NCBI GenBank assembly: GCA_021647905.1
Contig: JAKITW010000022.1
Coordinates: 1 to 34,283, forward strand
Source: Desulfobacterales bacterium
Lineage (GTDB): Bacteria; Desulfobacterota; Desulfobulbia; Desulfobulbales; BM004
Length of the DNA stretch: 34,283 bases
Direction: 5' to 3'
Part shown: one piece after another, positions 1-34,283 of the stretch
Numbering within the stretch: position 1 is the stretch's first letter
Layout of the letters: each line of letters begins with the position of its first letter
The notes under the pieces: generated by a model
Database searches by the model: none
What the model saw: only the letters and a program-made list of their open reading frames with translations
What the model was told of the DNA's origin: nothing
Program-made: the position numbers and the translations under genes

Positions 1-30
1 CAGGGGACAAGGCAGAGAGGGCCGAGGGTT

Positions 31-198
31 GATGACAGAGGACTGAGGACAGAGGACTGAGGGCTGAGGACTGAGGACCGAGGACTGAGGACAGAAGACA
101 GAAGACAGAGGGCTGAGGACTGAGGACTGAGGACTGAGGGCTGAGGACAGAAGACAGAAGACTGAGGACTGAGGACTGAGGACTGAGGACAAAAGACA
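31..198. repeat. Tandem heptamer array, about 24 units
   Basis: Twenty-four consecutive 7-bp units of the form GAGGACT, with variants GAGGACA, GAAGACA, GAGGGCT, GAGGACC, GATGACA and a final AAAGACA. The phase is kept from 31 to 198 without a slip. The array ends 23 bp from the stop codon of the histidine kinase read on the minus strand, so it lies just 3' of that gene. Heptameric short tandem repeats of this kind are known in many bacterial intergenic regions and vary in copy number. No coding role is evident here. Confidence 0.95.
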
Positions 199-221
199 AT
201 AACTGATAAGAAAAACAAGAA

Positions 222-1646
222 TTACATTATGGTTCCGTTCTCTGTTTTTGCCTCGCGGATCGCCTCCCGGGCCTGCGGCACCGCCGGCAGGTAACAGGTA
301 AAGGAACTGCCCCGGCCGGGTTTCGAGTCCACGGCCAGAGAGCCCCCGTGTTTTTTGATGATCGCATAGCTTATGGCCAGGCCAAGGCCGCTGCCTGTCT
401 GCCTGGTGGTGAAGGTGGGGGAAAATATCCGGCCCAGATTTTCCGGGGCAATGCCGGTGCCGGTGTCAATAATGGTGATGGCAACATAGGGTTGTCCCTG
501 CCTGAGCGGCAGCAGGGCGGCATGGTTGCCGGCGATCAGGTTTTCCGCGCGGACGGTGAGGACGCCCCCCCCGGGCATGGCCTGCACACCGTTTGTCACC
601 AGGGAGGTGATCATCTGGCTGATCTGGCTGGCATCGATTTTGACCGGCCAGAGGTCTTCGGGGAGCTGAAACTCATAACGGACCGTGGCACCGCCCGGGA
701 CAGAGAGGACGCTTGCGCGGACCAGCTCGGCAACCGGAACAATTTTTCTGATCGGGGCGCCGCTCCGGGAGAAGGTCAGCAGTTGCCGGGCAAGGGCCTG
801 GGCCCGCAGGCAGGCCTTTTCCGCCTGCTCCAGACGGCTTGCCGCCTTGCCGTCCGGTTCAGAGTACATCTTGGCCAGGTTGACGTTGCCGAGAATTCCG
901 GTGAGCAGGTTGTTGAAGTCATGGGCAATACCGCCGGCCAGGATTCCCAGTGACCGGATTTCCCGGGTCTGGAGCAGTTCTGTTTCCTGTTTTTTCTCTT
1001 TAGTGATGTCCCGGAAGACCAGGACAACCCCTGTCATCTCATTGTGCCTGCTGATGATCGGCGCGCCGATCACCGAGATCAACCGCTCGGTTCCGGTTCT
1101 GTTGATCAGGAGCAATGGTTCGGTCAGCTTGATTATGCGGCCGCTGGCGAAAATCCGGTTGGCCGGGTCAAGGGTCGCATCCCGTTGTTTTTCGTTGACC
1201 AGCCAGAAGATCTCGTTGGCCGGTTTACCTCTCGCCTCTTTCTCGGTCCAGCCGGTAAGTTGCTCGGCGACCCGGTTCATGAGAATGATTCCGCCCTTGA
1301 TGTCGGTGATGATCACCCCTTCGGCAATGGAGCGCAGGGTCACGGACAACTGTTCTTTTTCCGGGGATGGTCCGGTTGTTGTTTCCTCACCGCTGACACC
1401 GGCCCCGGCAGCCTCCTTTTTCCGCCGCAAGGCCCTGATCTCCAGGACCAGTTCGTTGAGCAATGCGGCAAGGGGGGCAAGCCCGTCCTCGACCCTTGCG
1501 GTCGGCGGGTCAACGGTCCTGTCTTGTACAGCCAGACGTGCTTGTCGGATCAGATCATCCAGGGGCATGGCGCTGTTGTAGATGGAAAGGTGAATTGAAG
1601 CCGGCGACCGGACCTGCCTGGGGAGGATGAACTCACATGGGTTCAT
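222..1646 (-). CDS. PAS-domain sensor histidine kinase
   Basis: Cytoplasmic-looking sensor kinase of 474 residues with no clear membrane segment. A helical N-terminal part (about 27-100) is followed by a PAS domain (about 103-220, ending in the typical FRDIT), a HisKA domain with phospho-acceptor His242 in GGIAHDFNN, and a HATPase_c domain with the N-box around NGVQAM, then DTGTGIAPE and GSGLGLAI. AHDFNNLL is typical of CckA/NtrB-like PAS kinases. No receiver domain is attached and no response regulator is adjacent, so its partner is unknown. The start is uncertain: the first ATG (1646) and an internal ATG (1568, starting MPLDDLIRQ) both lack a good ribosome binding site. The signal sensed by the PAS domain cannot be told from sequence. 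Confidence 0.85.
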   Translation of the reverse strand: MNPCEFILPRQVRSPASIHLSIYNSAMPLDDLIRQARLAVQDRTVDPPTARVEDGLAPLAALLNELVLEIRALRRKKEAAGAGVSGEETTTGPSPEKEQLSVTLRSIAEGVIITDIKGGIILMNRVAEQLTGWTEKEARGKPANEIFWLVNEKQRDATLDPANRIFASGRIIKLTEPLLLINRTGTERLISVIGAPIISRHNEMTGVVLVFRDITKEKKQETELLQTREIRSLGILAGGIAHDFNNLLTGILGNVNLAKMYSEPDGKAASRLEQAEKACLRAQALARQLLTFSRSGAPIRKIVPVAELVRASVLSVPGGATVRYEFQLPEDLWPVKIDASQISQMITSLVTNGVQAMPGGGVLTVRAENLIAGNHAALLPLRQGQPYVAITIIDTGTGIAPENLGRIFSPTFTTRQTGSGLGLAISYAIIKKHGGSLAVDSKPGRGSSFTCYLPAVPQAREAIREAKTENGTIM

Positions 1647-1743
1647 GCGGTATGGCCGGTAATCAGTCCGATGATGATTGTGATGATAATTGTTTTTTAT
1701 AGCGGCTGGTTGTCAGGCTGTCAAATAAAAGATGTTTTCCCGC

Positions 1744-1958
1744 CCGGCGCAGCCGGCCAAGAGCTTTTACGGGTCAACGATCACGAGGTGGTTGGTTCTC
1801 CTCCTTGCAACAAACACGGTTTTTTATAGATTTTCAGAGCAGAGGGTCTAGCCCGGCTGCGCCGGATAAGACCCTCTACGGTCCAAAGGTTTTTTTTGGG
1901 GGGGTACCCTCCTTGCAACAAACACGGTTTTTTATAGATTTTCAGATCAGAGGGTCTA
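1744..1958. repeat. Imperfect ~108-bp tandem duplication
   Basis: Two units start at 1744 and 1853 with CCGGCGCAGCCGG and CCGGCTGCGCCGG, then related AAGA..TACGG sequence. They end in an almost identical 51-bp block (1800-1850 and 1908-1958, one mismatch). The second unit runs into the ychF stop codon (1956-1958). The junction also makes an inverted repeat, AGAGGGTCT (1841-1849) against AGACCCTCT (1869-1877). Together these fill most of the 309-bp gap between ychF and the histidine kinase. Function unknown; the gap holds no gene that I can support. Confidence 0.8.
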
Positions 1959-2996
1959 AATATTGAAGCGGAACTCGATTATATCTCCGTCCCGGACCAG
2001 GTAGGTCTTGCCCTCCAGGCGGACGGTGCCTTTTTTTCGGGCCTCCTTGTAGGCGCCTCCTGCATCGATCAGGTCGTCATAGGCCAGGACCTCGGCCCGG
2101 ATGAATCCCTTTTTGATGTCCGAGTGAATCGCCTCGGCCGCGTCCACGGCCGGGGTCTCCTTTGGAATGGTCCAGGCCCGGACCTCATCCTCGCCCACGG
2201 TGAAAAAGGAGATCAGACCGAGCAACTGGTAGGAAAGGTTGATAACCCGGTCAACCACTGAACTGGATATCTCATATTCCCGGAGATACTCCCGGGCCTC
2301 TTCCGCATCCATCCGGGCCAGTTCGCGCTCCAGTTGACCGCGAACCGTGATGCATTTTTCCTCTGTAACCGGTCCCGCCGCACCGGGGGCGGCCGCATTG
2401 TCGTCGTCGTTATTGAACAGGACCAGTACCGGCTTGGCCGACAGGAAGGTGAATCCCTTGAGCAGCGGCGCCCCGGCCAGTTCCGGGTTGCGGCGCAGGG
2501 GAATGTCCTGTTCCAGGGATTCCCGGCATTGTTGCAGGAGCTGTTCCTCCTTAATATCGATTTTACGACCCCGCCGGGCGTCCGCTGCCAGCCGTTCCAG
2601 CCGTTTTTCCACCACCAGCAGGTCGGCGAACATCATTTCCTGGTCAAGGTTGGCAAAATCCCTGGCCGGGTCCGGCGTCTCGCCGCCCAGGTCATCGAAG
2701 TTGCGGACCACATGGATCAGGGCATCGCAGGTCCGGACCCCGGTCCAGAGGCTTTCGTCCTTTTTCTGGCCCTGGGCGTAGATCGCGGCCCTGGGCAGCA
2801 GGTATTCGATCCGGGCATGGATGGTTTTGCGCGGGTTGTAAATCTCGCTCAACCGGTCGATCCGGGCATCCGGCACCCGGATGGTGCCGACCCGGTCTTC
2901 GGTCCGGGGCATGTTTTCTTCCGGGACTATTCCGGTGACCGCTTCGAATATGGTCGTTTTGCCCGACCCGGGCAGGCCGATAATGCCTAGTTTCAT
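1956..2996 (-). CDS. ychF: YchF/Obg-like ATPase
   Basis: Member of the YchF subgroup of Obg-family P-loop NTPases (346 aa, about 363 in Escherichia coli). It starts MKLGIIGLPGSGKTT with the G1/Walker A loop at residues 7-15. Where GTPases have the guanine-specifying NKxD, this protein has FNNDDD, in line with the ATP preference known for YchF. The C-terminal third is a TGS-type domain ending in GDIIEFRFNI, the usual end of the family. YchF proteins bind ribosomes and are linked to translation and oxidative-stress control. The start ATG has TAAGGA a few bases upstream. It is somewhat divergent from standard YchF, so a paralogue is possible. Confidence 0.88.
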   Translation of the reverse strand: MKLGIIGLPGSGKTTIFEAVTGIVPEENMPRTEDRVGTIRVPDARIDRLSEIYNPRKTIHARIEYLLPRAAIYAQGQKKDESLWTGVRTCDALIHVVRNFDDLGGETPDPARDFANLDQEMMFADLLVVEKRLERLAADARRGRKIDIKEEQLLQQCRESLEQDIPLRRNPELAGAPLLKGFTFLSAKPVLVLFNNDDDNAAAPGAAGPVTEEKCITVRGQLERELARMDAEEAREYLREYEISSSVVDRVINLSYQLLGLISFFTVGEDEVRAWTIPKETPAVDAAEAIHSDIKKGFIRAEVLAYDDLIDAGGAYKEARKKGTVRLEGKTYLVRDGDIIEFRFNI

Positions 2997-3113
2997 TGTC
3001 GTGTCCTTACGGAGATGGCGAAGTTTTTACAAGAGGCCCGTCTTTTATCCCTTTTCCTGTTTTTCCGCAAGCAATCGGCCAAGGAAATGGTTGCCCGCCA
3101 GGTCCGGGTCCGG

Positions 3114-4130
3114 TTACCGGTCATGAGCCGTCACCAGGACCGCGGCCCCGGTTATCCGGCCCTGGCGCAGGCGTGACAAGGCCTGGTTGGCCTGATTGAG
3201 CGGAAAGGGATGCACCTCGGTCCTGATCGGGATCCTGGATGCCAGGGCCAGCAGCTCCACCCCGTCTCCGCGGGTAAGATTGGCCACCGAGCGGACCATC
3301 TTTTCCTGCCACAGGAGCTGGTAGGGGAATGTCGGGATATCGCTCATATGGATGCCGCCGCAGACCACCCGGCCGCCCTTGCAACAGGCGGCCAGGGCAA
3401 TCGGGACCAGTTCGCCCCTGGGCGCAAAGATCATGGCCGCGTCCAGTTCCGTGGGCGGCGCCTGGGTCGAGTCCCCGGCCCAGACCGCGCCCAGCCGGAG
3501 GGCAAGATCCTGGGCCTCCAGGTCCCCTGGCCGGGTGAATGCGTATACCTTTTTTTTCTCAAACAGGGCCACCTGGGTGATGATGTGCGCCGCGGCCCCG
3601 AATCCGTAGATTCCCAGGTGCTCGATCTCCTTGCCAGCCAGGCGGTAGGTGCGAAAGCCGATCAGACCGGCGCAGAGCAATGGCGCCCAGCTGACCGGGT
3701 CGACGGAGTCGCTCAGCTGGAAGCAGTACTGTTCATTGGCCACTGTATACTCGGCATAGCCGCCGTCCAGGGTGTAGCCGGTGAACCGGGCCCGGTCGCA
3801 GAGGTTTTCCCTGCCGGCCAGGCAATAACGGCAGCTGCCGCAGGTATAACCCAGCCAGGGTATGCCCACCAGGTCGCCATCTGCCAGCGAATTGACCGCG
3901 CTGCCGGTTCCGCAGACCGTGCCGATGATCTCGTGGCCCGGAATTAATGGTAGTTTGGGCCCTGGGAGTTCATTGTCAATGATGTGCAGATCAGTGCGGC
4001 AGACACCGCAGGCCAGGACCCGGACAAGCACCTGGTCCGGAGCAGGCTCCGGGACCGGCAGGGTGCGCGGGCATAACGGGCTTCCCTGGGCTTCCAGGAC
4101 CATGGCCTGCATCTGTTCTGGGACGTTCAT
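3114..4130 (-). CDS. Zinc-dependent alcohol dehydrogenase family protein
   Basis: Medium-chain dehydrogenase/reductase of 338 aa. Catalytic-zinc ligands are recognisable as Cys44 in CGVCRTDLH and His66-Glu67 in PGHE. The structural-zinc site is complete: Cys97, Cys100, Cys103 and Cys111 in CGSCRYCLAGRENLC. The Rossmann nucleotide-binding loop reads GIYGFGAAA. It should oxidise or reduce alcohol/aldehyde pairs with NAD(P); the substrate cannot be assigned. The start is well supported by GGAGG upstream of the ATG. It stands alone, 117 bp from ychF and separated from the upstream carbonic anhydrase by a strong bidirectional terminator, so it is probably transcribed separately. Confidence 0.87.
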   Translation of the reverse strand: MNVPEQMQAMVLEAQGSPLCPRTLPVPEPAPDQVLVRVLACGVCRTDLHIIDNELPGPKLPLIPGHEIIGTVCGTGSAVNSLADGDLVGIPWLGYTCGSCRYCLAGRENLCDRARFTGYTLDGGYAEYTVANEQYCFQLSDSVDPVSWAPLLCAGLIGFRTYRLAGKEIEHLGIYGFGAAAHIITQVALFEKKKVYAFTRPGDLEAQDLALRLGAVWAGDSTQAPPTELDAAMIFAPRGELVPIALAACCKGGRVVCGGIHMSDIPTFPYQLLWQEKMVRSVANLTRGDGVELLALASRIPIRTEVHPFPLNQANQALSRLRQGRITGAAVLVTAHDR

Positions 4131-4323
4131 GGCATGTCCTCCGGTTCTCAGGGGTTTGATTTTTTATGCGGTGCCCGGCAACAGCCGGGTTAGATCCCAG
4201 CGGTAAGGATACCAGGCCGGTCGAGTATGGCGCCAGGGGAAAATGGTTGCAATGGAGGAGGAATCAGCCGGGATTTCGTTCCTGATGAACGGTTATGGAG
4301 ATGAAGGTCTGCGGGAGAAAAGA

Positions 4324-4353
4324 AAAAAGGGCGGGATAATTCCCGCCCTTTTT
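4324..4353. terminator. Bidirectional rho-independent terminator
   Basis: Perfect 13-bp inverted repeat AAAAAGGGCGGGA / TCCCGCCCTTTTT with a 4-nt loop. It has a T-run on both strands, about 100 bp downstream of the carbonic anhydrase stop. It should end that minus-strand transcript before the alcohol dehydrogenase. The rest of the 4131-4450 gap holds only short open frames with no recognisable product. Confidence 0.9.
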
Positions 4354-4450
4354 CCCAAGGAAGGGGGTACTCAATTGTGCTTTAAGGGGCACTTTTTTAA
4401 TGGGCCGTCAGCCATGGCCTCCATGGCCCGGACCGGGGATGAATATCTAA

Positions 4451-5323
4451 TTACTCGATGGTAGAAAGAAGATCAGGATTCTTCACGAGGTTTCTTACAC
4501 CGTGTGCATGATCTTCTTTGAAATCATTGCCTTTACACCAGTCTCCAACAGTGTTGATATTGACTTTGGCAACGTGTGGCCGAACCGACCAAGTAACCTG
4601 AAAAGGGGAGCCTTTTTCGTTGTAACCGGGGCCTGTGGTAGAGCCTTCGAATTCGACCGGAGTACCTGTGTTGCTGGGGATAGCAGTAGCCTGGTACAGG
4701 CCGCCAACTTTTTCATAGTCGGCCAGTTTTCCGAAATCGAGCGCATTGTCATCGTTCACAAGTACGTATACTTGAGTTTCAACGCGCAGTTGCGGGTTAT
4801 TAATGGATTCGCTCAGGCAAGAACCCAGAGTCGGACCAGGTGTAACTTGAGCAGTGCTGTAAACGTAATGAACCTCAATTGTATCACCTGGCTCCAGATC
4901 GCCATGGGCGCTTGGACAGGCGTTATGGGCAACTGGTGCGAGTTCAGAGTGGCTGAGAGTACCGGAATATTTGTAACCGCTACCAAAACCTTCACCGTTT
5001 CCGTTACCGGCATAAACCGAGAAGTCTTTGGCTTTGTGTTCGGCGCTTTCGTGGAAGTGGATGTTACACAGATTCATTTGTGTGGAAGCGGGCGCGCGGC
5101 CAAAAATACGCGCGTTGTTTCCGGCCTTGGAATCAATATCACGCGGTGTTTGTGGACCGAATCCTTTACCTTCCGTGTTTTTGGCAAGAGCCTCGCGTTG
5201 CGAGGCAATAACTTTGTCAGAAACCGCAGCGTGCTTACCGTGCGTTTCGCCACCGTGATCAGAGGCAAACGCCGGAGCCACCAAAAGCGCTGATGTTGCT
5301 ATTGCAACTACAACTTTTTTCAT
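4451..5323 (-). CDS. Periplasmic delta-class carbonic anhydrase
   Basis: Predicted secreted zinc enzyme of 290 aa that interconverts CO2 and bicarbonate. A Sec signal peptide begins MKKVVVAIATSALL and is probably cut after APAFA (residue 20). The HxH pair His89/His91 in CNIHFHESAEH and His152 in IEVHYVYST match the HxH...H zinc-ligand layout of alpha/delta carbonic anhydrases. The blocks around Cys86, Cys136 and Cys169 and PQLRVETQVYVLVND fit bacterial delta-class homologues as I recall them. The start is the ATG at 5323 with GGGGAG upstream; a longer frame to 5386 would bury the signal peptide. Its A/T-richer codon use differs from its neighbours, and with its private promoter, operator and terminators this suggests a transferred unit. 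Confidence 0.85.
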   Translation of the reverse strand: MKKVVVAIATSALLVAPAFASDHGGETHGKHAAVSDKVIASQREALAKNTEGKGFGPQTPRDIDSKAGNNARIFGRAPASTQMNLCNIHFHESAEHKAKDFSVYAGNGNGEGFGSGYKYSGTLSHSELAPVAHNACPSAHGDLEPGDTIEVHYVYSTAQVTPGPTLGSCLSESINNPQLRVETQVYVLVNDDNALDFGKLADYEKVGGLYQATAIPSNTGTPVEFEGSTTGPGYNEKGSPFQVTWSVRPHVAKVNINTVGDWCKGNDFKEDHAHGVRNLVKNPDLLSTIE

Positions 5324-5354
5324 AATAATCTCCCCATAATAAATTAGGTAATTA

Positions 5355-5459
5355 TGATGAACTCGTAACAACCCGAAAGGCTTCAAATGCCACCCAATAA
5401 AATCAACAAGTTACAAGACGAATCACGTCCGTCGAGCGGGTTGTTGCGAGACCGACAAT
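5355..5459 (-). mobile_element. MITE-like element, copy A
   Basis: 105-bp segment identical at 104 of 105 positions to the reverse complement of 21711-21815. The ends carry imperfect inverted repeats (CTCGCAACAAC at one end, CTCGTAACAAC at the other). It is flanked by ATAATT on both sides, a likely target-site duplication. It lies between the predicted promoter and the start codon of the carbonic anhydrase, so it would be transcribed as part of that gene's 5' leader. No transposase is encoded. Confidence 0.85.
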
Positions 5460-5492
5460 TATGTCCAGACCAAAATAGAAAAAACGCCAGCC

Positions 5493-5514
5493 AATGAATG
5501 AACTGTCATTCATT
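5493..5514. promoter_or_regulatory. Palindromic operator, TetR-like
   Basis: Perfect 9-bp inverted repeat AATGAATGA-ACTG-TCATTCATT. It lies directly downstream of the predicted -10 of the carbonic anhydrase promoter, where a bound repressor would block initiation. Many TetR-family operators have an ATGA...TCAT palindrome of this size; assignment to that family is inference. No TetR-type gene is present in the window. Confidence 0.6.
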
Positions 5515-5543
5515 TATTTATGAGAAGCTCGGTTTTTTGTCAA
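5515..5543 (-). promoter_or_regulatory. Predicted sigma-70 promoter of the carbonic anhydrase
   Basis: On the minus strand a perfect -35 TTGACA (5538-5543) is followed after 17 bp by a weak -10 TAAATA (5515-5520). Transcription would begin within the palindrome at 5493-5514 and give a leader of roughly 180 nt that contains MITE copy A. The weak -10 is the main doubt. Confidence 0.5.
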
Positions 5544-5546
5544 GCC

Positions 5547-5588
5547 AAAAAAATCACGCCCCATTACCCCTGGTGGCAAGGGGCGTGA
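5547..5588 (-). terminator. Rho-independent terminator, minus strand
   Basis: Hairpin TCACGCCCC (5554-5562) / GGGGCGTGA (5580-5588) with a 17-nt loop, followed on the minus strand by seven T (5547-5553). It lies just upstream of the carbonic anhydrase promoter and would stop read-through from 5600-6100, where no minus-strand gene was recognised. Confidence 0.75.
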
Positions 5589-5914
5589 GCTGTATACGAA
5601 ATATCAGGTGGTTGCGCGCGGTTTAAGGGGGGCGAGGAAATTTTTATGTCCTGGCATGGGCTGGATTGATCCTGGGAATTTTAGAGAACAGTGCTGCAGA
5701 GAAAAGGGCAGCGGTAAGGTTTCGGTAAACCCCGTACGTTTGAGGTTGGACCGGGAAAGGGGTTTTCTTATAGCGAACGGTGTAGCGGACCCTGAGCCGC
5801 GGCCGTGACGGCAAAAGCGGAATTTGAAACAACTTCGGCAGGATATGCTTATGGCTTCCGAATCGCCGTTGCGGCGAAGCGAGTTCCTGCTTGATAGCCT
5901 GTTTATGAACAGCC
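5589..5914. other. Gene-free stretch, no recognised feature
   Basis: Only short overlapping open frames occur and none resembles a known protein. The stretch is preceded by a minus-strand terminator and followed by an inserted mobile element, so it may hold decayed sequence or an unrecognised small RNA. Nothing more can be supported. Confidence 0.5.
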
Positions 5915-6172
5915 GGCCCTTCTCAATGGGTAACCGTTCACCGGGGGTACGGATTTATGGTAATCTCATGCCCGTAAGCGTTCACCAGTGGCTTAGATTC
6001 GTTCATTTGGGACTGCGAAGCATACTGGTGCTATTCGAGCAGGCCAGGTAAGCGAGGCACGAGACTCCGAAATGGGCGAAGATGAGGTGCTGGTGAACGC
6101 TTACCTCAATGGAGCGGCCGTTGGTAGAAGAAGACCCCTTTCCCGACAGGAGGAGGTTTACTGAATGTTTAC
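5915..6172 (+). repeat. 75-bp repeat, copy 1, interrupted by insertion
   Basis: The parts 5915-5929 and 6113-6172 together match 18290-18364 apart from a few bases near the AGGAGG stretch. The middle (5930-6112) is an inserted element plus one copy of its 8-bp target duplication. Both copies have the same orientation and lie about 12.2 kb apart, at the two ends of the transporter block. The repeat contains an AGGAGG-like stretch; its nature is unknown. Confidence 0.85.
5930..6104. mobile_element. IS66-like non-autonomous element, 175 bp
   Basis: Left end GTAACCGTTCACC, right end the complement of GTAAGCGTTCACC. They are flanked by the 8-bp direct repeat CTCAATGG at 5922-5929 and 6105-6112. 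The homologous site at 18297-18304 has CTCAATGG once with no insert, an empty site that supports transposition. GTAA termini and 8-bp duplications are the hallmark of the IS66 family. A second GTAAGCGTTCACCAG lies inside at 5974-5988 and pairs perfectly with the right end (6090-6104), so most of the element can fold into one long imperfect hairpin. No transposase is encoded. Confidence 0.85.
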
Positions 6173-6240
6173 TTGCAGGACTAGAGCTGTTGGTCGTGCC
6201 GGTTGTTGCCCGGCTGACAATTTTATCACAGGGATGCGCC

Positions 6241-6420
6241 ATGGAAACAGGAAAAAATCGTTTGACCTTCTGGGACAGGATAATGATGGCCATCACCTTT
6301 GCCGAGGCCGGGGAGGCGGCAACGGCAAGGGAGCTGCTCAACAAGCGTAGCGGCAAAAAACAGCGGCCGGAGTCCAGGGCCAGGCAGGAGAGAGAACAGC
6401 GGCCCCGGCTGAAGGTGTAG
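6241..6420 (+). CDS. Small FAEAGE-motif protein, 59 aa
   Basis: Small hypothetical protein, probably cytoplasmic. The centre (about residues 15-33) reads MMAITFAEAGEAATARELL and closely matches segments in the next two genes. The C-terminal third is rich in Arg, Lys, Gln and Glu and is probably flexible or nucleic-acid/membrane-surface binding. The ATG at 6241 has CAGGGAT six bases or so upstream. The frame stays open upstream into the 75-bp repeat, but a start there is unlikely. The shared motif and the spacing (37 bp to the next start) argue that this is a real first gene of the run. Function not known. Confidence 0.55.
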   Translation: METGKNRLTFWDRIMMAITFAEAGEAATARELLNKRSGKKQRPESRARQEREQRPRLKV

Positions 6421-6457
6421 GGCCTTGCCCTGCAATACGAAACAAGGAGTGTTGATC

Positions 6458-6961
6458 ATGGAAAAGGTGTTGCTGGCCATTGATGGTGTCATGCCGGACA
6501 AAAAGGCCTTTAATCATGCGGTGGAACTCTGCCTGCGGATCAAGGCGGAGCTGAAGGTACTGCAGATCGTAGGGCCGGAAAAGGTGAGCGGTTGTCTCCA
6601 GCGGATGAAGAAGACGGCCAGACAGGCAAAACAATACTTTGAAGGCTCAATGATGGCGGCGACCTTTGCCGAGGCAGGGGAGCATGCAACGGCAGAGGCC
6701 TTGCTGGCCGAGGCAATGGAGAATATCAGGAAGTTGCTGCCCGAATCGGAAAAGGCCGGCGTTCCCTATCAACTGACCATGAAATCAGGAGACCCCCGCC
6801 GGGAGATCGTCCGTTATATCCGGGAGCACCGGGACGTGGTAATCACTGTTTATGACCTGGGCGGCGGCGCTTCGCAGTCCGAGCGGCGAAAGAAGAACGC
6901 CTTCCAGGCCATCTCCGGGGCATTGCCGGTGCCGGTGGTCATGGTCCAGGGCGGAAGCTGA
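6458..6961 (+). CDS. Universal stress protein-like, FAEAGE motif inserted
   Basis: 167-aa protein. It begins like a USP fold: strand MEKVLLAIDG, helix with AVELCLRIKAELKVLQIVG, later a strand-rich end PVPVVMV. The motif MMAATFAEAGEHATAEALL (residues 65-83) sits between the second strand and the next helix, where ordinary USPs have a short linker. The G-2x-G-9x-G(S/T) ATP motif of ATP-binding USPs is not evident. USPs commonly act as stress or energy sensors, sometimes on transporters. The ATG has AAGGAG at 8 bp spacing. It is followed after 66 bp by a second USP-like gene carrying the same motif. USP assignment is good; role and ligand are open. Confidence 0.78.
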   Translation: MEKVLLAIDGVMPDKKAFNHAVELCLRIKAELKVLQIVGPEKVSGCLQRMKKTARQAKQYFEGSMMAATFAEAGEHATAEALLAEAMENIRKLLPESEKAGVPYQLTMKSGDPRREIVRYIREHRDVVITVYDLGGGASQSERRKKNAFQAISGALPVPVVMVQGGS

Positions 6962-7027
6962 TGCAAAAAAGTTAGTAATTCGACTTGTTATGTTGTAATA
7001 ACTGTTTAATTTCAGGGAGGGAAGAAG

Positions 7028-7594
7028 ATGGGACTGTTCGGTTGGTTCACCAAAAAGAAGAAAAATGAAGAGGTGCAGATTGCCAGGCGCCGGCAGAGCG
7101 TACTCCAGGATGCCGCGGCCGCCGCAGCCTTTGCCGAGGCCGGGGAACATGAAACCGCCCGCACCATGCTCGGCAACCCGGCGGGAACACAGAAAATTCT
7201 CGTGGTCAGTCAGGATGAGCGTATCTCCGACATGCTGGCCGATTATGCGGTTGAGATGGCCCAGCGGCTGGATTTTGAACTGGTGGCGCTTAACGTTTCG
7301 GACGCGCCCCTGTCCATGGCCGCTAAAAAAAGAGAAGAGGCGGCAGCGATTTTCCAGAACAACTGCCGGGAAAATATTGCTGCCCTGCAGGAAAAGGCGG
7401 AAAAAAACAATATCAGCTTTACCCATCTGGTGGAAATCGGCCGCGAGGACGAGGTGATCAAAAAGCTGCATGCCCGCTATGCTGACCTGCGCTATGTCCT
7501 GACCGAGCCTGATCCGGAGGTGGCACGGAAATCAGAAGGCCGGATCGCCATCCCGGTATTCAACCTGGGCGGCAATCAGAGGGCGGCCGCATAG
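7028..7594 (+). CDS. Universal stress protein-like, N-terminal FAEAGE motif
   Basis: 188-aa protein. The N-terminus MGLFGWFTKKKK is short, aromatic and then strongly basic, a pattern that could hold it to the inner face of the membrane (inference). The motif AAAAAFAEAGEHETARTML follows at about residues 29-48. A USP-like domain starts near residue 55 with QKILVVSQDERISDML and ends with RIAIPVFNLGG. It lacks a clear ATP-binding loop. GGGAGG precedes the ATG at 7 bp. It lies between another motif-bearing USP and an SLC13-type permease, which makes a transporter-associated regulatory role plausible. Confidence 0.74.
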   Translation: MGLFGWFTKKKKNEEVQIARRRQSVLQDAAAAAAFAEAGEHETARTMLGNPAGTQKILVVSQDERISDMLADYAVEMAQRLDFELVALNVSDAPLSMAAKKREEAAAIFQNNCRENIAALQEKAEKNNISFTHLVEIGREDEVIKKLHARYADLRYVLTEPDPEVARKSEGRIAIPVFNLGGNQRAAA

Positions 7595-7667
7595 CAATAC
7601 CGTAACATTTCACCAATCCATAAAGAACGTTTCCTCCCCCTTCAAATTTTTCCGGGTTGGCAACCTC

Positions 7668-7705
7668 CACCCCGGCCGGGACCGTTGCGGACCCCGGCCG
7701 GGGTG
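7668..7705. other. Strong intergenic hairpin
   Basis: Perfect 13-bp inverted repeat CACCCCGGCCGGG / CCCGGCCGGGGTG with a 12-nt loop, between the second USP gene and the permease. No T-run follows directly on either strand, so it may be an RNA-stability or attenuation structure rather than a true terminator. Confidence 0.6.
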
Positions 7706-7766
7706 AATTGCCAGGGGGAGTTGTCTGGTTTTTAATGATCTTTACAGGGAAGAAAGGGTAGAAAAA

Positions 7767-9584
7767 ATGACACCAGAGATAATGATTGTCATGGCCGTGC
7801 TGGTTGCGGCCATTCTTCTGTTTGTTTTCGAATGGGTCCGGGTGGACGTGGTCGGGATCATCATGATGGTCGTCCTGCCGCTGCTTGGCCTGGTCACGCC
7901 CGAGGAGGCGATCAGCGGGCTCTCCAGTAATGCGGTGGTCTCGATCATTGCGGTGATTATCATCGGCGCCGGCCTGGACAAGACCGGGGCGATGAACTCG
8001 CTGGCCCGGATTATCCTCAGATTCGCCGGCAAAAGCGAGAGCCGGATCGTGACCCTGATCGCCTCGACCGTTGCCTTTATTTCAAGTTTCATGCAGAATA
8101 TCGGCGCCGCGGCCCTGTTCATGCCTGCGGCCCGGCGGATCGGCAGGCAAACCGGCATCCCGGTCTCCCGGATCCTCATGCCCATGGGGTTCTGCGCGAT
8201 CATCGGCGGCTGTATCACCCTGATCGGCTCAAGCCCCTTAATCCTGCTCAACGACGTTATGCGGATTTCCAACCCTGACGTGGAGCCCTTCGGCCTGTTC
8301 GCGGTAACCCCCATCGGGGTTGCCCTGACCATCGCCGCCCTGCTCTACTTTATTGTTTTCGGCCGGCTGGTGCTGCCCAGCGGCCAGGGCGAAGAGGACG
8401 GCAGCAGCGGCCCGATGTCCGAGATCCTGCAGAACACCTACCGGGACATGGGCTCGCTTTTCGAGCTGCACGTGCCGGATGACTTCAACGGCCCCAGGAC
8501 CCTTGAGCAACTCTCCCTGCGGCCTCATTACTTTACCAGCGTGGTGGCGGTCTCGGACAACAAGGCCAACCGGAAGATCTTTGCCCCCAAGCGAGAGAAT
8601 CAGATCCATCCGGGCGATGATATCGCGGTTATCGGCACCCGCGAGTTTATCGAAAAGATGGCCGAAAACATGGGCTGGCTCCTGCGTGACGGGCTGGAGA
8701 CCTTTTCCGAGGACCTGTCCCCCAACAATGCCGGGATCATTGAGGCGATTATCACCCCCCGCTCGGAGCTGGCCAGAAAGACGATGCGCGGCTTTGACTT
8801 CCGTAAACACTACGAGGTCAACCCGCTGGCCATCTTCCGGGGCAACAAGGTCTTTGTTGCCGGTATCTCCGATATCATCATGCAGCCGGGCGACGCCCTG
8901 CTGCTCCAGGGCCGCTGGCAGCGGTTCCATGTGCTGAAGGAAAAGCCGGACCTGGTCTTTACCGAGGATGTCCAGGGTGAAATCGTCAACACCGAAAAGG
9001 TGAAGTTCGCAGTGGGCTGCCTGGTCCTCTCCCTGATCATGATCCTGATCTTCAAGGTGCAGCTCTCCATCGCCCTGCTTGCCGGGGCCCTGGGGATGAT
9101 CCTCTCCAAGGTTATGACCGTTGACGAGGCCTATAAATCCGTGGACTGGATGACCGTCTTCCTCCTGGGCGGCCTGATCCCGCTGGGGATCGCCTTTGAA
9201 AAGACCGGGGCCGCCGGCTATATCGCCAACACGATCATGGACGCCATCGGCAGCGTACCGCCCATTGTCCTGCTGACGGTCATCGGCCTGTTGACCTCGT
9301 TCTTCACCCTGGTGGTTTCCAATGTCGGCGCCACCGTGCTGATGGTGCCCCTTGCCATGAACATGGCGGTGACCGCCGGGGCTGATCCCCGGATAGCGGC
9401 CCTGGTGGTCGGGGTTGCCTGTTCCAACACCTTTGTCCTGCCCACCCACCAGGTGAACGCGCTGATCATGCGGCCGGGCGGATACCGGACCGTTGACTAC
9501 TTCAAGGCCGGCTCCGGCATGACCGTTCTGTACATGGTCGTCATGATGGCGATGATCTATCTGTTCTACGGAATCACCGCCTAA
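7767..9584 (+). CDS. SLC13-type permease with two RCK_C (TrkA-C) domains
   Basis: 605-aa inner-membrane transporter of the ion-transporter superfamily (SLC13/DASS-ArsB type). The N-terminal membrane half contains AFISSFMQNIGAAALFMPAA, the conserved hairpin region. A cytoplasmic middle carries two RCK_C domains (about 210-300 and 320-400, each with a PGDD/PGDA-type turn). The C-terminal membrane half has the matching region LVVSNVGATVLMVPLA. Such proteins move sulfate, dicarboxylates or other anions with Na+ or H+; the RCK_C domains usually bind small regulatory ligands. The substrate is not certain; sulfate or another divalent anion is a reasonable guess. AAAGGG precedes the ATG. NhaD follows 88 bp later. 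Confidence 0.9.
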   Translation: MTPEIMIVMAVLVAAILLFVFEWVRVDVVGIIMMVVLPLLGLVTPEEAISGLSSNAVVSIIAVIIIGAGLDKTGAMNSLARIILRFAGKSESRIVTLIASTVAFISSFMQNIGAAALFMPAARRIGRQTGIPVSRILMPMGFCAIIGGCITLIGSSPLILLNDVMRISNPDVEPFGLFAVTPIGVALTIAALLYFIVFGRLVLPSGQGEEDGSSGPMSEILQNTYRDMGSLFELHVPDDFNGPRTLEQLSLRPHYFTSVVAVSDNKANRKIFAPKRENQIHPGDDIAVIGTREFIEKMAENMGWLLRDGLETFSEDLSPNNAGIIEAIITPRSELARKTMRGFDFRKHYEVNPLAIFRGNKVFVAGISDIIMQPGDALLLQGRWQRFHVLKEKPDLVFTEDVQGEIVNTEKVKFAVGCLVLSLIMILIFKVQLSIALLAGALGMILSKVMTVDEAYKSVDWMTVFLLGGLIPLGIAFEKTGAAGYIANTIMDAIGSVPPIVLLTVIGLLTSFFTLVVSNVGATVLMVPLAMNMAVTAGADPRIAALVVGVACSNTFVLPTHQVNALIMRPGGYRTVDYFKAGSGMTVLYMVVMMAMIYLFYGITA

Positions 9585-9672
9585 CTCAAAAAAAAACGCG
9601 GGCTGCGGCACGCTGTCGGGTCAGACCGGCTCGATACCGTGTCGTTGTCGTGCAATAAGGATATCTTTCAGC

Positions 9673-11109
9673 ATGATTACATTACTGAGCGCAGCAAGTC
9701 TTATTCTGTTATCAGCCCTGCCGGCCTGGGCCGGCGGCCACCAACAGGCATCGGTTGTCCGGGACCTGGCCCACACCCAGGACCTGACCCACACCGGCAT
9801 GGGCTACCTGGCGGTGGCCTTCTTTGTCGTGGCCTACCTGCTGGTTATCTTTGAGGAACAACTCAACCTTCGCAAGAGCAAGCCGGTGATGTTCGCGGCC
9901 GGCGTTATCTGGGTGCTGGTGGCCATTGTCTTTCGCCAGATGGGCCAGCCCGAGGCGGCCCATGCGGCGATCATGCACAATATCCTTGAGTATGCCGAGC
10001 TGATGCTCTTTCTGCTCTGCGCCATGACCTACATCAACTCCATGGAGGAGCGCAACGTCTTTCAGGCGCTCAGGGCCTGGCTGGTCAACAAGGGCTACTC
10101 CCTGCGGATGATCTTCTGGATCACCGGGCTCCTGGCCTTTGTCATCTCGCCCCTTGCCGACAACCTGACCACGGCCCTGCTGATGGGCGCGGTGGTAATG
10201 GCCGTGGGCGGTGACAATAAAAAATTCGTGGCCCTGGCCTGCATCAATATCGTGGTCGGCGCCAATGCCGGCGGCGCCTTTTCCCCGTTCGGCGACATCA
10301 CCACCCTGATGGTCTGGCAGAAGGGCCAGGTACAGTTTACCCAGTTCTTCCATATTTTCCTGCCCTCGCTGGCCAACTGGCTGATCCCGGCGGCGATCAT
10401 GAGCCTGGCGGTCGGCAGGAAATTTCCCAAACCCATGCAGGAAAGCGTGCAGATGAAGTTCGGGGCCAAGCGGATGATCTTCCTCTTTCTGCTGACCATC
10501 ACCACCGCGGTCCTGTTCCACAACAACCTGGACCTGCCGCCGGCAGCCGGCATGATGTTCGGCCTCTCCTACCTGGGATTCTTTGCCTACTACATCAAGC
10601 TCAAGGAGAAACGCGCGATACAGTACGACTATCCGCTGGGCATCCGGCCCAACGGCGAGGTTCCGGCCCCCTTTGACCTGTTCCGCAAGATCGCCCGGGC
10701 CGAATGGGACACCCTGCTCTTCTTCTACGGGGTCATCCTCTGTGTGGGCGGCCTTTCCCAGTTCGGCTACCTGGCCATGCTCTCCCACCAGATGTACCAG
10801 GGGCTCGGTCCCACCTATGCCAATACCATGGTGGGCATCCTTTCGGCCATTGTGGACAACATTCCGGTGATGTTCGCGGTCCTGACCATGGACCCGGCCA
10901 TGTCCCTGGGACAGTGGCTGCTGGTGACCCTTACCGCCGGCGTGGGCGGCAGCCTGCTTTCCATCGGCTCGGCCGCCGGGGTCGGCCTGATGGGCACGGC
11001 CCGGGGCACCTACACCTTTGGCGCCCATCTCAAGTGGACACCGGTGATCGCCCTGGGTTATGCAGCCAGCATCTTCTGCCACCTTTACATTAACAGCAGC
11101 CTGTTCTAA
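9673..11109 (+). CDS. nhaD: Na+/H+ antiporter NhaD
   Basis: 478-aa multi-spanning inner-membrane protein that exports Na+ (or Li+) in exchange for H+. Family marks visible are ISPLADNLTTALLMGAV, GANAGGAFSPFGDITTLMVW and SAIVDNIPVMFAVL. The N-terminus MITLLSAASLILLSALPAWA looks like a signal peptide or first membrane segment. AAGGA lies about 12 bp before the ATG. NhaD is common in marine and haloalkaliphilic bacteria, so the organism may face salt or high pH. It sits between an anion permease and a two-component system and may be part of that unit. Confidence 0.92.
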   Translation: MITLLSAASLILLSALPAWAGGHQQASVVRDLAHTQDLTHTGMGYLAVAFFVVAYLLVIFEEQLNLRKSKPVMFAAGVIWVLVAIVFRQMGQPEAAHAAIMHNILEYAELMLFLLCAMTYINSMEERNVFQALRAWLVNKGYSLRMIFWITGLLAFVISPLADNLTTALLMGAVVMAVGGDNKKFVALACINIVVGANAGGAFSPFGDITTLMVWQKGQVQFTQFFHIFLPSLANWLIPAAIMSLAVGRKFPKPMQESVQMKFGAKRMIFLFLLTITTAVLFHNNLDLPPAAGMMFGLSYLGFFAYYIKLKEKRAIQYDYPLGIRPNGEVPAPFDLFRKIARAEWDTLLFFYGVILCVGGLSQFGYLAMLSHQMYQGLGPTYANTMVGILSAIVDNIPVMFAVLTMDPAMSLGQWLLVTLTAGVGGSLLSIGSAAGVGLMGTARGTYTFGAHLKWTPVIALGYAASIFCHLYINSSLF

Positions 11110-11316
11110 AAGGGTTTGCCGCGGCAGCGGTGGCTGGTTACGATTTTTTCCCTTATAATTCCTGGTACCTGGGTCATAGTTGGTTTATAATCCCTGCCAA
11201 CGGCACCCGGGAGACGCTTGTTCAGGGGGAGCCGCCGGCAGCCCGGGCCCGGTTTTCTCCCTGGCCTGCGGGACCTGTTTGGGCGGCCGACCACCACCAT
11301 CCGCGAGAGACAAACC

Positions 11317-12777
11317 ATGGCTCTGCATTTTCCCGCTGGAATACGCAAACGGATCATTCTCGGATTTTATCTGCTCCTGTTCTTTATGATCGGCACCGGA
11401 CTGCTGACCTACGTCATTGTCAGCAAGGTGGAACAAAAGGTGGAACTTGTCGAGATCATCAATGATTTTCTGGACACTACCCTGGAGGTCCGGCGCTTTG
11501 AAAAAAATTATCTGCTCTATAACGATGAGTATGATTTTCAGGAGAACATGGCCTTCTGGCATAAACTGGAACGGCTGCCCTACGAGAACATCCGGTTGTT
11601 GAGCGCCTCAAAGACCCAGACCAGCTTCAGCCAGCTCTGGCAAACGCTGCACGACTACAAGGAGAAGATGCTGCAGCTGCACGAGTTGAACGGTCTGCCG
11701 GCCGCTGATCCCCGGATAGCCCGGGACCGGCCGCGGCTGGAGGAAGAGGTCCGCAAGCTGGGCAAGGCGCTTACGGATATTGCCGAGAGCACCTCCCGGG
11801 CCGAACGGCAGTCCATCCGCAACCTGCTGCAGACCACGGGCAAGGTCCTTATCCCGTCGATGATCGTGCTGGTGGTTCTCTGCGTTGTTCTGGCCATCAG
11901 GTTAAGCCGGAGTATTTTCAGGTCCCTGAAGGTGTTGGAGGACCACACCAGGAAAATCTCCCGGGGCGAGTTCGTTGCCGCCAACATCAGCGTGATTGAC
12001 CCGGAGATAAATTCCCTGCTCCAGGCCTTTAACAGGATGACCATTGAACTGCGGGTCCGTCAGCAGCAGCTGGTGCAGTCGGAGAAACTGGCCTCCCTGG
12101 GCACCCTGCTGTCCGGGGTGGCCCATGAACTCAACAACCCGCTGTCCAACATCTCGACCTCGGCCCAGATACTGGACGAGGAACTCGGGGAGGCGGAGCC
12201 GGAATTCCAGCAGGATCTGATCCAACAGATCATGGAACAGGCGGACCGGGCCCGGGACATTGTCAGATCGCTGCTTGAATTTTCCCGGGTGGATGATTTC
12301 AACAAACAGCGGTTGAACTTGAAGACGCTGTTCGAGAAGACCATTGTCCTGATCCGCGGCCAGGTGCCGAGCGAGGTTGATTTCAGGCTGGATGTTCCGG
12401 ATACCCTGGAGATAACGGTTGACAAGCAGCGCATGCAGCAGGTTTTTTTAAACCTGATAAAAAATGCAACCGACGTGGTGGGCAATGAAGGACATATCTG
12501 GATATCGGCCCGGGAGGTGACGAAAAAAGACGCCCGCAGCCGGGAAGTGGAAATTCTGATCGAGGACGACGGGCCGGGGATCCTGCCGGAAAATGTTCAA
12601 AAGATATTTGATCCCTTTTTCACCACCAAGGATGTCGGGCATGGTTCCGGCCTCGGGTTGTACATAGTTCATGACCTTGTTGAACAGCATGGCGGGTCGG
12701 TCCGGGTTGAAAGCGTCCCGGGCAAAGGCACTACCTTTATTATCTGGCTGCCCAAGGGCCGGGGAGAGAAAAAATGA
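11317..12777 (+). CDS. Membrane sensor histidine kinase with HAMP domain
   Basis: 486-aa sensor kinase: membrane segment 12-35, a helical extracytoplasmic sensor of about 140 residues (36-177), membrane segment 178-196, HAMP linker, HisKA with His270 in GVAHELNNPLSN, then HATPase_c with NLIKNATD, DDGPGILPE and GSGLGLYIV. The architecture resembles sensors that pair with NtrC-type regulators (AtoS/ZraS style). The ATG at 11317 has GAGAG upstream; a longer frame back to 11218 is proline/glycine-rich and unlikely. Two TATAAT boxes lie upstream (11154, 11186) without a good -35. Its stop overlaps the start of the response regulator by 4 bp, so the two are translationally coupled. Confidence 0.93.
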   Translation: MALHFPAGIRKRIILGFYLLLFFMIGTGLLTYVIVSKVEQKVELVEIINDFLDTTLEVRRFEKNYLLYNDEYDFQENMAFWHKLERLPYENIRLLSASKTQTSFSQLWQTLHDYKEKMLQLHELNGLPAADPRIARDRPRLEEEVRKLGKALTDIAESTSRAERQSIRNLLQTTGKVLIPSMIVLVVLCVVLAIRLSRSIFRSLKVLEDHTRKISRGEFVAANISVIDPEINSLLQAFNRMTIELRVRQQQLVQSEKLASLGTLLSGVAHELNNPLSNISTSAQILDEELGEAEPEFQQDLIQQIMEQADRARDIVRSLLEFSRVDDFNKQRLNLKTLFEKTIVLIRGQVPSEVDFRLDVPDTLEITVDKQRMQQVFLNLIKNATDVVGNEGHIWISAREVTKKDARSREVEILIEDDGPGILPENVQKIFDPFFTTKDVGHGSGLGLYIVHDLVEQHGGSVRVESVPGKGTTFIIWLPKGRGEKK

Positions 12778-14129
12778 GCACCGAACATCGGCTGCTGGTG
12801 GTTGATGACGAGGCGGTTGCCCTCCACAACCTGACCCATATCCTGAAAAAAGAGGGGCTTGCGGTAAAAGCCACCCAGAGCGGCACCCAGGCCCTGAAGT
12901 ATATCGAACAGGAGGAGTTCAACCTGATCCTCACCGATCTGAAGATGGAAAAGGTGGACGGCATGCGGCTCCTGGCCCGGGCCAAGGAACTCTACCCGGA
13001 CACCGAGGTGATCATGATCACCGGCTTTGCCACCGTGGATTCGGCGATCAAGGCGATGAAGGCCGGGGCCTACCATTATATTGCCAAGCCCTATAAGCTC
13101 GACGAGGTGCGCCGGGTGGTCCGGGAGGCCCTGGAAAAGAACCGGCTGAAAAAGGAAAATGTCCGCCTGCGCCAGCATTTAAAGGAATTCCAGGGCGATG
13201 TCAGGCTGATCACCGATAATGCCAAAATAAAAAAACTGCTGGATACGGCCCAACAGATCGCGGCAACCGATACCAATGTGGTCATCTGCGGGGAGTCGGG
13301 CACCGGCAAGGAGTTGCTGGCCCGGTTCATCCACCAGCGCAGCCGGCGGGCCGGTGGCCCGATGCTCTCCATCAACTGCGGGGTCTTTACCGAGGAGCTT
13401 TTGGCCAACGAGCTGTTCGGCCATGAGAAGGGCGCCTTTACCGGGGCTGACAAGGTCAAGAAGGGGCTGGTGGAGATGGCTGACCGCGGGACCCTGTTCC
13501 TTGACGAGATCACCGAGATGCTGCCCCAGATGCAGGTCAAGCTCCTGCGGGTGATCCAGGAAAAGGAGATCACCCGGGTGGGCGGCACCCGGTCGATCAA
13601 GGTGGATGTGCGCTTTCTCGCCGCCACCAACCGGGACCTCCAGGAGGAGGTCAAGCGCGGCAACTTCCGCCAGGACCTCTTCTTCCGGATCAACGTGGTC
13701 TCGCTCTGTATTCCGCCGCTGGCGGAACGCAAAAACGACATCCCGCTGCTGATCCACCACTTCATGGAAAAATATGCAACCCTGATGAACAAGGATATCC
13801 GGGAGGTGTCGCCGGAGGTGATCGACATCCTTACTGGATACGATTTCCCCGGCAACGTGCGCGAGCTTGAAAATATTGTTGAACGGGGGGTGGCCATGGC
13901 CAACGGTAATACCATTGAGCCGGCCCATCTGCCCGAGGATCTGCGGGGCATGACCATGCAGACCTTCAGGAAGCGGGAGGGCAAATATCCCACCCTGGAG
14001 GAGCTGGAAAAATCCTATATCGAATGGATCCTCAAGGAGACCGGCGACAACCGGACCGAAGGGGCAAAGGCCCTGGGCATTGACCGTGTCTCGCTCTGGC
14101 GGAAGTTGAAAAAGTATGAGATGAACTGA
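12774..14129 (+). CDS. Sigma-54-dependent response regulator, NtrC family
   Basis: 451-aa activator: receiver domain (1-120) with acidic DDE at 11-13 and phospho-acceptor Asp55; AAA+ domain with Walker A GESGTGKE, the sigma-54 contact loop GAFTGA, Walker B GTLFLDEI and a FRQDLFFRINV block; C-terminal Fis-type helix-turn-helix EGAKALGIDRVSLWRKL. Phosphorylated by the overlapping histidine kinase, it should drive transcription from -24/-12 promoters. I found no convincing sigma-54 promoter upstream of genes in this window, so the targets are unclear; the neighbouring transporters are natural candidates. Confidence 0.95.
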   Translation: MSTEHRLLVVDDEAVALHNLTHILKKEGLAVKATQSGTQALKYIEQEEFNLILTDLKMEKVDGMRLLARAKELYPDTEVIMITGFATVDSAIKAMKAGAYHYIAKPYKLDEVRRVVREALEKNRLKKENVRLRQHLKEFQGDVRLITDNAKIKKLLDTAQQIAATDTNVVICGESGTGKELLARFIHQRSRRAGGPMLSINCGVFTEELLANELFGHEKGAFTGADKVKKGLVEMADRGTLFLDEITEMLPQMQVKLLRVIQEKEITRVGGTRSIKVDVRFLAATNRDLQEEVKRGNFRQDLFFRINVVSLCIPPLAERKNDIPLLIHHFMEKYATLMNKDIREVSPEVIDILTGYDFPGNVRELENIVERGVAMANGNTIEPAHLPEDLRGMTMQTFRKREGKYPTLEELEKSYIEWILKETGDNRTEGAKALGIDRVSLWRKLKKYEMN

Positions 14130-14134
14130 CCGGC

Positions 14135-14674
14135 ATGGCCGGCCGCCCCATGCAAACACAAGTCTTTCTTATCCGTTCACTGGCCGTGCAGAACCTGATC
14201 ATGGGGCTGGTGGCAACGCTCATCCTCTTTCTGCTGATCCGTTCCATTATGCGGCGTCAAGCCGCGGTTGCGGCGGCCGTTATAATCTGGGCGCTGATCG
14301 TGCTCTGGTTTTTCAACGGTCCCCTTTGGGGCTTCAGCGGGGTTGTCGCCGGCCCGGCGGGTATCCGGCTCCGGTACGGTTTTTTATCGATCATGAAGAA
14401 CACCTCCCTGCCACCGGACACCCCCTGGAAGATCCAGGTCCACCTGGGCGGAGTCAAGAAAACAACCAGGCTCTATTACCTCCAGCTGGCCGGCCGTCGG
14501 AGCCTGAAGGTAAAGGGCCCGGCCCGGCTCGACACCCTCCGGGCCATCGGCGCGGCCATTGACCGGTTGAACAACCACCCCCAGGGCAAAGAAGCGGGCC
14601 GGAAACTCACCCGGTCAGGCACTGGTCATCGGCTATCTGCAGAAGTTCGGAAAAAATGGTCTGCAGGTTTATGA
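14135..14674 (+). CDS. Hypothetical membrane protein
   Basis: 179-aa protein with two probable membrane segments (about 20-38 and 42-62), then a soluble basic part with WKIQVHLGGVKKTTRLYYLQL that looks like a small beta-rich domain. I do not recognise a family. It starts 5 bp after the response-regulator stop, so it is probably translated from the same mRNA, although no clear ribosome binding site is seen (ATG at 14135, alternative at 14150). Its last 68 bp overlap, tail to tail, the end of the CBS-domain gene on the other strand, which is unusual and could mean that its true end or reality differs. Confidence 0.6.
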   Translation: MAGRPMQTQVFLIRSLAVQNLIMGLVATLILFLLIRSIMRRQAAVAAAVIIWALIVLWFFNGPLWGFSGVVAGPAGIRLRYGFLSIMKNTSLPPDTPWKIQVHLGGVKKTTRLYYLQLAGRRSLKVKGPARLDTLRAIGAAIDRLNNHPQGKEAGRKLTRSGTGHRLSAEVRKKWSAGL

Positions 14675-15191
14675 CGCCGACAAACTCTCCGGCCCGGGTC
14701 ACCACGGCCTGGCGGATATTTTCCCTGAACATGATATAGACGGCCTTGTTAATGGTGTCCCCCTCGACCAGGAGAGGGGCCACGGGCGACATGACATCCT
14801 TTACCCTTTTCCTGGTCTCCTGTTTGACCAGGGCCGGAAAGCTGGTATGCAGCCACTTGAAACGTTTCCGGGTCTCGCCTATTTCCGCGGCCACCTCAAG
14901 GGCCCGCGAGGAGACCAGGGCGGAGAATTTCCTCGAATAATCCTCATCCCGGGCCGGTTCCGGGACCAGGCCCCTGATAAAGTCATAAAGCGATAATTTG
15001 CCGATGATCCCGCCTGCGGCCCCGGTGACAAAGGTGGTCTTGTGAAAGCGGCTGTTTTCATCGGCCCGCAGCTTGCGCTGATACCTCTTCAGATGGTGTA
15101 ATGCCTCACACAGCGGGGCCTCGGCATCGATCCGTTCATATTCCTCAATAGGGCACATGATCTCCCGCACTGTTTTCCTTTTGTCTCCCAT
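14607..15191 (-). CDS. CBS-domain protein
   Basis: 194-aa soluble protein with a CBS pair: the first module around REIMCPIEEYERIDAEAPL to the FIRGLVPE region, the second VKDVMSPVAPLLVEGDTINK through FVGVINLQTIF. Between them lies a charged helical insert (about 75-125). CBS pairs bind adenine nucleotides and often regulate transporters or enzymes. The start at 15191 has GGAGGGAACAAGGA directly upstream. It follows the ArsB/NhaD-type permease on the same strand by 94 bp, so it may report energy state to that transporter (inference). Confidence 0.82.
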   Translation of the reverse strand: MGDKRKTVREIMCPIEEYERIDAEAPLCEALHHLKRYQRKLRADENSRFHKTTFVTGAAGGIIGKLSLYDFIRGLVPEPARDEDYSRKFSALVSSRALEVAAEIGETRKRFKWLHTSFPALVKQETRKRVKDVMSPVAPLLVEGDTINKAVYIMFRENIRQAVVTRAGEFVGVINLQTIFSELLQIADDQCLTG

Positions 15192-15285
15192 TCCTTGTTC
15201 CCTCCCGGCGAAAATATTCTGTTCTGAACTCGTTGTCCGGCTGTTGCATGTTCCGGCCAATGCGGCCGTAATCTCCGGGCCTGGT

Positions 15286-17025
15286 TCAGGGCTTGAAAAA
15301 CATCAGCCAGACCTGGCAGATAAAGATGCTGAAGATCATGAAGGGAAAGGCGGTCTTCATGAACCCGGCAAAGGATATCCGGTACCCCTGGGACTCGGCG
15401 ATCCCCATGGTTACCACATTGGCCGAGGCGCCGATGATCGTGCCGTTGCCGCCGAAACAGGCGCCAAGGGCCAGGGCCCACCAGAGGGTGTTCTCCGCCC
15501 CGGGGATGACCGAGGAAAGATAGGCGACAATGGGCAGCATGGTCGCGGTAAAGGGGATATTGTCGATAAAGGCGCTCATGATCGCCGACACCCAGAGGAT
15601 CAGGGTCATCGAGGTCAGGTAGCTGCCGCCGGAGACGCTCAGGATCCAGTCGGCGACCACGGAGAGCAGACCGGCCTCCTGCACCCCGCCGACCAGGATG
15701 AAGAGGAAGATGAAAAACATCAGGGTGGGCCACTCGATATCCTTTTCGATCATGTGCAGCAGGTCCACCTTGTGGGTGAGCAGGGCCACGGTGGTCAGGA
15801 TGGCGGCCCCGGCCAGGGCCGCGACGCTCACCTCCATATGCCAGTAGCCGTGGGACAGAAACAGAAAAATGGTAAAGCCCAGGGTGATCATCCCGTAGGT
15901 AAGCAGGCCAGGGTCGTAGATCCGGTACTTTTCCTTTAATTCGGCGGTGAACTCCTCGATATCAGTGATCGTGGACTGGGCCTCGGCATAGGCCCGGCCC
16001 CAGACCAGCCTGGTAAAAACAAACATCACCGCCATCACCGTTACGCAGAGCAGGGCCAGGGCCGCGACAAAATCCGCAAAGGTAAGGCCGGCATAGGAGC
16101 CGATCATGATGTTGGGCGGGTCGCCGATCAGGGTGGCGGTGCCGCCGATATTGGAGGCCATTACCAGCGGGATCAGAAGATAGAGGGGGTTGAGGCTGCA
16201 GGATACCGCGATCTCAATGGCCACCCCGGTCAAGAGCAGCATGGTGGTCACGTTGTCGAGAAAGGCCGAGGCCACGGCGGTAAAAATCATCAGGATAACG
16301 GTGAGCAGGTAGACCTTGCCCCGGGCCGCCCGGTACGCCATATAGGCGCACCACTGGAACACGCCGGTGTTTTTAAGGATGCCGACAATGATCATCATCC
16401 CCATCAACAGGAAGATGACGTTCATGTCAATGGACCTGACCGCGCTCTCAAAGGTGAAGATGCGGAAATCAGGATTAATGGTGCCCGCGGTGTAGGAGAT
16501 CAGCAGCATCAGGGTGGCGCCCAGCATGGCGGCCATGGTCCGGTGCAGCAGTTCAAAGGCGATCAGGATGTAGGCGAGCACGAATACCACCGTGGCGATC
16601 CAGAAGGCCGGCCCCAGCACCCGGGCCAGGGAGACGTTCTCAGTAGCGTAGTAATGGTCGCCCTTAAAGGCGAAATCGCTGCTGACAAAGGTAAAGGTCC
16701 GGGCGGCAAAACCGGTCCGGTTGACCTTCAACTCAAAGGAGGCCTGGTCCATTACCGCCCTGTCAACCATGAATTCAGCGACATAATGGCCGTTATCAGC
16801 CGTTTCCACCCTTACCGCCTGGCGGCCGGCGCGGGACACCGTTATCCCGGCCTCGCCCACCGGCTGCCCGTGAGAATCGATAATGGTCCCGGCAATGGTG
16901 ACCTGCATCCCCCCCTTGACCGCCGCCTTACCGGGGGCCTTGCCGCCGTGGCCCGCAACAGCCGGCGGAACAAGCCAGCAGAACAGGAGGGCGATGATAA
17001 TGGCATGCCTTGTCAGAGTGTGCAC
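15286..17025 (-). CDS. ArsB/NhaD-type permease with extracytoplasmic beta-sandwich
   Basis: 579-aa inner-membrane transporter. A signal peptide (HAIIIALLFCWLVPPAVAG) is followed by a periplasmic domain (about 40-130) that reads like a carboxypeptidase-regulatory-like beta-sandwich (IAGTIIDSHGQPVGEAGITV). The transporter core follows with the paired marks SAFLDNVTTMLLLTG, NIGGTATLIGDPPN and SAFIDNIPFTATMLP, typical of the ArsB/P-protein branch. The substrate is probably an anion or Na+/H+; not assigned. The GTG at 17025 is preferred because GGAGGGGGGTGA lies just upstream; the upstream frame to 17127 is not signal-like. It is followed by a CBS-domain gene. Confidence 0.86.
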   Translation of the reverse strand: MHTLTRHAIIIALLFCWLVPPAVAGHGGKAPGKAAVKGGMQVTIAGTIIDSHGQPVGEAGITVSRAGRQAVRVETADNGHYVAEFMVDRAVMDQASFELKVNRTGFAARTFTFVSSDFAFKGDHYYATENVSLARVLGPAFWIATVVFVLAYILIAFELLHRTMAAMLGATLMLLISYTAGTINPDFRIFTFESAVRSIDMNVIFLLMGMMIIVGILKNTGVFQWCAYMAYRAARGKVYLLTVILMIFTAVASAFLDNVTTMLLLTGVAIEIAVSCSLNPLYLLIPLVMASNIGGTATLIGDPPNIMIGSYAGLTFADFVAALALLCVTVMAVMFVFTRLVWGRAYAEAQSTITDIEEFTAELKEKYRIYDPGLLTYGMITLGFTIFLFLSHGYWHMEVSVAALAGAAILTTVALLTHKVDLLHMIEKDIEWPTLMFFIFLFILVGGVQEAGLLSVVADWILSVSGGSYLTSMTLILWVSAIMSAFIDNIPFTATMLPIVAYLSSVIPGAENTLWWALALGACFGGNGTIIGASANVVTMGIAESQGYRISFAGFMKTAFPFMIFSIFICQVWLMFFKP

Positions 17026-17397
17026 GACTTCACCCCCCTCCCTGAATTCGAACCGACATCTCAGGGGCGGTACGGAACCAGCAGGGCTGGTTGTTGACAA
17101 GCAATCGAAAATTCGAGTTACCAACAAAAAGCGGACATCCTGTCCCCGCCTGCCGGTGGCCGATGGCGGACATGGAAAAAAAAGTATGAATATGATCCAT
17201 GTTTTTGTACTGTTGGTTGGTGCCGGGGCAAAATAGTGGCGGACCCGGGATTATGGTCGTTCGTGTCTTCGTCTTCGGGATCGGCTGCCTGAGTCTACCC
17301 CTCCCGTTGAAAAGTTTAAACGATTTTTCCGGGGGCTTGCCCGTCCAGGCGGCCGAATCCGCGGCGCTGACCACAAGTGAGGGGCTATCAGGTGGAC
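17026..17397. other. Divergent intergenic region
   Basis: 372 bp between the minus-strand permease and the plus-strand TauE/SafE gene. It should hold both promoters, but no good -35/-10 pair was found. A perfect 7-bp palindrome AACCAGC-AGG-GCTGGTT lies at 17076-17092. No gene was seen. Confidence 0.6.
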
Positions 17398-18288
17398 ATG
17401 TTTACAATATTTTTTCCTGTTGCCGGAATTTCAACCTCAGCCCTGCTCCCGCCCCTGGTCGCCTTTGTGCTCTCCTTTTTTACCTCCATGGGCGGCGTAT
17501 CCGGCGCCTTCCTGCTCCTGCCCTTTCAGATGAGCGTGCTCGGCTTCACCAGTCCGTCGGTGTCAGCCACCAATTTTCTGTATAATATCGTCGGCACCCC
17601 CGGCGGGATTATCCGCTATGTCCGGGAAAAACGGATGGTCTGGCCCCTGGCCGGCTGCATCACCGTGGGCACCCTGCCCGGGGTGCTGTTGGGCTACTAT
17701 CTGCGGGTGCGCTTTCTTCCCGATCCCCGGGGGTTCAAGCTGTTCGTGGGCCTGGTCCTGGCCTATATCGGCCTGCGGCTGCTGAAGAGTGTTTTCCTTA
17801 CCGCCAGAAGGTCTGCTCCGGCTGGAAGCGACCACTCCCAGGGAGTGGAGAATATCAGCTGTAGCTGGCAGCGGCTCGAGTATGAGTTTCACGGCCAACG
17901 GATCGTCTGCCCGTTGCCGGTTCTTTTTCTGCTGACCATTGCGGTGGGGGTCATCGGCGGGATCTACGGGATCGGCGGCGGGGCGATCATTGCGCCCTTC
18001 TGTGTCAGTATCCTGGGGCTGCCGGTCTACACCGTGGCCGGCGCGGCCCTGTTCGGCACCTTTGTCACCTCGATCTCCGGGGTCTTTTTTTACAGCACCA
18101 TCCCCTTGAACCAGGGGATGACCGCGCCGCCGGACTGGCTGCTGGGCCTGCTCTTCGGGCTGGGCGGCCTGGCCGGCATGTATCTCGGCGCCAGGTGTCA
18201 GAAATTCGTGCCCGAACGGGTGATCAAGGCCGGCCTGGCCTTGATCGTGCTCAGCGTGGCCGGCCGGTATATTATTCAATATTTCTAA
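17398..18288 (+). CDS. TauE/SafE family sulfite/anion exporter
   Basis: 296-aa membrane protein of the TauE/SafE family, with the duplicated glycine-rich hairpins SFFTSMGGVSGAFLLLPF and IGGIYGIGGGAIIAPF, one in each half. Family members export sulfite, sulfoacetate or related sulfur anions, mostly by inference. The start is not certain: the ATG at 17398 is used (AGGTGG close upstream); a GTG at 17377 in frame is possible. The middle loop (about 135-165) is hydrophilic. The stop is followed at once by copy 2 of the 75-bp repeat. Confidence 0.86.
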   Translation: MFTIFFPVAGISTSALLPPLVAFVLSFFTSMGGVSGAFLLLPFQMSVLGFTSPSVSATNFLYNIVGTPGGIIRYVREKRMVWPLAGCITVGTLPGVLLGYYLRVRFLPDPRGFKLFVGLVLAYIGLRLLKSVFLTARRSAPAGSDHSQGVENISCSWQRLEYEFHGQRIVCPLPVLFLLTIAVGVIGGIYGIGGGAIIAPFCVSILGLPVYTVAGAALFGTFVTSISGVFFYSTIPLNQGMTAPPDWLLGLLFGLGGLAGMYLGARCQKFVPERVIKAGLALIVLSVAGRYIIQYF

Positions 18289-18289
18289 C

Positions 18290-18364
18290 GGCCCTTCTCA
18301 ATGGAGCGGCCGTTGGTAGAAGAAGACCCCTTTCCCGACAGGAGGGGGGGTACTGAATGTTTAC
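18290..18364 (+). repeat. 75-bp repeat, copy 2, uninterrupted
   Basis: Match of 5915-5929 joined to 6113-6172, without the 175-bp insertion. It lies in the gap between two convergent genes. Near its left edge AACGGCC and GGCCGTT form an inverted repeat. It marks the far end of the 12-kb block whose near end carries copy 1. Confidence 0.85.
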
Positions 18365-18384
18365 GAGTCGCCGGGCGGTTCCGG

Positions 18385-18831
18385 TTAATGGCCTACCGCC
18401 AGCAGGCCGCTGGCCGCCAGGCTGAGGATAACCACCTCGGCGATGGCAATGAAGGCGTAGGCCTTGTCGCCGCGGCGGAACAGACCCGGGACAATGGCGG
18501 CATAGCAGAAGATGGTCACCCCGGAGAGGATGGCCACGGGCACGAAGTTGATAAAGTCGCCCCTGCCGATCAGCTTGAGCCAGGACCAGCCCAGGGGCAG
18601 GTGGTCCCATTGCAGGTAGTCGTTGTTGATCGCCACCAGGTAGTCATGGGCCGATTGATTCCAGTAGCCGGAGATCCGTTCCAGCGGGATCACCGGGGTC
18701 ATGATCCCGGACACGTACAGGCCAAAGGTGACAAACAGCAGGATCAGGCCGAGAAACATCCCCTTTTCCAGGAGGCTGGCATACAGAAGCTGCTCCTCGG
18801 TGGCGGTTGGCTGGATCTTTGCGTTGCCCAT
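18385..18831 (-). CDS. Conserved-looking small membrane protein next to TauE/SafE
   Basis: 148-aa integral membrane protein with three or four hydrophobic segments: KGMFLGLILLFVTFGLYVSG, a loop with Trp and Tyr, VPVAILSGVTIFCYAAIVPG, and AYAFIAIAEVVILSLAASG. I do not recognise a named family. The ATG at 18831 has AAGGAG 8 bp upstream. It starts 22 bp after the stop of the second TauE/SafE gene, so the two are almost certainly co-transcribed and this protein probably works with the exporter (inference). Confidence 0.75.
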   Translation of the reverse strand: MGNAKIQPTATEEQLLYASLLEKGMFLGLILLFVTFGLYVSGIMTPVIPLERISGYWNQSAHDYLVAINNDYLQWDHLPLGWSWLKLIGRGDFINFVPVAILSGVTIFCYAAIVPGLFRRGDKAYAFIAIAEVVILSLAASGLLAVGH

Positions 18832-18853
18832 TATATTTTTCTCCTTGATAGGT

Positions 18854-19819
18854 TTAGAATAGTTCAATACCAAGCCCCTTGGTCAAGGCCTTGATCCCGG
18901 CAAAACCGAGGATCGCGATGACCATCCAGCGGATAAAGGTGGGCTTGGCCACCTTGAGGACCCTGACCCCGACAAAGGAGCCGAGCATGATCCCGATCAG
19001 CGAGGGGATGACCATCATCGGGATCACGCAGCCCTTGTTAAGGTAAATCCAGGCGGCCGAGGTATCGGTGATCGAGAGCAGGAACTTGCTGGTGGCCACC
19101 GAAATCTTGAGCGGCGCGCCCATCATCAGGTTGAGTACCGGCACGTTGGCCCAGCCGGCGCCCAGGCCGAACATCCCGGCCATGAAGCCGATGATGACAA
19201 AGGTCAACAGCCCGGGAATGGTCCGGTGCACCTTCCAGTTGATCTCCTGGCCCTGATCCTGGTAGATGCCGCAGATCCGCAGGGCCGAGGAGAGGTTGTC
19301 GGCCCTGGGCACCTCGGGCAGCTCCGACTTCTTGGCAGTGAGCATGATCGCCACAATGGCGAGAATCACCGCGCCCAGCGAGATCTGGACCACGTTGGTG
19401 GGCAGGGCCAGGCCGACCATGGCCCCGACAATGGCCATGGTGGAGGCGATCAGGGCCACCGGGATGGCCAGCCGCAGACTGGCCAGGTTGGCCTTTAACA
19501 GACCCGGCCCGGCGGCCAGGGCGCCGGAAAGGGCCACCAGCAGACCGGCGCCCCGGACAAAGTCAAGATGAAACGGGAAAAATCCACTGATGATCGGCAC
19601 GTAGAGTACGCCGCCGCCAACACCGCCGAGCACGGCCAAGATACCCATGACAAAGGTGACGACCAGAAGAATCAGCGGCCACTTCCACCATCCTGCGCCG
19701 TCAACGGCCGGCACCATGGCAACCACCTCGCTGGCCGTGGCCCAGGCCGGGCTGAGCACCAGGCTGGTCATCAGGAAGGTGAACATCCTCCCAACTTTTT
19801 CCGTTAATCTATTTAACAT
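18854..19819 (-). CDS. TauE/SafE family sulfite/anion exporter
   Basis: 321-aa membrane protein. An N-terminal signal-like segment (TFLMTSLVLSPAWA) precedes the TauE/SafE core with the repeated hairpins VLGGVGGGVLYVPIISG and MAGMFGLGAGWANVPVLN. The long N-terminal extension and the loop near KKSELPEVPRADN set it apart from the other TauE/SafE protein 1.5 kb away. It should export sulfite or a similar anion, which would fit sulfur metabolism. GGAGG lies a few bases before the ATG. It is first of a two-gene unit with the small membrane protein downstream. Confidence 0.9.
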   Translation of the reverse strand: MLNRLTEKVGRMFTFLMTSLVLSPAWATASEVVAMVPAVDGAGWWKWPLILLVVTFVMGILAVLGGVGGGVLYVPIISGFFPFHLDFVRGAGLLVALSGALAAGPGLLKANLASLRLAIPVALIASTMAIVGAMVGLALPTNVVQISLGAVILAIVAIMLTAKKSELPEVPRADNLSSALRICGIYQDQGQEINWKVHRTIPGLLTFVIIGFMAGMFGLGAGWANVPVLNLMMGAPLKISVATSKFLLSITDTSAAWIYLNKGCVIPMMVIPSLIGIMLGSFVGVRVLKVAKPTFIRWMVIAILGFAGIKALTKGLGIELF

Positions 19820-20131
19820 AAACCTCCCTCCCCCCCCTTACCGTACTGTTTCGAGTTATGCGGTCCTGACGATAGGTTTTTAATGAACCGCAAACTCTGG
19901 TTGGCCGGTGGCGCTGTCGGCCGCGCCCAATTATCCGCGCGAGATCAATCAATTGGATACTGATAACTGAAAAACTGCTATAATTCTATAAAGCCAAGCA
20001 TAAAACAGAATGAGTGGCTATTCATAATTCTCCCGGCTCCTCTCTGTCAAGTAAAATGCGAAAAAATTCTATTATGAAACAGGGCGCTGTAATTTTGCAA
20101 CACTTTTTTCAGAAAGCTTTGTTTGGCCAAG
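19820..20131. other. Divergent intergenic region
   Basis: 312 bp between the minus-strand exporter and the plus-strand repair fusion. It is A/T-rich in its right half. A TATAAT at 19979-19984 has a TTGGAT 20 bp upstream, too wide for a good promoter. No gene was seen. Confidence 0.5.
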
Positions 20132-21583
20132 ATGGGTGAAACAATGGACCTGGAAAGGGTCGTTGCCCTGCTGGAAAAGGAGGTGGCCGGCTACCGGGTG
20201 CCGGTGGTGGACCTGATCGCGACCCAGACCAGGGATCCTTTCCGGGTGCTGACAGCCACCATTCTCTCGGCCCGGACCCGGGACGAGGTCACGGCCCGGG
20301 CCGCGGCCCGGCTCTTTGCCCGGGCGCCGGATGTGGAGGGCCTGGCCCGGCTTCAAGAGGGGGAGATCGCCGCTCTCATCCATCCGGTGGGGTTCTTTCG
20401 CAGCAAGGCCTCCTACCTGGCCCGGCTGCCCGCGGCCCTGGCCCGGTTCGGCAACCAGGTTCCCGGGGAGATCGATTCCCTGCTGACCCTGCCGGGGGTG
20501 GGCCGCAAGACCGCCAATCTGGTGAAGGCCGTGGCCTTTAACCAGCCGGCCATCTGCGTTGACACCCATGTCCACCGGATCATGAATATCTGGGGTTATG
20601 TAGATACCAAAAACCCGCTGGCCACCGAGATGGCCCTGAGAAAAAAACTGCCGCGCAAGTACTGGATCCGGATCAACAGCCTGCTGGTGGCATTCGGCCA
20701 GGGGACCTGCCGGCCGGTCCGGCCCCACTGCGACCGCTGCGTGATCAGCCGTCTCTGTCCCGGGATCGGGGTCAGCCCGCGCCGGCTTATGTCCGGGAAA
20801 AGGGCAAAGGAGGAAAACAGGATGAAAAAACTCATCTCCTGGAACGTAAACGGCATCCGGGCCCTGGAAAAAAAGGGGTTTATCGATCTGCTGGCCGAGC
20901 TTGATCCGGATATTCTCGGACTGCAGGAGACCAGGGCCCAGCCCGGCCAGTTGGCCGATTCCCTGAAGAACATCCCCGGCTATACCTCCTATTGGGCCAG
21001 CGCGGCGAAAAAGGGCTACTCCGGGGTGGCGGTTTACACCCGGATCGAGCCGCTTTCGGTGATCGTTGGGCTCGGTATCCCGGAATATGACCGGGAGGGC
21101 CGGGTGCTGACCCTGGAGTTTGCCGACTTTTTTCTGATCAACGCCTACTTTCCCAACGCCCGGCCCGGCCTGAAACGGATCGACTACAAGCTTGCCTTTA
21201 ACCGCGAGCTGAAAACATTTGCCGACCGGCTGGGTGAGAAGAAAGCCGTGCTGATCTGCGGCGACTTCAACGTAGCCCACCGGCCCATTGACCTGGCCAA
21301 CCCCGAGGCCAACGAGGAAAATCCCGGTTATTCGGCCCAAGAGCGGGCCTGGATGGATGATTTTCTAGAACACGGTTACTGCGACACCTTCCGCAAGTTC
21401 AACCGGGAACCGGGCCAATACACCTGGTGGTCCTTTCGTTTCAATGCCCGGGCCCGGAACATCGGCTGGCGGATCGATTACTTCTGCGTGGACCGGGCCG
21501 GCGCGGACCGGGTCAAGGGGGCGGCAATCCTGAACGGGATCATGGGCTCGGACCACTGCCCGATCAGTCTCGATTTTGTTTGA
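20132..21583 (+). CDS. Endonuclease III - exonuclease III fusion (Nth-Xth)
   Basis: 483-aa base-excision-repair fusion. Residues 1-215 are an endonuclease III: HhH motif LPGVGRKTAN with catalytic Lys126, Asp144 in VDTHVHRI 18 residues later as in E. coli Nth, and a complete [4Fe-4S] motif C-x6-C-x2-C-x5-C (Cys193, 200, 203, 209). Residues 231-483 are an ExoIII-type AP endonuclease with SWNVNGIRA, LQETRAQ, CGDFNVAH and GSDHCPI. Glycosylase/lyase and AP endonuclease act in successive steps, so fusion makes sense. There is no stop between them. The junction carries AAAGGAGG 8 bp before an in-frame ATG (20822), so free Xth may also be made. The N-terminal start (20132 or 20144) lacks a good ribosome binding site. 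Confidence 0.92.
   Translation: MGETMDLERVVALLEKEVAGYRVPVVDLIATQTRDPFRVLTATILSARTRDEVTARAAARLFARAPDVEGLARLQEGEIAALIHPVGFFRSKASYLARLPAALARFGNQVPGEIDSLLTLPGVGRKTANLVKAVAFNQPAICVDTHVHRIMNIWGYVDTKNPLATEMALRKKLPRKYWIRINSLLVAFGQGTCRPVRPHCDRCVISRLCPGIGVSPRRLMSGKRAKEENRMKKLISWNVNGIRALEKKGFIDLLAELDPDILGLQETRAQPGQLADSLKNIPGYTSYWASAAKKGYSGVAVYTRIEPLSVIVGLGIPEYDREGRVLTLEFADFFLINAYFPNARPGLKRIDYKLAFNRELKTFADRLGEKKAVLICGDFNVAHRPIDLANPEANEENPGYSAQERAWMDDFLEHGYCDTFRKFNREPGQYTWWSFRFNARARNIGWRIDYFCVDRAGADRVKGAAILNGIMGSDHCPISLDFV
20806..20824 (+). promoter_or_regulatory. Internal ribosome binding site and start inside the Nth-Xth fusion
   Basis: AAAGGAGG at 20806-20813 precedes an in-frame ATG at 20822-20824 that begins MKKLISWNVNGIRA, the normal start of a stand-alone ExoIII. 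This is what a separate xth gene would look like, yet the upstream nth frame runs through it without a stop. Confidence 0.75.
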
Positions 21584-21600
21584 GGGTCCTCAAAAGATAA

Positions 21601-21865
21601 ATTTACCGCAGAGGGCGCGGAGGTTCGCAGGGGAAAAGAGAATGATGAATGTCCAATATCCAATGTCGAATGTAGAAATTTTCTTCTATTTCTAAATTCT
21701 ACGGTTCAATATTGTCGGTCTCGCAACAACTCGCTCGACGGACGTGATTCGTCTTGTAACTTGTTGATTTTATTGGGTGGCATTTGAAGCCTTTCGGGTT
21801 GTTACGAGTTCATCAATATTCTACAGTTCGATATTCTCGGTAAAAAAACATTCTCTGCGGTAAAT
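21601..21865. repeat. 13-bp inverted repeat flanking repeat-rich spacer
   Basis: ATTTACCGCAGAG (21601-21613) and its exact complement CTCTGCGGTAAAT (21853-21865) enclose a spacer with short near-repeats (AATGTCCAATATCCAATG) and MITE copy B. The 303-bp gap between the repair fusion and lgt holds no gene. Confidence 0.6.
21711..21815 (+). mobile_element. MITE-like element, copy B
   Basis: 105 bp, 104 identical to copy A in reverse orientation. Imperfect terminal inverted repeats of 17 bp agree at 12 positions, including CTCG and AACAAC. AATATT flanks it on both sides, a likely target-site duplication. It lies between two genes and disrupts nothing visible. Confidence 0.87.
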
Positions 21866-21886
21866 ATTTTCGTTTTTACGAATGCA

Positions 21887-22678
21887 TCAGGTTCGACGTT
21901 CCCGGCAGCAGAGAAGGATCAGCAACCCGGCGCCGATCATCAGGCTGCTCAGGAGCTGGCCCATGGTGAGGTGGAACCAGATAAAACCGAGCTGGGCGTC
22001 CGGTTCCCGGAACAGCTCGGCCAGGCAGCGGAAAATGCCGTAGAGGACCAGAAAGGCGCCGAGCATGGTGCCGGCCGGCCAGTTGCGACGATGCTGGACC
22101 GACTTGAGGGTCCAGAGGATGACAAAGAGCAGAAACCCCGCCAGGAAAAACTCGTAGAGCTGGGACGGGTGCCGGGGCCGGGGACCGCCCTGGGGAAAGA
22201 TCATGGCCCAGGGCAGGTCGCTGACCCGGCCGTACAGTTCGCCGTTGATAAAGTTGCCCAGCCGGCCCAACCCCAGGCCGATGGGCACGGTGACCACATA
22301 GAGGTCAGCGGTCCGGAGAAAGCCGAGCCCATGGCGGCGGCAGTAGAAAAAACCAGCCAGGACAAGGCCCAGCAGGGCGCCGTGAAAGGACATCCCGCCC
22401 TGCCAGGTGGCGAATATCTCCAGGGGGTGGCGCAGAAAATAGCCCGGGCTGTAGAACAGGACATAACCGAGCCGGCCACCGATGATCAGGCTGACCATCA
22501 GGACCAGGTTGAGATTATCGAAATAGTCGGCCAGGCGGGCGATCCTGTACCGGTTTATCTGGTACCGGACCAGCAACACGCTGGCCGTAAAACCGAGCAC
22601 ATACATCAGCCCGTACCAGCGGACCTGGAGCGGACCCAGGCTGAAGATCACCGGATCGATGTCAGGATAGGCGATCAT
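21887..22678 (-). CDS. lgt: Prolipoprotein diacylglyceryl transferase
   Basis: 263-aa inner-membrane enzyme that transfers diacylglycerol from phosphatidylglycerol to the lipobox Cys of prolipoproteins, the first step of lipoprotein maturation. Visible marks: [12 protein letters not shown] near the N-terminus, [12 protein letters not shown] (the conserved His region), the Lgt signature [14 protein letters not shown] and RHPSQLYE. Length is normal for the family. Its start ATG overlaps the mnmG stop by 4 bp, so the two genes are translationally coupled, with lgt last in the trkA-trkH-mnmG-lgt run. Confidence 0.96.
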
Positions 22679-24564
22679 CGGTTGCGCCCGGCCTTTTTCA
22701 GGTGGATCTGCAGGGCGGAAATAGCGGCCGGGGTCACCCCGGAGATCCGGGATGCCTGGCCCAGGGAGCGGGGCCGGACCCGGGAGAGTTTTTCCACCAC
22801 CTCGTTGGACAGTCCGGCCAGGCCGCGGTAGTCCATCTCCTCGGGCAGGCCCATCGCCTCCAGCCGCTTGAAACGCTTCACCTGTTCGTCCTGCCGGCTG
22901 ATATAGCCCTGATACTTGATCTCCAGCTGGACCTGGTCACGGACCTCGGCCCGGTCGTGCAGCGCTATCCCGGTCAACGGGCCCAGGTCGTTGAGGCTGA
23001 TTTCCGGCCGCTTCAACAGGTCGGCGGCCCGCAGGGGCTGACTGATCGGGGTGCTGGCCAGGGACTCCAGGACTCTGTTGAGTTCAGGGCCGGGCCTGAT
23101 CATTTCCCGCTCCAGCCGGGTACGCAAGGCGGTGATCGCCTCTTTCTTTGCAACAAAGGCGGCATGGGTCGCCCGGTCCACCAGCCCCTGCTGAAAGCCG
23201 ATCTCAGTGAGCCGGAGGTCGGCATTGTCCTCGCGGAGCAGGAGCCGGTATTCGGCCCGGGAGGTGAACAGGCGGTAAGGTTCCCTGGTGCCGCGGGTGA
23301 CCAGGTCGTCGATCAGCACCCCGATATAGGCCTGGGCCCGGTCCAGGACCAGCGGTTCCCGGTGGCGGATCAGGTTCACCGCATTGATCCCGGCGATCAA
23401 CCCCTGGGCCGCGGCCTCCTCGTAGCCCGAGGTGCCGTTGATCTGGCCGGCCAGGAACAGTCCCCCCACCCGTTTTGTTTCCAGTGAAGGCAAGAGTTCC
23501 AGCGGGTCGACATAATCGTATTCAATGGCATAGCCGGGCCGGATCATTTGCACCTGCGCCAGCCCCTTGATGCTCCGCAGCATGGCCATCTGGATATCCA
23601 GGGGCAGGCTGGTGGAGATGCCGTTGGGATAGACCTCCACGGTATCGATGCCCTCGGGCTCCAGGAATATCTGGTGGCTGTCCTTGTCCGGGAAGCGCAT
23701 TACCTTGTCCTCGATGGACGGACAGTAGCGGGCCCCCACCCCCTTGATCCTGCCGGCGTACATCGGCGACCGGTCGATACCGCCCCTGATAATGCCATGG
23801 GTATCCGCCGAGGTGTGGGTGGTGTGGCAGGGCAGCTGTTCAAGGGCCGGCGCGGCATCCGGGTCGCTGGCAAAGGAGAAGAAATTGGGCGGGGTATCGC
23901 CGAACTGGGGCCTCAGCTCGCCATAGTCGATGCTCCGGCTGTCCAGCCTCGGCGGGGTACCGGTCTTCATCCGGCCGATGGCAAAGCCGGCCTGGCGGAA
24001 CCATTGCGCCAGCCTGGTGGAGGGCGGGTCGCCCATCCGGCCGGCCGGGAAGTTCTTCATCCCGATATGGATCAGGCCGTGGAGAAAGGTGCCGGTGGCG
24101 ATGACCACTGCCTTGACCCGGATGGTCTCGTCCAGCGAGGTGACGATCCCGGCGATTGCTCCCTTTTTATTGGTAATGATCCGGTCCACCACGGTCTGGC
24201 GGATCTCCAGGTTGTCCTGGTTCTCCAGCACCGACTTCATCCGCAGCCGGTAGCGGAGCCGGTCGGCCTGGGCCCGTGACGAGCGAACCGCCGGACCCTT
24301 GCTGGTGTTCAAGCGGCGGAACTGGATACCGGTGGCATCGATGTTCCTGGCCATCTCGCCGCCCAGGGCATCGATCTCCTTGACCAGGTGGCCCTTGGCC
24401 AGGCCGCCGATGGCCGGGTTGCAGGACATGGCGCCGATGGTATCGACGTTGATCACCGTGATCAGGGTCTTACAGCCCATCCGGGCCGCGGCCAGGGCCG
24501 CCTCGCAGCCGGCATGGCCGGCGCCGATCACCACGATATCAAATTGATTTTCGTTTCCAGGCAT
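22675..24564 (-). CDS. mnmG: tRNA uridine-5-carboxymethylaminomethyl enzyme MnmG
   Basis: 629-aa FAD protein (also GidA) that, with MnmE, installs the cmnm5 group on wobble U34 of certain tRNAs. FAD-binding [17 protein letters not shown] is at the N-terminus; [15 protein letters not shown] and [15 protein letters not shown], with the catalytic Cys, are both present. Length is that of the family. The ATG at 24564 is preferred; an in-frame GTG at 24591 is possible. Its partner mnmE lies at the right end of the window, about 8 kb away. Confidence 0.96.
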
Positions 24565-24655
24565 GGGAATCTGCTGATTATTTATTGTCACCCTTGTTGT
24601 TCAGCTGCCAGCGCGGAACGTAACTGATCACCGGAGTATAACCCTGAACCTGGGG

Positions 24656-26131
24656 TCACTTATGCCAGCGCAGCCTGGGTCGCCGGGCCATGGCCCAGAA
24701 ATCCGGGGTGAGCAGCACGGCCACGGTGTAGAGTTCCAGCCGGCCGGCCAGCATGCACAGGCTCAGAACGACCTTGGCCAGGTCCGGCAGTTCGCCGTAG
24801 TTCTGGGTCGGGCCGACCAGGTGCAGGCCCGGACCGATGTTGTTCAGGGTGGCGATCACCGCGGTGGTGCCGGTGACGATATCCACCCCCAGGGCGGTGA
24901 CCGCCAGGCTGGCCAGGAAGAAAATCGCCAGGTACAGGGCAAAGAAGCCCAGCACCGAGATCAGCACGTCCCGGGGCACCCGGACCCGGCCCAGCTTGAT
25001 CTTGCCCACTGCCTGGGGATGGACCAGGGTGCGAAGCTGCAGCCGGGCATACTTGAAAAAGAGCAGGAACCGGACATGCTTGATCCCGCCGCCGGTGGAG
25101 CCGGCGCAGCCGCCGACGAACATCAGGGCCACCAGGAGCACCTTGCAGACCGCCGGCCACTGGTCGAAATCCGCCGTGCCGAAGCCGGTGGTGGTCAGGA
25201 TAGTCACCACCTGGAACAGCGCGGTGCGGATGTTTTCACCCCAGGAGCTGTAGGTGCCGTAGATAAAATTAGCCAGGATGATGATCACCGTTGCCCCGGC
25301 GGTCAGGCTGAGATAGAACCGGAACTCCTCGTTGCGCCAGTAGGCGGAGAAGCGGCCGCGCAGCCCATGGAAGTGGAGGGAGAAATTGGTCCCGGCCAGG
25401 AACATGAAGACAATGATCACGACCTCCACATAGAGTGACTGGAAATGCCCGACGCTGCCGCTGTGGGTGGAAAAACCGCCGGTGGCCAGGGTGGCGAAGG
25501 AGTGGCAGACCGCGTCAAAGAAATCCAGCCCGCCCAGGAGCAGCAGTAACACCTCGATGATGGTGAAGAGGAAATAGACGCTCCAGAGTATCCGGGCGGT
25601 GTCCTGGATCCGGGGCGCCAGCCGGTCCTTGGTCGGCCCCGGCATCTCGGCCTGAAAGAGCTGCATGCCGCCGATTCCCAGGAGCGGCAGGATGGCCAGG
25701 GTGAGGACGATGATCCCCATCCCGCCGAGCCAGTGGGTCAGGGCGCGCCAGAAGAGCAGGCTCTTGGGCAGGAGTTCCACCTGGCTGAGCACGCTGGACC
25801 CGGTGGTGGTGAAGCCGGACATGGACTCGAAAAAACAATCGACGAATGATTCCATCCCGCCGGAGAGATAAAAGGGCATCGCCCCGAGCAGGGCCATGGC
25901 CAGCCAGCTGAAGACCACCACGGCAAAGCCGTCCCGGTAGCCCAGGTCCTTTTCCGGGGGGAACAGGGCCACCAGCAGGCCGCCGGTCAGGCCGCCCAGC
26001 AGGGAGCAGACCACAAAGACCCTCACCATCCCGTCCTGGAAATAGAGACTGAAGGGGATCGGGGTGAGCAGGAACAGGGAGAGCAGGAGCAGCAGCTTTC
26101 CCAATATATTGAGTACTCCGCCGGTGCGCAT
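24656..26131 (-). CDS. trkH: Potassium uptake channel subunit TrkH
   Basis: 491-aa membrane protein of the TrkH/KtrB family that forms the K+ path of the Trk system. The four selectivity-filter loops can be seen in order: SGFTTTGSS, SFATLATGGFS, ILTTTGFGTADF and ATLNNIGPGL. AGGAGAACA precedes the ATG. It follows trkA by 73 bp in the same direction, the usual pairing of channel with its regulatory subunit. The Arg/Lys-rich C-terminus is cytoplasmic. Confidence 0.95.
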   Translation of the reverse strand: MRTGGVLNILGKLLLLLSLFLLTPIPFSLYFQDGMVRVFVVCSLLGGLTGGLLVALFPPEKDLGYRDGFAVVVFSWLAMALLGAMPFYLSGGMESFVDCFFESMSGFTTTGSSVLSQVELLPKSLLFWRALTHWLGGMGIIVLTLAILPLLGIGGMQLFQAEMPGPTKDRLAPRIQDTARILWSVYFLFTIIEVLLLLLGGLDFFDAVCHSFATLATGGFSTHSGSVGHFQSLYVEVVIIVFMFLAGTNFSLHFHGLRGRFSAYWRNEEFRFYLSLTAGATVIIILANFIYGTYSSWGENIRTALFQVVTILTTTGFGTADFDQWPAVCKVLLVALMFVGGCAGSTGGGIKHVRFLLFFKYARLQLRTLVHPQAVGKIKLGRVRVPRDVLISVLGFFALYLAIFFLASLAVTALGVDIVTGTTAVIATLNNIGPGLHLVGPTQNYGELPDLAKVVLSLCMLAGRLELYTVAVLLTPDFWAMARRPRLRWHK

Positions 26132-26204
26132 TGTTCTCCTGTTTCGGATCCGTTGGCTGGGTCTTTAAGCGGGGGCGGGAAACCCGTGACAGTGGAATGC
26201 CCGG

Positions 26205-27551
26205 TTACAGCTCAAAAAAAGACTCTACATTCGGGCTGGCGTCTTTAGTGAAAAAAATGATCAGGGTATCGCCGGGCAGAAAGGTGGTCTCCCCGGAGGG
26301 GATGAAGACCTGCTCGTTGCGAACGATTCCGGCGATAAGGATCCCGGCGGGAAAGGGGATCTGCTTGAGTGGGATCTCCTTGAGCCGGGAGCCGTCCGGG
26401 AGTTTCAATTCGATCAACTCGGCATCGCTGTCCAGCAGGGTGGCTACCGACAGGATGGTGCCGCGCCGGACAAACCGGAGGATCATGTCGGCCGCCACCT
26501 GCCGCGGGCTCAGGGCCACGTCGATCCCCAGTTTGCCGAGCAGGGGGATGAAGTCGGGGCGGGTGATCTTGGTGATGCACTTCTTGGCGCCATGGTGCTT
26601 GGCCAGCAGACTGGAAAGGATATTAGTGGTATCACTGTCAGTCACCGAGATCACCAGGTCGGCCCGGTCGATCCCCTCCTCAAGCAGGACATGGGCCTCC
26701 AGGCCGTCAAAGTTCAAGACCAGTGTTTCCTCAAGGACCTCGGTGAGATGGTCGCAGTGGTTGATGTCCTTTTCCACCAGACGGACATCAATATGTTTCC
26801 CCTCCAGTTCCCGGGCCACCAGGGTGCCGGTGATTCCGCCGCCGATGATAAAGACCAGGTCCGGTTTCTTGCTGGACAGGTTGAACAACCGCTCCAGCTC
26901 GGAAATATCCTCGCGCCGGATCATCACATAGACCCGGTCCCCCTCTTCAATCCGGTCCTCGCCACGGGGGATGATGGTCTTGCCGTTACGCAGGATGGCC
27001 GCCACCACAAAGCGATGACTGCCCTTGAACCCCTTGAGTTCGCCCAGGCTGAGACCGGCGCAGGGGTTGCCCGCATGGACGACATAGCCGAGCAGCACGA
27101 TCCGGCCGTCGGCAAACTCGGCCATGTCAAAGGCCTCGGGCACATTGCAGAGCTGGATGATCTCCTGGGCCATGGCCCGGTCCGGACTGATCAACAGGTC
27201 GATGCCCAGGGCCTTTTCATTGAGCAGCGCGCCAGGGGTGAGAAAGTCCTCGTTGCGGACCCGGGCGATCCGGTTTTTGACCTGGTACTGCTTTGACAGG
27301 AGACAGGCCACCAGGTTGACCTCATCGCTGTCAGTGACCGCGATGAACAGGTCGGTCTTGTCAATGCCGGCTTCCTCCAGGACCCGGGCCGAGGCGCCGC
27401 TGCCGTGTACCGCCAGGATGTTGAGTTCCCGTTCCAGACGGCGGAGCCTGGACTCGTCCCGGTCAACGAGCACCACCTCCTGGCCTTCCAGGGAAAGCTT
27501 TTCGCTCAAATGGTGACCGACCTGGCCGGCCCCGACAATCATGATCCGCAC
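26205..27551 (-). CDS. trkA: Trk potassium transport regulatory subunit TrkA
   Basis: 448-aa cytoplasmic NAD(H)/ATP-binding protein that gates TrkH. It has two RCK modules: RCK_N with IMIVGAGQVGHHLSEKL at the start and a second with VFIIGGGITGTLVARELEG near residue 230, each followed by an RCK_C domain (the last includes PSGETTFLPGDTLIIF). The GTG at 27551 gives the usual TrkA N-terminus and has GCGAGGTG upstream; the longer frame to 27608 is not TrkA-like. It is first in the trkA-trkH-mnmG-lgt run. Confidence 0.95.
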   Translation of the reverse strand: MRIMIVGAGQVGHHLSEKLSLEGQEVVLVDRDESRLRRLERELNILAVHGSGASARVLEEAGIDKTDLFIAVTDSDEVNLVACLLSKQYQVKNRIARVRNEDFLTPGALLNEKALGIDLLISPDRAMAQEIIQLCNVPEAFDMAEFADGRIVLLGYVVHAGNPCAGLSLGELKGFKGSHRFVVAAILRNGKTIIPRGEDRIEEGDRVYVMIRREDISELERLFNLSSKKPDLVFIIGGGITGTLVARELEGKHIDVRLVEKDINHCDHLTEVLEETLVLNFDGLEAHVLLEEGIDRADLVISVTDSDTTNILSSLLAKHHGAKKCITKITRPDFIPLLGKLGIDVALSPRQVAADMILRFVRRGTILSVATLLDSDAELIELKLPDGSRLKEIPLKQIPFPAGILIAGIVRNEQVFIPSGETTFLPGDTLIIFFTKDASPNVESFFEL

Positions 27552-27864
27552 AAAACACCTCGCAGGGAGAGTAACCAGCATGGCTGGACCATATTTGCCC
27601 AGCCGCAACGAAACAATGAATAAAAGACGTCACTCCGGCATGGCAAGGCCTCCGCTTGGTGACGACTTCCATATAAAACGCCCGTTGCAACAGGCTGCCG
27701 GCCGCTGCGGTCCTTAAACGGGCACCACATTGCCGGCACCCGCAATATCAGGCGGAACCGCAACACCTTACAGCTGATCGGCAGGCAAAGGGCCCGGTTT
27801 GTTTGGCGGCATTATATATGGCAGTGGTTATATTTGCAAATCAAGCATGATCGCCGGGCCGGGC
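27552..27864. other. Intergenic region upstream of trkA
   Basis: 313 bp between fmdB (ending at 27865) and trkA. It holds a site AACCAGC-ATG-GCTGGAC at 27573 and a 7-bp inverted repeat GCCCGTT/AACGGGC flanking a GC-rich stretch near 27680-27722. No gene and no strong promoter were seen. Confidence 0.5.
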
Positions 27865-28179
27865 TTAGTCGCTGATCTTGGACTTCAGGTCCGGCATGGT
27901 TTCCGGTTTGCTTCTGTCCCAGATCCGGCTTTCCTTGTCCGTGGCAGTGACGTTCTCATAGATCCCGTCGTCCCGTTTCACCAGCTTGGTAAAGCCGAGA
28001 CTCTTGAGGTCGCTGTTGGTCTTGGGGGTGTTGATCGCCACCAGGGAGATCAGCCGGCGCACCTTGCCGCCGCAGTCTGGACACTGTTCCAGCCTGTCCG
28101 CCTTGATCGACTGGCTGATTTCAAACTGTCTGCCCCTGGCGCAGCCCTGGTCGAGATGCTCATATTCGTAAACAGGCAC
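27865..28179 (-). CDS. FmdB-family zinc-ribbon protein
   Basis: 104-aa small protein starting MPVYEYEH, the standard FmdB start. The second zinc knuckle is intact (CPDCGG, Cys33/Cys36). The first knuckle, normally CxxC, is reduced to a single Cys13 in LDQGCARGRQFE, so zinc binding may be incomplete or of another type. The GTG start has GGAGAGGAAAACA just upstream. FmdB proteins are often called regulators but their role is poorly known. Two MITE copies lie immediately upstream, only 22 bp from the start codon. Confidence 0.86.
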   Translation of the reverse strand: MPVYEYEHLDQGCARGRQFEISQSIKADRLEQCPDCGGKVRRLISLVAINTPKTNSDLKSLGFTKLVKRDDGIYENVTATDKESRIWDRSKPETMPDLKSKISD

Positions 28180-28201
28180 TGTTTTCCTCTCCGGTTTAAG
28201 G

Positions 28202-28305
28202 ATTGTCGGTCTCGCAACAACCGCGAGACGGACATGACTAATGTTGTAACTTGTTGATTTTATTCGGTGGCATTTGAAACTTTCGGGTTTTTTACGAGTT
28301 CATCA
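28202..28305 (+). mobile_element. MITE-like element, copy C
   Basis: 104-bp copy of the family, more divergent from A and B than from D (one difference). It has the GTCTCGC...GCGAGAC hairpin near the left end. It is preceded by AAGGATT. Tandem with copy D at a 107-bp period; the junction also reads AAGGATT. Confidence 0.85.
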
Positions 28306-28308
28306 AGG

Positions 28309-28412
28309 ATTGTCGGTCTCGCAACAACCGCGAGACGGACGTGACTAATGTTGTAACTTGTTGATTTTATTCGGTGGCATTTGAAACTTTCGGGTTTTTT
28401 ACGAGTTCATCA
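28309..28412 (+). mobile_element. MITE-like element, copy D
   Basis: 104 bp, one difference from copy C, and followed by AAGGATT as is copy C. AAGGATT is thus found before, between and after the pair, as expected if one unit with its target duplication was itself duplicated. Confidence 0.85.
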
Positions 28413-28534
28413 AGGATTCCCCGGACCGGTGACGGCCAACGGACCCCAGCCATGCTGGTTTATTTGTAAGCGCGCGCAGGAGGCAACCCAGAGTCCGGCC
28501 GGGCCTGCCCCGTGAGTGGTTACGGTTTATTTGT

Positions 28535-28563
28535 TTGACACTGTTTTGCCGGCTGGGTATATT
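28535..28563 (+). promoter_or_regulatory. Sigma-70 promoter for the rpmH operon
   Basis: Consensus -35 TTGACA (28535-28540), 17-bp spacer, -10 TATATT (28558-28563). This is by far the best promoter seen in the window and it points at rpmH. The predicted transcript has a leader of about 230 nt. Confidence 0.8.
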
Positions 28564-28569
28564 ATCTTT

Positions 28570-28803
28570 CTTTTGGGCCCTGTGCTTTCAGGCAAGAATC
28601 CGTTGCGCCTGTCCGGAGGCGACATGTTCGCAATGTACCCACCCCGCGCGAACTTGCAATAATACAGAATAAGCCTCCGGCGTCAAGCGGGATAAAAGGG
28701 AGCACCGTCGGCTTTCCACGGTCATCCTTCCGGCAGAGCCTGAACCCAGCCGGCCGACATGGAATGAAGTATCATATAAACAGTTGAGGCAAGGAAAGAG
28801 ATC
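28570..28803 (+). other. Structured 5' leader upstream of rpmH
   Basis: CCGGAGGC (28613-28620) pairs with GCCTCCGG (28673-28680), and GTTCGC pairs with GCGAAC inside, giving a nested hairpin. The rest of the leader contains no open frame of note. It could be a regulatory leader for ribosomal protein L34 and RNase P, or simply RNA structure. No known riboswitch was recognised. Confidence 0.45.
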
Positions 28804-28941
28804 ATGAGCAAGAGAACATTTCAACCGAGCAATTTGAAGCGCAAGCGCACCCATGGTTTCCGGCTGCGGATGAAGACCAAGTCCGGCCGGGCCATTATCA
28901 ACAACAGGCGGGCCAGGGGCCGCAAACGGTTGTCAGCCTAA
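28804..28941 (+). CDS. rpmH: Ribosomal protein bL34
   Basis: 45-aa, very basic ribosomal protein of the large subunit, starting [19 protein letters not shown], with a conserved RMKTKSGR and an [10 protein letters not shown] tail. This is the usual start of a rpmH-rnpA-yidD-yidC-jag-mnmE cluster near the replication origin; dnaA is not seen upstream here. AAGGAAAGAG lies just before the ATG. Confidence 0.97.
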
Positions 28942-29013
28942 AGGACCGCTCACGCCGGGCCGAACCCCGGCAGGCCCTTTATCCGCCGCTGAGCCGGCCG
29001 GCAGATTTTCACC

Positions 29014-29388
29014 ATGAACCCAAGGACGCTTCCCAAAACACATCTCCTGAGAAAAAACCGGGAATATCAGAAGGTCTATCGCAGTGGCAAGCGTCTCAGA
29101 GGGGATTGCTTCAGCCTGATCTATACCCCCAACGGTCTTGATACCAACAGGCTGGGGATCAGTGTTCATGGCCGGCTCAAGGGCGCGGTGCAGAGAAACA
29201 GGATTAAAAGAATCATCAAGGAATTCTACAGGTTGAACCGGGAATTATTGCCCCCGTCCATGGACATCGTTTTTGCGGTCCGCAAGGGATTTGCGCCAAG
29301 GACCCCTGCCGAGATAAGGGAGGCGGTTGCACCCCTTGTTGGCGATACGCAGGCAGCCGCTGGTTCCGGAAAAACAACCCCTGCGTAG
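29014..29388 (+). CDS. rnpA: Ribonuclease P protein component
   Basis: 124-aa basic protein cofactor of RNase P, which matures tRNA 5' ends. The family mark [13 protein letters not shown] begins at residue 61 after GRLKGAVQ; N-terminal [16 protein letters not shown] is also typical. It follows rpmH by 72 bp. The C-terminal 15 residues are low-complexity and poorly conserved. Confidence 0.95.
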
Positions 29389-29440
29389 CCGGTTCCCCCG
29401 GCAAATGCGGCTCCGGTGCCCGGAAAATGGTTCAGGGAAT

Positions 29441-29746
29441 ATGCTCCCTGCCATGGACAGTTGCAGTAACATTCCGATGCTTGCAGATCCGCTGGCAAAT
29501 GTTGATATCGTGATACAGTGGCTGAATAGACTCGGATCGACACTCTGCCGGGCCCTGATACGGGCCTATCAATTGGTTCTTTCCCCCCTGCTTCCTCCCA
29601 CCTGCCGTTTTACGCCGACCTGTTCCCAGTACGCCATGGACGCCATCGGACGTCACGGGCTGGGCCGCGGTCTGTACCTGGCGATCAGGCGGGTGCTGCG
29701 CTGTCATCCCTTCCATCCGGGTGGATTTGATCCGGTTGATCACTAG
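29441..29746 (+). CDS. yidD: Membrane protein insertion efficiency factor YidD
   Basis: Small membrane-associated protein that assists YidC-dependent insertion. It has the family core [30 protein letters not shown] and [13 protein letters not shown]. The family is usually 70-90 aa, so the start is doubtful: the ATG at 29441 (AGGGA only 2 bp away) gives 101 aa; 29453 and 29477 are also possible. It begins 52 bp after rnpA. Confidence 0.9.
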
Positions 29747-29816
29747 CACAATGGATAATCTCACCCGGACCACCGGCGCACCGGAGTACCGGATCGGGTT
29801 ATTCGAGGAAAATTAA

Positions 29817-31475
29817 ATGGATACACAGAGGGCTTTTGTCGCAATTTTACTATCGTTCGTGATCCTGCTCGGCTACCAGTACTTCTTTGTCGGGGCTCCG
29901 CCGGAACAGGCGCGGAACCCGGTGGCCACGGAGCAGGCCGAATCACCCCCGGTTGACGGACCGGCCCCGGCCGCGCTTCCCCAGGCCCCGGCGACTGCCC
30001 CGGCCCCGGTAGCGGTGGTGCAGCCAACCCGGCAAGGCCGGGATATCACCGTGGAGACCGATCTCTTTTCCGCCCTGATCAGCGAAACCGGCGGCGGGGT
30101 GAAGAGCTTCAAGCTGAAGAAGTACATGGAGTCCATGGCGCCGGACTCGGACTATAAGGAACTGATCACCACCAAGGCCTTCCAGGAGCTGCCGCTCTAC
30201 TTCTCCTGGGGGGTGAGCCCGGAAAAGGCGGAGATCCCGGTGTTCACCGCATCCACCGGTTCGCTTATCCTGGGCCCGGCCGGCAGCGGCCGGGAACAGA
30301 GCCTGCGCATGGAGGCCACGCTCTCTTCCGGGCTTGTCATCGTCCGCACCCTTACCTTTGATAATACCAATTATCTGGCCAACCTGGAGGTGGAGGTGCG
30401 GAACACCACCGATACCCCGCTGCAGGGCGCGCCCTACCTGGGACTGACCAACCTCCCCTTTAACCCCGATTCCCAGCGTTATCTCTTTGCCGGGCCCGCG
30501 GTGCTGGTGAATGATTCCCTTGAGGAGGTCAAGGTCAGCGACCTCAACAAGAAGGGGCCCAAGACCCTGACCGGCCGGATTGACTGGGCCGCCTATGAGG
30601 GCAACTACTTCATGACCGGGATGATCCCCGGGGAAAAGGATGGCGCCAAGGTGCTGTTAAGCGCGGACAACGACAAGGTGAGCACGGTTCTTTCCGCTGG
30701 CCAGGACGTGATCCCGGCCCAGGGCCGGCAACACTATGCCTATTCCTTTTATTTCGGCCCCAAGAAGCTGTCGACCCTCAAGCAAACCGGCCACAACCTG
30801 GAACGGATCGTCAACTTCGGCTGGTTCGACAAGATGGCCCGGCCGGTCCTTTACCTGCTCAATTTCCTCTATCGCTACGTGCATAACTACGGGGTGGCGA
30901 TCATCATGGTTACCGTGCTGATTAAACTCGTTCTCTGGCCCATCTCCCACAAGGGGATGAAGTCAATGAAGAACATGCAGGCGATTCAGCCCAAGATCGC
31001 CAAGCTGCGGGAAAAATACAAGAACGACTCCGCCCGGATAAACCAGGAGATGATGAACCTGTACAAGACCTACAAGGTCAATCCCCTGGGCGGCTGCCTG
31101 CCGATGTTTCTCCAGATTCCGGTCTTTTTCGCCCTGTACAAGGTGCTGCTCCAGGCCATTGAACTGCGCCATGCCCCGTTCATGCTCTGGATCACCGACC
31201 TGGCCGCGCCGGACCGGTTGTGGATCGGCATTGATATCCCCTACCTGCACGGGATCCCGGTTCTTACCCTGCTGATGGGCGCCAGTATGTTTTTGCAACA
31301 GAAGATGACCCCGTCGCCGGCTGATCCGACCCAGGCCAAGATCATGCTCTTTCTGCCGGTCATCTTCACCTTCATGTTCATCAACTTTGCTTCCGGCCTG
31401 GTGTTGTACTGGTTTGTCAACAACCTGCTCGCCATTGCCCAGCAATACATAGTGAACAGGCCGGCCAAGAGTTGA
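29817..31475 (+). CDS. yidC: Membrane protein insertase YidC
   Basis: 552-aa inner-membrane insertase. N-terminal membrane anchor (about 6-24, FVAILLSFVILLGYQYF), a Pro/Ala-rich linker, a large periplasmic beta domain (about 70-330), then the conserved core with MVTVLIKLVLWPISHKG, the helical hairpin MQAIQPKIAKLREKYK, NPLGGCLPMFLQIPVFFALY and the last segments GLVLYWFVNNLLAIAQQ. It inserts membrane proteins with or without SecYEG. The Gram-negative type (long first periplasmic domain) supports a Gram-negative host. Confidence 0.97.
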   Translation: MDTQRAFVAILLSFVILLGYQYFFVGAPPEQARNPVATEQAESPPVDGPAPAALPQAPATAPAPVAVVQPTRQGRDITVETDLFSALISETGGGVKSFKLKKYMESMAPDSDYKELITTKAFQELPLYFSWGVSPEKAEIPVFTASTGSLILGPAGSGREQSLRMEATLSSGLVIVRTLTFDNTNYLANLEVEVRNTTDTPLQGAPYLGLTNLPFNPDSQRYLFAGPAVLVNDSLEEVKVSDLNKKGPKTLTGRIDWAAYEGNYFMTGMIPGEKDGAKVLLSADNDKVSTVLSAGQDVIPAQGRQHYAYSFYFGPKKLSTLKQTGHNLERIVNFGWFDKMARPVLYLLNFLYRYVHNYGVAIIMVTVLIKLVLWPISHKGMKSMKNMQAIQPKIAKLREKYKNDSARINQEMMNLYKTYKVNPLGGCLPMFLQIPVFFALYKVLLQAIELRHAPFMLWITDLAAPDRLWIGIDIPYLHGIPVLTLLMGASMFLQQKMTPSPADPTQAKIMLFLPVIFTFMFINFASGLVLYWFVNNLLAIAQQYIVNRPAKS

Positions 31476-31558
31476 CGAAACGACTCTGACATACGGCGGT
31501 CGCCCCGGGATGATGGCGGTTTCCAGTCCCATAGGCGCCGCGCTGAGGAACGTTAGTT

Positions 31559-32506
31559 ATGAAACCAAAAAAAATAGAATTTCAGGGAAAGGATGTGGCC
31601 GAGGCGATTAAGAACGCCTGCCGGACCTTGAACGTTTCCCAGGAAGACCTGGATATCGAGGTCCTTAATACCGGATCGCTGGGTATTTTCGGGCTCTGCC
31701 GGCAGAAGGTGCGGTTGCGGGTGTCGATCAAGCAGGGCACCGCGGCCCGGAAAGAGGAGGAGGCCCGGGAATCGCCGCTGGCCGCCCTGGCGGCGGAAGG
31801 GTTCGGTCTGGCCGAACCTGAACGGACAGCGGTTGACCAACCGGTCCGGCCCCGGGAAAATGGACCCCAGCCGGCGGAACCGGCCGTCAAGGTTGCAAAA
31901 AAACAGGCTCAGCAGAAAGAAGTTGCAGAAAAACAGCCGGAAAGGACGGCCCCGGCGCCCCAGCCGGCAGCAGAGGTCAGCCAGGAGATCCGCGCCACGG
32001 TCCGGGCCGAACTGCTGGTCCTCCTTGATCTGATGGGGTTCCCTGCCCAGGTTACGGTCCGGTCGGAGCAGAACTCGATTGTCGCCGTTATCAGCGGCGA
32101 CCATGTGGACGCAATCATCGGCGACGAGGGCAAGGTGCTGGACAGCCTGCAGTATCTTCTCCGCAAGATCCTGGCCAAAAAGCATTCCATCAACGCGGCC
32201 CTGTCGCTGGATGCCGGTGACTACCGGGCCAGCCGTTTGCAGCAGCTTGAGGCCCTGGCCCGGAAACTGGCCGAAGAGGTCAGAACCGGCGGCAAGACCA
32301 GGTCCATCTCCTCGCTCAATCCCTCGGAACGGCGGGTGGTGCACGTTGTTCTGCAGGAAGACAAGGATATCCGCAGCCGCAGTGTCGGCGACGGCTTGTT
32401 TAAGAAGGTGCTCATCTATCGCCCGGGCAAGGGACGCAAAGGCGGGTCCGGCCGGCGCCGCAAGGGCGGCGGCCGGAGCGGTGCGCCGACCGAGTCGGCC
32501 GAGTAG
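31559..32506 (+). CDS. jag: Jag/KhpB-type RNA-binding protein
   Basis: 315-aa protein with a Jag_N domain (about 1-55, including NTGSLGIFGLCRQKVRLRV), a charged Ala/Glu/Pro/Lys-rich linker (about 60-140), a KH domain (about 145-220, ISGDHVDAIIGDEGKVLDSL) and an R3H domain (SSLNPSERRVVHVVL). The tail is rich in Arg, Lys and Gly. KH-R3H proteins bind RNA and, in other bacteria, influence envelope growth and division. It sits between yidC and mnmE as in many genomes. Confidence 0.94.
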   Translation: MKPKKIEFQGKDVAEAIKNACRTLNVSQEDLDIEVLNTGSLGIFGLCRQKVRLRVSIKQGTAARKEEEARESPLAALAAEGFGLAEPERTAVDQPVRPRENGPQPAEPAVKVAKKQAQQKEVAEKQPERTAPAPQPAAEVSQEIRATVRAELLVLLDLMGFPAQVTVRSEQNSIVAVISGDHVDAIIGDEGKVLDSLQYLLRKILAKKHSINAALSLDAGDYRASRLQQLEALARKLAEEVRTGGKTRSISSLNPSERRVVHVVLQEDKDIRSRSVGDGLFKKVLIYRPGKGRKGGSGRRRKGGGRSGAPTESAE

Positions 32507-32630
32507 AGATCTCCCCGTTATACCCCACAAGCCGCTTGCGCGCATCGCCGGCACCTGTGAGTGGTTGCCTTTTCACCAGTCACCACCAACCAGCATGGCT
32601 TGGACCATGCTGACCGGCCACAACCAAAAA

Positions 32631-34058
32631 ATGGTCCCCTCCACTCCTCCAGACACCGCTGTTTCCGGCGCAGAGACCATTGCCGCCATTGCCACCCCGG
32701 CCGGTGCCGGCGGTATCGGGATCATCAGGGTCAGCGGTCCCCTGGCCGGGCCCATCCTCTCCCAGGTGTTCCGGCCCCATCGCCCGGTCTCGTCTTTTGC
32801 CAGTCATCACATGTATTACGGCTGGATCGTCGATCCAGGAACCGGTTCCCTGCTGGACGAGGTGCTGGCGGTGTTCATGCGTGCCCCCCATACCTATACC
32901 CGGGAGGACGTGACCGAGATTCACTGCCACGGCAGCTACCTGGTCCTGGAAATGATCCTGGCCCTCATCTTCAGGCAGGGCGCCCGGCCGGCCCGGGCCG
33001 GTGAATTTACCAAGCGCGCCTTTTTGAACGGCCGTATCGACCTGACCCGGGCCGAGGCGGTACTGGAGCTGCTCCAGGCCAAGACCGGACCGGCCCTTGG
33101 CCTGGCCTGCGGCCAGTTGCAGGGCAGGCTCCATGACCAGGTGATGGCGGTGCGCGAGTCATTGCTGGCCGTGCGGGCGGTGATCGAGGTGGCCATTGAT
33201 TTTCCCGAGGAGGAAGGGGAGATACTTGATCCGGCCCGAATGGCGGAGCAGCTGCAACAGGAGGTGATAGGGCCGATTACCGCCCTGCTGGCCGATGCCG
33301 ATCAGGGCCGGATATTTCGCAAAGGCATCTCCGCGGTGATCCTGGGCCGGCCCAATGTGGGCAAGTCGAGCCTGCTCAATACCCTGCTCCGGGAGGAGCG
33401 GGCCCTGGTCACCGCCATCCCCGGCACCACCCGCGACACCATTGAGGAGTATGTGAACATCAAGGGGATGCCGGTCAGGATCATTGATACCGCCGGGATC
33501 CGCGATACCAGCGAAACAGTGGAGGCGTTGGGCGTCCGCCGGGCCCGGGCCAAGCTGGCCGAGGCCGACCTGGTGCTGCTGCTGCTGGACCTTTCAACCG
33601 GATTGACCCCTGAGGACCGGCAGCTCTATGCCAATATCAGGGAGAACAATGGCGATACCCTGCTGCTGGTGGTCCTGAACAAGCAGGACCTGGTGCCTGA
33701 TCTTGATCCGGGCTCGTTTGCCGCTGATTTTCCCGAAGAGGTCCTGGTACCGATCTCCGCCAAGAATGGCGATGGGATCAGGCAACTGGAGCAGGCGATA
33801 TTCACCGCAGTGGCCGGCCAAGACACCCTGCCCGACTCCGGGCCGGGCTGTGCCCCCAATCTCCGGCACCGGGCCGCGCTGGCCAAGGCCCTGGATGCCT
33901 GTCAACGGGCCGCGGCCGGGCTCACAGAGGGGCTGCCGCCGGACCTGCTCGCCGTGGACCTGCAGGCAACCCTGGACCATCTCGCCGATATCGTCGGCGA
34001 GACCACCACCGAGGATGTACTGGACATGATATTCGAGCGGTTCTGCATCGGCAAATAA
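32631..34058 (+). CDS. mnmE: tRNA modification GTPase MnmE
   Basis: 475-aa GTPase (TrmE) that works with MnmG on tRNA wobble uridine. N-terminal tetrahydrofolate-binding domain with TIAAIATPAGAGGIGIIRVSG and the HCHGSY region; G domain inserted in a helical domain with G1 GRPNVGKSS, G2/G3 region IPGTTRDT and DTAGIRDT, and NKQD; the C-terminus ends in the obligatory CIGK. The start is chosen at 32631: the frame continues to 32595 (MAWTML...), but that peptide comes from a near-palindrome (AACCAGCATGG) also found in other intergenic sites. Confidence 0.94.
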   Translation: MVPSTPPDTAVSGAETIAAIATPAGAGGIGIIRVSGPLAGPILSQVFRPHRPVSSFASHHMYYGWIVDPGTGSLLDEVLAVFMRAPHTYTREDVTEIHCHGSYLVLEMILALIFRQGARPARAGEFTKRAFLNGRIDLTRAEAVLELLQAKTGPALGLACGQLQGRLHDQVMAVRESLLAVRAVIEVAIDFPEEEGEILDPARMAEQLQQEVIGPITALLADADQGRIFRKGISAVILGRPNVGKSSLLNTLLREERALVTAIPGTTRDTIEEYVNIKGMPVRIIDTAGIRDTSETVEALGVRRARAKLAEADLVLLLLDLSTGLTPEDRQLYANIRENNGDTLLLVVLNKQDLVPDLDPGSFAADFPEEVLVPISAKNGDGIRQLEQAIFTAVAGQDTLPDSGPGCAPNLRHRAALAKALDACQRAAAGLTEGLPPDLLAVDLQATLDHLADIVGETTTEDVLDMIFERFCIGK

Positions 34059-34156
34059 TCGTAAGCCTCCACCAGCAACGCACCCGGAGATCTGTTTCGC
34101 TTCCTTCCGGGCGAATCATTTGTCGGCGGGCAGAGGAAAATCGGGAAGATCGCGCA

Positions 34157-34186
34157 GACAGGGGGACACCCTATATTCCCCCTGTC
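34157..34186. terminator. Hairpin after mnmE
   Basis: GACAGGGGG / CCCCCTGTC, 9-bp perfect stem with a 12-nt loop, 99 bp after the mnmE stop. An A-rich stretch and then T-rich sequence follow, but not a direct T-run, so terminator activity is only likely. It may serve both mnmE and a convergent gene from the right. Confidence 0.5.
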
Positions 34187-34206
34187 AAGAGAAAAAATAT
34201 TTTCTT

Positions 34207-34283
34207 TTAAATCAATATATTGAGAGCAATCTTGTTCTCGGGTCGCACCTCTCCCTCGTCCTTCTGCGCAAGGATTTGATCCA
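34207..34283 (-). CDS. Possible partial gene, C-terminal end
   Basis: A frame open to the right edge of the window encodes a C-terminus reading DQILAQKDEGEVRPENKIAL and then NILI before a TAA. The residue mix (acidic and basic, no odd runs) looks like a real protein end, and it lies tail to tail with mnmE around a hairpin. Only 24 residues are visible, so no product can be named. Confidence 0.35.
   Translation of the reverse strand, partial: DQILAQKDEGEVRPENKIALNILI

Follow-up and report, generated by a model that had tools for sequence, protein, structure and literature searches.

A recently expanded family of 101-bp MITE-like elements with target duplications and tandem arrays in a Desulfobacterales genome

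The window analyzed here, a stretch of 34,283 nucleotides corresponding to contig 22 of a 2.73 Mb, 118-contig Desulfobacterales genome, contains all four copies of a short repeat that were claimed in an initial annotation of this DNA. Copy A (5356-5456, − strand, 101 bp) lies between two copies of ATAATT (AATTAT on the + strand), at 5350-5355 on its right-end side and 5457-5462 on its left-end side; a delta carbonic anhydrase gene (4451-5323, − strand) has its start codon 32 bp downstream. Copy B (21714-21814, + strand, 101 bp) is flanked by AATATT at 21708-21713 (left) and 21815-21820 (right) and sits between convergent genes, an HhH-GPD/Exo_endo_phos ORF ending at 21583 and LGT at 21887-22678. 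The limits of both copies are set by their target duplications. Copies C (28205-28304) and D (28312-28411), each 100 bp on the + strand and differing from one another at one position, are units 1 and 2 of a tandem pair located upstream of a − strand zinc-ribbon (Zn_ribbon_8) gene. The heptamer AAGGATT occurs as the target duplication to the left of C (28198-28204) and to the right of D (28412-28418), and once between them (28305-28311) as a copy common to both units, such that 28205-28411 is a single locus of the form AAGGATT-unit-AAGGATT-unit-AAGGATT.

As delimited by these duplications, the unit starts with GTCGG and ends with CATC; the limits drawn initially identified the right loci but were 1-4 bp wider. 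The flanking duplication reported for each locus (ATAATT, AATATT, AAGGATT) is present, and the reading of the copies as independent insertions holds for three loci but not for four, as C and D constitute one tandem locus with a common AAGGATT. Intergenic position is likewise borne out, for the three window loci only; in a gene-avoidance test based on open frames across joined flanks, 89% of control positions fell in frames of >100 codons. The proposed division into two subfamilies describes the window, where A/B and C/D are ~85% identical, but more than two subfamilies are present genome-wide.

The unit has terminal inverted repeats that are present but imperfect: in the family consensus, 15/20 outer bases of the left repeat (21714-21733, + strand, in copy B) equal those of the right end (21795-21814, − strand; GATGAACTCGTAACAACCCG read inward). 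The element ends can be written as GTCGGTCTCGYAAMAA / TTKTTACGARNNCATC, with a retained core of CTCGYAAMAA. The left end additionally contains an internal inverted repeat (21714-21743, + strand), GTCGGTCTCG facing CGAGACGGAC; this facing pair is found in about half of the distinct variants, with CTCGACGGAC instead in copies A and B. Length is 101 or 100 bp in 110 of 116 copies, too small for a transposase gene, and a few copies are longer (130-144 bp).

A genome-wide search for the element, put forward in the initial annotation as a check, recovered 174 matches to the left end (17 bp) and 155 to the right end at ≤2 mismatches; the same end patterns reversed gave no matches in 2.73 Mb, and the contrast with the 174 left-end matches excludes chance. 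A right end was listed for 66 of the first 100 left ends listed, in 65 of these 66 exactly 84 bp away. The family thus comprises roughly 155-174 recognizable copies, and maybe more, amounting to ~0.6% of the genome or one copy in every ~16 kb. Flanks were read for 116 distinct copies; 102 of them are exactly 101 bp long, and 45 of these 102 are identical to the consensus; this degree of identity indicates a recent burst of the family. The diverged subfamilies, which differ mainly at positions 19, 22-23, 34-35, 38, 40, 78, and 93-94, are older. Orientation is balanced (47 + and 42 −) among 89 units sampled from 1.02 Mb of contigs that were taken complete or almost complete (37% of the genome); this set of units was partly picked for duplications and was kept out of the duplication statistics.

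Flanking duplications, on which the initial annotation had staked the transposon reading, extend to copies beyond the window. An exact duplication is observed at 71 of 87 non-tandem copies, whereas shuffling the right flanks among copies yields a mean of 2.3 six-base matches, against 50 six-base and 19 seven-base duplications observed. Both of the lengths considered initially, 6 and 7 bp, are therefore seen, but length is not fixed, with two further duplications of 8 bp. The first base of the duplication is A in 68 of 71 cases and the last bases are TT in 70 of 71, while C or T precedes it in 61 of 71 and G or A follows it in 50 of 71; the preferred target is thus Y-A-W...T-T-R, which is roughly palindromic. 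One insertion (L093) can be compared with a paralogous empty site, as it sits inside a different, ~105-bp repeat whose other copies (L239, 94% identical over 106 bp; L216, three times; L013) supply the uninterrupted site. ATAGTT occurs once in the closest empty copy, L239, and twice at the filled L093 site, so that a precise insertion is directly visible. This ~105-bp third repeat, which contains CCAGCATGGCTGG and ends near TATGAAAGTC, is itself multi-copy and intergenic, and occurs in the window at 27573-27680 and 28446-28462.

Tandem arrangement is not confined to copies C and D. The fetched copies include 11 tandem pairs, all head to tail, in which the spacer is the right-hand duplication; most have an identical hexamer or heptamer at all three sides and ≤1 difference between units. 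In the L034 pair, AAATTT occurs three times although the units differ at 9 positions, suggesting that the already duplicated target was hit a second time and that the pair did not arise by recent duplication. The left flank differs in L105, L107 (first pair), and L211, reflecting later recombination or decay. Since the unit-unit junction, ...CATC-A...TT-GTCGG..., matches the preferred target in form, re-targeting of an occupied site would be a plausible step in the formation of these arrays.

Other repeats are present alongside the 101-bp family. A second repeat family, with ends GTAA...TTAC of IS66-like appearance, ranges from 65 to ~280 bp in many copies, including pieces in the window at 6105-6172 and 18297-18364. 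This repeat is inserted in approximately ten 101-bp elements of several subfamilies, each time at almost the same place, after base ~26 within the left-end hairpin (in this genome, L171, L173, L176, L177, L158, L179, and L181-L184); in L182, an 8-bp duplication, CACGAGAC, flanks the complete 65-bp insert. It is likely that this insertion hotspot is real. The contig start (window 1-210) is a degenerate tandem array of 7-bp units (GGACTGA/GGACAGA), and an intergenic direct duplication of 62 bp, 90% identical and 108 bp apart, occupies 1789-1850 and 1897-1958.

The 101-bp (or 100-bp) repeat is very probably a family of non-autonomous DNA transposons (MITE), as proposed initially: it is short and non-coding, with terminal inverted repeats, target duplication, dispersed near-identical copies, and precise insertion, and the end counts, the frequency of duplications, the empty site, and the lack of compensatory change all agree with this reading. 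Weighing against it are the imperfect match of the inverted repeats and the failure of the searches to recover an autonomous partner with matching ends. The family is real and unnamed, and represents an object of an ordinary kind that is unusually abundant and recent. Host function is dispensable for explaining it.

It is much less probable that the repeat is of the REP/REPIN type, mobilized by a REP-associated tyrosine transposase (RAYT, Y1_Tnp). Four Y1_Tnp proteins are encoded in the genome, the element is about as numerous as REP sequences, and a hairpin is present in its left end; however, Y1 transposition (IS200/IS605, RAYTs) makes no target duplication, and the duplications at the single copies refute the simple form of this explanation. 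Additionally, the unit is fixed at 101 bp, unlike a 20-40 bp palindrome or doublet, and the Y1_Tnp genes lack a flanking element. Equally slight is the probability of a conserved structured RNA gene or cis-regulatory RNA that has been duplicated within the genome. Copy B does fold better than shuffles (z of −3.0 and −4.9 on the two strands), but better folding is expected from inverted repeats; the interior TGTAACTTGTTGATTTTATTG is also well conserved between genomes. Against an RNA, there is no Rfam match in the window, insertions duplicate their target, and both orientations are used. Compensatory changes, named initially as the pattern that would speak for an RNA gene, gave it no support in a 33-sequence alignment: the left GTCGGTCTCG/CGAGACGGAC hairpin is kept mainly by sequence identity, with 0 pairs changed on both sides, and the two double-changed pairs in the terminal pairing do not exceed shuffles. 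Movement as a cassette by a site-specific tyrosine recombinase (of the integron attC-like or coupling-sequence type) would account for head-to-tail arrays and for a 6-8 bp spacer with short inverted motifs (TC A...TT G) resembling a crossover site, but is the least probable of these alternatives, since the 6-8 bp vary by locus yet match on both sides of each copy, a pattern that circle recombination with a fixed crossover would not give, and no cassette genes are associated.

For the MITE family, a transposase supplied in trans would bind the element ends through the conserved core and cut out or copy the element; the 3' ends (...TC-3' on the right, ...GAC-3' on the left) would be joined to a target cut before A on each strand, and gap repair would yield the duplication. 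Because right end, duplication, and left end together (...TC / A...TT / G...) resemble the target, an occupied site could be hit again, and repeated hits would produce head-to-tail arrays with a single duplication between units. The transposase may have been lost, may be absent from the assembly, or may be encoded outside recognizable ends. It is possible that copies A and C/D affect neighboring promoters; as two of the three window loci are just upstream of start codons, the burst may have changed the expression of neighboring genes.

Searches for an autonomous partner agree with the initial statement that the ends match no IS family that could be named: an IS with matching termini was looked for and not found, and the assembly, which is fragmented and in which diverged terminal inverted repeats could hide one, yielded no autonomous element bearing these ends. 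In this genome, end patterns skipping the MITE interior matched nothing but variants of the MITE and copies that a different repeat interrupts. Within the 1.02 Mb sample, where the longest repeated sequence is 1.1 kb, the only longer elements with such ends and a duplication were tandem MITEs and one dissimilar chance pair. The transposase families searched were ISNCY_1, DDE_Tnp_1, and Y1_Tnp, the first of these on account of ISDol1-group elements, which have 6-7 bp duplications. No ISNCY_1 (NF033593) transposases were found in this genome, and a 9-copy ISNCY_1 element in a relative (G055) starts with TTAGTTTCTGTCCGGAAA and has other ends. The sole DDE_Tnp_1 match in this genome is not bounded by the element's ends, and 15 matches in relatives have no matching ends nearby. 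None of the four Y1_Tnp genes in this genome is bounded by these ends. The four RAYT-like Y1_Tnp proteins (L286-L289) include three open frames of 325-347 aa (L286, L288, L289) with a C-terminal extension that is helix-turn-helix-like in appearance.

Wider searches returned the ends on short elements only, in the loci read from 258 genomes at the level of the order and 394 at that of the phylum; at L260, L261, and L284, the right end is not clear, and an obvious transposase is also absent. Among matches to the exact ends, those in viral contigs (L225-L228, L330-L332) and the majority in genome contigs (L059, L061-L071) are chance-like or reflect other elements. Plasmid and phage collections contained no match to the 101-bp element, and a literature search for the end sequences returned nothing relevant. 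A transposase of an undescribed kind, or one domesticated by the host without the ends, is an unlikely though not negligible candidate for moving the family. If such an enzyme exists, it would recognize TC/A half-sites on each strand of both donor and target, and this would account for a duplication that varies from 6 to 8 bp, for the palindromic target, and for re-insertion into the element's own junctions, as well as for the dozens of such elements in many genomes of the phylum with no visible partner IS.

Other genera and families of the order also have elements that share these ends but have diverged in their interiors, and many such elements are flanked by 6-8 bp duplications of their own. 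More distantly, sampling across the phylum located the end GATGGCTTCGTAAAAAGTC in 20 of 394 genomes, with a maximum of 73 occurrences in a single genome; the elements that bear it are again short, and their duplications include AATATT, AAACTATT, and AAGCGT. These elements are like the 101-bp family in their core (TCGYAAMAA), 6-8 bp duplications, short length, and non-coding character, but differ in their interiors and in a length of 79-207 bp, some having near-perfect inverted repeats; their putative grouping with the family is based on the terminal motif and the kind of duplication and not on similarity as a whole.

Two further matches stand apart. A 6.5-kb contig (L060; GC 48%, as compared with 59% in the window) assigned to a Verrucomicrobia MAG carries two copies that are 97-99% identical to copy B and have their own duplications, AGGATT and ATGGCTT. 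Besides the element, this contig has no match >135 bp to the fetched parts of the genome, suggesting either transfer of the element between organisms or mis-binning of the contig. In another genome of the order, the element core TTGTAACTTGTTGATTTTATTG is matched at 22/22 bases (L051:1501-1522), one base past the 3' end of a tmRNA gene (1524-1878), with the rest of the element absent; this match may reflect chance or an attachment site.

Taken together, these data describe a dense, apparently recent MITE burst that can be read straight from sequence, with a clean target consensus and tandem arrays suggesting that the same target was used again. The family also directs attention to a phylum-wide set of small mobile elements that have related ends and a transposase that has yet to be found. 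What is least ordinary about it is that units in tandem arrays share duplications, that the target resembles the junction of the element itself, and that similar ends recur phylum-wide with no transposase known for them.

In comparison with known systems, REP/REPIN sequences with RAYTs are likewise high-copy, intergenic, hairpin-bearing repeats, and Y1_Tnp genes are present here; the 101-bp family differs in its target duplications and fixed length. Partner IS families have been named for RUP and Nezha, whereas none was found for the 101-bp family. The resemblance to Correia elements, RUP, Nezha, and other bacterial MITEs lies in miniature size, high copy number, intergenic position, and movement in trans, though their ends differ from those described here; these are IS-derived elements (PMC10969869). 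Compared by description only, Chunjie, a MITE of Geobacter uraniireducens (Chen et al. 2008), differs in length and abundance, with 38 full copies of 178-235 bp (PMC10969869) as against ~155-174 copies of 100-101 bp here. Like the 101-bp family, Chunjie is a short, non-coding element that has been active recently; it has terminal inverted repeats and direct repeats, lies mostly between genes, and is present in tens of copies (PMC10969869).
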